Source: Alphaproteobacteria bacterium PA4
GTDB lineage: Bacteria; Pseudomonadota; Alphaproteobacteria; Sphingomonadales; Sphingomonadaceae
DNA: 64,000 nt
Assembly (NCBI GenBank): GCA_002256005.1
Contig: NKIQ01000008.1
Span: 38,459-102,458 of the forward strand
Direction of reading: 5' to 3'
Part shown: piece after piece, positions 1 to 64,000 of the stretch
Position numbering within the stretch: position 1 is the stretch's first letter
Layout: every line of letters starts with the position of its first letter
Position numbers and translations under genes: made by a program
The notes under the pieces: model-generated
Seen by the model: only the letters and a program-made list of their open reading frames with translations
What the model was told of the DNA's origin: nothing
Databases searched by the model: none

Positions 1-323
1 AGCAGCGTCTTGCCATCCGGTGAGGGGCGACCGCCGACCGGCTCGGCCTCGAAGCTCAATTGCTGGCGGGCGGCGCCGGGGCTGGCGACGCGGTGCAATT
101 GCGGCGCATCGGCAAAGCGGGTGGCGACGATCATGCCGCGCGTCGCCACATCCCAGCCCTGAAAGCTTGCGGAGCGATATTCGAGATAGGGGCGGACGCG
201 GGCGGCAAGGCTGGCCGGGATCGCCGGCACATTTTCGGCGGTGATGGCGGCAGGCGGCGTGACGGATTGGGCGAGCGCCGGCGCGGTGCCGAGCAGCAGG
301 GCGGCAATCAGGGGCAGGCGCAT
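1..323 (-). CDS. S9-family (prolyl oligopeptidase-like) secreted peptidase, N-terminal part only, truncated by window edge
   Basis: Manual reverse-complement translation from ATG at 323: MRLPLIAALLLGTAPALAQSVTPPAAITAENVPAIPASLAARVRPYLEYRSASFQGWDVATRGMIVATRFADAPQLHRV...; signal peptide plus S9-like first blade. Absent from the ORF track because it is open at the window edge. Confidence 0.7.
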   Translation of the reverse strand, partial: MRLPLIAALLLGTAPALAQSVTPPAAITAENVPAIPASLAARVRPYLEYRSASFQGWDVATRGMIVATRFADAPQLHRVASPGAARQQLSFEAEPVGGRPSPDGKTL

Positions 324-441
324 CGCATTCTCCGGCAAGGCAGTTCTCCGGCACGATGTGTACGACCGAACCCGGCGAAGGCAAGCCCGGTGACCGCGCG
401 CCCCTCTTTCTGTGGAGGGCAGCGGCGGCTATCAGCCGCGC

Positions 442-3431
<2,990 letters not shown>

Positions 3432-3457
3432 GGCTGAGCGCGCTTATTCGAAAGACT

Positions 3458-3549
3458 TCGTCATGCTGAACTTGTTTCAGCATCCACCTTGCCGACGGGA
3501 CAGGCCTTCGTGTTGCACGGTGGATGCTGAAACAAGTTCAGCATGACGA
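3458..3549. repeat. Intergenic inverted repeat, family B (tcgtcatgctgaacttgtttcagcatccacc ... ggtggatgctgaaacaagttcagcatgacga)
   Basis: Arms are reverse complements; a second copy lies at 28789-28900. Confidence 0.85.
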
Positions 3550-3577
3550 TGACTCTTGATGATGTTCCGCAGCGGCC

Positions 3578-4804
3578 TCAAGCCGCCTTCGCAACCCCCG
3601 CCGGCACCACCGCGTCGCGGCGTAGCCACAGCAGCCAGGCGAGGCCGGTGCCCAGCACCGCCACCGCCGTCATCGACAGATAGCCGAGCGCGCCGCGGCC
3701 GGTGATGTTGAGATACTCATAGAGCTCGCCCGACAGCAGGGTGGTCAGCGCCTGCGCTGGGGCGGAGGCGAGCGCCATGTAGATCATCTGGGCGGTCGGT
3801 GTGCGTTCGTCGCCGTGCAGCGCCTGGGTCATGCGCACGCCGCCGAGGAAGGTGGCGGCGAAGGTGCCGGCGTGCAGCAATTGCAGCGGGAACAACGCCC
3901 AGACCGGCGGCAGCATCGACAGCGCCGTCCAGCGCACGATGGCCGACAGGCCGCCGATGAGGATGAGTGTTTCGGGGGTGAAACGCTCCGTCCAGCGCGC
4001 AAGGAAGATCAGGAAGCCGACCTCGGCGACGACGCCGACCGACCAGAGATTGCCGGCGAGCGTCGAGGACAGCTGCTGGTCATTGTTCCAGATCAGCGTG
4101 CCGGCGACATAGAAATAGCTGTGGGTGGCCTGGATGAGCCCGGCCGAAAAGATCATCAGCGCGAACTTCCGGTCCTTCAGCATGCCGATGCCGGACTGGA
4201 AGCGCTGCAAGAACGGCGCCTCGCGGTCGCCGGCGACGGGTTCCGGCTTCATCCAGGCCGATGCGACGATCAGCGAGGCGGAGATGCCGAACAGCCAGCC
4301 CCAGATCGCCCATTCGCCGAAACGGTCGATGAGCATGCCGACCGCGCTGGAGCCGACGACGAACGCCGCCGAGGCGAGCCCGCGGGCGAGGCCATAGCGT
4401 GGCCAGCCATATTTGGTCAGCCGCAGCAGCGCCGATTCGACGACCGGGACAAAGCCCCAGAAGGCGACATCCATCAGCAGCACGATGACGAAGACGGCGA
4501 CGAAGCCGTTGACGAACCAGAGCAGGCCGAAACCCAGCGTCATGATGCCGGCGAACAGGAACATCGGGGCGCGGCGATCGCGGCGGCCATCGGCCCAGGC
4601 GGCGGTCAGCGGCCCGGCGATGATGCGCGAAAAGCCGCCGATGGCCAGCACCATGCCGATCTGTGACCCGGAAAAGCCATGCGCCTTTTCCAGCCACACC
4701 GGCAGGAAGGGGATGAGGCAGCCGAAGCCGGCAAAGAACAGGCAGGCGAGCCAGGTGGCGCGAACGCCGGGACGGGCGAGGGCAGACAGGAATGATTCGG
4801 GCAT
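3578..4804 (-). CDS. MFS transporter (nucleoside/phenylpropionate-type 12-TM)
   Basis: Multiple TM segments; FAGFGCLIPFLPVWLEKAHGFSGSQIGMVLAIGGFSRIIAGPLTAAWADGRRDRR. Confidence 0.85.
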   Translation of the reverse strand: MPESFLSALARPGVRATWLACLFFAGFGCLIPFLPVWLEKAHGFSGSQIGMVLAIGGFSRIIAGPLTAAWADGRRDRRAPMFLFAGIMTLGFGLLWFVNGFVAVFVIVLLMDVAFWGFVPVVESALLRLTKYGWPRYGLARGLASAAFVVGSSAVGMLIDRFGEWAIWGWLFGISASLIVASAWMKPEPVAGDREAPFLQRFQSGIGMLKDRKFALMIFSAGLIQATHSYFYVAGTLIWNNDQQLSSTLAGNLWSVGVVAEVGFLIFLARWTERFTPETLILIGGLSAIVRWTALSMLPPVWALFPLQLLHAGTFAATFLGGVRMTQALHGDERTPTAQMIYMALASAPAQALTTLLSGELYEYLNITGRGALGYLSMTAVAVLGTGLAWLLWLRRDAVVPAGVAKAA

Positions 4805-4915
4805 GGCGCACCATGGCGAGGCCCGAGGCACTTGTCATCTGGCTAGGGTGACATGGCGGAATTGCGCGGCCATAGAAGCGCGCAAGACGCCGCTATGTTC
4901 CCTGGGAGATTTTCG

Positions 4916-5692
4916 ATGACCATGCCCGCACTTTTCGACCTGACCGGCCAGACCGCGCTGATCACCGGCTCGTCCAAGGGCATCGGCAAGGCCATCGCCC
5001 ATCGCATGGCCGAACATGGCGCCAATGTGATCATTTCCAGCCGCAAGGCCGATGTCTGCGAGGCCGCCGCCGCCGAGATCAACGCTGCTGTCGGGCGTGA
5101 GGCGGCCTATGTCATCCCTGCCAATATCGCCGACAAGGCCAGCCTGCAGGCGCTCGTCGACAAGACCATCGCGAAATTCGGCCAGATCGACCACCTCGTC
5201 TGCAACGCGGCGTCGAACCCCTATTTCGGGCCGCAGGCCGGCATCACCGACGAGCAATTCTCGAAAATCCTCCAGAACAACATCATCTCCAACCATTGGC
5301 TGATCGCCATGGTCGCCCCGGCGATGCGGGCCCGCAAGGAGGGCAGCATCACCATCGTCTCGTCGGTGGGCGGGCTGAAGGCCTCCACCGTCATCGGCGC
5401 CTATTGCATTTCCAAGGCTGCCGACATGCAGCTGGCCCGCAACCTGGCCGCCGAATTCGGACCCGACAATGTCCGCGTCAACTGCATCGCGCCGGGCCTC
5501 ATCAAGACCGATTTTGCCAAGGCGCTGTGGGACAATCCCGAAATCCTGAAGGTGTCGACCAGCAACGCCCCGCTGCGCCGCATCGGCATCCCCGATGAAA
5601 TCGCCGGCATGGCCGTGCTGCTGGCCGGCAAGGCCGGCGGTTTCGCCACCGGCCAATGCTTCGTCATCGACGGCGGCGCGACGATCGCCTGA
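4916..5692 (+). CDS. SDR family oxidoreductase
   Basis: TGSSKGIGKAIAHRMAEHGA, NAASNPYFGP, YCISKAADMQLARNLAAEFGPDNVRVNCIAPG. Confidence 0.92.
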   Translation: MTMPALFDLTGQTALITGSSKGIGKAIAHRMAEHGANVIISSRKADVCEAAAAEINAAVGREAAYVIPANIADKASLQALVDKTIAKFGQIDHLVCNAASNPYFGPQAGITDEQFSKILQNNIISNHWLIAMVAPAMRARKEGSITIVSSVGGLKASTVIGAYCISKAADMQLARNLAAEFGPDNVRVNCIAPGLIKTDFAKALWDNPEILKVSTSNAPLRRIGIPDEIAGMAVLLAGKAGGFATGQCFVIDGGATIA

Positions 5693-5702
5693 GGGCGGCG
5701 CG

Positions 5703-5729
5703 GCCCGCTGTGGTGCGACCACAGCGGGC
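5703..5729. terminator. Strong hairpin downstream of SDR gene (gcccgctgtggt-gcg-accacagcgggc)
   Basis: Perfect 12-bp inverted repeat with 3-nt loop between convergent genes; no clear U-tract. Confidence 0.55.
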
Positions 5730-5742
5730 TCGTGGGCCGGGC

Positions 5743-5979
5743 CTATCGCCGACGCGCGACAGCCGGCCTTGACCGTTCGCGGGAGACAGCCGTTGCCCGC
5801 TGTCGGACGGCACGCGTGCGCGGTACCGACTGGTCGCCGGTCAGCGCGGCGAGCGACAGAACCAGATTTTCGATGGAAGCATGCCGCGCACGGCGATCAT
5901 CCGCCAATGTCCGGATCACCAGCCCGAGAGCCCAGAGGGTCGTGATGGCGGCAACCAAGGCAAATGCATTGTCGGTCAT
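5743..5979 (-). CDS. Small hypothetical protein with N-terminal hydrophobic segment
   Basis: MTDNAFALVAAITTLWALGLVIRTLADDRRARHASIENLVLSLAAL; 4-nt overlap with the upstream ORF (5976..6470). Confidence 0.5.
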   Translation of the reverse strand: MTDNAFALVAAITTLWALGLVIRTLADDRRARHASIENLVLSLAALTGDQSVPRTRAVRQRATAVSRERSRPAVARRR

Positions 5980-6470
5980 GGTCCGATATACTCCAACAGT
6001 GCCCGGATTTCTTTTGCCTGCCGCTCCGTCGCCACAGCGGCCATTTTCAGGCGGTGTCTGCCGATCGCGGAGACTGACATAGCGGCGCCGACCGGAATCA
6101 ACAAGAGTGGCGAGACCGCAACAGTGCCCATCAACAGGGCAACCGTGATGGCAGCCGCGACGCTTGCCGATGGCATGAAGCCGCCGCGGTCAACGAGTTC
6201 GACCCGGGCATCGCTGCCTTTCGACTGGTCTTCGAGCGCGATCGCGACCTGACGCAGCTGGTCACGGATCAGGGCCTTGACGTCAGGATCGTTGATGCCG
6301 GCATAGGCTTGACGAAACCGCGATCGCGACCTGGGATCGCCGGCAATCGCGATAAGCTCGGTCGCACGGATCGCAAAGCGCGTATCGTCCGTTGCAACAG
6401 TCTGGCTGGCAACTGCTTCGCGAACCCGCTGGAAATAGCTGTCCACAATCATGACCGGACCGGTATCCAT
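5976..6470 (-). CDS. Hypothetical protein with two C-terminal hydrophobic segments
   Basis: 164-aa ORF with TM-like stretch ASVAAAITVALLMGTVAVSPLLLIPVGAAMSVSAIG; overlaps 5743..5979 by 4 nt. Confidence 0.55.
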   Translation of the reverse strand: MDTGPVMIVDSYFQRVREAVASQTVATDDTRFAIRATELIAIAGDPRSRSRFRQAYAGINDPDVKALIRDQLRQVAIALEDQSKGSDARVELVDRGGFMPSASVAAAITVALLMGTVAVSPLLLIPVGAAMSVSAIGRHRLKMAAVATERQAKEIRALLEYIGP

Positions 6471-6532
6471 CGCAGCAGCCTAGCAGCCGCGCGCCGCTAT
6501 TCAATATTGCGACCGGCGGCCGCTGGCGTCCG

Positions 6533-7255
6533 TCACTCCAGCTCGAATGTCATCGTCACATTGACGGTCAGCGCCACTTCGCCGGGGGCCACCGGCGGAG
6601 CGGGGGCGGCGTCGGCCATGGCTTTCATCATCATCATCGGGCGCGGGCCAGCCTCATAGCCGGCGGATTCGGTGATGGTGACGATGCGCTTGATGGCGAG
6701 GCCGGCGGCCTTGGCATAGAGCAAAGCGCGGGTGCGGGCGGTGGCGACGGCGGCGGTGCGCGCCTCGTCCAGCGCGGCATCGGCGGCTTCGATACGAAAG
6801 TTCGGCCCGTTGATCTGATTGGCGCCGACGGCGACCAGGGCATCGAGCAGCTTGCCGGTGTCGGCGATCTTGCGGATGCGCAGATTGACGGTGTTGGTCG
6901 CCTGATAGCCGGTCAGCACCGGCGGCTGGTTGTTGTCATAGCGATATTGCGGGGCAAGCGTCAGGCCGCTGGTCTGGATGTCGCGATCGGCGATGCCGGC
7001 GCGGCGCACGGCGGCGACCACGGCCGTCATGCGGCTGGCATTCTCGCTCATCGCCGCAGCCGCGGTGGCGGCGCTGGTGACGACGCCGCCCGACACTTCC
7101 GCGATGTCCGGCGTGCGCGCCACCCGGCCCTCGGCGGTGAGAGTCAGCGTCGTCGGCACCGGGCCGGCAGGCGCCGTCTGGGCGGCGGCGGGAACGGCAC
7201 CGGCCAGGGTCAGGGCGGCAAGGGCAGGGGTCGACCAATGGCGTGCGGTCATCAT
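6533..7255 (-). CDS. SIMPL-domain (DUF541) periplasmic protein
   Basis: Signal peptide; LTLTAEGRVARTPDIAEVSGGVVT...GIADRDIQTSGLTLAPQYRYDNNQPPVLTGYQATNTVNLRIRK. Confidence 0.88.
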   Translation of the reverse strand: MMTARHWSTPALAALTLAGAVPAAAQTAPAGPVPTTLTLTAEGRVARTPDIAEVSGGVVTSAATAAAAMSENASRMTAVVAAVRRAGIADRDIQTSGLTLAPQYRYDNNQPPVLTGYQATNTVNLRIRKIADTGKLLDALVAVGANQINGPNFRIEAADAALDEARTAAVATARTRALLYAKAAGLAIKRIVTITESAGYEAGPRPMMMMKAMADAAPAPPVAPGEVALTVNVTMTFELE

Positions 7256-7334
7256 TCAGGGCCTTTTCAAGATTGCATCCGGCAAACCGGTGCCGGCTGT
7301 TTCCGACATGCCGGCTTTCGAATTGCTGAACGGC

Positions 7335-7592
7335 TCAGCGGCTCTGGATCTGCCGCCAGATCCACAGCAGCAGCATGGCGCCCAGCACCGACATGATCCA
7401 GCCCGGTGCATCGCCATCATGATACCAGCCAAAGGCGCGATTGCCGATGAAGCGCGCCACATAGGCGCCGCCGATGCCGATCAGGATGGTGATGAGGCAA
7501 CCCTGCGGCGACTGCCCCGGTGAAAACCAGCGTGCGATGAGGCCGACGATCAGGCCGACGATGGCGGTGCCGATCAGGCTGAACAATCCCAT
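7335..7592 (-). CDS. GlsB/YeaQ/YmgE-family stress-response membrane protein
   Basis: MGLFSLIGTAIVGLIVGLIARWFSPGQSPQGCLITILIGIGGAYVARFIG. Confidence 0.85.
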   Translation of the reverse strand: MGLFSLIGTAIVGLIVGLIARWFSPGQSPQGCLITILIGIGGAYVARFIGNRAFGWYHDGDAPGWIMSVLGAMLLLWIWRQIQSR

Positions 7593-7807
7593 GACGAACT
7601 CCCGGTGAAAGGCGCGAGAAGCGTTCATGCCCCCGCAATGTTCCGCTGGCAAATTGTCACAGGTTCGATGGTCCCATGGGTGGGTTCTGTGCAGATTGCA
7701 AAGCGCCACTCAAATTTGCCTTCGCACCGCCACACTCCTGCGCTATGAGGCGCTTGCACATGGTGACGTATTCGCGTAATACAGTCCGTGTAACAGGACG
7801 ATCGAGT

Positions 7808-8995
7808 ATGAACATGCACAACAAGCTGCCGGACCCCGCCATGGCAGATGTCTATCCCTTCGATGCTGTGGTGGCCGGCCAGGCGCCGGCGAATCGGCGC
7901 TGGCTGAAGCCGGTGCTGATCGGCCTTGGCGTGCTGATCGCGGCCTTCATCGGCTGGCGCATGTTCGCGCCGAAGCCGGCGGCGCCGCCTGTCGTCGGCC
8001 AGATCCCGGAAATCACCGTGATGGTCCCCGGTTCCGTGCTGGTCAACGACCAGCTGAGCGCGCCGGGCTCGATTGCGGCCCGCCGCGATGCCGGGGTCGG
8101 CGTCAATGGCGAAGGCGGCCGTGTCGTCGAAGTGCTGGTCGATCCCGGCCAGTCGGTGGCGCGCGGCCAGGTGCTCGCCCGCATCGATGCCGCCGTGCAG
8201 CAGCAGCAGTCGATCCAGCTCGCCGCCAGCGTCCGCCAGGCGGAAGCCGATGCCAAGCTCGCCGACGCCAATCTGAAGCGCGCCCAGGCCTTGGTCAGCA
8301 AGGGTTTCATCTCCAAGGCCGATATCGACAGCCGCACCGCGACGCGTGACGGCGCCAATGCCCGTGTCGCCGTGGCGCGTGCCCAGCTGGCCGAAAATCA
8401 GGCGCGCATCGAGCGGCTGAGCGTCCGCGCCCCGGCCGCCGGCCTGGTGCTCGCCCGCAATGTCGAAGCGGGGCAGGTCGTCAGCCCCGGCTCCGGTGCC
8501 CTGTTCCGCATCGCCGAAGGCGGCGTGCTGGAAATGCGTGCCCAGGTGGCCGAGCAGGATCTTGCCAAGCTGAAGGTCGGCATGCCGGCGCGGGTCACGC
8601 CGACCGGCTCCACCACCGAATATCCGGGCAAGGTCTGGCTGCTTGATCCGGTCATCGATGCCACCAGCCGCCAGGGCATCGCGCGCATCGCCGTGCCCTA
8701 TGCGCCGGGCCTGCGCGTCGGCGCCTTTGCCAAGGTCAGCATCGATGCCGGTGAAGCGCGCCACCCGGTGCTGCCGCAGTCGGCCATGCAGGCCGATGAG
8801 CGCGGCAGCTTCGTGATGATCATCGGGCCAGACAACAAGGCCGCCCGCCGTGCCGTCACCGTTGGCCGCATCAGCGATCAGGGTGTGGCGATCATGTCGG
8901 GCCTCAACGGCGCCGAACGGGTCGTCGTCAGCGCCGGCGCCTTCCTGCGCGAAGGCGAAAAGGTCAAGCCGCTGCTCGCCGGCAAGGCGGGTTGA
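7808..8995 (+). CDS. RND efflux periplasmic adaptor (MFP) subunit
   Basis: Membrane anchor, barrel-sandwich (GEGGRVVEVLVDPGQSVARGQVLARID) and LSVRAPAAGLVLARNVEAGQVVSPG motifs; directly upstream of an RND pump. Confidence 0.92.
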   Translation: MNMHNKLPDPAMADVYPFDAVVAGQAPANRRWLKPVLIGLGVLIAAFIGWRMFAPKPAAPPVVGQIPEITVMVPGSVLVNDQLSAPGSIAARRDAGVGVNGEGGRVVEVLVDPGQSVARGQVLARIDAAVQQQQSIQLAASVRQAEADAKLADANLKRAQALVSKGFISKADIDSRTATRDGANARVAVARAQLAENQARIERLSVRAPAAGLVLARNVEAGQVVSPGSGALFRIAEGGVLEMRAQVAEQDLAKLKVGMPARVTPTGSTTEYPGKVWLLDPVIDATSRQGIARIAVPYAPGLRVGAFAKVSIDAGEARHPVLPQSAMQADERGSFVMIIGPDNKAARRAVTVGRISDQGVAIMSGLNGAERVVVSAGAFLREGEKVKPLLAGKAG

Positions 8996-9004
8996 GGAAC
9001 CGAC

Positions 9005-12000
9005 ATGCGCAACATTTCCAGCTGGTCGATCAAGAACCCCATCCCGGCGCTCGTCGCCTTCTTCATGCTGACGCTGGCGGGGATCGTCAGCTTCATCCAG
9101 CTCGATGTGAACGACAATCCCGACGTCGAATTCCCGGCGGCGCAGGTCATCGTCGTGCAGCCCGGTGCGGCGCCGGCGGAGCTGGAAACCCAGGTCACCC
9201 AGCGCGTCGAAGCCGCGGTGCGCGGCATCAACGGCGTCGATGAAATCACCTCGCGCGTCAGCGAGGGCCAGTCGATCACCAGCGTGCAGTTCGCCATCGG
9301 CACGCCCGTCGATCGCGGCGTCAACGATGTGCGCGATGCTGTTGCCAATATCCGCAGCGACCTGCCGCAGGGCATCCTGCAGCCGCAGGTGCAGCGCATG
9401 GACATCGCCGGCGGCCCGATCGCCTATATCTCCGCCGAAGCCACCGACATGACGCTGGAGGAACTCAGCTGGTTCGTCGACAACACGGTCGCCAAGAAGC
9501 TGCTGGCGATCCCCGGCATGGCGCAGGTGCGCCGCTCGGGCGGGGTCAGCCGCGAAATCCGCGTCATCCTCGATCCCGGCCGCATGCAGGCTTATGGGCT
9601 GACGGCCAGCCAGGTCAACAACCAGCTGCGCCAGGTCAACCTCAATGCCGCCGGCGGCCGCGCCGAAATCGCCGGCTCCGAACAGTCGGTGCGCGTGCTC
9701 GGCAACGCCCAGGGCGCCACGGCGCTGCGCGAAACCCAGCTGACCATTTCGGGCGGCCGCAGCATCCGCCTCGGCGACATTGCCGAGGTCAAGGACAGCT
9801 ATGCCGAACAGCGCTCCTTCTCGAAGAAGGACGGCAAGCAGGTGCTGTCCTTCTCGATCGCCAAGGCCAAGGGCTCGTCGGACGTCACCGTCTATGACGA
9901 AGCGCAAAAGGCGCTGACCCAGCTGCAGGAGGACAATCCCAAGGTCAAGTTCGTCCAGCTCTACACCTCGGTCGACTATACCAAGCAGCAGTTCAAATCG
10001 GCGGTCTCGGCGATGGTCGAAGGCGCGCTGCTCGCCGTTGTCGTCGTCTTCCTGTTCCTGCGCGACTGGCGCGCGACGCTGATTTCGGCGGTTGCCATCC
10101 CGCTGTCGGCGATCCCGGCCTTCTGGTTCCTCGATCTGCTCGGCTTCTCGCTCAATACGCTCAGCCTGCTGGCGCTCAGCCTTGTCGCCGGGGTGCTGGT
10201 CGATGACGCCATCGTCGAGATCGAGAATATCGTCCGCCACATGCGCATGGGCAAATCCGCCTATCAGGCCGCCATGGATGCCGCTGATGAAATCGGCCTC
10301 GCCGTGGTCGCCACCACCTTCGCCATTGTCGCGGTGTTCCTGCCGGTCGGCCTGATGCCGGGCATTTCCGGGCAGTTCTTCAAGAATTTCGGCTTCACGG
10401 TCGTCGTCTCGGTGCTGCTCAGCCTTGCCGTCGCGCGCCTGATCACGCCGATGCTCGCCGCCTATTTCCTGAAAAGCCATGGCGAGGCCGAGCATGGCGA
10501 TGCCGCCTGGATCCGCGGCTATGTCAATGTGCTGAAATGGTCGCTGCGCAACCGCTGGAAGGTGGTGCTGATCGGTGGCGGCGGCGCCTTGGCCGCGACG
10601 GTCGTTGCCTTTTCGACGCTGCCGATGACCTTCCAGCCGGCGCTGAACACCGATTTCAGCCAGGTCAGCATCTCGCTGCCACCAGGCACGACGCTGGCCC
10701 AGACGGAAGCCGTCGCCGACAAGGCCACCGCCATTCTGAAGACGTCGCCGATCGTCGACGCGGCCTTTGCCGATATCGATATCGGCAGCGCCTCGATCTT
10801 CCTGACGCTGAAGCATGACCGACCGATGACGACCATCGAGTTCGAACGCGAAATGGCGCCCAAGCTGCAGACCATTCCCGATGCGCGGGTCGGCTTCCAG
10901 GCGCAGAACAGCAGCAGCGGCCGCGACGTGTCGGTGGTGCTGTCGGGCAGCGATCCCGAACAGCTCGAAAAGACCGCGCTGAAGGTCGTCGAGGAAATGC
11001 AGGGCCTGAAGGAATTGCGTCAGGCCCGCATCGATGGCGATCTGCGCCGGCCGGAAATCACCATAAAGCCGCGCTTCGATATCGCCGCCTCGATGGGTGT
11101 GACCACCGCCGCGCTGTCGGAAACCATCCGCATCGCGACGCTGGGTGATATCGACCAGAATGTCGCCAAATATTCGCTGTCCGATCGCCAGATCCCGATC
11201 CGGGTCGCGCTGGCCGAGGATTCGCGGCGCAGCATCGGCACGCTGGAAAACCTGCCGGTGCCGACGGCGCTGGGCGGCACCGTGCCGCTGAAGGTGGTCG
11301 CCGATATCAGCTTCGGCACCGGTGCCACGCTGATCCGCCGCTACAACCAGCAGCGCCGCATCCTGATCGGCGCCGATCTGGCGCCGGGTCTGGTCAGCGG
11401 CGATGCCATGCCCAAGATCAACAATCTGCCGACGATGAAGAACCTGCCGGCGGGCGTTGAAAAGGTGCAGCTGGGCCAGGACAAGTGGCAGCTCGAATTG
11501 CTGGTCAACTTCGTCATCGCCGTCATCGCTGGCGTGCTGCTGGTGTTCGCGGTGCTGGTGCTGCTCTACAAGCGGGTGCTGCCGCCGTTCGTCAACATGG
11601 GCTCGCTGCTGCTGGCGCCGCTGGGCGGGGGCATCGCCCTGCACATCGCCGGCATGGCGATCTCGATGCCGGTGTTCATCGGGCTGCTGATGCTGCTCGG
11701 CATCGTCGCCAAGAACTCCATCCTGCTCGTCGACATGGCGATCGAGGAGATGTCGCACGGGGCCGAGCGCACCGCCGCCATCCTCGAGGCCGGGCACAAG
11801 CGCGTGCAGCCGATCATCATGACGACGGTCGCCATGGTCGCCGGCATGCTGCCGATCGCCCTGTCGCTGGGCGGCGATGCCAGCTTCCGCGCCCCGATGG
11901 GCGTGGTCGTCATCGGTGGCCTGCTGATGTCGACGGCGCTGACCCTGGTCATCGTGCCGGCCAGCTTCAGCCTCGCCGTCGGTGCCGAAGAATGGCTGGC

Positions 12001-12088
12001 GCCGCGCATGAAGCGCTGGTTCACCAACAACGAAGGCGCTAAACGCAGCGGTAGCGGCACCAAACCGGCGCCGCAGCCGGCGGAGTAA
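9005..12088 (+). CDS. RND (AcrB/HAE1-type) efflux permease
   Basis: 1027 aa; SWSIKNPIPALVAFFMLTLAGIVSF, AGVLVDDAIVEIENIVRHM, GIVAKNSILLVDMAIE. Confidence 0.95.
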   Translation: MRNISSWSIKNPIPALVAFFMLTLAGIVSFIQLDVNDNPDVEFPAAQVIVVQPGAAPAELETQVTQRVEAAVRGINGVDEITSRVSEGQSITSVQFAIGTPVDRGVNDVRDAVANIRSDLPQGILQPQVQRMDIAGGPIAYISAEATDMTLEELSWFVDNTVAKKLLAIPGMAQVRRSGGVSREIRVILDPGRMQAYGLTASQVNNQLRQVNLNAAGGRAEIAGSEQSVRVLGNAQGATALRETQLTISGGRSIRLGDIAEVKDSYAEQRSFSKKDGKQVLSFSIAKAKGSSDVTVYDEAQKALTQLQEDNPKVKFVQLYTSVDYTKQQFKSAVSAMVEGALLAVVVVFLFLRDWRATLISAVAIPLSAIPAFWFLDLLGFSLNTLSLLALSLVAGVLVDDAIVEIENIVRHMRMGKSAYQAAMDAADEIGLAVVATTFAIVAVFLPVGLMPGISGQFFKNFGFTVVVSVLLSLAVARLITPMLAAYFLKSHGEAEHGDAAWIRGYVNVLKWSLRNRWKVVLIGGGGALAATVVAFSTLPMTFQPALNTDFSQVSISLPPGTTLAQTEAVADKATAILKTSPIVDAAFADIDIGSASIFLTLKHDRPMTTIEFEREMAPKLQTIPDARVGFQAQNSSSGRDVSVVLSGSDPEQLEKTALKVVEEMQGLKELRQARIDGDLRRPEITIKPRFDIAASMGVTTAALSETIRIATLGDIDQNVAKYSLSDRQIPIRVALAEDSRRSIGTLENLPVPTALGGTVPLKVVADISFGTGATLIRRYNQQRRILIGADLAPGLVSGDAMPKINNLPTMKNLPAGVEKVQLGQDKWQLELLVNFVIAVIAGVLLVFAVLVLLYKRVLPPFVNMGSLLLAPLGGGIALHIAGMAISMPVFIGLLMLLGIVAKNSILLVDMAIEEMSHGAERTAAILEAGHKRVQPIIMTTVAMVAGMLPIALSLGGDASFRAPMGVVVIGGLLMSTALTLVIVPASFSLAVGAEEWLAPRMKRWFTNNEGAKRSGSGTKPAPQPAE

Positions 12089-12104
12089 GCCTGACCTGAA
12101 ACTG

Positions 12105-13346
12105 TTGCGGCCTTTCGAACTGCCGGCAACGCCGTTTCACCAGATGCGTCTGGTGGCGACGTTGCTGCTTTTCGCCATGGCCGCGCTGTTCGCCGCCACG
12201 CTGGCGTTCCATGGCCTGCATCCGGCGCTGCCCTGGGTGCAGGCCTTTGCCGAAGCGGCGATGGTCGGCGGCCTCGCCGACTGGTTCGCCGTCACCGCGC
12301 TGTTCCGCCACCCGCTCGGCCTGCCGATCCCGCACACCGCCATCATCCCGGCCAACAAGGATCGTATCGGCGACAGCCTGGCGACCTTCCTCAAGGACAA
12401 TTTCCTTACCCCCGCCATCGTCGCCCGCCGGCTGGAGGAGGTCGACATCGCCGCCGTCGCCGCGCGCTGGCTGGTCGCCGACCGCACCCCGGCGCCCGGA
12501 CGCCGCCGCGGCTGGGGCCCGCTGATCGCGCGATTGATCGAAGCGCTGGACCAGAAGGTGATCGGCGATCTGGTGCGTGAGGCGGCGACCCGGCGGCTGC
12601 GCGATCTCGCCCTGTCCCCGATCATCGCCGATGCCATCGACACCACGCTCGACAAGCGCCGCCACGAGCCGCTGATCGAAACCGCGATCTTGTGGAGCCT
12701 GCGCACCCTCGAAGACCAGGAATCGATGATTCGCGGCATGGTCGCCGAGCGCACCAACTGGTTGCTGAAACTCGTCGCCGTCGATGAACAGGTCTCGACC
12801 TCGCTGATCGACGGCATCCGCAAGCTGCTCGGCGAAATGGCCCGCGATGCCAACCACCCGCTGCGCCGCCGCATCGGCGAGGCGCTGCGCGTCTATGCCT
12901 TCGACCTGCGCCATTTCCCGGCGACCCAGGCCGGCATCGAATCGTTCAAATCCGACCTCATCGAAAACCCCGCCATGGGCCATTGGCTGGAAGGGCTGTG
13001 GGACAGCGCCCGCGGTGGCCTCGTCACCAGCCTGACCAACCCCGCCGCCACCCCCGGCGCGCTCAGCGTCGCCATGAAGGCGCTGGGCGAGCGCCTGGCA
13101 GCCGATGCGCCACTGCGCGCCGCCATAAACCTGCACCTGCGCCGCGCCGCCGTCGGCCTGACCAGCGACTATGGCGACGATATCGTCAGCCTCGTGTCCA
13201 CCACCGTCCGCGGCTGGGACGCCAGCACCGTCACCGAGAAACTGGAAACCGCCGTCGGCCGCGACCTGCAGTTCATCCGCATCAACGGCACGGTGATCGG
13301 TGGAACGGTCGGCGTTGTGATCCACGCGGCGACGCTGTTGCTGTAA
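12105..13346 (+). CDS. DUF445 family membrane protein
   Basis: AFAEAAMVGGLADWFAVTALFRHPLGLPIPHTAIIPANKDRIGDSLATFLKDNFLTP. Start codon TTG or the downstream ATG at 12144. Confidence 0.85.
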   Translation: MRPFELPATPFHQMRLVATLLLFAMAALFAATLAFHGLHPALPWVQAFAEAAMVGGLADWFAVTALFRHPLGLPIPHTAIIPANKDRIGDSLATFLKDNFLTPAIVARRLEEVDIAAVAARWLVADRTPAPGRRRGWGPLIARLIEALDQKVIGDLVREAATRRLRDLALSPIIADAIDTTLDKRRHEPLIETAILWSLRTLEDQESMIRGMVAERTNWLLKLVAVDEQVSTSLIDGIRKLLGEMARDANHPLRRRIGEALRVYAFDLRHFPATQAGIESFKSDLIENPAMGHWLEGLWDSARGGLVTSLTNPAATPGALSVAMKALGERLAADAPLRAAINLHLRRAAVGLTSDYGDDIVSLVSTTVRGWDASTVTEKLETAVGRDLQFIRINGTVIGGTVGVVIHAATLLL

Positions 13347-13394
13347 TCTCTCCCTCCCCGCAAGGGGGAGGGAGGCTGATCGCGTCCCAGCCCC

Positions 13395-14300
13395 TTAGTG
13401 CGGCCGGCCGAAATCCGGAGAATCCGTGTCCTGGCCTTCATCGATGATCGAGCGGCGGATGGCACGGGTGCGGGTGAACAAGGCTTCCAGCGTATCGCCT
13501 TCGCCCCAGCGGATGGCGCGCTGCAGGGCAACCAGGTCTTCGGTGAAGCGGCCGAGGGTTTCCAGCACGGCTTCGCGATTGTTGAGGAAGACGTCGCGCC
13601 ACATCACGGGGTCGCTGGCGGCGATGCGGGTGAAGTCGCGGAAGCCGCCGGCGGAATATTTGATGACCTCGCCGCGGGTGACGGTTTCAAGGTCGGAGGC
13701 GGTGCCGACGATCGAATAGGCGATGAGGTGGGGGAGATGGCTGGTGACGGCGAGCACCCGGTCATGGTGCTGCGCGTCCATTACCTCGACCCTGGCACCC
13801 AGCGCCCGCCAGAAATCGCCGAGCCGGGCAACCTGCCATTCGGGTGCGTCGGCGGCGGGGGTCAGGATGCACCAGCGGTCGTAGAACAGCGTGGCGAAGC
13901 CCGCGTCCGGCCCGGATTTCTCGGTGCCGGCGACCGGGTGCGCCGGTATGACCAGCACGCCGGGCAGGGCGGCGCCGAGATCGGCCAGCACGCGGGCCTT
14001 CACCGAGCCGACGTCGGAGACGATGACGCCCGGTGCCAGATCGCCGGCGATTTCGGCGGCGACCGCGCCCATGGCGCCGACCGGCACGGCGAGGATGACG
14101 AGATCGGCATCGACAACGGCGGCACCGGCGTTGTCGGTGACATCATCGGCGAGATCGAGCGCCTGCACGCGGGCGCGCACATCGGCATCGCCGTCGCTGA
14201 CCGTCAGCCGCACGGTCGGCATGTCGGCGCGGATGGCACGGGCGAGTGACGACCCGATCAGCCCCATGCCGATGATGGCGACGCGGGAGAAGGGCAGCAT
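13395..14300 (-). CDS. tyrA: Prephenate/arogenate (cyclohexadienyl) dehydrogenase
   Basis: VAIIGMGLIGSSLARAIRADMP, VPVGAMGAVAAEIAGDLAPGVIVSDVGSVK, IPAHPVAGTEKSGPDAGFATLFYDRWCILTP. Confidence 0.88.
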   Translation of the reverse strand: MLPFSRVAIIGMGLIGSSLARAIRADMPTVRLTVSDGDADVRARVQALDLADDVTDNAGAAVVDADLVILAVPVGAMGAVAAEIAGDLAPGVIVSDVGSVKARVLADLGAALPGVLVIPAHPVAGTEKSGPDAGFATLFYDRWCILTPAADAPEWQVARLGDFWRALGARVEVMDAQHHDRVLAVTSHLPHLIAYSIVGTASDLETVTRGEVIKYSAGGFRDFTRIAASDPVMWRDVFLNNREAVLETLGRFTEDLVALQRAIRWGEGDTLEALFTRTRAIRRSIIDEGQDTDSPDFGRPH

Positions 14301-15421
14301 TACGGCACGACGCTTTCGACGAAGCGCCGCAGCGCGGCGGCGGCGGCGCGGGTTTCGGCTTCCGTGCCCACCGAAATGCGGATGCAGCGCGGCATCGCCT
14401 GCACGGCGAGATAACGGGCGATGATGCCATCGGCGAGCAGTGCGGCATTGGCGGCGGCGGCATTGGCCGGGCCGTCTTCGGGAAACTCGACCAGCACGAA
14501 ATTGGCGGCGGACGGAATGGCGCGCAGCCCGGCATTGCCCAGCGCATTGACCTCGCCGGCCAGCCAGCGCCGCCAGGTCAGCGTGTGCGTCCGCGTCTTT
14601 TCCACCCAATCCTCATCGGCGAGTGCGGCGATGGCGCCGGCCTGGCCGGTGGCCGGCACGTTGAACGGCGCCCGGATGCGGTGCATCGCATCGATCAGCG
14701 CCGGCTGGGCATAGCCCCAGCCGATGCGCTGGGCGGCGAGGCCATAGATTTTCGAAAAGGTGCGCAGCGCCACGACATTGGCATGGGTATCGGCGAGCGC
14801 CAGCCCATCCTCATACTCGCCTTCGGCAAATTCGGCATAGGCGGCATCGAGCGCGAAAACGCAGGTCGGCGGCAGCCCGGCGTGCAGGCGGCGGACCTCC
14901 GCGGCCGGAATCAGCGTGCCGGTCGGGTTGTTGGGGTTGGCGAGGAACACGACTCGCGTGCGCGGCGTGACGGCGGCGAGCACCGCATCGACATCGCAGG
15001 TATAGTCCACATCCGGCGCCACCACCGGCGTCGCACCGACGCGGCGGGCGGCGATGTCGTACACCGCAAAGCCGTGGCGGACGTAGAGGATCTCGTCGCC
15101 CGGTCCGGCAAAGGCGCCGGCGACGAGGTGGATGAGTTCATCGGAGCCGGTGCCGCAGATGATGCGATCGGCGTCGATGCCGTGCCGCGCCGCCAGCGCC
15201 TGGCGCAGCGCGGTGGCGGCGGGATCGGGATAGAGATGGCTGTGGCCGAGCACTTCGGTCATCGCCGCGACGGCGTGCGGCGACGGCCCGAACGGGTTTT
15301 CGTTCGACGAGAGTTTCGCCACCACCGGCCGGTCGCCGAGCGCGGCCTTGCCCGGCACATAGGCGTGGATGGACTCAACCCAGGGCTTCATGGCGGGGGC
15401 GGGGGCGGTTGTCGTCGTCAT
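14300..15421 (-). CDS. hisC: Histidinol-phosphate aminotransferase
   Basis: KLSSNENPFGPSPHAVAAM, DEILYVRHGFAVYDIAARRVGATPVVAP, RTFSKIYGLAAQRIGWGYA; 1-nt overlap with tyrA-like gene. Confidence 0.9.
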   Translation of the reverse strand: MTTTTAPAPAMKPWVESIHAYVPGKAALGDRPVVAKLSSNENPFGPSPHAVAAMTEVLGHSHLYPDPAATALRQALAARHGIDADRIICGTGSDELIHLVAGAFAGPGDEILYVRHGFAVYDIAARRVGATPVVAPDVDYTCDVDAVLAAVTPRTRVVFLANPNNPTGTLIPAAEVRRLHAGLPPTCVFALDAAYAEFAEGEYEDGLALADTHANVVALRTFSKIYGLAAQRIGWGYAQPALIDAMHRIRAPFNVPATGQAGAIAALADEDWVEKTRTHTLTWRRWLAGEVNALGNAGLRAIPSAANFVLVEFPEDGPANAAAANAALLADGIIARYLAVQAMPRCIRISVGTEAETRAAAAALRRFVESVVP

Positions 15422-15869
15422 GGCGCTGCCTCTACGGCCTTTGCCGCCCCTGCGAAAGGGGCTGACGCGCGGCGTGGCGCCCGCTATGGCAGCGGCCATG
15501 CCGGTGCTGCGCCGCCACCCCTTGCTGATCCTGCCGCTGCTGCTGCTGGCACTGTGGCTGCGCGCGCTGACGCCGGCGGGCTGGATGCCGGTGTTTGCCG
15601 GCGATGGCGTGGTGATGACGCTGTGCAGCGACGCCGGCGGCACCATCCGGCAGGTCGACGCCGGCCATGATGGCAAATCGGCACCCGAACAGCCCTGCGC
15701 CTTTGCCGGGCTGGCGCCGCTGGCGCTGGCCGATGCACCGGCGCTGCTGCCGCCGGTCGCCGTTGTTGCCACCGCCGCGGCCACCATCACTCGCGCCGCC
15801 TTGCGCCTGTCGCCGCTGCGCCACCAGCGCCCGCCCGCCCAGGGGCCCCCCGCTCTCCCGCACCGCTGA
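15420..15869 (+). CDS. DUF2946-like hydrophobic protein
   Basis: LLILPLLLLALWLRALTPAGWMPVFAGDGVVMTLCSDAGG...APEQPCAFAGLAPL; upstream of PepSY gene. Start may instead be 15486 or 15498. Confidence 0.6.
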   Translation: MALPLRPLPPLRKGLTRGVAPAMAAAMPVLRRHPLLILPLLLLALWLRALTPAGWMPVFAGDGVVMTLCSDAGGTIRQVDAGHDGKSAPEQPCAFAGLAPLALADAPALLPPVAVVATAAATITRAALRLSPLRHQRPPAQGPPALPHR

Positions 15870-15918
15870 ACCCCCTTGTTCGCATCGCCGGGCCGCGCCC
15901 GGCTGCTGGAGTTTTCCC

Positions 15919-17280
15919 ATGTCCGAATCTGCACCCCCCGCTGCGGCGGCGGTCTGGCGCACGTTGTGGCGCTGGCATTTCTATGCCGGGCTGTTGTCCG
16001 TGCCCTTCATCCTCATCCTGTCGATCACCGGCGCGCTCTATCTGTTCAAGGGCGATTACGAGCATTGGGAGGAGCGGCATTGGCGCGCTCTCCCCGCCGT
16101 CGCCGCCCCGGTCGATGCCGATGCGCAACTGGCCGCGGCGCTGGCCCGCCACCCCGGCGCGACGCTGAAGGGCTATCGCCTGCCCCAGGCCGGCAATGAT
16201 GCCGCCATCATCGATATCGAGACGCCGACCGGCCCGCGCCAGATCGTCGTGTCGCCCTTCGGTGGCGCAGTGCTCGCCGACATGGCCCCCGATGATCGCC
16301 TGATGACTTGGCTGCGCGAACTGCACGGCCAGCTGCTGAACGGTCGCAGCGGCGGTTGGTTGGTCGAGCTGGTCGGCAGCTGGGCCTTCGTCATGGTGCT
16401 GACCGGCCTCTATCTATGGTGGCCGCGCGGCCGCAGCGGTGCGGCGGGCGTCTTTTGGCCAAGGCTAAGGAGCGGCCGGCGGCTGTTCTGGCGCGATCTG
16501 CACGCCGTCACCGGCATCTGGGTCAGCGGGCTGGCGCTGGTGCTGCTGCTGTCGGCGCTGCCCTGGACGGGCGTGTGGGGCAACGCCTTTCGCATCGCCA
16601 AATCGGTCGCCGGCGTCGATGTCCGCAAGCAGGATTGGGCCACCGGTGCGACCGGCCATGAAGGTCATGCCATGGCCGGCATGGCGCATGACCGCATGGC
16701 GATGGGGCCAGTGACCCTGGCACGGATGGCAGCCACCGCGCGGCCATTGGCCTTGACCCCGCCGGTGATGATCGTGCCGCCCGGCGTGGTGCCGCCCGGC
16801 CGCCGCGAACCCGCACCGGACTGGATCATCCGCGCCGAGCCGCAGGACCGCACCCAGGTGGTGACACTGACCTATGACGCCGGCACCGGCGCGCTGAAAT
16901 CCCGCCGCGATTTCAACGACAAGCCCGGCATCGACAGACTCGTCAACTATGGCATCTCCTGGCACGAAGGCGTGCTGTTCGGCCGGATCAACCAGGCCAT
17001 CGGCGTGCTCACCGCGCTGGGCATGGGCCTGCTCGCCGCCTCGTCGCTGCTGCTGTGGTGGCGACGCCGGCCGGATGGCGTGCTGGGCGCGCCGCCGGTC
17101 GGCCTGCCGCCGGCGCGGCTGCGCGGCGCCATGCTGCTGCTCTGCCTCATGGCCTTGCTGTTGCCGCTGCTCGGCGTCTCGCTGCTCGTCGTCGCGCTGC
17201 TCGAATCGCTGCTGCTCCGCCGCATTGCCCCGGTGGCGCGCTGGCTCGGTCTGCGCACTGCGACCGTCGCCGCAACATAA
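15919..17280 (+). CDS. PepSY-associated TM helix domain protein (iron-siderophore reductase-like)
   Basis: WRTLWRWHFYAGLLSVPFILILSITGALYLFKGDYE...GGWLVELVGSWAFVMVLTGLYLWWPRG. Confidence 0.87.
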   Translation: MSESAPPAAAAVWRTLWRWHFYAGLLSVPFILILSITGALYLFKGDYEHWEERHWRALPAVAAPVDADAQLAAALARHPGATLKGYRLPQAGNDAAIIDIETPTGPRQIVVSPFGGAVLADMAPDDRLMTWLRELHGQLLNGRSGGWLVELVGSWAFVMVLTGLYLWWPRGRSGAAGVFWPRLRSGRRLFWRDLHAVTGIWVSGLALVLLLSALPWTGVWGNAFRIAKSVAGVDVRKQDWATGATGHEGHAMAGMAHDRMAMGPVTLARMAATARPLALTPPVMIVPPGVVPPGRREPAPDWIIRAEPQDRTQVVTLTYDAGTGALKSRRDFNDKPGIDRLVNYGISWHEGVLFGRINQAIGVLTALGMGLLAASSLLLWWRRRPDGVLGAPPVGLPPARLRGAMLLLCLMALLLPLLGVSLLVVALLESLLLRRIAPVARWLGLRTATVAAT

Positions 17281-17397
17281 GTGTAACAGAAACCCACTAC
17301 CGCTCGCCGCAACGGTTCGCAATTCGGGCCGTTGCGGCGCAGGCGCTTCCGGACTATCGGAAACGCACGGCGCACGGGCGAGAGCCGTGGAGATTTT

Positions 17398-19035
17398 ATG
17401 GCGGGCATAGAGGCCGGGGCATTGGCACCGGCCGATCAGTTCGGGACAGGGACGAGCACAGCTTCTTCCCGGCCCGATCTCGATTCGGGGCCCGGCAGGC
17501 TGGCCATTGCCGTGTTTCTCATCGCGCTTGCCGGCGGCATCGTCACGCTGTTCTGGTTCCTCAACCGCGACATCAGCGCCGCACATGTGCCGGCGCTGGC
17601 CACCGGTGCGGTGCTGCTGCTCGGCCTCGCGCTGGTCATCGCGCTCGGCTTCGAATTCGTGAACGGCTTCCACGACACCGCCAATGCGGTGGCGACGGTC
17701 ATCTATACCCATGCGCTGCCGCCGACGCTGGCGGTGGTCTGGGCCGGGGTGTGGAACTTCCTCGGCGTGCTGTTCGCCTCTGGCGCCGTCGCCTATGGCA
17801 TCATCCAGTTGCTGCCGGTGGAGCTGATCCTGCAGGCCGGGCAGGGCCAGGGCTTTGCCATGGTGTTCGCGCTGCTGATCGCCGCCATCGTCTGGAATCT
17901 CGGCACCTGGTTCCTGGGGCTGCCGTCCTCCTCCTCGCACACGCTGATCGGCTCCATCCTCGGCGTCGGCATCGCCAACCAGCTGATGCACTATGCCAGC
18001 GGCACCTCCGGCGTCGATTGGGGCAAGGCGCAGGAGATCGGGCTGTCGCTGCTCATTTCGCCGCTGCTCGGCTTCGTCATCGCCGGCGCGCTGCTGTTGT
18101 TGCTAAAGCGCGTCGTGAAGGTGCCGGCGCTCTACCAGGAACCGGTGGGCAAGGCACCGCCGCCGTTCTGGATCCGCTGCCTGCTCATCCTCACCTGCAC
18201 GCTCGTGTCGTTCTTCCACGGCTCGAATGACGGGCAAAAGGGCATGGGCCTCGTCATGCTCATCCTCATCGGCGCGGTGCCGGCGGCCTATGCCATCAAC
18301 CGCGACATTCCCGATGCCCAGTTCATCGCCTTTGCCCAATCGGCAACCCAGGCGGAACGCGCGCTGCTGCACCAGTCCCACGGCGTCGCCATTCCCGCCA
18401 ATCCGCGCGACACCGTCACGCATTATCTGCAGGACCGGCAGCTGACGCCGGACACCGTGCCGGCACTGGCCGGCATGATCGGCGGCATCGGCCGCGATAT
18501 CCGCCAGTACGGTGCCGTTGCCGCCGTGCCGGCGGACAAGACCGCGGCGCTGCGCGGTGACATGTACATCACCTCCGAAGCGCTGCGCGTGCTGATGAAG
18601 GGCCCGCTGAAGCTCGATGGCGCCGACAAGGCCGCGGTCGATGGCTTCAAAAAGGGTATCGACGGCGCCACCCGCTTCATCCCCACCTGGGTCAAGATCG
18701 TCATCGCCATCGCGCTCGGCCTCGGCACCATGGTCGGCTGGAAACGCATCGTCGTGACGGTGGGTGAAAAGATCGGCAAGGCGCATCTGACCTATGCACA
18801 AGGTGCGTCCGCCGAACTGACCACCGCCGCGATGATCGGCGTCGCCGACGGCCTCGGCCTCCCTGTCTCCACCACCCATGTCCTGTCCTCGGGCGTCGCC
18901 GGCACGATGGCCGCCAACGGCTCCGGCGTGCAGATGGGCACTATCCGCGCGCTGGCCACCGCCTGGGCGCTGACGCTGCCGGCGTCGATGGCGATTTCGG
19001 GCGTGCTGTTCTGGCTGTTCAGCCAGCTTGCGTGA
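17398..19035 (+). CDS. Inorganic phosphate transporter, PiT family
   Basis: GFEFVNGFHDTANAVATVIYTHALPP, GLPSSSSHTLIGSILGVG, SFFHGSNDGQKGMGLVMLILIG, LGLPVSTTHVLSSGVAGTM. Confidence 0.93.
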   Translation: MAGIEAGALAPADQFGTGTSTASSRPDLDSGPGRLAIAVFLIALAGGIVTLFWFLNRDISAAHVPALATGAVLLLGLALVIALGFEFVNGFHDTANAVATVIYTHALPPTLAVVWAGVWNFLGVLFASGAVAYGIIQLLPVELILQAGQGQGFAMVFALLIAAIVWNLGTWFLGLPSSSSHTLIGSILGVGIANQLMHYASGTSGVDWGKAQEIGLSLLISPLLGFVIAGALLLLLKRVVKVPALYQEPVGKAPPPFWIRCLLILTCTLVSFFHGSNDGQKGMGLVMLILIGAVPAAYAINRDIPDAQFIAFAQSATQAERALLHQSHGVAIPANPRDTVTHYLQDRQLTPDTVPALAGMIGGIGRDIRQYGAVAAVPADKTAALRGDMYITSEALRVLMKGPLKLDGADKAAVDGFKKGIDGATRFIPTWVKIVIAIALGLGTMVGWKRIVVTVGEKIGKAHLTYAQGASAELTTAAMIGVADGLGLPVSTTHVLSSGVAGTMAANGSGVQMGTIRALATAWALTLPASMAISGVLFWLFSQLA

Positions 19036-19050
19036 GGCTGGGTAGGTAAG

Positions 19051-19093
19051 AGTGCCTCCGGCGGCTGGGGCCTTGGCCCCAGACCCCATTTGT
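19051..19093. repeat. Intergenic repeat, family C (cctccggcggctggggcc..ggccccagaccccattt)
   Basis: Matches the repeats at 47936-47976 and 48021-48067 by eye. Confidence 0.7.
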
Positions 19094-19205
19094 GTGTTGA
19101 CTCCTGATATTGGCAAAGGCTGCTTCCGACCCACAATCAGTCGTTCCCCGGAGGCTGGCGGAATGTCTGCTGTCGGCAGAAGCTGCCATCAAACTTGGAA
19201 TATAT

Positions 19206-20543
19206 TCAGGGCACAGCGCTGTTCTTAAAAACGTGGCCATCCTTCATGATGACGAGGAAGTTGCGTGCCGGGTTGGCAACAAGGCTGATGTCACGGGTGG
19301 GATCACCATCGACGAGCAACAAGTCCGCGAGCGCGCCTGCTTCGACGACGCCAAGCTTTCCCGGATAGGGATTGCGAGGCCCCGACAAGGCCAGCAATTC
19401 GGCGTTGTCGTGCGTCACCATCTTCAGGATTTCGGTCGGCGTAAACCAGCGGGTCAATTTCGTCATGTCACGACCCTGGTTCACATTCTGCGCGGCGTTG
19501 AACAGAAAATCGGTGCCCCACGCCAGCTTGACGTTGTACTTCCTCGCCCATTTGTAGGCCGCATCGGTGCCGTCAACGACCTGCTGTTTCTTGACCCTGA
19601 CGTTCTCGGGCGCGGCGGCAGGTGCGGGATCGAGGACTTGCAGGCTGAGCCAGATGCCCTTGTCCGCAAGCAGCTTGATCGTCGCTTCATCGAGCAGCTG
19701 GCCATGTTCGATACACTTGACCCCGGCATCGATCGCCCGGCGCACCGACCGGACATTATAGGCGTGGACGGTGACATAGGTGTTCCAGTCATCCGCTGCC
19801 TCGACCGCGGCCTTGATCTCGTCGAGCGTGTACTGGCTGGTATCGAGCGGATCATAGGCGGTCGCGGCGCCACCACCGGCCATCACCTTGATCTGGCTGG
19901 CGCCATCCCGCAGATTCTCGCGCGTGGCGCGCAACACCTCGTCACGGCCATCGGCGATATAGTTGACACCCAGCAGTTCGCCCCGAGAAACCTCACCGAA
20001 AAAGTGACGTGACCGTTCCTGCGGCATTCGGCTGTCGCCATGGCCAGACGTTTGCGAAATCATCGCGCCCGATGGCCAGATGCGCGGACCCTTGTAGACT
20101 CCCTTGTCGATCCCGAGCTTGATCGGGATCACCGGGCCGCCCATGTCGCGCACCGCGGTGAAGCCGCGCATCAGCATCGCTTCTGCTTCCTTGGCACCGC
20201 GCGCCTCAACAACCGCCGGGGTCAGCGCCGGGTCGGCAATCTCGGCTTGTCCGACGACCGAGAGCGGGATGTGGACATGATTGTCGATCAGCCCCGGCAT
20301 CAGCGTCCGGCCCTTGCCGTCGATGGTCTTGGCAGCACCGCCGGGACGCACGTCGGCGCCGATGGCCGCTATGATATTGCCACGCACGAGCACATTGGTC
20401 GGTGCCGACAAGGGGCCGCCCGCGCCGTCGAAAACCCGAACATTTCGGAACAGGGTTTCCGCCGGCTGCGGTGCGGCCGGCTGTGCGGTGAGGCTGGCAC
20501 TGGCGAGCAACACCAAGGCGGCTAGGGCGATCTTCAGTGGCAT
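19206..20543 (-). CDS. Amidohydrolase family protein (imidazolonepropionase-like), secreted
   Basis: Signal peptide; GRTLMPGLIDNHVHIPL, GFTAVRDMGGPVIPIK, VTVHAYNVRSVRRAIDAGVKCIEHGQLLDEATI, WGTDFLFN. Confidence 0.9.
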   Translation of the reverse strand: MPLKIALAALVLLASASLTAQPAAPQPAETLFRNVRVFDGAGGPLSAPTNVLVRGNIIAAIGADVRPGGAAKTIDGKGRTLMPGLIDNHVHIPLSVVGQAEIADPALTPAVVEARGAKEAEAMLMRGFTAVRDMGGPVIPIKLGIDKGVYKGPRIWPSGAMISQTSGHGDSRMPQERSRHFFGEVSRGELLGVNYIADGRDEVLRATRENLRDGASQIKVMAGGGAATAYDPLDTSQYTLDEIKAAVEAADDWNTYVTVHAYNVRSVRRAIDAGVKCIEHGQLLDEATIKLLADKGIWLSLQVLDPAPAAAPENVRVKKQQVVDGTDAAYKWARKYNVKLAWGTDFLFNAAQNVNQGRDMTKLTRWFTPTEILKMVTHDNAELLALSGPRNPYPGKLGVVEAGALADLLLVDGDPTRDISLVANPARNFLVIMKDGHVFKNSAVP

Positions 20544-20683
20544 ACGGCCGCTTCCTCTATTCAAGCCGATCATGGCACCCCTGGCTTTGGCTGCCCAATC
20601 GCTGTTGGCCCGAACCGGGTCACAAGGTAGAAGCATGCGACAGGGGAACAGCCATCACTGACGCCGCCGAAACAACAAGCCTT

Positions 20684-21166
20684 GTGCTGCGCCGGGACCG
20701 GTTGGAGGCGCTTGCACGACCGGCCGCCTATCGCATGACCAACAGCTTCCTTCGCCAGCATGACGTTTACACAAGACACCTTGGCATGCGTCCGAACAAG
20801 TTGCTGGTCTATCTGGTCATCGTAGTCGCCACCGTGCAGCGGCTGATGCGCGGTGGATTGCCACCGCACTGGCTGGGCACGACGCGGATGAATCGCAGCA
20901 TCGTCGGCTTTATCTCGCGGCGCGGGATCGCCGGGGCAACGGGCCTGCCGCGCGAGAATGTTCGCCGACTGGTGGAGGAACTGGCCGCGGAGGACAGGCT
21001 GATCTTCGGCCCGCGCGGCAGCGTCGCCAACAAGGGCGGCGTCATGGAGCGGCCGGAAACCATGCCGATCCTTGTCGAGATGGTGCAGGAGATCGCGGCG
21101 TCTGCCGAGTTGTTGATCAGGTTAGGCATCCTTGAACTGACGCAGGCCAGCAGCTCTGAGGGCTGA
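20684..21166 (+). CDS. Hypothetical protein with winged-helix-like segment
   Basis: Segment RMNRSIVGFISRRGIAGATGLPRENVRRLVEELAAEDRLIFGPRG resembles a wHTH; start uncertain. Confidence 0.5.
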   Translation: MLRRDRLEALARPAAYRMTNSFLRQHDVYTRHLGMRPNKLLVYLVIVVATVQRLMRGGLPPHWLGTTRMNRSIVGFISRRGIAGATGLPRENVRRLVEELAAEDRLIFGPRGSVANKGGVMERPETMPILVEMVQEIAASAELLIRLGILELTQASSSEG

Positions 21167-21360
21167 TCACCGCCGCGCTGCATTAACTTGGACAACTGCC
21201 CTAACGTCAGCCTTCGAATAATGCCGCCATTCAGCGATCACGCCAGGAATGACGGCTACGTCCCGGAATCGGTCATTGGTCCGAGTCCTACAAATATCTC
21301 CCGGTGTGACGCCCACCGCGCCCCCGTGACAACCGCCCCCGAAATCACTAACCGCCCTTT

Positions 21361-22494
21361 ATGGCCACGCACGCCCTTGACCCCACCGACACCCGTTTCG
21401 GGCTGGATCGGCGCGTCATGCTGCCGGGGCCGTTCGCTCTTGCTTCGGGGCAGAGCCTGGCGGCGCTGGAGATCGGCTACGAGACCTATGGCACCCTCAA
21501 CGCCGACGCCAGCAACGCCATCCTCGTCTGCCATGCGCTGACCGGGGACCAGCATGTTGCCAGCGTGCACCCGCGCACCGGCAAGCCGGGCTGGTGGGCG
21601 CGGCTGGTCGGGCCGGGCTTGCCGATCGATCCGGCGCGGCATTTCATCGTCTGCGCCAATGTGCTGGGCGGGTGCAGCGGCACTTCGGGGCCGGGCAGCA
21701 TCGATCCGGCGACCGGGCGGCGCTATGCCATGGCATTTCCGGTCATCACCATCCGCGACATGGTGAATGTACAAGCCCGCTTGCTCGATCATCTCGGCGT
21801 CGGGGTGCTGCAGGCGGTGGTCGGTGGCTCGATGGGCGGCATGCAGGCGCTCGACTGGGCGGCGGCGCATCCGGCGCGGGTGCGCAACGTCATCGCCGTC
21901 GCCAGCGCGGCGCGCCATTCGGCGCAGAACATCGCCTTTCACGAGGTCGGGCGCCAGGCGATCATGGCCGATCCGATGTGGCAGGGCGGCGATTATGCCG
22001 AGGACAAGCCGCCGGCCGCCGGCCTCGCCGTGGCGCGCATGGCGGCGCACATCACCTATCTGTCGGAGGAAGGGCTGACCGCCAAGTTCGGGCGGCGGCT
22101 GCAGAATCGCGACACATTGGGCTTCGGCTTCGATGCCGAATTCCAGGTCGAATCCTATCTGCGCCACCAGGGCCTGGCCTTTGTCGAGCGCTTCGACGCC
22201 AATTCCTATCTCTACATCACCCGCGCGCTCGATTATTTCGATCTGGCGGCGGCGCATGGCGGCCAGCTGGCCGCGGCGTTTGCGGGCACCAAGACGCGCT
22301 TTGCCATCATCAGCTTCAACAGCGACTGGCTGTACCCGACGGCGGAATCGCGCCGCATCGTCCGCGCGCTCAATGCCGCCGGCGCCGCGGTCAGCTTCGT
22401 CGAGCTGGAAAGCCCGTTCGGCCATGATGCGTTTCTGCTCGAAGCGCCGGAAATGAACCGCGTCGTCGATGGGTTCCTGAGGGCAGGGGCGTGA
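21361..22494 (+). CDS. metX: Homoserine O-acetyltransferase
   Basis: [60 protein letters not shown]. Confidence 0.95.
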
Positions 22495-23078
22495 CACTCC
22501 GCGCCGATCTCGCCGCCATTGCCGATGCCGTGCCGCCGGGCGCGCGCGTGCTCGATATCGGCTGCGGCGATGGTGCGCTGCTGGCCTATCTGCGCGATAG
22601 CAAGGGCGTGGACGCGCGTGGCATCGATGTGTCGGCGGCCAATGTCGCCGGCGCGGTGGCGCGCGGCCTGTCGGTGGTGCAGGGCGATGCCGATGCCGAT
22701 CTGGCGGATTATCCCGATGCCGCGTTCGACATGGTGATCCTGTCCGACACGCTGCAGGCGATGCAGCGGCCGGCGGCGGTGCTGGCGGAACTGGTGCGCA
22801 TCGGCCGCCGCGGTGTCGTCAGCTTCCCCAATTTCGGCCATTGGCGGGTGCGGGCGGCGCTGGCCTTTGGCGGCCACATGCCGGTGACGAAATCGCTGCC
22901 GGTCAGCTGGCACGAAACGCCCAACATCCATTTCTGCACCATCGACGATTTCCGCGCGCTGGCGGCGGAGCTGGGCCTGCGTGTCGAAAGCGCCGCCTTC
23001 CTCTCCGGCGGTGTCCGGCGCGGGCCAGCGCTCGCCAACCTCCTCGCCGAACAGGCGGTGTTCGTGCTGGCGCGCTGA
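22491..23078 (+). CDS. metW: Methionine biosynthesis protein MetW
   Basis: [61 protein letters not shown]; 4-nt overlap with metX. Confidence 0.93.
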
Positions 23079-23449
23079 TGGACCCGGAACTCGCCCGCTT
23101 CCTGCGCGAGGAACTCGGCCATGGCGTCGCCGCCGGCGGCAGCTGGACATTCACCGGGCCGCTCTGGCTGTGGCGCGGCAAGGCCAAGGACGGCACGGCC
23201 TCGACCATGGCCTGGCATTTCATCACCATCGACGGCACCGTTGCTGACGAAATCCGCGCCGCCGCGCCGGGTCGCAGCGCTGCCTGGGGCTCGGTCTATG
23301 TCGAGGCGCGCATCGGCGGCACCGCCTGGAAGACCTCGGTGTTCCCCAGCAAGGATGTCGCCGGCTATCTGCTGCCGGTGAAGGCGGCGGTGCGCAAGGC
23401 GGAGCGGCTGGTCGAGGGTGATAGCGTGACGGTGGAATTGACGGTTTAG
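23078..23449 (+). CDS. DUF1905 domain protein
   Basis: WTFTGPLWLWRGKAKDGTASTMAWHFITIDGTVADEIRAAAP...WGSVYVEARIGGTAWKTSVFPSKDVAGYLLPVKAAVRKAE. Confidence 0.85.
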   Translation: MDPELARFLREELGHGVAAGGSWTFTGPLWLWRGKAKDGTASTMAWHFITIDGTVADEIRAAAPGRSAAWGSVYVEARIGGTAWKTSVFPSKDVAGYLLPVKAAVRKAERLVEGDSVTVELTV

Positions 23450-23571
23450 CTCGCCAAGATTTCCCGCGTAGCTGGCACTTGTTCGTGCGTGACTTGCCAA
23501 AGCGCCCTGTCATGTTCGCCTTGCGGTTGTTCTGTTCTCGTTCAATGAGTGACGGGTTATAAGAAAGTGTT

Positions 23572-23991
23572 GTGGTGACTGTTCTTCATGCATCAGCAGT
23601 CTCTATCGGATTTCACGGTGACGACCTCGTTCCGGAAGAAATCAGCGCGGCACTCGGTGCTGAACCTACATTCGGTCTGCGCAAGGGTGCTTTTTGGCGA
23701 ACAGCAACCGGAGAGGAGAAGTTGGCTCGCCAAGGGTCATGGCGCATCAAGGCGGAGTGCTGCCAGCCGGGCAACCTCGATGGCCAAATCAACAGTCTGC
23801 TCGATAAGCTTTCTGGCGACCTTTATGCTTGGCGGACATATTCAACGCTGTATCGCGGGCGAGCCTTTTGCGGCTTGTTCCTTGAGGGCTGGAACGAAGG
23901 TCTAACTTTGCAACCTGAAACGCTTGTTCGGCTCGGCGAACGTGGGCTTTGCATCGACTTCGAGATCTACGGTCGAGACGAACTCGTATGA
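23572..23991 (+). CDS. DUF4279-like protein
   Basis: SIGFHGDDLVPEEISAALGAEPTFGLRKGAFWRTATGEEKLARQGSWRIKAE...LDKLSGDLYAWRTYSTLYRGRAFCGLFLEGWNEGLTLQPETLVRLGERGLCIDFEIYG; lower local GC than neighbours. Confidence 0.7.
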   Translation: MVTVLHASAVSIGFHGDDLVPEEISAALGAEPTFGLRKGAFWRTATGEEKLARQGSWRIKAECCQPGNLDGQINSLLDKLSGDLYAWRTYSTLYRGRAFCGLFLEGWNEGLTLQPETLVRLGERGLCIDFEIYGRDELV

Positions 23992-24123
23992 AAGTGGGCA
24001 ACTTGGTGAGCCGCACCCCAGTTACCAACTGGATTACAATGTTCTCGAACAGGCTTTGTCGTCCCCCCACGCGGCGCATCACCACGCTTCCCGTCGCGCC
24101 CCGTGACCTGCTAGGACGCCCGC

Positions 24124-25260
24124 ATGTTAGCTCGCCGGTTTCTCTGGATCATCGCCATCATCATCATGCTGGTCATCGCCGCGGCGGTGACCTACCGGCT
24201 GGCCGGTGACCGGCTGATCCGCGCCGCGCTGACGCCGAGCGTCGCGTTCGAGGCGCCTGCCGGCGGCGTGCCTGACTATGCGCTCCCCGCCAACTGGGCG
24301 GCGCGGCCCGACTTGCCCAAGGACCCGGCGCGCTGGGCGCCGCAGGGCTATGCCGCCGCGCCGCGCCCCGGCGTTGCGGTCTTTTATGTGCTGCCCACCG
24401 GCGTCTTCGACCGCAACCATTGGAACGCCCGCCTTGACGATGCGGAGGTCAACACGCGGCTGGACATGTTCCTGCGCTTCCAGGCCAGCATCTTCAACGG
24501 TGTCGCCGCGGTCTGGGCGCCGCGCTATCGCCAGGCCACCTTCGGCAGCTTCCTCACCGACAAGCCCGAGGCACAGCGCGCGCTCGACCTTGCCTATGGC
24601 GATGTGCTGGCGGCGTTCGATGCGTTCGTGGCGGCCCAGCCCGCCGATCGGCCGATCATCCTCGCCGGCCACAGCCAGGGCTCGCTGCACCTGTTGCGGC
24701 TGCTGAAGGAACGCGTTGCCGGCCAGCCGCTCGCCCGCCGCATCATCGCCGTCTATGCCGCCGGCTGGCCGATCTCGCTGACCGCCGATCTGCCGGCGCT
24801 GGGCGTGCCGGCCTGCGCCGATGCCGACCAGACCGGCTGCATCCTCGGCTGGCAAAGCTTCGCGCGCCCGGCCGATTACAGCAGCGTGCGCGAAACCTTC
24901 GATCGCAGCACCGGCCTTACCGGCGCCCCGCGCCGCGGCACCGCCATCCTGTGCACCAACCCCTTGAGCGGCAGCAACGCCCGCACCGCCGTGCCGGCCA
25001 GCGCCAATCTCGGCTCGTTGCTGCCCGATGCCGATTTCCAGGGCGGCACGCTGATCGCCAAGGGCATCGGCGCGCAATGCCTGGCCAGCGGCATCACCGA
25101 TATCGGCGATCCGCCCGGCGGCTATGCCGCCTATGTGCTGCCCGGCAACAATTACCACGTCTATGACTATCCGCTGTTCTGGGCCAATCTGCGCGCCGAT
25201 GTCGAACGCCGCGTTTCGACCTTTGGCGCGCCCGTGGCCACGCACGCGAGCGTCGATTGA
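24124..25260 (+). CDS. DUF3089 (alpha/beta-hydrolase-like) protein
   Basis: [48 protein letters not shown]. Confidence 0.87.
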
Positions 25261-25721
25261 TCGTCACGCTCGCCGAATTTGCCGCCGCGCTGCCCGATGG
25301 CGGCCGGCTCGCCGGGCTGGACGCCGGCACCAAGACCATCGGCCTTGCCACTTGCGATGCCGGCTGGAGCTTTGCCAGCGCCCATTCGACCATCGCCCGC
25401 GTCAAGTTCAGTGCCGATCTGGCGCAACTGCGCGCCTTCATCGCCGCCGAACGCATCAAGGGGCTGGTGCTCGGCCTGCCACTCAACATGGACGGCAGCG
25501 ACAGCCCACGCACCCAGTCGGTGCGCCAGCTGGCGAAGAACCTCGCCGTCCTCGACCTGCCGCTGATGCTCTGGGACGAACGCTGGAGCACGCAAGCCGT
25601 CGAACGCGCCATGATCGCCGAAGACCTCTCGCGCAAGACCCGCGCCGAACGGGTGGACCGGCTGGCGGCGGCGTACATCCTGCAAGGCGCCATCGATGCG
25701 CTGACGCGGCTGCCGTTGTGA
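25257..25721 (+). CDS. ruvX: Putative pre-16S rRNA nuclease YqgF/RuvX
   Basis: [65 protein letters not shown]. Confidence 0.9.
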
Positions 25722-25857
25722 CTCCCTCCCCCCCTGCGGGGAGGGCGACTCGGCGCCAGCCGAGCGGGGTGGGGGTTCCCGCCTGTTGCCACCTAAGGCG
25801 TTACCCCCACCCCGCGCGCTTCGCGAGTCGCCCTCCCCGCAAGGGGGAGGGAGTGAA
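25722..25857. repeat. Family A palindromic repeat pair (BIME-like), two units in inverted orientation
   Basis: ctccccccctgcggggagggcgactcggcg..gagcggggtgggggtt followed by acccccaccccgcgcgcttcgcgagtcgccctccccgcaagggggagg. Confidence 0.8.
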
Positions 25858-25962
25858 GATGCCCTCCGTAACCTGTTGCCGCAGCCCGGCGAACAGGTCT
25901 TCACAAATCACGCTGCTGCTTCACATTGGGCGCCACGCAGAAAAGATTTGGGAAGGACGACC

Positions 25963-26328
25963 ATGACGACCCGCGACCTCAGCCCCGCCCAGCATGCCGT
26001 GCTGCGCGAACACGCCACCGAACGGCCGTTCACCAGCCCGCTCAACGATGAAAAGCGCCCCGGCGCATTCCACTGCGCCGGGTGCGGGGCGCTGCTCTAT
26101 GTTTCGGAAACCAAATACAACAGCGGTTCCGGCTGGCCGAGCTTCTACGATGCCGTGCCCGGCGCTGTTGCCACCACTACCGACACCAGCCATGGCATGA
26201 CCCGCACCGAAGTGCATTGCGCGTCGTGCGAGGGCCATCTCGGCCATGTCTTCCCCGATGGCCCGCGCCCGACCGGGCTGCGCCATTGCATCAACGGACT
26301 GGCGCTGGAGTTTGTCGCGAAGGATTGA
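25963..26328 (+). CDS. msrB: Peptide-methionine (R)-S-oxide reductase
   Basis: FHCAGCGALLYVSETKYNSGSGWPSFYDAV, HCASCEGHLGHVFPDGPRPTGLRHCINGLALEF. Confidence 0.95.
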   Translation: MTTRDLSPAQHAVLREHATERPFTSPLNDEKRPGAFHCAGCGALLYVSETKYNSGSGWPSFYDAVPGAVATTTDTSHGMTRTEVHCASCEGHLGHVFPDGPRPTGLRHCINGLALEFVAKD

Positions 26329-26337
26329 GGAGTGAAA

Positions 26338-26463
26338 CTCCCTCCCCCCTGCGGGGAGGGCGACTCACCGAAGGTGAGCGGGGTGGGGGTTACGCCTGTG
26401 GGCACACGAGCAACCCCCACCCCGCTCGCTTCGCGAGTCGCACTCCCCGCAAGGGGGAGGGAG
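26338..26463. repeat. Family A palindromic repeat pair (BIME-like)
   Basis: Same units as 25722-25857, inverted pair between msrB and cysK. Confidence 0.8.
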
Positions 26464-26472
26464 TTCGTCCTC

Positions 26473-27393
<921 letters not shown>

Positions 27394-27434
27394 GCAGGGC
27401 GCTCCTTTGGCGAATGCGCGCAGATTAGCAGGGT

Positions 27435-28700
27435 CTAGGGCCGCGCGTCACCCGGCACATCATCCTCGGGCGCCACAAAGCGGTCGGCCAGCCGCAATTC
27501 CGGAAAGCCCCAGGCCCAGAGCCCTGTCACCATGACGGCGCCGACACCGCCGACGACCACGGCTTCGACCGGCCCCAGCCAGGCGGCAGTGACACCGCTT
27601 TCGAACTCGCCCAATTCGTTGCTGGCGGAAATGAAGAGGCCGGAGACGGCGGAGACCCGGCCGCGCATCGCATCGGGCGTGTGCAGCTGAATGAGCGAGG
27701 TGCGGACATAGACCGAGATCATGTCGGCGGCGCCGAGCACGACCAGCGCGCCCAGCGAGACGATCATCGATGTCGACAGGCCGAAGACGATGGTGGCGAC
27801 GCCGAACAGGCCGACGCAGAGGAACATCACCGGGCCGACATTGCGGGTGAGCGGCCGGAACGCCAGCAGCAGCGCCGTCAGCGCCGCGCCCAGCGCCGGC
27901 GCGGCGCGCAGCGGGCCCAGCCCCTCGACCCCGACATGCAGGATATCGCGGGCATAGACCGGCAGCATGGCGGTGGCGCCGCCGAGCAGCACGGCGAACA
28001 GATCGAGGCTGATGGCGCCCAGCACGATGCGATTGTTGCGGACATAGCCCAGCCCTTCGACGAGGCTGCGCCACGGCGACAGGCCGGAGCGCGGCGGCAG
28101 CGGCACGCGGGTGATCAGGAACAGCATGAACAGCGCGCCGCCGAACATGCCGGCGCCGGCGATATAGGCGGTGGCCGGCGACACGGCATAGAGAAAGGCG
28201 CCGAGCGGCGGCCCGATCACCGAGCCGGACTGCCAGCTGATCGAATTGAGCGCGATGGCGGACGGCAGGATCTCGCGCGGCACCAGGTTGGGCGCCAGCG
28301 CCGACAGCGACGGCCCGGCAAAGGCGCGGCCGACGCCGAGCAGCGCGGCAATGACGAACAGCGCCGGGATGGTGATGGCATCCTCCAGCGCCAGCAGCCC
28401 AAGCACGCCGGCGCAGACCAATTCCAGCGCCAGCGCGGCGCGGGCGATGTAGCGGCGATCGACGCGATCGGCGATGACACCGACGACAAGGGCGAGGCTG
28501 AACAGCGGCAGGAACTGCACCAGCCCGACCATGCCGAGCAGGAACGCCGCCTCGCGCGGCGGCATGGTGGCGCGCGCCAGATCATAGACCTGCCAGCCGA
28601 TGACGATGACCAGCATCATGCCGCCCATCGTCGCAAGCAGGCGCGACAGCCAGAAGGCACGGTAATTGGCGATCAGGAAGGGGGCGGGAATCGTGGCCAC
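27435..28700 (-). CDS. MFS transporter (EntS/enterobactin-exporter-like)
   Basis: [74 protein letters not shown] start chosen at 28700 (ATG at 28793 lies inside a repeat). Confidence 0.85.
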
Positions 28701-28788
28701 GAACGGGGTGTAGAGGCTGGGGCGGGCGAGGGGAACCCCGTGTGCATCGCGGCCAGATCGCGGTGGCGCGCGCGTCCCAAGGATCCCC

Positions 28789-28900
28789 GTCATGCTGAAC
28801 TTGTTTGGCTTCGCCGGCCTTCGGCTCAGCATCCACCTTGTCAACGGGACAGGCTTTCGCGCGGCAGGATGGATGCTGAAACAAGTTCAGCATGACGAAG
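28789..28900. repeat. Family B inverted repeat, second copy
   Basis: gtcatgctgaacttgttt...cagcatccaccttg...ggatgctgaaacaagttcagcatgac; an extra stretch (ggcttcgccggccttcggctc) lies in the left arm relative to 3458-3549. Confidence 0.8.
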
Positions 28901-28922
28901 TAAAATGGTGGGGCCGGCGCTC

Positions 28923-29126
28923 TTACCCCACCACTTCCACGAAGCTGTCCAGCACCCGCTTCGCGCCCGCCGCAGCGAATTCGATTTCCAGCTTGTTGCC
29001 GTCGATGGCGGTGACGACACCGTTGCCGAATTTGGAATGGAACACCCGCGCGCCCACCGCCACATCGCTGCGGCCCTTCAACCCTACCGACACGGCGCTG
29101 GCGTGTGCATCGATCACCGGCCCGCG
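28923..29126 (-). pseudogene. Detached copy of the uvrD/pcrA 3' end (C-terminal Tudor-like segment)
   Basis: Translates RGPVIDAHASAVSVGLKGRSDVAVGARVFHSKFGNGVVTAIDGNKLEIEFAAAGAKRVLDSFVEVVG, two residues different from the uvrD C-terminus at 30111-30311. Confidence 0.9.
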
Positions 29127-29303
29127 TGGTATTAACCGCGGAGAATCGGAGCGCATGGTGTTGCAAACACTGCACTGCTGCACAAAACACCGCTCTATGG
29201 TAATAATTAATGGCAATAAAATTTTTTGTATGGCAAACACGTAATATTTATGCGAACTAATCTCCGAGTTTAATTGAGGGTGCTCGCTAAACAGGAAATG
29301 CCT

Positions 29304-30026
29304 ATGATTAAATTTCGTTTGTTCGTCGTATATGTCACGGCGGCCGGGTTGTTTGCGGTGATGCCTGCCGCCGCTGCTGTAAAGATCGCCAAATATTCGG
29401 GTATCGTCGCCAGTGGTTTTGACCAGACCGGCGTTTTCGCCGCGCCGGGGAGCGAACTCGCCGGCTATAGCTGGATCGCGACCTATACCTATGATAAGAA
29501 GTTGGGCGGCTATAATTATACGGATAATATCACCTACAGTACCAGCTATGGTGGACCGTACTATGGGGAGCCCGGGACGCCGATTATCTCGGCCTCAATC
29601 ACCATAAACGGCGTGACTCGTTCGATCGCCGGTGCGTATGCGGGGAGTGTGACTACGGATAATTCTGATAATTATGTACAGCATATCGCCCAGGACGATG
29701 ACTACAACAATAACATATATTCGAGTAGTTATATTTATAATTACGGTCGCGCTGTCGGCGCGCCGGTATCACTTAACCAGAATTTCGGACCAGTTGCCTT
29801 AGCGGTTGATTTTGACTATGGTTATATGGCGGTACATCGCTATAATACTGTGACAGGCGAAGTTTACGATTTCGCTGTTGCTGCTCTTGGCGGCAACACC
29901 GTCTATTCAGTCAGCAATGTGGTTCCTGAGCCGGCAAGCTGGGCGCTGATGATCGCCGGGTTCGGCCTAGTTGGCGCTGCTGCACGGCGGAACCGGCGCG
30001 TCGAGACGCGGCACGCCATCGCCTGA
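29304..30026 (+). CDS. PEPxxWA-CTERM sorting-domain secreted protein
   Basis: Signal peptide MIKFRLFVVYVTAAGLFAVMPAAAA; C-term VVPEPASWALMIAGFGLVGAAARRNRR. Tyr/Asn-rich, lower GC than surroundings. Confidence 0.88.
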   Translation: MIKFRLFVVYVTAAGLFAVMPAAAAVKIAKYSGIVASGFDQTGVFAAPGSELAGYSWIATYTYDKKLGGYNYTDNITYSTSYGGPYYGEPGTPIISASITINGVTRSIAGAYAGSVTTDNSDNYVQHIAQDDDYNNNIYSSSYIYNYGRAVGAPVSLNQNFGPVALAVDFDYGYMAVHRYNTVTGEVYDFAVAALGGNTVYSVSNVVPEPASWALMIAGFGLVGAAARRNRRVETRHAIA

Positions 30027-30107
30027 TCCTGGTTGCAGTCGGATCGCATTGGAGCTGTCATACTTGGCTTGACCCGGGATGGCAGGACAGGTGGCCGGGA
30101 ATCGGCT

Positions 30108-32399
30108 TCACCCCACCACTTCCACGAAGCTGTCCAGCACCCGCTTCGCGCCCGCCGCAGCGAAATCGATTTCCAGCTTGTTGCCGTCGATGGCGGTGAC
30201 CACGCCATTGCCGAATTTGGAATGGAACACCCGCGCGCCCACCGCCACATCGCTGCGGCCCTTCAGCCCCACCGATACGGCGCTGGCGCGGGCATCGATC
30301 ACCGGCCCGCGCGCCAGCGGCTGGAAACCGCCCTGCGCGGCGGCGCGTGACCAGCCCGGCCCGCGGCCGCTGCCGCGCGACACATCGCCGAACGGATCGC
30401 CGCCCATGCCGCTGCCATTGAGCGCGGCGCGCCACAGGCTGGGCCCGCCACTCATCGTCGACGAGACATCGACATGCGCCAGCGGCAGTTCCGAAATGAA
30501 GCGCGACGGGATCGCTGCCGTCCATTGGCCATAGATCTGGCGATTGGCGGCATGGATGATCGTGGCGCTCTTCTTCGCCCGCGTGATGCCGACATAGGCG
30601 AGCCGGCGTTCCTCCTCCAGTGCCTTCGATCCGCCTTCGTCGAGGGCGCGCTGGCTGGGGAACACACCTTCCTCCCAGCCGACGAGGAAGACATGGTCGA
30701 ACTCCAGGCCCTTGGCCGCGTGCAGCGTCATCACCGCCAGCTTTTCGGCGGCGTCGGATGCGTCATTGTCCATGACGAGGCTGACATGCTCGAGAAAGGC
30801 GGTGAGCGAGGGATAATCCTCCATCGCCCGCGTCAGTTCGATGAGGTTTTCGATGCGGCCATCGGCTTCGGTGGATTTGTCGGCCTGCCACATGGCGATA
30901 TAGCCCGATTCCTCCAGCACCAGCCGCGCCAGATCGGCGTGCGACAGCCCTTCCGCCGCCTCGCGCCAGCGCGCCAGATCGACGAGGAAGCCGCGCAGCG
31001 AGCGCCGCGCCGCCGGGGTCAGCTCGTCGGTCTCGACGATGGCGGCGGCGGCCTGCGACAGCGGCCGGTCCATGCTGCGCGCCAGCGCGTGCAGCCGGCC
31101 CATCGCCTTGTCGCCCAGCCCGCGCTTCGGCACATTGACGATGCGTTCGAAGGCGAGGCCGTCATTGGGCGAGGCGACGATGCGCAGATAGGCCAGCGCA
31201 TCGCGGATTTCGGCGCGCTCGTAGAAGCGAAAGCCGCCGACGATCTTGTAGGGCAGGCCGATGCTGACGAAACGGTCTTCGAACGCCCGCGTCTGGAACT
31301 GTGCCCGTACCAGGATCGCCATGTCGTTCAATGACACGCCCTCGCGGCCCAGCTGCTCGGCCTTGTCGCCGACCAGCCGCGCTTCCTCCGGGCCGTCCCA
31401 CACGCCGATGATCTTCACCGGGTCGCCGCTATTGGTTTCGGTGAACAGCGCCTTGCCGATGCGGCCCTTGTTATGCGCGATGAGGCCGTTGGCGGCGGCG
31501 AGGATCGGCGGGGTGGAGCGGTAATTCTGCTCCAGCTTCACCACTGTCGCGCCCGGAAAATCCTTCTCGAACTTCAATATGTTGGCGACTTCCGCGCCGC
31601 GCCAGCTGTAGATCGACTGGTCGTCGTCCCCCACACAGGCGATGTTGCGGCGCTCGGCCGCCAGCAGCGTCAGCCAGCGGTACTGGGCGATGTTGGTGTC
31701 CTGATATTCATCGACCAGGATATATTTGAAGCGCCGCCGCCAATCGCCCAGCACATCGGGGTGGGTGTCGAAAATCGTCAGCATATGCAGCAGCAGGTCG
31801 CCGAAATCCGCGGCGTTCAACGACACCAGCCGCTCCTGATAACGGGCATAAAGCTGCGCGCCGTTGCGGCCCTGCTCGCCGAAACTCATCGCCTCGCCGG
31901 GCGGCACATCGGCGGGGCGCTCGCCGCGGTTCTTCCAGCGGTCGATCATCCCGGCCAGCTGCTTCGATGGCCAGCGCTTTTCCTCCAGCCCCGCCTCGGC
32001 GATGACCTGCTTCAGCAACCGCAACTGGTCATCGGTGTCGAGGATGGTGAAATTGCTGTCCAGCCCGACAAGGCCGGCATGGCGGCGCAGCATCTTCGCC
32101 GCAATGGCGTGGAAGGTGCCCAAAAACGGCAAGCCCTCCGCCATGTCGCCGACCAGCATTTCCATGCGGTGGCGCATCTCGCGCGCCGCCTTGTTGGTGA
32201 AGGTGACGGCGAGAATTTCCGACGGCCAGGCCAGCCGACTGTAGAGGATATGCGCCAGCCGCGCCGTCAACGCCCGGGTCTTCCCCGTGCCGGCGCCGGC
32301 GAGGATCAGCACCGGGCCTTCCGTCGTCAGCACCGCCTGGCGCTGCGGCGCGTTGAGGCCGGCCAGCCAGGGCGGCAGATCGGTGGGAAGGGTGGCCAT
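30108..32399 (-). CDS. uvrD: UvrD/PcrA-family ATP-dependent DNA helicase
   Basis: LAGAGTGKTRALTARLAHIL, VTFTNKAAREMRHRM, VDEYQDTNIAQYRWL, GDDDQSIYSWRGAEV, QNYRSTPPILAAAN, VMTLHAAKGLEFDHVFLVGWEEGVFP; C-terminal Tudor-like segment. Confidence 0.95.
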   Translation of the reverse strand: MATLPTDLPPWLAGLNAPQRQAVLTTEGPVLILAGAGTGKTRALTARLAHILYSRLAWPSEILAVTFTNKAAREMRHRMEMLVGDMAEGLPFLGTFHAIAAKMLRRHAGLVGLDSNFTILDTDDQLRLLKQVIAEAGLEEKRWPSKQLAGMIDRWKNRGERPADVPPGEAMSFGEQGRNGAQLYARYQERLVSLNAADFGDLLLHMLTIFDTHPDVLGDWRRRFKYILVDEYQDTNIAQYRWLTLLAAERRNIACVGDDDQSIYSWRGAEVANILKFEKDFPGATVVKLEQNYRSTPPILAAANGLIAHNKGRIGKALFTETNSGDPVKIIGVWDGPEEARLVGDKAEQLGREGVSLNDMAILVRAQFQTRAFEDRFVSIGLPYKIVGGFRFYERAEIRDALAYLRIVASPNDGLAFERIVNVPKRGLGDKAMGRLHALARSMDRPLSQAAAAIVETDELTPAARRSLRGFLVDLARWREAAEGLSHADLARLVLEESGYIAMWQADKSTEADGRIENLIELTRAMEDYPSLTAFLEHVSLVMDNDASDAAEKLAVMTLHAAKGLEFDHVFLVGWEEGVFPSQRALDEGGSKALEEERRLAYVGITRAKKSATIIHAANRQIYGQWTAAIPSRFISELPLAHVDVSSTMSGGPSLWRAALNGSGMGGDPFGDVSRGSGRGPGWSRAAAQGGFQPLARGPVIDARASAVSVGLKGRSDVAVGARVFHSKFGNGVVTAIDGNKLEIDFAAAGAKRVLDSFVEVVG

Positions 32400-32493
32400 G
32401 GGTGAACAGGTAGAGAACAACAGCGGTTTTGCCAAGCGCTTCGCAGCGTCGCCCGGCTTGCGCTCATGCCGTACTGCCGCCATCGTGGGCGCC

Positions 32494-33414
32494 ATGATCC
32501 TGCTCGCTGCTCTCCTCGCCGCCGCCACCCCGGCGCTTTCCCCTGGTGATATCGCCGCCGCCGCGCCGGCCAGCGCCTGGCGAGCGGTGGCGCCGGAAAA
32601 TCTGCTGTTCGTCGAAACCCCGCGCGGCACCATGGCGATCGAGCTGGCGCCGGACTTTGCGCCGGCGCACATCGCCGCCATCCGCGCGCTGGTGATGGCC
32701 GGCCGCTTCGATGGCGGCGCCATCACGCGGGTGCAGGACAATTATGTCGTGCAATGGGCGGCGCGGCCGGGGCCGGACAAGGTGCTGACCTCCGGCGGGG
32801 CCGCCGCCGTCGCCGCGGGCAGCACGGCGACGCCGGGCGGTGTGGCGGTCGGCACCGGCCCCGGCGCGCCGCACCCGGCAACATTGCCGGCGGAATATGA
32901 ACGGCCGGCGAAGGGCCTGACGATCACGCCGCTCGGCTCCGTCGATACCTATGCCCCCTCCGGCTTCGCCAAGGGCTGGCCGGTGGCGACGGACAAGCGC
33001 AGCGGCACCGCCTGGCTGGCGCATTGTTATGGCGCGGTCGGCGTCGGCCGCGACAATCCCCCCGATACCGGCGATGGCAGCGAGCTTTACGCCGTCATCG
33101 GCCATGGCCCGCGCCATCTCGATCGCAACATCACCCTTGTCGGCCGGGTCATCGATGGCATCGCCGATTTCTCCGCCCTGCCGCGCGGCACCGGGCCGCT
33201 GGGTTTCTACAAGACGCCGGGCGAACAGACGGGGCTGACCCGCGTGCGCTTCGCCACCGCCGCCGATCCGCGGTTCGAGGTGATGGACACGACGAGCAAG
33301 GCCTTTGCCGCCTATCTTGCCGCGCGCACCAACCGTACCGGCTTCTTCATCCGCCCGGCCGGCGCCACCGACCTGTGCAACGTGCAGGTGCCAGTGCGGC
33401 GGGTGACGCCGTGA
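32494..33414 (+). CDS. Peptidylprolyl isomerase, cyclophilin type, secreted
   Basis: [50 protein letters not shown]...[34 protein letters not shown]. Confidence 0.85.
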
Positions 33415-33716
33415 CGCCTATCGTGAAGCTGTTGCGCGCCGACGAATGGGCGGCGTTCCAGGCCAGCGGCGTCTTCCATGGCTCGCCCGATGATCGGCGC
33501 GACGGCTATATCCACATCTCCGCCCCCGACCAGGTCGCCGCCACCGCCGCCAAATGGTTCGCGGACGCCCCCGGCCTGATGGCGCTGACGCTGGATGCCG
33601 ACGCGCTGGGCGTCGCGCTGCGCTGGGAACCGGCCCGCGGCGGCGTGCTGTTCCCGCACCTCTACCGCCCGCTGCGGCTCGACGAGGTGGTGAGCGCCAC
33701 GGCCTTCAAGCCCTGA
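33411..33716 (+). CDS. DUF952 family protein (full-length copy)
   Basis: VKLLRADEWAAFQASGVFHGSPDDRRDGYIHISAPDQVAATAAKWFADAPGLMALTLDADALGVALRWEPARGGVLFPHLYRPLRLDEVVSATAFKP; GTG start, 4-nt overlap with PPIase gene. Confidence 0.88.
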   Translation: MTPIVKLLRADEWAAFQASGVFHGSPDDRRDGYIHISAPDQVAATAAKWFADAPGLMALTLDADALGVALRWEPARGGVLFPHLYRPLRLDEVVSATAFKP

Positions 33717-33783
33717 CCCCCTCCCTCCCCCCTGCGGGGAGGGCGACTCGCGAAGCGAGCGGGGTGGGGGTTGCGCCTGTCGT
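33717..33783. repeat. Family A palindromic repeat unit
   Basis: ccctccctcccccctgcggggagggcgactcgcgaagcgagcggggtgggggttgcgc. Confidence 0.85.
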
Positions 33784-33853
33784 TATCCGGTAGCAATTTG
33801 ATATTCTGTCTCCAGAATTCCCTCTTGGAAGTGCCAGAAGAGCCTCGATCGCT

Positions 33854-34282
33854 ATGCGAACCGATTGGTGGATCCCGGGTAAAGCCGTTGGCGAATTTAT
33901 ATTTGACGCTTTCCCGTCTGATTCAGGCGCGTTTCAGAAGAGGCACGTCATCGATCTGATCTCCAATGATCTGAACGGAAAAACGAATTATGATGCGATT
34001 GATGGAAGCTATACGTTGATCATGGACGAAGCAGGCATTTCATCTGTCTGTTTTTACAAGGAATTTTTCGTAAACGCGGAAAACATCATAGGCGCTTCGA
34101 CCGAGCATGCACTTGAAGTGATCGGAAAACATCATGCAGATAGATCACTTGTAATTTCGTACGACAATTGGGTCGAAATAGAAGAGAATGTTGTTGTTCG
34201 TGACGTGGATATAGACGAGCTGTGTATTTTTCTTACAGAAAATGATGATGGGAAACTGATCAGCGTCAGTGTCTATGGCTAA
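33854..34282 (+). CDS. Hypothetical 142-aa protein, copy 1 (family not recognised; immunity-like by context only)
   Basis: MRTDWWIPGKAVGEFIFDAFPSDSGAFQKRHVIDLISNDLNGKTNYDAIDGSYTLIMDEAGISSVCFYKEFFVN...; second copy at 35527 with 8/142 residue differences; low GC. Confidence 0.75.
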   Translation: MRTDWWIPGKAVGEFIFDAFPSDSGAFQKRHVIDLISNDLNGKTNYDAIDGSYTLIMDEAGISSVCFYKEFFVNAENIIGASTEHALEVIGKHHADRSLVISYDNWVEIEENVVVRDVDIDELCIFLTENDDGKLISVSVYG

Positions 34283-34497
34283 CTGAGCCGTTGGGAGCGC
34301 TATTGACGGCGCTGCGCTGGGAACCGGCGCGCGGCGGCGCGCTGTTCCCGCACCTCTACCGCCCGCTGCGGCTGGACGAGGTGGTGAGCGCGGTGGCGTT
34401 CGCGGGCTGACGTCCCCAATCCGCTTGACAATTTGATTTGCGCTTCCCAACATTTCCGTAAATTAATGCGCAAGGACATCATTGTCGGGGAACGCAC

Positions 34498-35388
34498 ATG
34501 ATCGGGATGACGACACGGGCATTGACTGCGGTCTTGTTGGCCATCGCCACCGCATCATCTGCCAGCGCCGCCATGGTCACCGTTTCCGCCAATGCCGGCA
34601 ACACCATCGGTGCCGGGCCGTTCACCTCCGGGCCCTACACCAGGCAGCACCAGATCCTGAACACGTTGCCGGTCACGGGCGGCGCGCCGGGCAGCCTGAC
34701 GACCGTCATCAACGGCGTCTCGGTTGTCCAGCCCGGCAGCCCGAACACCCGCTTCGCGGTGGCGGTCGCGGAACCGCAGTCCAGCGCCAGCGCCTATGCC
34801 GATCTGCGCCAGGGCAAGATCGGCGCCTTTGCCGGGTCGACGCCATCGGGTTTTGCCTCGTCGAGCGCCAGCATCGCCGACACGCTCAACTTCACCATCG
34901 CCGGCGCCAATGCCGATACCGTCACCGCCTTGCGGTTTCGCATCAGTCTGCACGCCACCGCGCTCAGTGCCTATGGCCTCATGGGCTTCAGTGGCTATAC
35001 ATGGCTAGGCACGATCGGCAGCGGCAGCCCCTTCAATGTGCAACCGTCGGTGATCGCCCATCAAAGCTGGGTGGAAGGCACCACCCGGTATTTCGACCTG
35101 ACCTATAATCTGCGCGGCGCCAATCCGGTGTTCGGTGCCGGTCTGGTGCTGGAAGCCATCGCCGGCGGCGGCGACACCTCGGACTTTTCCAACACGGCGC
35201 GCCTCCGCGTCCTCGCATCGCCGGGCGTGACCTACACCTCGCAATCCGGCCAGTTCCTCACCGCCGCCGGCGCGGTTCCCGAACCGGCCAGCTGGTCCCT
35301 GCTGATCCTCGGCTTCGGCCTGGTCGGCACCGCCGCGCGCCGCGGGCGGCTGGACGCGGTGGTGAGCGCCACGGCCTTCAAGCCCTGA
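34498..35388 (+). CDS. PEPxxWA-CTERM secreted protein with C-terminal extension derived from the DUF952 tail
   Basis: Signal peptide ...LLAIATASSASAA; VPEPASWSLLILGFGLVGTAARRG then RLDAVVSATAFKP, identical in its last residues to the DUF952 C-terminus. Confidence 0.87.
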   Translation: MIGMTTRALTAVLLAIATASSASAAMVTVSANAGNTIGAGPFTSGPYTRQHQILNTLPVTGGAPGSLTTVINGVSVVQPGSPNTRFAVAVAEPQSSASAYADLRQGKIGAFAGSTPSGFASSSASIADTLNFTIAGANADTVTALRFRISLHATALSAYGLMGFSGYTWLGTIGSGSPFNVQPSVIAHQSWVEGTTRYFDLTYNLRGANPVFGAGLVLEAIAGGGDTSDFSNTARLRVLASPGVTYTSQSGQFLTAAGAVPEPASWSLLILGFGLVGTAARRGRLDAVVSATAFKP

Positions 35389-35390
35389 CC

Positions 35391-35453
35391 CTCCTCCCTC
35401 CCCCCTGCGGGGAGGGCGACTCGCGAAGCGAGCGGGGTGGGGGTTGCGCGTGT
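35391..35453. repeat. Family A palindromic repeat unit
   Basis: cctccctcccccctgcggggagggcgactcgcgaagcgagcggggtgggggttgcgcgtgtc. Confidence 0.85.
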
Positions 35454-35526
35454 CGCTTTCTGGCGGCAACTTGCTATTCCGTCCCCAGAATTCCCTCTTG
35501 GAAGTGCCAGAAGAGCCTCGATCGCT

Positions 35527-35955
35527 ATGCGAACCGATTGGTGGATCCCGGGTAAAGCCGTTGGCGAATTAATGTTTGGCGCTTTCCCGTCTGATTCAGG
35601 CGCATTTCAGAAAAGGCACGTCGTCGATCTGATCTCCAATGATCTGAACGGAAAAAAGAATTATGATGCGATTGATGGAAGCTATACGTTGATCATGGAC
35701 GAAGCAGGCATTTCATCTGTCTGTTTTTACAAGGAATTTTTCGTAAACGCGGAAAACATCATAGGCGCTTCGACCGAGCATGCGCTTGAAGTGATCGGAA
35801 AACATCATGCTAATAGATCACTTGTAATTTCGTACGACAATTGGGTCGAAATAGAAGAGAATGTTGTTGCTCGTGACGTGGATATAGACGAGCTGTGTAT
35901 TTTTCTTACAGAAAATGATGATCGGAAACTGATCAGCGTCAGTGTCTATGGCTAA
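35527..35955 (+). CDS. Hypothetical 142-aa protein, copy 2
   Basis: MRTDWWIPGKAVGELMFGAFPSDSGAFQKRHVVDLISNDLNGKKNYDAIDG...; paralogue of 33854-34282. Confidence 0.75.
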   Translation: MRTDWWIPGKAVGELMFGAFPSDSGAFQKRHVVDLISNDLNGKKNYDAIDGSYTLIMDEAGISSVCFYKEFFVNAENIIGASTEHALEVIGKHHANRSLVISYDNWVEIEENVVARDVDIDELCIFLTENDDRKLISVSVYG

Positions 35956-36083
35956 CTGAGCCGTTCGGAGCGCTATTGACGGCGCTGCGCTGGGAACCGG
36001 CCCGCGGCGGCGCGTTGTTCCCGCACCTCTACCGCCCGCTGCGGCTGGACGAGGTGGTGAGCGCCACGGCCTTCAAGCCCTGA

Positions 36084-36197
36084 CCCCCTCCCTCCCCCCT
36101 GCGGGGAGGGCGACTCGCGCAGCGAGCGGGGTGGGGGTTGCGCGTGTCCCTCTCTGGAAACAACAATTTTGTTTTCTGTCTCCAGAATTGCTCTGGA
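36084..36197 (+). repeat. Unit 3 start, truncated: REP plus leader only, then diverges
   Basis: ccccctccctcccccctgcggggagggcgactcgcgcagcgagcggggtgggggttgcgcgtgtc...ttttgttttctgtctccagaatt matches the units 1 and 2 leader; similarity stops near 36190. Confidence 0.8.
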
Positions 36198-36301
36198 GCC
36201 TACCCCGTGCGTTGTGGAATAAAAAGCCAGAGCTGCTGGCTCTAGGGCGCTACCGACCAGTCATTCGAGTTAAGTATGCTGGTCCCGGAATTCCTGCGGG
36301 C

Positions 36302-36697
36302 CTAAAGCAAACGCTGTTCTAGATTTTTGCAGATTAGATCAATTGTACCACCGTCAACCATTTCGATCGCAACCAACAGATTGCCACAGTATTCTTGAAT
36401 GATCGGTATGCCCAAGGCCCTGGTCTCGTCGTTACTACACTCATAGCCAAACAGCCGAGTCCAGGATCGAAGGGCTTTTTGATCGTCAAGTACGCTGGGT
36501 TCAATCTCCCAAGCACTTAACTCCAACACTCCGACGGGGCTGCGAACGGCGTTCACGTACCATTTCTTTACGCCCTCAAAGGTTTGATGAACCGATTGCC
36601 TCTGGTCTCCCCTGTCAAGGACCATGGTCCAATTGGCGTGTTCAAGAGCCCATGCTACAAGCGTGTGATCATGAAGATCGTTCAGTTCGGAAATCAA
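36302..36697 (-). CDS. Hypothetical protein (131 aa), low-GC orphan
   Basis: MISELNDLHDHTLVAWALEHANWTMVLDRGDQRQSVHQTFEGVKKWYVNAVRSPVGVLELSAWEIEPSVLDDQKALRSW...; protein-like composition. Confidence 0.55.
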   Translation of the reverse strand: MISELNDLHDHTLVAWALEHANWTMVLDRGDQRQSVHQTFEGVKKWYVNAVRSPVGVLELSAWEIEPSVLDDQKALRSWTRLFGYECSNDETRALGIPIIQEYCGNLLVAIEMVDGGTIDLICKNLEQRLL

Positions 36698-36782
36698 TTA
36701 AACCAACTCCTAATTATCGATATCAGACTTGGTCCGTTTAGCTTTGCCGAGAAGCCGAATCTGAACGAATTAAGTGCACTGT

Positions 36783-36987
36783 CGCCGTAATTCTGGCTCC
36801 GACGATGGCGGCGATAACTGGGTAATCATCGCCAGTCTCATCGAGACCGGCAAGCTCAACCACGTCGATCCGCTAGCTTGGCTCGCTGAAACCCTCGAGC
36901 GCCACGCTCGTTGACACTCGAGGCAGAATCTCGATCAGCTCATGCCCTGGAACTTCAATCCCTGAAGGGTCCCGGCACATCGCTTAC
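36783..36987 (+). pseudogene. IS66-family transposase (TnpC) C-terminal remnant plus putative right inverted-repeat end
   Basis: Frame from 36783: RRNSGSDDGGDNWVIIASLIETGKLNHVDPLAWLAETLERHAR*HSRQNLDQLMPWNFNP*, in-frame stop; followed by agggtcccggcacatcgcttac, whose complement begins GTAAGCG as IS66 ends do. Not in the ORF track. Confidence 0.85.
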
Positions 36988-36990
36988 GTT

Positions 36991-37575
36991 TCAATCCTCC
37001 TGCCAAAGCACTTCATATTCATCATTTGAAAACTCGCTTTGTCCCCAATATTGCTGATGCATTTTTATTGCTAAAGTTAGTGGCATATCAGCCCCAGATA
37101 CAAACAATTCGGAACCATCCAAAAGAAGGAATAAAAGCGCAGACACCTCATTTTGCGATAAAGGAGAAGAAAAAGCGGTTATACCAGAAAGTTTTTTACT
37201 TATAAGCAATTTCTTTTGAAATGGCTCGACATGATCTAGAGCAATGAACAATTCTGAATGATTACTCCTGCCAAAAATGTTTGCCACTTCATTTGATATG
37301 ATAATCATTGTTGAGTGAATATCGTTTATTATTAACGCCACCGCGTCGCCTTCTTGGGAAAGGTGCAAGCATATTTCGATATGTGACCCTATTTTTCTAC
37401 AAATAATGTCCCGGTATTTCGAAAATTTAGTAATCGACTGTTCCATGAGGTTCAGGCCCATTTGCTGGAATATGTATTCGTAGTTTCGTGCCAGGCCTAA
37501 GCCGAATGCCACTTCCGCCAATTTGTGATCCAAGCTCCATTCAATCAGCTGGACCTGCAAGTCTACTCCGCCCAT
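36991..37575 (-). CDS. Hypothetical protein (194 aa), low-GC orphan
   Basis: MGGVDLQVQLIEWSLDHKLAEVAFGLGLARNYEYIFQQMGLNLMEQSITKFSKYRDIICRKIGSHIEICLHLSQEGDAVALIINDIH...; AT-rich, abuts the IS66 end. Confidence 0.6.
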   Translation of the reverse strand: MGGVDLQVQLIEWSLDHKLAEVAFGLGLARNYEYIFQQMGLNLMEQSITKFSKYRDIICRKIGSHIEICLHLSQEGDAVALIINDIHSTMIIISNEVANIFGRSNHSELFIALDHVEPFQKKLLISKKLSGITAFSSPLSQNEVSALLFLLLDGSELFVSGADMPLTLAIKMHQQYWGQSEFSNDEYEVLWQED

Positions 37576-37674
37576 CTGTCAGCTTATCATAATCTTTTTA
37601 AAGCATCACTAGTACCTCCCTTGTCAGGGAATTCCGGGGACAGTGTACTCAACGCCCATTTAACTCTGAATGCC

Positions 37675-37732
37675 AACCCCCACCCCGCTCGGCTGGCGCC
37701 GAGTCGCCCTCCCCGCAGCGGGGAGGGAGGGG
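37675..37732. repeat. Family A palindromic repeat unit
   Basis: acccccaccccgctcggctggcgccgagtcgccctccccgcagcggggagggaggg. Confidence 0.85.
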
Positions 37733-37749
37733 GTGGTCCTTGCTGCGGG

Positions 37750-38328
37750 TCAGGCGGCCTGGGCGGCCTTGGCGCGGTGGAAGCCGTCGCGGGTTTGCAG
37801 GCGGGTCCAGAGGGCGCGCAGGTGCGGGCCGACCTGATCGAGATGGCCCAGCGTTTCGGCGAAGAGCAGGGCGTAGCCGACCGAGATGTCGGCGACGGTG
37901 AAGCGGCCGGCGCAGAGCCAGTCGCGGCCGTCGGACAGCGTGGCTTCGGCGAGGGCGGTGCGGGCCAGGAACCATTTCAGATAGTCGGCGGCGACCTTGG
38001 GGTTGCGGTTTTCCGGCTTTTCGAGCGTCAGGTAGCGGAAGACGAGCGTCTGCGGAAAGGTCAGCGTCGCCTCGCCATGGTGCAGCCAGTTGAGCCAGGC
38101 GCCGAAGTCGGCCTCGTCGGGGGCCACGGCCAGCGTGCCGGCGCCGTGCTTCACCGCCAGATATTCGCAGATGGCGGCGCTTTCGGTCATCCTGGCCGGG
38201 CCATCCTCGAAATAGGGGATGGTGCCGAGCGGGTTGGTTGCGAGATAGTCGGGCTGGCGCCAGCGCGGCGGGAAGGGCAGCTTGACGAGGTCATAGGCCA
38301 GCCCCAATTCCTCCAGTGTCCATAGCAC
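37750..38328 (-). CDS. Glutathione S-transferase family protein (N-terminus short or start mis-set)
   Basis: VLWTLEELGLAYDLVKLPFPPRWRQPDYLATNPLGTIPYFEDGPARMTESAAICEYLA; GTG is the first usable start; ARSFR is encoded just upstream in frame. Confidence 0.85.
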   Translation of the reverse strand: MLWTLEELGLAYDLVKLPFPPRWRQPDYLATNPLGTIPYFEDGPARMTESAAICEYLAVKHGAGTLAVAPDEADFGAWLNWLHHGEATLTFPQTLVFRYLTLEKPENRNPKVAADYLKWFLARTALAEATLSDGRDWLCAGRFTVADISVGYALLFAETLGHLDQVGPHLRALWTRLQTRDGFHRAKAAQAA

Positions 38329-38449
38329 GCGGAAGGAGCGGGCCGGTGCCGACTTTCGTTGACGGCAGTCAACAACAAATACCGTTGTTCATCATCGCTT
38401 CACCGGCCCTGGGCAATGGGGCAGTTCTGACAGGATCATGGGTCGTACA

Positions 38450-39925
38450 ATGGCAAACAGACTGAAATTGGCCGGTGGGATTGTGCTCGGGGCGCTGGGC
38501 GGCGTCGCGCTGGCGCTGGGCACCCAGGCGGTGAGCGGCAGCGGCAGCGTCGCGGCGCAGGTGCCGCCAATGGATACCACGCCGCTGGTGCGCGCCGTGC
38601 CGAGTTCGCAGGGCCAGGTTGCCCTGTCCTTTGCCCCCATCGTCAAGCAGACCGCGCCGGCGGTGGTCAATGTCTATACGGCGCGCGTCGATCGCACCCG
38701 GCCGGGCAGCATCGAGGAGTTCATGCGCCAGTTCGCCGGCGCCGGGCCGGCGCAGCCGCGCGTGCAGCAATCGCTGGGCTCCGGCGTCATCGTCGGTGCC
38801 GATGGCCTGATCGTCACCAACAATCATGTCGTCGCCGGGGCCGACCAGATCCTCGTCGCGCTCGCCGACCGCCGCGAATATCCGGCCAAGCTGGTGTTCG
38901 CCGATGCCCGGCTCGACCTGGCGTTGCTGAAGGTCGATACCAAGGGCGCGGCGCTGCCGGTGATCCGCATGGGCGACAGCGACCGTTCGGAAGTGGGCGA
39001 CGTGACCATCGCCATCGGCAACCCCTTTGGCGTCGGCCAGACCGTCACCACCGGCATCGTCTCCGCCATCGCCCGCACCGGCATCGGCGTGTCGGACTGG
39101 CAGTTCTTCATCCAGACCGATGCCGCCATCAACCCCGGCAACTCGGGCGGCGCGCTGCTCGATGCGCAGGGGCGGCTGATCGGCATCAACACGGCGATCT
39201 TCTCGCGCTCCGGCGGTTCCAACGGCATCGGCTTCGCCATCCCGTCAAAGATGGTGCGGGTGTTCCTGAATGCCGCCGACAAGGGCAAGCTGGTGTCGGG
39301 CTGGATCGGCGTGGAGGGCGAGGCGCTGACCGCCGAGAGCGCGCGGCTGGCCGGCATGGACCGGCCGGGCGGGCTGCTGGTGACCGGCGTGGTGCCGGGC
39401 AGCCCCGGCGCGCGCGCCGGCATCAAGGTGGGCGATGTGCTGCGCAGCATCGACGGCAAGGAGGTCGCCGATGGCGGCCAGCTGCGCTATTCGCTGGCCA
39501 CGGAAGGGGTGGGCCGCACATTGGATGTCGTGCTGATCCGCGCCGGGCGCGAGCAGCAGGCACGGGTGACGCTGGCAGCGCCGCCGGAAACCCCGCCGCG
39601 CCAGCTGACGCCGATCACCGCGCAATCGCTGCTTTACGGCGTCACCGTCGCCAATCTGTCGCCGGCCTATGCCCAGGAACTGGGCGCCGGCCTGCCCGAA
39701 GCGGGGGTGGTGGTGGTGGAAATCGCCGCGACCTCGCCGGCGGCGCGCTTCGGCTATCTGCGGCCGGGGGACCTGATCGAGGCGGTCGGTGGCCAGCCGG
39801 TGGCGACGGTGAACGACGTGAAGGCGGCGGCGGCGCGGGGGGCGACGTCCCTGCGCTTCAACCGCGGCGGCCAGCGGGCGGAGTGCGGGGTGACCGCGGG
39901 CGGGGGGATCGGCTGCCGGAGTTAA
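38450..39925 (+). CDS. Trypsin-like serine protease with PDZ domains (Do/HtrA/DegP family)
   Basis: LGSGVIVGADGLIVTNNHVVAGADQILV, DARLDLALLKVD, TDAAINPGNSGGALLDAQGRLIGINTAI; two PDZ-like segments. Confidence 0.93.
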   Translation: MANRLKLAGGIVLGALGGVALALGTQAVSGSGSVAAQVPPMDTTPLVRAVPSSQGQVALSFAPIVKQTAPAVVNVYTARVDRTRPGSIEEFMRQFAGAGPAQPRVQQSLGSGVIVGADGLIVTNNHVVAGADQILVALADRREYPAKLVFADARLDLALLKVDTKGAALPVIRMGDSDRSEVGDVTIAIGNPFGVGQTVTTGIVSAIARTGIGVSDWQFFIQTDAAINPGNSGGALLDAQGRLIGINTAIFSRSGGSNGIGFAIPSKMVRVFLNAADKGKLVSGWIGVEGEALTAESARLAGMDRPGGLLVTGVVPGSPGARAGIKVGDVLRSIDGKEVADGGQLRYSLATEGVGRTLDVVLIRAGREQQARVTLAAPPETPPRQLTPITAQSLLYGVTVANLSPAYAQELGAGLPEAGVVVVEIAATSPAARFGYLRPGDLIEAVGGQPVATVNDVKAAAARGATSLRFNRGGQRAECGVTAGGGIGCRS

Positions 39926-39960
39926 GGGGGTGAATCTCCCTTTTTCTCCCTAAATCCCCC

Positions 39961-40731
39961 TCAATCCCCCGCGGATAGCCCCGCATCCGGCTCGCTGGCG
40001 TACTGTGGCAGGGGGATCGCTGCCGCCGCCGCCCGCAGCGCATTCGACCAACGGTCGTTGATTTCACTGTAATAATCGTCATCGGCCTCGATGCGATAGA
40101 CAAGCTCGAGCTTCGAAACGCCGGACCGGATCGAGATCAGATCGATCGGCAAACCCACGGCGAGGTTCGAACGCATCGTCGCGCTGAAAGAGATCAGCCC
40201 GATCTTGATGGCTTCGGCCAGCGGCGTGTCCCAGGCGATCATGCGGTCGAGCACCGGCTTGCCGTACTTGTGCTCGCCGATCTGCAGATAGGGGGTATCG
40301 GGCTGGCATTCGATGAAATTGCCGGCGCCATAGATGAGGAACAGCCGCGGCTTGCGCCCATCGATGGAGCCGGCGAGCAGCAGCGTCGCGTCGGTCTGGA
40401 TCTTGTCGTCGCGGACGACCCGGTCGATGGACTCCTTGGCGTCGCTCAGCGCCTGGCCGACGATCTGGGCGCAGCGGAAGACGGTGGGGGCATCGGCGAG
40501 CCTTTCCTTCTCGCCGCTATCGGGCATGACGATGCCCAGCGCGACGCGGCTCAGCGCGCTCTGCGTGACGGACAGGCTGCCGGCCGACGCGACGGCCACG
40601 ACACGGTTCTCGCCCGATTCCAGCACCCGCAGCTTGCGATAGGTGGAGATATTGTCGACCCCGGCATTGGTGCGGGTGTCGCCCATCATCACCAGCCCTT
40701 CGCGCACCAGAATGCCCACGCAATAGGTCAT
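39961..40731 (-). CDS. Proteasome-type protease (Anbu / bacterial proteasome beta-subunit homologue)
   Basis: MTYCVGILVREGLVMMGDTRTNAGVDNISTYRKLRVLESGENRVVAVASAGSLSVTQ...TDATLLLAGSIDGRKPRLFLIYGAGNFIECQPDTPYLQIGEHKYGKPVLDRMI. Confidence 0.92.
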   Translation of the reverse strand: MTYCVGILVREGLVMMGDTRTNAGVDNISTYRKLRVLESGENRVVAVASAGSLSVTQSALSRVALGIVMPDSGEKERLADAPTVFRCAQIVGQALSDAKESIDRVVRDDKIQTDATLLLAGSIDGRKPRLFLIYGAGNFIECQPDTPYLQIGEHKYGKPVLDRMIAWDTPLAEAIKIGLISFSATMRSNLAVGLPIDLISIRSGVSKLELVYRIEADDDYYSEINDRWSNALRAAAAAIPLPQYASEPDAGLSAGD

Positions 40732-40784
40732 GCCGAGCTGCTCCCCCATGAACTGGCCATGCTGTGCAATGCCCCCGTCATCGT

Positions 40785-41633
40785 TCAAGATTGCACCTGG
40801 CCGGACGCCTGTGATTGCGACTGCGACGGGGCCTCGCTGTCGCTGGCGGTGACGCTGACCACCATGGTTTCCATGCCGCCGCCGCGCCGCGCGCCCCGCA
40901 CCGGCGCGGAATCGAGATAATCGAGCCCGACGGCGACGCGCAGATAGGCATCGGTGACCGAAACGCCGTTGGTGGGGTCGAACCCGGTCCAGCCGAGGCC
41001 GGGGATCAGCGCCTCCACCCAGGCGTGCCCGGCGGGTTGCGTCACCAGCCCGTCGGCGCGGACGAGATGGCCGGAGACATAGCGCGCCGCAATGCCGAGC
41101 CGGCGGGCGGCGGCGAGGAAGATATGGCTGTAATCCTGGCAGACCCCGGCGCCGAGCCCGAAGGCGTGGATGGCGTCGGTATGGCTATGGGTGACATCGG
41201 CGTCGAAATTCATCCGCTCATAGAGCGCCGTTGTCAGATTGTGGCAGCTGTTGAGCGGGTTGGCGTCCTCGCAGCTGCGCGCAAAGGCGATGATGCCGGC
41301 ATCGGCCAGCGTCAGCGGCGTCGCGCGCAGGAACACCGGCGCCGGCAGCGGCTCGGCGGTGCCGGCGAGCACCCCATGGGTGTCGATGGTGTCGACATCG
41401 CCGGTGACATGCAGCTTGATGCGCCGCACCGGCTGGTCGGCGTAGAACATGTGGACGATGTTGCCGAAGGCGTCGTGACTGCGGCGCAGATGGCCGTCGA
41501 TATCGGTGTCCAGCCGCCAGTTGACGATGAACTGGCTGTCATGGCCGGTGGGTTCGACGCGCAGCAGCTGGATGACGTCGCCAGCGAGCGCCGAATAGTC
41601 ATAGGTGGTGGTGTAATCGACGCGGATGCGCAT
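40785..41633 (-). CDS. Transglutaminase-like domain protein (Anbu operon type)
   Basis: MRIRVDYTTTYDYSALAGDVIQLLRVEPTGHDSQFIVNWRLD...GAGVCQDYSHIFLAAARRLGIAARYVSGHLV...GHAWVEALIPGLGWTGFDPTNG. Confidence 0.92.
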   Translation of the reverse strand: MRIRVDYTTTYDYSALAGDVIQLLRVEPTGHDSQFIVNWRLDTDIDGHLRRSHDAFGNIVHMFYADQPVRRIKLHVTGDVDTIDTHGVLAGTAEPLPAPVFLRATPLTLADAGIIAFARSCEDANPLNSCHNLTTALYERMNFDADVTHSHTDAIHAFGLGAGVCQDYSHIFLAAARRLGIAARYVSGHLVRADGLVTQPAGHAWVEALIPGLGWTGFDPTNGVSVTDAYLRVAVGLDYLDSAPVRGARRGGGMETMVVSVTASDSEAPSQSQSQASGQVQS

Positions 41634-41639
41634 GGGTGG

Positions 41640-42581
41640 TCAGAACAGATATTGTTCGGCGACGGCTTCGCCCAAACGGTTGTTGTCGCTGATGAATTTC
41701 GTCAGGAACTGGTGCAGCCCGCCTGAAAAGATGGCGTCGATGTTGCCCTGCGCCAGTCGGGCATGGCCGGCGGAGGCGAGCCGGTGCGCGGGCCCGCGCT
41801 TGCCGGTGACGCTGGCCAGCAGGTCGAGATGGCGCAGGATCTCGTCATAGCAGCTGGCGAGGCTGCGCGGGATCTGGCGGTTGAGGATCAGCAGGTCGGC
41901 GACCAGCCAGGGCTTGACCGATTCCCGATACACCCAGCGATAGGCGGTCATCGCCGACACGGTGCGCAGGATCGTCGTCCATTGGAAATAGTCGAGACTG
42001 CCGCCAACACTTTCGCCGCGGGGCAGCAGCAGGTGGTATTTGACATCGAGCAGCCGCGCCGAATTGTCGGCGCGTTCGATGGCGGCACCCAGGTTGATGA
42101 ACCAGAAGGCATCGCCGCGCAGCATGGTGCGCTGGGCGGCGCCTTCGAACGCCGAGATGGCATGCTTGACCAGTTCGAGCAGCGGCCCCAGCGCCTCGCG
42201 GCCATCAAGGGCATGGCCGAAGCGCGACACTTCCAGCCAGGCGGTGTTGATCGCCTCCCAGCCTTCCTCGGTCAGCGCGGTGCGCACCGAACGGGCATTG
42301 GCGCGGGCGGTATCGAGGCAGGAGCGGATCGAGCTGGGATTGTCGGTATCGAGCGTCAGAAAGGTGCTGACGCTGAGCTCATCGAGCGGCAGGCCGCGCG
42401 CGGCATAGGCCTGGGTCATCCAGGTCGCGGCCAGCGCCGATTCCCAGGCATTGCCGGCGCCACCATAGCTGGAGGGCAGGGCGGCGAGCCGCTGCGTCGC
42501 CTCGATCAGCCGCGCCGTGAAATCGGCGCGCTCGAGGTAGCGACCCATCCAGTAGAGATTGGCGGCGGTTCTAGAGAGCAT
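41640..42581 (-). CDS. Alpha-E domain protein (COG2307-type)
   Basis: MLSRTAANLYWMGRYLERADFTARLIEATQRLA...RTMLRGDAFWFINLGAAIERADNSARLLDVKYHLLLP. Confidence 0.92.
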   Translation of the reverse strand: MLSRTAANLYWMGRYLERADFTARLIEATQRLAALPSSYGGAGNAWESALAATWMTQAYAARGLPLDELSVSTFLTLDTDNPSSIRSCLDTARANARSVRTALTEEGWEAINTAWLEVSRFGHALDGREALGPLLELVKHAISAFEGAAQRTMLRGDAFWFINLGAAIERADNSARLLDVKYHLLLPRGESVGGSLDYFQWTTILRTVSAMTAYRWVYRESVKPWLVADLLILNRQIPRSLASCYDEILRHLDLLASVTGKRGPAHRLASAGHARLAQGNIDAIFSGGLHQFLTKFISDNNRLGEAVAEQYLF

Positions 42582-42595
42582 GGGGTATTCCAGCG

Positions 42596-44041
42596 CTAGT
42601 CATCGACCACCCAAGTGTCCTTGGTGCCGCCGCCCTGCGAGCTGTTCACCACCAATGATCCCGGCGTCATCGCCACCCGGGTCAGGCCGCCCGGCACGAT
42701 CTGCACGCCGTTGCTGCCGGTCAGCACGAACGGCCGCAGGTCGACATGGCGGGCCGCAATGCCGGCGTCGGTGGCGGTGGGGCAGGTGGACAGCGCCAGC
42801 GTCGGCTGGGCGATGAACTTTTCCGGCATGGCCTTCAGCTTGGCCGCGAACGCCGCCAGCGTGGCCTGGGGGGCGTGCGGCCCGATCAGCATGCCATAGC
42901 CGCCGGAGCCATCGACTTCCTTCACCACCAGCTCGGCGAGGTGATCGAGGACATAGCCGAGCGCTTCCGGCTCGCGGCAGCGCCAGGTCGGCACATTCTT
43001 CAGGATCGGCTCCTCGCCCATGTAGAAGCGGACGATATCGGGCATGTAGCTGTAGATCGCCTTGTCATCGGCAACGCCGGTGCCGACCGCATTGGCCAGC
43101 GTGACATTGCCGGCATGATAGGCGGCCATCAGCCCTGGCACGCCGAGCATCGAGGCCGGGTTGAACACCAGGGGATCGATGAAATCATCATCGAGGCGGC
43201 GATAGATGACATCGACCCGCTCCGGCCCCTCGGTAGTGCGCATGTAGACGACATCGTCGCGGACGAAGAGGTCGCTGCCCTCGACCAGCTCGATGCCCAA
43301 TTTGTCGGCAAGGAAGCTGTGTTCGTAAAAGGCGCTGTTGTGGCGGCCGGGGGTGAGCAGCACGCAGACCGGCGCGGCGCTGCCGCGCGCCTGCCGCGGG
43401 CTGACCGACGCCAGCGCCTCCAGCAGCTTTTCGGGATAGGTCTCAACCGGCGCCACCTTCACCCGATCGAACAGTTCGGGCACCAGCTTCAGCATCACCT
43501 CGCGGTTTTCCAGCATGTAGCTGACGCCGGACGGCGTGCGGGCATTGTCTTCCAGCACATAGAAATCATCGGGGCCGGTGCGCACCAGATCGATGCCGGC
43601 GATATGGGTCCAGATGCCGCCGGGCGGCTTGCGCCCGGCCATATGCACGCAATAGCCGGGGTTCTGCAGCACCAGTTCGCTCGGCACCACGCCGGCCCGC
43701 AGGATCTCCTGCGCGCCATAGACATCGGCGAGAAAGGCGTTGAGCGCGTTGACCCGCTGCTTGAGGCCCAGCTCCAGCCGATCCCATTCGCTGCGGGCCA
43801 GGATGCGCGGCACGATATCGAACGGAATCAGGCGCTCGGCGGCATCGGGATCGCCGTAAACGGCGAAGGTGATGCCGATGCGGCGGAAAAACAGCTCGGC
43901 CTGGCGCCGGCGCGCCGCCATCAGCTCCGGCGGCGAATCCTGCAGCCAGGCCTGGATGGAGCGATAGGCAAGGCTGACATCGCCCTCGGCGCTTGCCGCG
44001 CCAAGGCCGTACATTTCGTCAAAGGCTGTTGCTGCCGCCAT
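42596..44041 (-). CDS. Circularly permuted ATP-grasp protein (COG2308-type)
   Basis: FDIVPRILARSEWDRLELGLKQRVNALNAFLADVYGAQEILRAGVVP, VLEDNARTPSGVSYMLENREVM, YFMG-type and VVKEVDGSGGYGMLIGPHA motifs. Confidence 0.92.
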   Translation of the reverse strand: MAAATAFDEMYGLGAASAEGDVSLAYRSIQAWLQDSPPELMAARRRQAELFFRRIGITFAVYGDPDAAERLIPFDIVPRILARSEWDRLELGLKQRVNALNAFLADVYGAQEILRAGVVPSELVLQNPGYCVHMAGRKPPGGIWTHIAGIDLVRTGPDDFYVLEDNARTPSGVSYMLENREVMLKLVPELFDRVKVAPVETYPEKLLEALASVSPRQARGSAAPVCVLLTPGRHNSAFYEHSFLADKLGIELVEGSDLFVRDDVVYMRTTEGPERVDVIYRRLDDDFIDPLVFNPASMLGVPGLMAAYHAGNVTLANAVGTGVADDKAIYSYMPDIVRFYMGEEPILKNVPTWRCREPEALGYVLDHLAELVVKEVDGSGGYGMLIGPHAPQATLAAFAAKLKAMPEKFIAQPTLALSTCPTATDAGIAARHVDLRPFVLTGSNGVQIVPGGLTRVAMTPGSLVVNSSQGGGTKDTWVVDD

Positions 44042-44157
44042 TCCCGCTCCCGCTGCTCTGGTGCCATTACGGTGCAGTGCAGCGAAAAGCGCAAGGTCAT
44101 TGTGACAAAATGCCGGTTTCGGTTGCGAATGTTGCCAAAAGGCAGCGCTTCCGCGTG

Positions 44158-45381
44158 TCAGTCGGGGCGCTCCATGCCGGTTTCGCTGCGCGATTGCGGG
44201 CGCTCGGCGCGTTCCGGGCGCGGCTGGAAGGCCGGGCGTTCGGCCGGTTGCGGGCGCGGCTGATAGCTGGGCTGATAGCTCGGTGCCGGCCGTTCCTGCC
44301 GCGGTGGCTGGAAGGCCGGCGGTGGCCGGTTTTCCGCCAGACTGCCGCCGATGGCATCGCCGAGGCTGGCCGATGGCCGGCCGGGACGGTTGCCGCCCGG
44401 CGGACGGCCGCCACCATTGCCGCCGGACCAACCCCCCGGGGGTCGCCCGCCGCCATTGCCGCCGGTCCAGCCGCCGTCCGGTCGGCCGTTGTTGCCGCCG
44501 CTCCAGTTGGCCGGTGGCCGCTCGCCCGGCGGACGCGGGGGCCGGCCGGCGATGCTGCCGCCGATCGCGTCACCAACGCCGGGGCGACCGCCGCCCCAAT
44601 TGCCCGGCGGGCGGGACGGACGACCCGGGCGACCGCCATTCCAGCCGCCGCCATTCCAGCCCCCACCGTTCCAGCCACCGCCATTCCAGCCGCCCGGCCG
44701 ACCCTGCCACCCGCTGTTCCAGTTCCAATGGCTGCCCCGCCAGTAATTATACCCCGTCGTCCAGGGCCGGATCTGGCCACCAAAGCCGGGCCGATACAGA
44801 TAGGCGCTGGGCACCCAGACCCAGCCCGGCGCATACCAGCTGTTCCAATTGTCATAGCCCCAACCGGTGCCGAAGCCGACGCTGAAGCTATAGGCCACGC
44901 CCGGCGGCACCGGCGACCAGCCGACGAGCTGCTCATTGCCCTCGGCCTCGCGCCAGGCGACCCAGCTCGGCGCCCATTCGGTGCCCGGCACCCAGACCCA
45001 GCAGTTGAGACGCTCGTCAAAACCCCAGCGGCCATAATGGTCGGTGGCCCAGCCCCAGGGATCGCCGCTGATCCACAAGCGGTTCTCGCCCCAGCGGCCG
45101 TTGACATAGGGACGCCAGCCGGCGGGCGCATTGGGGCGGAAGGCGCGGCCCCAGCGGCTGTCGACCCAGCCGCCATAGGGCGCCAGCGGCTCGAAGAACA
45201 CCGCAATGCTGGTCACATTCTGGCCGCCGAACAAATCGCCGGGCTGGGCATAATCGCCACTGCCCATGCCGGAATCGTAACCGGGCGGATAATCGGGCGC
45301 ATAGCCCGAGGCGTAGTCATAGGCGCAACCGCCGGTGAGCAGCAGCAGGGAGAGCGGAAGCGCACGCAACAAGTTCGACAT
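44158..45381 (-). CDS. DUF6600-like Trp/Gly/Pro-rich lipoprotein with WNGGG repeats
   Basis: Lipobox LLLLTGGC; FFEPLAPYGGWVDSRWGRAFRPNAPAGWRPYVNGRWGENRLWISGDPWGWATDHYGRW; GGWNGGGWNGGGWNGGGWNGG and Pro-rich tail. Confidence 0.82.
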   Translation of the reverse strand: MSNLLRALPLSLLLLTGGCAYDYASGYAPDYPPGYDSGMGSGDYAQPGDLFGGQNVTSIAVFFEPLAPYGGWVDSRWGRAFRPNAPAGWRPYVNGRWGENRLWISGDPWGWATDHYGRWGFDERLNCWVWVPGTEWAPSWVAWREAEGNEQLVGWSPVPPGVAYSFSVGFGTGWGYDNWNSWYAPGWVWVPSAYLYRPGFGGQIRPWTTGYNYWRGSHWNWNSGWQGRPGGWNGGGWNGGGWNGGGWNGGRPGRPSRPPGNWGGGRPGVGDAIGGSIAGRPPRPPGERPPANWSGGNNGRPDGGWTGGNGGGRPPGGWSGGNGGGRPPGGNRPGRPSASLGDAIGGSLAENRPPPAFQPPRQERPAPSYQPSYQPRPQPAERPAFQPRPERAERPQSRSETGMERPD

Positions 45382-45495
45382 CGGGCAACCCTTTCGATTG
45401 CCAAAAGGTTACGCTGTCATGGCTTGCGGCGCGATGAATGGCATTTGCCTTGCCGCGCGCCGGGGCGCACCATGGCGGGGACAAGGGAGACGCCC

Positions 45496-45891
45496 ATGAC
45501 CATCGAACTGAAAATCCTCGGCCTGACGCTGATCCTGGCGGTGATCCAGATCCTGCTGTTCGACGTGGCGCGCACCCGCCAATATGGCCTCAACTGGAAC
45601 ACCGGCCCGCGCGACGAAACCATGCCGCCATTGTCGGCCCATGCCGAACGCCTGCGCCGGGCGCAGGACAATCTCTTCGAGACTCTGCCCCTGTTCATTG
45701 CCGCCATTCTCGGCCTGCACGCCGCCGGCATTTCGACACCGGCGACGATCATGGGCGCCCAGATCTATTTCTGGGGCCGGGTGCTCTATGTGCCGCTCTA
45801 TGCCTTCGGGGTTCGCACGCTGCGCTCGATCGTCTGGCTGATCAGCTTCGGCGGGCTGATGAGCCTGTTGCTCGCCTTCGTGCTCGCCTGA
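45496..45891 (+). CDS. MAPEG family membrane protein
   Basis: MTIELKILGLTLILAVIQILLFDVARTRQYGLNWNTGPRDETMPPLSAHAERLRRAQDNLFETLPLFIAAILG. Confidence 0.9.
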   Translation: MTIELKILGLTLILAVIQILLFDVARTRQYGLNWNTGPRDETMPPLSAHAERLRRAQDNLFETLPLFIAAILGLHAAGISTPATIMGAQIYFWGRVLYVPLYAFGVRTLRSIVWLISFGGLMSLLLAFVLA

Positions 45892-46583
45892 TGCCCGGCC
45901 ATCGCGAATCGCATCTTGTTGCCCGCATCGGATGGTTGCGCGCTGCGGTGCTCGGCGCCAACGACGGCATCGTCTCGACAGCCAGCCTGATCATCGGTGT
46001 CGCGGCCGGTGGTGGGTCACAAGGCGCCATATTGGTTGCAGGGGCAGCCGGCCTAGCCGCGGGCGCCATGTCGATGGCCGCCGGCGAATATGTCTCGGTC
46101 AGCAGCCAGGCCGATACAGAGACCGCCGACCTCGCGCGCGAAAAGGCCGAAATCCTCGCCGATCCGGCCAGCGAACATGCCGAACTCGCCGGCATCTATC
46201 GCGAGCGTGGCCTTGATGCGCCGCTCGCCGAACAGGTGGCGGCGCAATTGATGGCCGGCGACGCGCTCGCCGCCCATGCCCGTGATGAGCTGGGCATTTC
46301 GGCAAGCCTGGCGGCGCGCCCCATCCAGGCGGCGGTCACGTCGGCCCTGACCTTCACGGTCGGCGCGGCCCTGCCGCTGCTCATGGTGGTGCTGCTGCCG
46401 GCAGATTGGCTGGTCATCGGCGTATCGGTGGCAGCGCTGGCGTTTCTGGCCTTGCTGGGCGCTGTCGGTGGCCGCGCCGGGGGCGCCCCCATCGGCCGGG
46501 CCATGCTGCGCGTCACCTTCTGGGGTGCATTGGCGATGGCGGCGACGGCTGGCATCGGGCGGCTTGTCGGGACGGTGGTCTGA
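45891..46583 (+). CDS. VIT1/CCC1 family transporter
   Basis: VLGANDGIVSTASLIIGVAAGGGSQGAILVAGAAGLAAGAMSMAAGEYVSVSSQADTETADLARE; start overlaps MAPEG stop. Confidence 0.92.
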   Translation: MPGHRESHLVARIGWLRAAVLGANDGIVSTASLIIGVAAGGGSQGAILVAGAAGLAAGAMSMAAGEYVSVSSQADTETADLAREKAEILADPASEHAELAGIYRERGLDAPLAEQVAAQLMAGDALAAHARDELGISASLAARPIQAAVTSALTFTVGAALPLLMVVLLPADWLVIGVSVAALAFLALLGAVGGRAGGAPIGRAMLRVTFWGALAMAATAGIGRLVGTVV

Positions 46584-46690
46584 AACCACGAGTCCGCGTC
46601 CCCCAGGTCGTCAGCGACGCTTTCGCCGCTCGGCAAGAACAGGGTTAGCAGCCGAAGGCAAATGTGATCGCCGGTTTGCGAACTTCGGGT

Positions 46691-47899
46691 TCAACCCGCG
46701 CGGCTGATCCGCACCGGCAGCGACGCATAGCCATGGGTGAAGCATTGCGCGACATGGTCGGGCGCGCCGGTCACCTGCACCGTCATCCGCCGCGCCAGCA
46801 TTTCCTCCAGCAGCAGCTGCACCTGCATTTCGGCGAGGCGGGCGCCGACACAGCGATGCACGCCGAAGCCGAAAGAGAGGTGACGGCGGGCATTGGGGCG
46901 GTCGATGATCAGTTGCTCGGCGTCGGGAAACACGTGCTCGTCACGGTTGGCGGAGATGTACCACATCATCACCTTGTCGCCGGCGCGGATGGTCTGGCCG
47001 CCGACCTCGGTATCGGCAAGGCAGGTGCGGCGCATATGGGCGAGCGGCGTCTGCCAGCGGATGATTTCCGGCGCGGCGCCGGCGGCGAGGCCGGGGTTGG
47101 CAAGCAACGCCTGCCATTGTTCGGGATAGCGATCGAAGGCCACCATCGCGCCCGACATGGAATTGCGCGTCGTGTCATTGCCGCCGACGATAAGCAGGAT
47201 GAGATTGCCGGTCCGCTCGGCGAAATCCATGTCGCCCATCGCCGCCGAATGCGCCATCATCGAAACGAGATCGCCCGACGGCGGCAGCGCCCGCTTCGCC
47301 GCGAACAGCGCATCGAAATAATGCGTCATGTCGGCCAGATGCCCGTTGCGGATGGCATTGGCGGCGGGATCGAAGGTCGAGGCGATATCGCCGCCGACAT
47401 CGGACCAGAAGGTCAGCTTGCGGCGATCTTCCCAGGGGAAATCGAACAGGATCGCCAGCATCTGCGTGGTCAGCTCGACCGAAACCCGGTCCACCCAGTC
47501 GAATTCCGCATCAATCGGCAGCGTGTCGAGCAGCTCGCCGGTGCGCTGGCGGATGCTCGTCGCCATGCGGCCGATCTCGCCCGGCCCGAACGCCGGCGCC
47601 ACCACCCGGCGCTGCTCGCCATGCTTCGGCCGGTCCATCGCGATGAAATTGGCATCGGGCAGATCGGCAATGGTGATGCCGCCATGCTCATAACTCGATG
47701 AAAAGATATCCGGCCGCGCCTCGATGGCCTGGATGTCGGCATGGCGAGTGATCGACCAATAAGGCCCGAACGGACTCTCCGGGCAGCGATTGACCGGTGC
47801 CTCCGTCCGCATCTGCGCAAACACCGGCCGCCAGCGGTCTTCCGCGTACAGTGCGGGGTCGGTGACGTCGATGCCGAGCGGTGGGGTGGGGCTGGTCAT
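46691..47899 (-). CDS. Cytochrome P450, CYP153-like
   Basis: LILLIVGGNDTTRNSMSGAM (I-helix), EIIRWQTPLAHMRRTCLAD, FGFGVHRCVGARLAEMQ (heme-binding). Confidence 0.93.
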   Translation of the reverse strand: MTSPTPPLGIDVTDPALYAEDRWRPVFAQMRTEAPVNRCPESPFGPYWSITRHADIQAIEARPDIFSSSYEHGGITIADLPDANFIAMDRPKHGEQRRVVAPAFGPGEIGRMATSIRQRTGELLDTLPIDAEFDWVDRVSVELTTQMLAILFDFPWEDRRKLTFWSDVGGDIASTFDPAANAIRNGHLADMTHYFDALFAAKRALPPSGDLVSMMAHSAAMGDMDFAERTGNLILLIVGGNDTTRNSMSGAMVAFDRYPEQWQALLANPGLAAGAAPEIIRWQTPLAHMRRTCLADTEVGGQTIRAGDKVMMWYISANRDEHVFPDAEQLIIDRPNARRHLSFGFGVHRCVGARLAEMQVQLLLEEMLARRMTVQVTGAPDHVAQCFTHGYASLPVRISRAG

Positions 47900-47935
47900 G
47901 GGGCTGATGAGCTCCTCAGTCTGGAGGAAGAATGG

Positions 47936-47976
47936 CCTCCGGCGGCTGGGGCCGCAGGCCCCAGACCCCATTTCGA
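47936..47976. repeat. Family C repeat, arm 1
   Basis: ggcctccggcggctggggccgcaggccccagaccccatttcg. Confidence 0.85.
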
Positions 47977-48020
47977 TAGTTCCGTCCCGGACACAACACG
48001 CTGTCAAAGCGGGATAAAAT

Positions 48021-48067
48021 GAAATGGGGTCTGGGGCCTGCGGCCCCAGCCGCCGGAGGCTCTTTTT
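48021..48067. repeat. Family C repeat, arm 2 (inverse of arm 1)
   Basis: gaaatggggtctggggcctgcggccccagccgccggaggctc. Confidence 0.85.
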
Positions 48068-48077
48068 TCCGAAATCC

Positions 48078-49325
48078 CTACCCGTGCCGGTCGATCACCA
48101 CCGGCAGCTTGCGATAGCCGTGGACGAAGGACTGCGGGACGTAATCGGGTTCGCCGACCACGCGCACGGTCATCTTGCGCTTCAGCATCTCCTCGAACAG
48201 CACTTGGAGTTGCAGTTCGGCGAGGCGGGCGCCGACGCAGCGGTGGACGCCGAAGCCGAAGGCGAGGTGGCGGCGGGCGTTGGGGCGGTCGATGTCGAGG
48301 CGTTCGGCATCGGGGAAGACGCTTTCGTCGCGGTTGCCGGAGATGTACCAGAGCACGACCTTGTCGCCCTTTTTCATGGCCTTGCCGCCGACTTCGGTAT
48401 CTTCGAGGCAGGTGCGGCGCATATGGGCGAGGGGGGTCTGCCAGCGGATGATTTCGGGCACGGCGGCGGGGATGCGGGCGGGGTCGGCGATCAGCTTGGC
48501 CCATTCGCCGGGGTATTGGTGAAAGGCGTGGGCGGCGCCGGACATGGAATTGCGGGTGGTGTCGTTGCCGCCGACGATCAGCAGGATGTAATTGCCGGTG
48601 CGTTCCTGGAACGGCATGTCACCCATGGCGTCGGAATGCGCCATCAGCGAGATGAGGTCGGCGGTCGGTGGCAGCGCCTTGCGCTCGGCCATCAGCCGGT
48701 CGAGGTAATGCGTCATGTCGAGCATGTGCTGGTGGCGGACGAGGTTGGTTTCCGGGTTCAGCGCCTTTTCGATATCGCCGCCCCAATCGGACCAGAGCGT
48801 CAGCAAATGCCGGTCTGCCCAGGGGAAATCGAACAATATGGCGAGCATGCCGGTGGTGAGTTCGATGGACACCTTTTCCACCCAGTCGAACCGTTCGCCA
48901 TAGGGCAGGGTGTCGAGCAGTTCGGCGGTGCGCGCGCGCACTTCCATCGCCATGCGCTGGATTTCGCTGGGGCCGAAGGAGGGCGTGATCACTCGGCGCT
49001 GTTCGCCATGGCGGGGCCGGTCCATGGCGATGAACTGCGGCAGGTTGAACTCGCCCATCAGGTCGACGATGGTGATGCCGCCGAATTCATGGCTGGACGA
49101 GAAGATGTCGGGCCGCGCCTCGACGGCCTGGATATCGGCGTGCGAGCAGACCGACCAATAGGGGCCGAACGGGCTGTTCGGCTGGAAATGCACCGGCGCT
49201 TCGGCGCGCAGCCGGGCGAACCAGGGCCGCCAGCTGTCATGGGCATAGAGCAGCGGATCACTGACATCGATCGCTGACAGCGGCGTTGTGTCGGCCGGAT
49301 CGCCGGCGCGCAATTGCGTGGCCAT
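48078..49325 (-). CDS. Cytochrome P450, CYP153-like (second tandem copy)
   Basis: YILLIVGGNDTTRNSMSGAAHAF, EIIRWQTPLAHMRRTCLEDTEVGGKAMKKGDKVVLWYISGNRDESVF, FGFGVHRCVGARLAELQ. Confidence 0.93.
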   Translation of the reverse strand: MATQLRAGDPADTTPLSAIDVSDPLLYAHDSWRPWFARLRAEAPVHFQPNSPFGPYWSVCSHADIQAVEARPDIFSSSHEFGGITIVDLMGEFNLPQFIAMDRPRHGEQRRVITPSFGPSEIQRMAMEVRARTAELLDTLPYGERFDWVEKVSIELTTGMLAILFDFPWADRHLLTLWSDWGGDIEKALNPETNLVRHQHMLDMTHYLDRLMAERKALPPTADLISLMAHSDAMGDMPFQERTGNYILLIVGGNDTTRNSMSGAAHAFHQYPGEWAKLIADPARIPAAVPEIIRWQTPLAHMRRTCLEDTEVGGKAMKKGDKVVLWYISGNRDESVFPDAERLDIDRPNARRHLAFGFGVHRCVGARLAELQLQVLFEEMLKRKMTVRVVGEPDYVPQSFVHGYRKLPVVIDRHG

Positions 49326-49415
49326 GGCATATCTCCCCAAGGATGCAGCGCCGGTCATTTCGCCAGCTTGGCCGGCATGTTAAGCTTTGGCCGGATGCAA
49401 CATAAGGCCATCAAA

Positions 49416-49838
49416 ATGACCAGTATCGACCGTTCCATCGATCCGACCGCCGATCAGGTGCGAGCCTTGCGCGATACTGGCCGCGATGGCCCCATCGTCA
49501 TGCTCAACCTGTTGAAGTTCAAGGCGGTGGCGGACTATCCCGCCGAGGCCGGCATGGCGCCGTGCACGGGGGCGGAGGCCTATGCCCGCTATCAGCACGC
49601 CTTCACCGTCACGGTCGGCGCCGTCAGCCAGGCGGAGGTGCTCTATGAAGGGCCGGTCGAGCAGGTGTTCATCGGCATGGCCGGCACGCCGGAGGCCGAT
49701 TGGGACATGGCGCTGATCGTCCGCTACCCGACGCGCCGCCACTTCCTCGGCATGATGGCCGATGCCGAATACAAAAAGGCGCTGATGCACCGCTATGCCG
49801 GGCTGGCGCGCACGGTTTTGTTGCAGTGCGGCGGTTGA
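49416..49838 (+). CDS. DUF1330-like protein
   Basis: GPIVMLNLLKFKAVADYPAEAGMAPCTGAEAYARYQHAFTVTVGAVSQAEVLYEGPVEQVFIG...WDMALIVRYPTRRHFLGMMADAEYKKALMHRYAGLARTVLL. Confidence 0.75.
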   Translation: MTSIDRSIDPTADQVRALRDTGRDGPIVMLNLLKFKAVADYPAEAGMAPCTGAEAYARYQHAFTVTVGAVSQAEVLYEGPVEQVFIGMAGTPEADWDMALIVRYPTRRHFLGMMADAEYKKALMHRYAGLARTVLLQCGG

Positions 49839-49920
49839 ACGCGGCATCTGTGGTTGCGCTCGCCCGCTGAACGCTTAATACAGCCCGCATCTGCCTTCAC
49901 GCGCTAGCACAGGGGAATTT

Positions 49921-50325
49921 ATGGCGGGCCGCCCGACAGCTCCGCGACCATTGTCGCCGCACATGACCATCTGGAAATGGCGCGTGCATGCCGTGGTTTC
50001 GATCCTGCACCGCATCACCGGCAACGCCATGGCGCTGGGCGGCGTCATGCTGTTCCTGTGGTGGCTGGTCGCCGCTGCATCGGGCCCCGAAGCCTATCAG
50101 ATCTTCATGGGCGTCGCGACCGGCTGGTTCGGCCTGCTCATCGCCTTTGGCCTCACCTGGGTGTTCTTCCAGCATCTCTGCTCCGGCATCCGCCATCTGA
50201 TCATGGACAGCGGGGAGGGCTTTGATCTCGATACCAGCCGCACGCTGGCCAGCGCCACGCTGGTCGCCTCCACTTTGCTGACCATCCTCACCTGGATTGT
50301 CATCGCCATGACCAAGGGGCTCTGA
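49921..50325 (+). CDS. sdhC: Succinate dehydrogenase cytochrome b556 subunit
   Basis: RPLSPHMTIWKWRVHAVVSILHRITGNAM...HLCSGIRHLIMDSGEGFDL. Confidence 0.93.
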   Translation: MAGRPTAPRPLSPHMTIWKWRVHAVVSILHRITGNAMALGGVMLFLWWLVAAASGPEAYQIFMGVATGWFGLLIAFGLTWVFFQHLCSGIRHLIMDSGEGFDLDTSRTLASATLVASTLLTILTWIVIAMTKGL

Positions 50326-50327
50326 CC

Positions 50328-50708
50328 ATGGGTGCCGGAACCGAACTCGGCCGCGTCCGCGGTCTGGGGGCCGCCAAGGATGGCGTGCATCACTGGTGGC
50401 TGCAACGCGTCACCGCCGTCGCCAATATGCTCCTCATGCTGTGGTTCATCTTCAGCCTCGTGCGCCTGCCGGGCCTCGATCATGCCAGCGTCATCCTGTG
50501 GCTGCGGCAGCCTGTCGCTGCGGTGCCGATGCTGCTGACCATCGTCTCGGTCTTCTGGCATCTGCGTCTCGGCGTGCAGGTGATGCTGGAAGATTATGTC
50601 CAGGGCAGTGCCCGTGTCGTGGCCATGCTGGCCCTCAACTTTTACGCATTGGCGGGGGCGGCCGCGGCCATCTTCGCCGTGCTCAAGATTGCGCTTGGAG
50701 CGGCTTGA
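50328..50708 (+). CDS. sdhD: Succinate dehydrogenase hydrophobic membrane anchor subunit
   Basis: [35 protein letters not shown]...[14 protein letters not shown]. Confidence 0.93.
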
Positions 50709-50709
50709 A

Positions 50710-52497
50710 ATGGCTGAAGCCTATCAGATTATCGACCATGTCTATGACGCCGTTGTCGTCGGCGCCGGCGGCTCGGGCCTGCGCGCCGCGATGGGCATCG
50801 CCGAGGCCGGTCTGAAGACCGCCTGCATCACCAAGGTGTTCCCGACGCGGTCGCACACCGTCGCCGCGCAGGGCGGCATCGCCGCCTCGCTGGGCAACAT
50901 GGGTCCGGATCATTGGACCTGGCACATGTACGACACGGTCAAGGGCAGCGACTGGCTGGGCGACCAGGACGCCATCGAATATCTGTGCCGGGAAGCGCCG
51001 GCCGCCGTCTACGAGCTCGAGCATTTCGGCGTGCCCTTCAGCCGCACCGAAGCCGGCCGCATCTATCAGCGGCCGTTCGGCGGCATGATGCAGAACATGG
51101 GCGCCGGCCCGCCCGCGCAGCGCACCTGCGCCGCCGCCGACCGCACCGGCCATGCCATGCTGCACGCGCTCTACCAGCAGAGCCTGAAGTATTCGACCGA
51201 CTTCTACATCGAATATTTCGCCATCGACCTCATCATGGTCGACGGCGAGTGCCGCGGCGTCATCGCCATCAACATGGACGATGGCAGCATCCACCGCTTC
51301 CGCAGCCACAAGACGGTGCTGGCCACCGGCGGCTATGGCCGCTGCTATTTCTCGGCGACCAGCGCCCACACCTCCACCGGTGACGGCGGCGGCATGGCCA
51401 TCCGCGCCGGCGTGCCGATGCAGGACATGGAATTCGTCCAGTTCCACCCGACCGGCATCTATGGCGCCGGTGTGCTGATCACCGAAGGCGCACGCGGGGA
51501 GGGCGGTTACCTGACCAATTCCCAGGGCGAGCGCTTCATGGAACGCTATGCGCCGAGCGCCAAGGATCTCGCCTCGCGCGATGTCGTGTCGCGCTCGATG
51601 GCGATGGAAATCCGCGAAGGCCGCGGCGTCGGCAAGGAAGGCGACCATATCTTCCTGCATTTGAACCATATCGACCCGGCAGTGCTGCACGAACGCCTGC
51701 CCGGCATTTCCGAAACCGCCAAGGTCTTCGCCGGCGTCGATGTCACCAAGGAACCCATCCCGGTGACGCCGACCGTCCATTACAACATGGGCGGCATTCC
51801 GACGAACTATCATGGCGAAGTGGTGACGCTGAAGGACGGCGACCCGGATTCGGTCGTCCCCGGCCTGTTTGCCGTGGGGGAAGCCGCCTGCGTCTCGGTG
51901 CACGGCGCCAACCGCCTCGGCTCCAACAGCCTCATCGATCTCGTCGTCTTCGGCCGCGCCACCGCCCACCGCATCGGCGCGACGCTGAAGCCCGGCACCG
52001 CCCACCCGCCGTTGCCCAAGGACAGCGCCGACATGGCGCTCGGCCGTCTCGATGGCTTCCGCCACGCCAAGGGCGGCAGCGGCACCGCCGAAGTGCGGCT
52101 GGCGATGCAGAAGACCATGCAGGCCAATGCCGCGGTGTTCCGCACCAGCGAAATCCTCGACGAAGGCGTGCGCAAGATCGACGCCGTCTATCAGCGCATG
52201 GCCGACATCGGCATCCAGGATCGCAGCCTGGTGTTCAACACCGATTTGATCGAGACGCTGGAGCTCGACAACATGATCGGCCAGGCCGTGCTGACGATGC
52301 ACATGGCGCAAAGCCGCCACGAAAGCCGCGGCGCGCACATGCACGAGGATTTCCCCAATCGCGACGACGAAAAATTCATGAACCATTCGCTGGGCTGGTT
52401 CCGCGATGGCGCCGTGGAACTGGCGCAGCGGCCGGTGCATACGTACACGCTGACCGATGAGATCGAGTATATCAAGCCGAAGGCGCGGGTTTACTGA
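50710..52497 (+). CDS. sdhA: Succinate dehydrogenase flavoprotein subunit
   Basis: [72 protein letters not shown]. Confidence 0.97.
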
Positions 52498-52505
52498 GGA
52501 GCAGG

Positions 52506-52715
52506 ATGGTGTCGCCACTCGACAAAGCGATTGCCGAAGGCTGGCGCGTGTCGGCCTCTGGCAGTTGGGCATCCGTCCCGTTCACCTTCCCGGGCAATGT
52601 CCAGGGCCAGCGGTATTTGCAGGTGATTTATCTGCAGCGGAATGGCGATGTTGCGGTTTACGTCGAAAACTTCAATCCAAACGGACAGATTGTCTGGATG
52701 GCGCGCGATATATGA
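52506..52715 (+). CDS. Hypothetical 69-aa protein between sdhA and sdhB
   Basis: MVSPLDKAIAEGWRVSASGSWASVPFTFPGNVQGQRYLQVIYLQRNGDVAVYVENFNPNGQIVWMARDI; same strand, tight spacing. Confidence 0.6.
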   Translation: MVSPLDKAIAEGWRVSASGSWASVPFTFPGNVQGQRYLQVIYLQRNGDVAVYVENFNPNGQIVWMARDI

Positions 52716-52727
52716 TGGGAACGTACG

Positions 52728-53513
52728 GTGGCTGAATTCTCTCTCCCCGCGAACAGCAAGATTTCCAGCGCCGGCAAGCGCTATCCGGCGCCGGCGGGTG
52801 CCAAGAACACCCGCGCCTTCAAAATCTATCGCTGGAACCCGGACGATGGCGCCAACCCGCGCTATGACACGTACGAGCTCGATCTCGACGAGACTGGCCC
52901 GATGGTTCTCGACGCGCTGATCAAGATCAAGTCCGAGGTCGATTCGACGCTGACCTTCCGCCGGTCGTGCCGCGAAGGCATCTGCGGCTCCTGCTCGATG
53001 AACATCGACGGCACCAACACTTTGGCGTGCACCCAGGCGATCGCCGACATCAAGGGCGAAGTGCGCATCACGCCGCTGCCGCACATGGAGGTGGTCAAGG
53101 ACCTCGTCCCCGATTTCAAGCATTTCTATGCGCAGTATACTTCGATCAAGCCCTGGCTGCAGACCGTCACCCCGGCGCCGTCGGGCGAGGAGCGGGTGCA
53201 GTCGGTGGCAGAGCGCGCCAAGCTCGACGGCCTGTACGAGTGCATTCTCTGCGCCTGCTGCTCGACGAGCTGCCCCAGCTATTGGTGGAACAGCGACAAG
53301 TTCCTCGGCCCCGCCATCCTGCTCCAGGCCTATCGCTGGCTCGCCGACAGCCGCGACGAGATGACCGGCGAGCGGCTGGACGCGCTGGAGGACCCGTTCC
53401 GCCTGTACCGCTGCCACACGATCATGAACTGCTCGAATGTGTGCCCCAAGGGGTTGAACCCGGCGAAAGCGATTGCCGAGATCAAGCTGATGATGGTGGA
53501 ACGCGCCGGCTGA
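52728..53513 (+). CDS. sdhB: Succinate dehydrogenase iron-sulfur subunit
   Basis: [67 protein letters not shown] start. Confidence 0.97.
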
Positions 53514-53537
53514 CAATAGCGCAGAGCGCTATTGTCA
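53511..53537 (+). terminator. Hairpin overlapping the sdhB stop codon (tgacaatagcgc-aga-gcgctattgtca)
   Basis: Perfect 12-bp inverted repeat with 3-nt loop at the end of sdhCDAB; no U-tract. Confidence 0.55.
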
Positions 53538-53640
53538 GACTCGGCAAGCGGTCGGCCAGCGGGGCGGCGCGCGCTCTTGCGCGCCGAACCCGTCTGACGG
53601 CGCGGCTTTGCAGCGACGCCTGCGGTCCTCTCATGCTTCC

Positions 53641-53697
53641 CCCGACCCCCACCCCGCTCGGCTGCGCCGAGTCGCCCTCCCCGCAGGGGGGAGGGAG
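53641..53697. repeat. Family A palindromic repeat unit
   Basis: cccgacccccaccccgctcggctgcgccgagtcgccctccccgcaggggggagggag. Confidence 0.8.
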
Positions 53698-53739
53698 TTT
53701 GGCTTGCCCCTTACGCTGCACCGCACTATCCCCGCCGAC

Positions 53740-54228
53740 ATGACACGCGAACATATCACCACCGGGGAACATGCAGGCTGGACGCGCTGGCGGCGTGATC
53801 CCGATGGGCGCTTTGCCTCGATGCTGGGCGATTTCTTCTTTCGCCAGGCGGAGGCCGGCGATGTGCATTGCCGGATGGAAACCGACCGCAAGCATTCGAA
53901 CGGTCTCGGCTATCTGCACGGCGGTTTCATCATGTCGTTCATCGACATGGCGATGTTCGCCTTCATCTACCGCCAGCTCGAAAACCATGCGGCGGTGACG
54001 CTGAGCTGCGCCACCGATTTCCTGTCAGCCGGCATCGTCGGCAAGCCGATCGAGGCCTCGGGCGAGATCCTGAAGGAAACCGGCAAGATGCTGTTCGTGC
54101 GCGGCCTGGTCACCCAGGATGGCGTCAACCTCGCCAGCTTCACCGGCACGATGCGCAAGATCCCGCGGCCGGCGCGGACCGAGGCCGATGGCCGGGGCGA
54201 GCGGCCGGTTTCGAGCCAGGTGGATTGA
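53740..54228 (+). CDS. PaaI-family thioesterase (hotdog fold)
   Basis: CRMETDRKHSNGLGYLHGGFIMSFIDMAMFAFIYRQLENHAAVTLSCATDFLSAGIVGKPIEASGEILKETGKMLFVRG. Confidence 0.87.
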   Translation: MTREHITTGEHAGWTRWRRDPDGRFASMLGDFFFRQAEAGDVHCRMETDRKHSNGLGYLHGGFIMSFIDMAMFAFIYRQLENHAAVTLSCATDFLSAGIVGKPIEASGEILKETGKMLFVRGLVTQDGVNLASFTGTMRKIPRPARTEADGRGERPVSSQVD

Positions 54229-54243
54229 TTTCAGCGCGCGCGA

Positions 54244-54385
54244 TGCTTCCTCTCCCGCTTGCGGGAGAGGCGAGACGCGCGCCAGCGCGCCGGGTGAGGG
54301 TGTGCCTGCGCGTCGTCACCAAAGGACACCCTCACCCGCTCGGCGAAGACGCCGAGTCGACCTCTCCCGCAGGCGGGAGAGGGGG
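54244..54385. repeat. Variant palindromic repeat pair (ctctcccgcttgcgggagagg... / ...cctctcccgcaggcgggagagg)
   Basis: Two units in inverted orientation between the thioesterase and zapE genes. Confidence 0.75.
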
Positions 54386-54406
54386 GCTGCTGGTACGCTT
54401 GATCTC

Positions 54407-56553
<2,147 letters not shown>

Positions 56554-56612
56554 GCGGCCTTGACGCTGCATCGCCCGTGTCGCACATAACCTGTGCGACA
56601 CGGAGCCCGGCC

Positions 56613-56861
56613 ATGGCAAATCTTACCCTCTCGATCCCCGATCCCGATCTGGCGCGCGCCCGCAAGCTGGCGGCCGAACGCGGAACGACGGTCAATGCCA
56701 TGGTGCGCGCGTTCCTCGCGAAGCAGGTGAACACGATCACGCCGGAACAGCAGGAGGCCATCGACTGGATGGTCAACTTCGGCAAAACCCAGACAGGAGA
56801 TCTCGCGCTGCCGCTGCCGAGTCGCGAGGAAACCTATGCGGAGCGGCTCGATCGCTGGTGA
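56613..56861 (+). CDS. Putative antitoxin of VapBC-type module (ribbon-helix-helix-like)
   Basis: MANLTLSIPDPDLARARKLAAERGTTVNAMVRAFLAKQVNTI...; 4-nt overlap with downstream PIN gene. Confidence 0.8.
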   Translation: MANLTLSIPDPDLARARKLAAERGTTVNAMVRAFLAKQVNTITPEQQEAIDWMVNFGKTQTGDLALPLPSREETYAERLDRW

Positions 56862-57265
56862 CGATTTTCATCGATACCAACATTCTCATTTACGCTGCGC
56901 TTGGGCGTAAACCCGACCCGCGCAAGCAACAGCTGGCAGCGGCTCTAATCGCTCGCGGCGATTATGCCACTTCCGCTCAGGTCCACGCGGAATTTTATGC
57001 CAAGGTCACATCGCCGAAATATGCGATGAAGGTCTCCGACGCGCTGGGTTGGCTCGAACGGCTGCGGCAGTTCGATGTCGTTCCCGTGACAGGCGGTCTG
57101 GTCGCACGCGGGGCAGCGATCGCCCAGCGCTTCCAGCTCAGCTATTGGGACGGCGCCATCATCGCCGCTGCCGAAGAAATCGGTGCTGAGACATTATACA
57201 GTGAAGACTTGAACCATGGACAACGCTACGGAAGCGTCCGTGTCGTAAATCCGTTTGCCGACTGA
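56858..57265 (+). CDS. PIN-domain toxin, VapC-like
   Basis: [25 protein letters not shown]...[13 protein letters not shown]...[38 protein letters not shown]; conserved acidic PIN residues. Confidence 0.9.
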
Positions 57266-57273
57266 GGGACCCG

Positions 57274-58473
57274 ATGAACATCCACGAATATCAAGCCAAG
57301 GAAGTCCTCGCCAAATTCGGCGTGCCCGTGCCGGCCGGCTTTGCCGCGCTGACGGTGGACGAGGCCGTGGCCGCTGCCGCCAAGCTGCCCGGGCCGCTCT
57401 ATGTCGTGAAGGCGCAGATCCACGCCGGCGGGCGCGGCAAGGGCAAGTTCGTCGAATTGCCGCCGGAAGCCAAGGGCGGCGTCCGCCTCGCCCGCAGCGC
57501 CGATGATGTGCGCGCCGCCGCCACCGACATGCTGGGCAACACGCTGGTGACGATCCAGACCGGGCCGGCCGGCAAGCAGGTCAACCGCCTCTATGTCACC
57601 GATGGCGTCGATATCGAGAAGGAGTTCTACCTGGCGCTGCTCGTCGATCGCGCCACCGGCCGCATCGCGCTCGTCGTGTCGACCGAAGGCGGCATGGACA
57701 TCGAAACCGTCGCGCACGACACGCCGGAAAAGATCCAGACCATCACCATCGATCCGGCCACCGGCGTCATGCCGCACCACGGCCGCGCCGTCGCCGCGGC
57801 GCTCGGCCTCACCGGCGACCTCGCCAAGCAGGCCGAATATGTCACGGCGAAGCTGTACGACGCCTTTGTCGGTACCGATGCGTCGCAGATCGAGATCAAC
57901 CCGCTCGCCATCACCGGTGACGGCAAGCTGATGGTGCTCGATGCCAAGGTCGGCTTCGATCCCAATGCGCTCTATCGTCACCCCGATCTGCTCGCGCTGC
58001 GCGACCTGACCGAGGAAGACCCCGCCGAAGTCGAAGCGTCGAAGTACGACCTCGCCTTCATCAAATTGGACGGCACCATCGGCTGCCTGGTCAATGGCGC
58101 CGGCCTCGCCATGGCCACCATGGACATCATCAAGCTGAACGGCGCCGAGCCGGCGAACTTCCTCGATGTCGGCGGCGGCGCCGACAAGGAAAAGGTCACC
58201 AACGCCTTCAAGCTGATCCTCAAGGACCCGGCGGTGAAGGGCATCCTCGTCAACATCTTCGGCGGCATCATGCGCTGTGACATCATCGCGGAAGGCATCA
58301 TCGCCGCGGCCAAGGAAGTGAACCTCTCGGTTCCGCTCGTCGTGCGACTGGAAGGCACCAATGTCGAACTCGGCAAGAAGATCCTCGCCGAATCCGGCCT
58401 GCCGATCATCAGCGGTGACAATCTGGGCGATGCGGCGGCCAAGATCGTCGCCGAAGTGAAAAAGGCGGCGTGA
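57274..58473 (+). CDS. sucC: Succinyl-CoA synthetase (ADP-forming) beta subunit
   Basis: [84 protein letters not shown]. Confidence 0.97.
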
Positions 58474-59162
58474 TGCGTTTCGCCGTCATCTTGCCGGCTT
58501 TGCTGTCGGCGAGCGCGGCACTGGCCCAGGCCAGTCCCGGCGCGACGATCATCCTGTCCGACCGTTATGGCCGGCCGATGACGGTCGGCAGCCAGGACGA
58601 TGCCCGCGACGCGTTGCAGTCCGGCGCCCTGTCGGGCGTCGCGGCGGCCGATGCCTTTCATGCCCTGTGTCTCGCCGGCGGTTTCAAGCCCGAAGCCTTT
58701 GCCCAGGCCGCCCAGGCACCAGCGCTCAAGCTGCAGGCGCAGAAGGTGGAACTGGAACCGATTGGCAAGACGCCGGCCTATGCCCAGGACCGGTTCGTGG
58801 CGCCGGGCATCGTCGCCAGCTGGTGGGACGGCAATGAGGTCGGCCTCAAGAACCGTGCCATCGGCATCCGGGATCGCGGCGCCGTGGTCGCGAGCGGCTA
58901 TGGCCCCTTCAAGGCGGTCGGCCGCCAATGCAACGTCAGCATGAAGCTGGCGCAGGCCGGCGACCTGCAAGCCATGGCGGATCGGATCGGCGCCATCACG
59001 CTGGGCACGCCCGAAAAGATCGTCGTCAAGCCGAAATGGGCTGACGGCAGCTGGATGATTCCCAATTCCACTCTCCGGGTGAGCTTTGCAATTGTCGATG
59101 CCGACAAGCCGGCTGCACTCGTCCATTTCACCGTTCAAGATATTGAGGGCGCCAAGCCATGA
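58473..59162 (+). CDS. Hypothetical secreted protein encoded between sucC and sucD
   Basis: Signal peptide [20 protein letters not shown]; overlaps the sucC stop by 1 nt (4 nt if the GTG at 58470 is used) and sucD start by 4 nt. Confidence 0.8.
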
Positions 59163-60043
59163 GCATTCTCGTCAACACATCCACCCGCGTCATCACCCAG
59201 GGTTTCACCGGCAAGCAGGGGACGTTCCACACCCAGGCCGCCATCGCCTATGGCACCAACGTCGTCGGCGGCACCGCACCGGGCAAGGGCGGCACCACCC
59301 ATCTCGACCTGCCGGTGTTCAACACCGTGCATGAAGCGCGCGCCGCCACCCAGTGCGATGCCAGCGTCGTCTATGTGCCGCCGCCCGGCGCCGCCGATGC
59401 CATCTGTGAGGCCATCGACGCCGAAGTGCCGCTGATCATCTGCATCACCGAAGGCATTCCGGTGCTCGACATGGTGCGCGTCAAGCGCTCGCTCAGCGGC
59501 TCGAAGTCGCGCCTGATCGGCCCCAATTGCCCCGGCGTGCTGACGCCCGGCGAATGCAAGATCGGCATCATGCCGGGCAATATCTTTTCAAAGGGCTCGG
59601 TCGGCGTCGTCTCGCGCTCCGGCACGCTGACCTATGAGGCCGTGCACCAGACCACCGCCGTCGGCCTTGGCCAGACCACCGCGGTCGGCATCGGCGGCGA
59701 CCCGGTCAACGGCACCAATTTCATCGACATGCTGGAACTGTTCCTGGCCGATGACGCCACCCAGTCGATCATCATGATCGGTGAAATCGGCGGCAGCGCC
59801 GAGGAAGAAGCCGCGGAATTCCTGCGCGATGAAGCGAAGCGCGGCCGCAAGAAGCCGATGGTCGGTTTCATCGCCGGCACCACCGCGCCTCCGGGCCGCC
59901 GCATGGGCCATGCCGGCGCCATCGTGTCGGGCGGCAAGGGCGATGCGGGTTCGAAGATGGCAGCGATGGAAGCCGCCGGCATCCGCGTCTCGCCGTCGCC
60001 GTCGCTGCTCGGCATCACGCTCGCCGAGGTGCTGAAGGGCTGA
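59159..60043 (+). CDS. sucD: Succinyl-CoA synthetase alpha subunit
   Basis: [97 protein letters not shown]. Confidence 0.97.
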
Positions 60044-60050
60044 TCGCCCG

Positions 60051-60479
60051 ATGGCGACCGGCAGCATCGAACTGACAGGGCAGGCCGAATTGCCGGCCTG
60101 CGCCTGTTGCGGCGTGCCGGCCCGGCGGGTGTGGGGCAATATCATCGACGATGACGGCACCACCGTCTTTGTCGTGCACTGGTCGCCCGGCCATCTCGCC
60201 AGCCATGCCGCTGCCTTTGGCCTGGTGTTCGGGCCCTGGGGGGAGGGCAGCAGCCCCGCCGATCGCATGCATGTCGCGCTCGATTATCGCCGCGTCGGGG
60301 CGGTGTTGCGGCGCACGGTCGTCGATGCCGAATCCTCGCCGATCGACGCCCGGCCGCTTGCCGACACGCGGCTGACGGTGGCTGATGTCACGGCGCGCGG
60401 CCTGACCGGGCGGGTGTGGCGCTATTTCGATCAGATCTGGCTGCGCGACAGCCGCATCGCCGAGCTGCGCAGCATGTGA
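60051..60479 (+). CDS. Hypothetical protein with N-terminal CxCC motif
   Basis: MATGSIELTGQAELPACACCGVPARRVWGNIIDDDGTTVFVVHWSPGHLASHAAAFGLVFGPWGEGSSPADRMHVALDYRR...; 7-nt spacing after sucD. Confidence 0.75.
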   Translation: MATGSIELTGQAELPACACCGVPARRVWGNIIDDDGTTVFVVHWSPGHLASHAAAFGLVFGPWGEGSSPADRMHVALDYRRVGAVLRRTVVDAESSPIDARPLADTRLTVADVTARGLTGRVWRYFDQIWLRDSRIAELRSM

Positions 60480-60619
60480 CGACCCGGCGGTTGTCGGCGA
60501 AATCCTGTCTTTTCTTTGCGAAAACATGGCAGCCATGCAGGATGACAGGGTGACACCGCGTCGCACCTTGTCTATCAGCCAAGGCAACGAACGAGCCTGG
60601 ACAATACAGGAAAAGCGTA

Positions 60620-63439
60620 ATGAATGACGAAGCGCTGTTGCCGACGGCCGCGGATCGGGCCGGGCCTTCCTGGGCGCGCAGCGACTGGCCCCTGCCGGCC
60701 AATGACGATCTGACCCGGGCGCTCGATGCCGCCGACATGCTGGTGGTGCCCAAGGTGGCGGCCAAGGCCATGGCGATGGCAACCGCCGCCGGCGCCGACA
60801 GCGAGGCGGTGGCGCGCGCGGCCCAGGATGCCATTTCGGCGCTGATGCTGATCCGCACCTATCGCGTGCGCGGCCACCTCGCCGCCAATCTCGATCCGCT
60901 CGGCCTGATGAAGCGGGAACTGCCGGCCGATCTGACGCCCGAATATCATGGCTTCAAGGACAGCGACCTCGACCGCCCGGTGCATGTCGGCGGTGCGCTC
61001 GGCCTGCAGACGGCGACGATCCGCGAGCTTGTCGCCATCCTGCGCCGCAATTATTGCGGCAATGTCGGCCTCGAATACATGCACATCAACGATGTCGAGG
61101 AACGGCGCTTCCTGCAGGACAAGATCGAGGGCCGCGACAAGGACATCCAGTTCACCGACAATGGCAAGAAGGCCATTCTGAACAAGCTGGTCGAAGCCGA
61201 ACAGTTCGAACGCTTCTTGGGTCGCAAATATGTCGGCACCAAGCGCTTCGGCCTCGACGGCGGGGAATCGATGATCCCGGCGATGGAATCGATCATCAAG
61301 GTCGGTGGCGCGATTGGCATCCGCGAGATCGTTTTCGGCATGCCGCACCGCGGCCGCCTCAACATGCTCGGCAATGTGATGCAGAAGCCGTTCCGCATCA
61401 TCTTCCATGAATTCAGCGGCGGCTCCGCCAACCCCGAGGATGTCGGCGGCTCCGGCGATGTGAAGTACCACCTCGGTGCCAGCACAAACCGCGAATTCGA
61501 TGGCAACACGGTCCATCTGTCGCTGGCGCCCAACCCGTCGCACCTCGAAGCCGTCGACCCGGTGGTGCTCGGCAAGGTGCGCGCCATCCAGACCATGGCC
61601 GGCGACCATGACCATGATCACGCCATGCCGGTGCTGCTGCACGGCGATGCGGCATTCGCAGGGCAGGGCATCGTCGCCGAATGCTTCGGTTTTTCGGGGC
61701 TGACCGGCTATTCGACCGGCGGCACGCTGCACTTTGTCGTCAACAACCAGGTCGGTTTCACCACCAGCCCGCAGTTCGCCCGGTCCTCGCCCTATCCGTC
61801 GGATGTGGCGAAGATCGTCCAGGCGCCGATCTTCCACGTCAATGGCGATGATCCGGAAGCTGTGACCTTTGCCACCAAGGTGGCGACGGAATTCCGCCAG
61901 AAGTTCAAGCGCGATGTCGTCATCGACATGTGGTGCTATCGCCGCTTCGGCCATAACGAAAGCGACGAGCCGAGCTTCACCCAGCCGCTGATGTACGCCG
62001 CCATCGCCAAGCATCCGCCGGTCAGCGAGCTCTATGCCGCCCGACTGGTGCGCGAGGGCGTCATCGATGCGGCGTTCCTGCCCGCCGCCATCGACAGCTA
62101 TACCCAGCGGCTGGAAGGCGATTTTGAAGCCGCCGCCGGCTTCAAGGCCAACAAGGCCGACTGGTTCGAAGGCCGCTGGGCCGGCCTTGGCAAGCCCAAG
62201 GACGAGATCGGCGCCCGCCGTGCCGCCGATACCGGCGTGCCGGCGGCGGAGCTGCGCGCCATCGGCGAAACGCTGACGACGGTGCCGGACGGCTTCAACA
62301 TTCACAAGACGCTGGCTCGCATCCTGCGCGACAAGGCGGAAACGCTGACCAGCGGCCAGAACATCAACTGGGCAACGGCAGAGGCGCTGGCCTTTGGCTC
62401 GCTGCTGAAGGATGGCAATGGCGTGCGCCTGTCCGGCCAGGATTCGGGTCGCGGCACCTTCAGCCAGCGCCATGCGGTGTGGACCGACCAATTGAACGGC
62501 AGCCGCTATACGGCGCTGAAGTCCGTGAGCCCGCAGTTCGAAGTGCTCGACAGCCCGCTGTCCGAATTCGGCGTGCTCGGCTTCGAATATGGCTATGCGC
62601 TCGCCGATCCGCGCACGCTGGTGCTGTGGGAAGGCCAGTTCGGCGATTTCGTCAACGGCGCCCAGACCATCATCGATCAGTTCATCGCATCGGGTGAAAT
62701 CAAGTGGTTGCGCGCCAATGGCCTCGTCATGCTGTTGCCGCACGGCTATGAAGGGCAGGGGCCGGAGCATAGCTCGGCGCGCATGGAGCGCTTCCTGCAG
62801 CTCTGCGCCGAGGACAATCTGCAGGTCGCCAATGCAACGACACCGAGCAATTACTTCCACCTGCTGCGCCGCCAGCTGCTGCGCGATTTCCGGAAGCCGC
62901 TGATCATCTTCACGCCGAAATCGCTGCTGCGCCATCCGCGCGCCGTGTCGACGATCGCCGACATGGATGAAGGCACGACCTTCCACCGCTGCCTCGACGA
63001 TCTGGCGCCGTGCACGCCGGACAAGGTGCGCCGGCTCGTGCTGTGCACCGGCAAGGTCTATTACGACCTGCTGGAAGCCCGCGAAAAAAACGAGCGCGAC
63101 GATGTCTATCTGCTGCGCGTCGAACAGCTCTATCCGTTCCCGGCCGATGTCGTGGCCGATTACGCCGGCCGCTTCGCCAATCTGGAGGAGGTGGTCTGGG
63201 CGCAGGAAGAGCCGAAGAATGCCGGCGCCTGGAGCTTCATCGCGCCGCTGATCGAGGCGGCGCTGGGCCGCAGGCCGCTCTATGCCGGCCGCGCCGCCGC
63301 TGCCGCCACCGCCACCGGCCTGATGCGTCGGCACAATGCCGAACAGGCCAAGCTTATCGCCGAAGCGCTCGGCGCCAGCCGCGCCGAAGTCAATGCCGCC
63401 ATCCGGGGCGGCCTCAAGTCGAAATCAAAGGCAGCCTGA
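60620..63439 (+). CDS. sucA: 2-oxoglutarate dehydrogenase E1 component
   Basis: 939 aa; TYRVRGHLAANLDPLGL, EYMHINDVEERRFLQDKIEG, FGMPHRGRLNMLGNVM, LLPHGYEGQGPEHSSARMERFLQL. Confidence 0.97.
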   Translation: MNDEALLPTAADRAGPSWARSDWPLPANDDLTRALDAADMLVVPKVAAKAMAMATAAGADSEAVARAAQDAISALMLIRTYRVRGHLAANLDPLGLMKRELPADLTPEYHGFKDSDLDRPVHVGGALGLQTATIRELVAILRRNYCGNVGLEYMHINDVEERRFLQDKIEGRDKDIQFTDNGKKAILNKLVEAEQFERFLGRKYVGTKRFGLDGGESMIPAMESIIKVGGAIGIREIVFGMPHRGRLNMLGNVMQKPFRIIFHEFSGGSANPEDVGGSGDVKYHLGASTNREFDGNTVHLSLAPNPSHLEAVDPVVLGKVRAIQTMAGDHDHDHAMPVLLHGDAAFAGQGIVAECFGFSGLTGYSTGGTLHFVVNNQVGFTTSPQFARSSPYPSDVAKIVQAPIFHVNGDDPEAVTFATKVATEFRQKFKRDVVIDMWCYRRFGHNESDEPSFTQPLMYAAIAKHPPVSELYAARLVREGVIDAAFLPAAIDSYTQRLEGDFEAAAGFKANKADWFEGRWAGLGKPKDEIGARRAADTGVPAAELRAIGETLTTVPDGFNIHKTLARILRDKAETLTSGQNINWATAEALAFGSLLKDGNGVRLSGQDSGRGTFSQRHAVWTDQLNGSRYTALKSVSPQFEVLDSPLSEFGVLGFEYGYALADPRTLVLWEGQFGDFVNGAQTIIDQFIASGEIKWLRANGLVMLLPHGYEGQGPEHSSARMERFLQLCAEDNLQVANATTPSNYFHLLRRQLLRDFRKPLIIFTPKSLLRHPRAVSTIADMDEGTTFHRCLDDLAPCTPDKVRRLVLCTGKVYYDLLEAREKNERDDVYLLRVEQLYPFPADVVADYAGRFANLEEVVWAQEEPKNAGAWSFIAPLIEAALGRRPLYAGRAAAAATATGLMRRHNAEQAKLIAEALGASRAEVNAAIRGGLKSKSKAA

Positions 63440-63442
63440 ACC

Positions 63443-64000
63443 ATGGCCAAAGACGTCATCATCCCCGCGCTGGGCGAATCGATCAGCGAAGCCACCGTCG
63501 GCCAATGGCTGAAGGCACCGGGCGAAGCGGTCGCCGCCGATGAAGCCATCGTCAGCCTGGAAACCGACAAGGTCGCGGTGGAAGTGCCGTCGCCGGTCGC
63601 CGGGGTGATGGGTGCACAGCTGTTCAAGGTCGGTGACACGGTCGCTGTCGGCGCACGGATCGCGATCATCGAGGATGGGGCAGGAGCGGTTGCCGCTGCT
63701 GCACCCGCCGCGCCTGCCGTTGCGGCCTCGGTTGCCCCCGTTTCGCCCCTAGAAGCCCCCATTTCGCCCCCGCCGGCCCCCGCCGGCGCCCCGGCCGCAT
63801 CCGCCCAGCCGCTCGATGCCATGGGCCCGGCCGTGCGCACGCTCGTCGACACCTATAATCTCGATCCCGCCAGCATTGCCGCCACCGGCAAGGATGGCCG
63901 GCTGACCAAGGGCGATGTGCTCGCTGCCATCGAGGCCGGAACGGCGAAGGTGAAGGCATCCGCCCAGACTTCCCCACCCCCGGCCCCTCCCGCAAGCGGG
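63443..64000 (+). CDS. sucB: Dihydrolipoyllysine succinyltransferase (2-oxoglutarate dehydrogenase E2), truncated by window edge
   Basis: Manual translation: MAKDVIIPALGESISEATVGQWLKAPGEAVAADEAIVSLETDKVAVEVPSPVAGVMGAQLFKVGDTVAVGARIAII...; lipoyl domain with DKV motif, Ala/Pro linker, peripheral binding domain start. Not in the ORF track (open at edge). Confidence 0.95.
   Translation, partial: MAKDVIIPALGESISEATVGQWLKAPGEAVAADEAIVSLETDKVAVEVPSPVAGVMGAQLFKVGDTVAVGARIAIIEDGAGAVAAAAPAAPAVAASVAPVSPLEAPISPPPAPAGAPAASAQPLDAMGPAVRTLVDTYNLDPASIAATGKDGRLTKGDVLAAIEAGTAKVKASAQTSPPPAPPASG

Follow-up and report, generated by a model that had tools for sequence, protein, structure and literature searches.

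RAYT-like transposases are widespread, their benefit to the host is unclear, and the literature describes them as enzymes that move their own REPs or TIRs. Among the elements closest to the locus described here are the TIRtrons or TIRYTs, RAYT-like Y1/HUH transposases, acting on single-strand DNA, whose TIRs have the consensus GGGGWSAS (Di Nocera et al., 2013, PMC3733652; subclass 2.1 of PMC6006769). The available parts of these two papers do not describe cargo. Passenger genes enclosed by inverted repeats, with no transposase nearby and with movement in trans proposed, are known from the mobile insertion cassettes (MICs; MIC231/IS231 and the qnrD mic, PMC3913671), while the cassette arrays of integrons consist of small ORFs, mostly of unknown function, that are parted by a common recombination site.

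The locus between DUF952 and GST

In the window, the whole 64-kb stretch of DNA that was analyzed, the ordinary chromosomal genes DUF952 and GST are separated by several small foreign genes, one after another (Table 1). Comparison of synteny shows that the gene order in most congeneric genomes is UvrD - PPIase - DUF952 - GST - DegQ, with a DUF952-GST gap of 14-155 bp. Three congeners (G007, G016, and G011) carry other inserts in this gap. The insert of G011 (L052) is 1.2 kb long and low in GC; where it starts, the 3' end of DUF952 is replaced by a tail version of low GC, and no TIR was noticed within the insert. The ORFs inserted in the window have a GC content of 0.36-0.48, compared with about 0.65-0.70 in the surroundings. 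The source assembly is a draft of 53 contigs in which errors could be hidden, but the repeat units differ enough from one another to argue against an assembly artefact.

Table 1. Features of the locus, in window coordinates. PWM, score of the weight matrix described in the text.
Feature	Coordinates	Strand	Remarks
DUF952 gene, left host flank	33414..33716	+	PF06108, E 1.3e-28
REP copy 1, left half of split REPIN	33716..33771	+	genome-wide family
TIR 1, end of leader	33800..33819	+	PWM 25.8
Cargo X1, 142-aa ORFan, low GC	33854..34282	+	GC 0.45 vs 0.71/0.65 in flanks
DUF952 tail copy, divergent 3' end	34309..34410	+	91/102 vs the gene's own tail
PEPxxWA-CTERM gene, C-terminus fused to DUF952 tail	34498..35388	+	PF07589, E 7.1e-7
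42-bp DUF952 tail copy	35347..35388	+	40/42
REP copy 2	35389..35446	+	94.8% to copy 1
TIR 2	35473..35492	+	PWM 19.8
Cargo X2	35527..35955	+	94% protein identity to X1
DUF952 tail copy	35982..36083	+	99/102
REP copy 3	36084..36140	+	94.7-96.6% to other copies
TIR 3	36170..36189	+	PWM 19.8
TIR 4	36273..36292	+	PWM 26.3
Cargo Y, 131-aa ORFan	36302..36697	-	
TIR 5	36773..36792	+	PWM 19.9
Cargo Z, 194-aa ORFan	36991..37575	-	GC about 0.36-0.44
TIR 6, inverted, array closure	37630..37649	-	PWM 29.3, best in the window
REP copy 4, right half of split REPIN	37674..37734	-	inverted repeat to copies 1-3
GST gene, right host flank	37750..38328	-	PF13417; adjoins DUF952 in most congeners

Sequence alignment recovered every repeat that a preliminary description of the locus had listed. 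The block at 33675-34410, described there as a repeat of about 736 bp, matches 35347-36083 at 701 of 737 positions (95.1%). The last 102 bp of DUF952 (33615-33716) recur twice and the last 42 bp once, and a third unit diverges after its tail, REP, and leader, all as had been claimed; the identities proposed for the DUF952 and PEPxxWA genes also held in profile searches. Full-length tails are 89-97% identical. In the copy at 34309-34410 the first 83 bases are 96% identical to the gene's own tail, and thereafter the 3' end differs. Between units, the REPs are 95-97% alike and the cargo block X is identical at 476 of 489 positions (97.3%), while the leaders are only 71-75% alike. Because the leaders are so much more divergent than the REPs and block X, recent exact copying alone does not explain the three units. 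A homologue of the PEPxxWA gene in G002 is 52% identical and ends ...SRRRVKPVAA* without the DUF952 tail, indicating that the last ~14 codons of the gene in the window are DUF952 tail sequence.

The REP belongs to a genome-wide family with 73 matches at E <= 0.001 and is therefore not specific to this locus. Elsewhere in the genome, these REPs form inverted +/- pairs with loops of 18-27 bp. Here, in place of the short loop that marks a REPIN, 3.9 kb separate the + REP at 33716 from the - REP at 37674-37734, and the genes of the array lie in between. Two further REPINs of the same family, at 25722-26463 of the window, are ordinary short-loop pairs. Across the genome's own REPINs (L004-L030) the arms are 76-98% alike, mostly above 85%, and the 18-27 bp loops differ almost everywhere; fast change or exchange of the loops seems likely, and the leaders at the locus vary likewise. 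An Rfam scan returned nothing above threshold.

At its end (tctccagaatt), the leader carries a degenerate version of a motif of ~25 bp, AATTAAGTATACTGTCCCCGGAATTC. On the opposite strand, 37630-37642 holds a related string, TGTCCCCGGAATT, which is found once more in the genome, at C14. A weight matrix (PWM) trained on 174 sites, all from other genomes and not all independent, was run over the whole window. Its six best matches (37630-, 36273+, 33800+, 36773+, 36170+, and 35473+) score 19.8-29.3, compared with -6.4 for the seventh and a maximum of 12.2 over 300 shuffles of the region. All six fall at the edges of low-GC cargo, and every cargo edge except the DUF952-tail ends therefore coincides with the motif. 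The inverted site at 37630- reads CTGTCCCC, i.e., GGGGACAG, and so conforms to GGGGWSAS, while the left TIRs are degenerate and agree with the consensus at about 15 of 20 positions. X1 and X2 possess no closing inverted TIR, their right ends being formed by DUF952 tail, and the inverted pair 36273+ to 37630- encloses Y and Z with no transposase nearby. Three of the boundaries (36273+, 36773+, and 37630-), together with the inverted REP, are additions to the preliminary description.

The two copies of X differ by eight nonsynonymous and four synonymous codon differences. Homologues of X were not found in 60 relatives, 401 genomes of the order, plasmids, phages, or viral contigs, nor were any of Z found in the 401 genomes or in plasmids, and searches of Pfam, NCBIfam, PADLOC, and plasmids gave no match for Y. 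None of the three has a significant Pfam, NCBIfam, or PADLOC match or homology to a toxin or immunity family. AlphaFold gave uninformative models for two sequences of X and one of Z, with mean pLDDT of 36 and 43. Conceivably, all three cargo genes could be of the immunity type, since one cassette in another genome comprises an orphan polymorphic-toxin tip and a putative immunity gene.

The motif and its cargo in other genomes

An extended form of the motif, AGTANNNTGTCCCCGGAATT, occurs at scattered sites in 28 of 151 related Sphingomonadales genomes, compared with none for a reversed-pattern control, and the exact 25-mer is present in 94 stretches of GTDB genomes from several phyla. In related genomes the motif borders genes for RAYT-like Y1 transposases and, judged by its sequence, matches the published TIRs of the TIRYT type. 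No paper containing the motif string was found, nor was any on RAYT cargo or cassettes in the limited collection of literature searched.

The motif has a polarity. Where it adjoins a RAYT gene, the transposase lies on the AGTA side in 37 of 38 cases. Among Sphingomonadales TIR pairs 150-3000 bp apart, all five outward-facing pairs (721-748 bp) hold a transposase and all 12 inward-facing pairs hold cargo without one; several of the cassettes were found through containing the motif. At 32 of 39 transposase-free sphingomonad sites (p = 6e-5), the GGAATT side has a lower GC content than the AGTA side, and GC is back up by about +1.2 kb. Outside the Sphingomonadales this step is absent (29/55, p = 0.55), and many of the TIRs found there form short outward dimers that carry no cargo. 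Four short outward dimers (L118, L121, L137, and L164), with 14-16 bp between the TIRs, are REPIN-like miniature elements of the TIR family. The Elusimicrobia pair L118, inside an inverted repeat, was considered as a REPIN case and rejected as a TIR dimer. In Desantisbacteria, Allochromatium, and Omnitrophota (L115, L128, and L136), TIRs stand in rows as direct repeats at spacings of 260-2340 bp, possibly as longer cassette arrays. In G028, a TIRYT gene has beside it at least eight TIR-like copies in tandem (TGTCCCCGGAACT; L102:1912-2098), which are followed by a cargo-like ORF.

No transposase lies in the window, none is intact in the genome, and there is no TIR-flanked Y1/HUH gene such as defines a TIRtron. 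A profile search found no match to PF01797 in this genome, and a model built from ten TIRYT proteins found a single relic with three stops (C14:16637-16900), which ends 18 bp before a TIR heading a 134-aa low-GC ORF. Without an intact transposase in the genome, movement here would be past rather than present.

Sandaracinobacteroides hominis, whose single TIRYT copy is read in two frames, contains at least five TIR-bounded cassettes (L142, L158, L221, L225, and L226), and their cargos have no mutual similarity by blastn or tblastx. Three of them sit in the centre of an inverted repeat. L142 and L158 each have both edges exactly at the midpoint of an inverted repeat that measures 180-205 bp, and L221 is arranged like them with more decayed TIRs; the two inverted repeats that were scored reached 82 and 86, compared with 14 for the 95% point of the null. 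The array of the window within its split REPIN is built on the same plan. The cassettes L160, L180, L190, and L196 lie outside inverted repeats, with scores at the null level, so the REPIN-like target is recurrent and not universal. Inspection of flanks by eye revealed no target-site duplication.

One S. hominis cassette, L225, holds the sole cargo with homology to a toxin family. Its 75-aa ORF matches the very end, on the C-terminal side, of proteins of the filamentous-haemagglutinin type encoded on Burkholderia and Duffyella plasmids (E 2e-7 and 4e-6), and E-values were better still (9e-9) in Mesorhizobium stretches that carry no annotation. A 132-aa ORF follows in the position that the immunity gene has in Burkholderia, and its homology to the Burkholderia neighbor gene is weak (E 0.005). 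The remaining cargos elsewhere are ORFans, putative lipoproteins, DUF4272, or GrpB. Pfam tallies of 92 cargo-side and 63 other-side ORFs fail to separate the sides, and an all-against-all comparison of cargo-side ORFs yielded mostly transposases and one weak shared non-transposase family (L140, L186, and L203).

Origin of the array

Based on the TIRs and their polarity, the foreign cargo, the genus-wide short flank gap, the split REPIN, and the same architecture elsewhere, the region at 33.8-37.65 kb is probably a small array of horizontally acquired, non-autonomous cassettes with TIRs of the TIRYT type. It looks like a fossil cassette array of a kind that these transposases could build by moving genes besides their own. 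A TIRYT acting in trans would have cut out TIR-cargo-TIR segments and inserted them, in some cases at least into the loop of a REPIN able to form a hairpin, and this mobilization by TIRYTs is the main unproven step. At this locus, a TIR-bounded cassette or array would have entered the REPIN loop between DUF952 and GST, and the transposase would afterwards have been lost, leaving the C14 relic alone. Recombination between copies of the DUF952 tail and REP may then have duplicated a [tail-REP-TIR-X] unit; the junction between X and the tail is common to both units and hence predates the duplication. The PEPxxWA gene would have come in later between the tails, as is suggested by the differing 3' end of the preceding tail and by its own C-terminus of DUF952 tail.

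The preliminary description proposed an accumulating array of small cassettes that share a boundary element, and it was right in kind and wrong in boundary. A TIR heads each low-GC cargo and bounds other cargo elsewhere, so that the shared boundary is the end of the leader and not the tail and REP. The tail/REP junction as a recombining boundary was rejected: the REP is the genome's ordinary REPIN repeat, and the tail, a locally duplicated piece of host gene sequence, was never found beside other cargo elsewhere, a test that the TIR passes. The duplicated tail and REP are best read as a later homologous duplication.

The simpler explanation that the same description allowed for, one tandem duplication followed by an insertion, still accounts for the two copies of X and for the PEPxxWA gene. 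Widened to a full history, it would comprise a single acquisition of low-GC DNA, tandem duplication of a 0.74-kb unit, and insertion of the PEPxxWA gene by homologous recombination; the close similarity of the X blocks and of the tails and the shared X-tail junction agree with it. As a complete explanation in which TIRs and REPs are incidental, however, it is quite unlikely, given that the six best TIR matches of the window all stand at cargo edges, that the leaders are so divergent between units, and that the same TIRs bound unrelated cargo elsewhere. Somewhat less improbable, though still unlikely, is that TIRYTs inserted repeatedly beside foreign DNA of other origin and decayed to single TIRs, the cargo never having been mobilized by them. 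The C14 relic directly adjoins both a TIR and cargo, cargo and RAYT genes alternate as cargo-RAYT-cargo in L196 and L160, and the polarity of the TIR places its GGAATT end outside the RAYT element. Yet the inward pairs hold cargo alone, with host DNA or REPIN arms directly outside and in most cases no RAYT remnant or outer TIR, and S. hominis cassettes lie precisely at the centres of inverted repeats. The least credible alternative, and a very unlikely one, is that the 3' end of DUF952 serves as an integration site restored by each incoming element. The four tail copies, the replaced DUF952 3' end beside the G011 insert, and the inserts of G007 and G016 in the same gap speak for such a site, but no integrase is present among the ORFs scanned at the locus, the tail keeps no other cargo company, and the insert edges in the window are TIRs inside a REPIN rather than tails.

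Beyond this locus, it is tentatively proposed, with somewhat less than even confidence, that Y1/HUH transposases of the TIRYT type may run an integron-like traffic of cassettes, including toxin-tip and immunity genes, in which inward TIRs define the cassettes, REPIN loops are possible landing sites, and arrays accumulate. If TIRs also define cassettes, horizontal gene flow would have a route through these enzymes, open also to interbacterial toxin and immunity genes, and insertion into REPIN loops, if true, would link two repeat families. The 25-bp end offers a simple search key.

Comparison with known systems

The locus shares features with several described systems. With the TIRtrons it has in common the GGGGWSAS TIR, which flanks RAYT-like Y1 genes in relatives, but here the TIRs bound transposase-free cargo in the opposite, inward polarity. 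The array lies between the halves of an inverted REP pair like that of a REPIN or BIME, differing in the length and gene content of the loop. Small ORFs separated by a common, recombination-like site also recall integrons; in contrast, no integrase is seen at the locus, and the site that parts the ORFs is a TIRYT TIR, inverted at the closing end. The likeness to the orphan toxin/immunity modules of CDI and Rhs systems (PMC3150448) resides in the haemagglutinin-type C-terminal tip and 132-aa ORF of S. hominis. The known modules lie behind a toxin gene, whereas that of S. hominis is bounded by TIRs, and the cargo of the window has no detectable toxin or immunity homology. The MICs have the ends of other transposases and usually target duplications, while the ends here are of the TIRYT type and no duplication was noticed. 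Overall, the array is best filed as MIC-like, with TIRYT ends and in array form.
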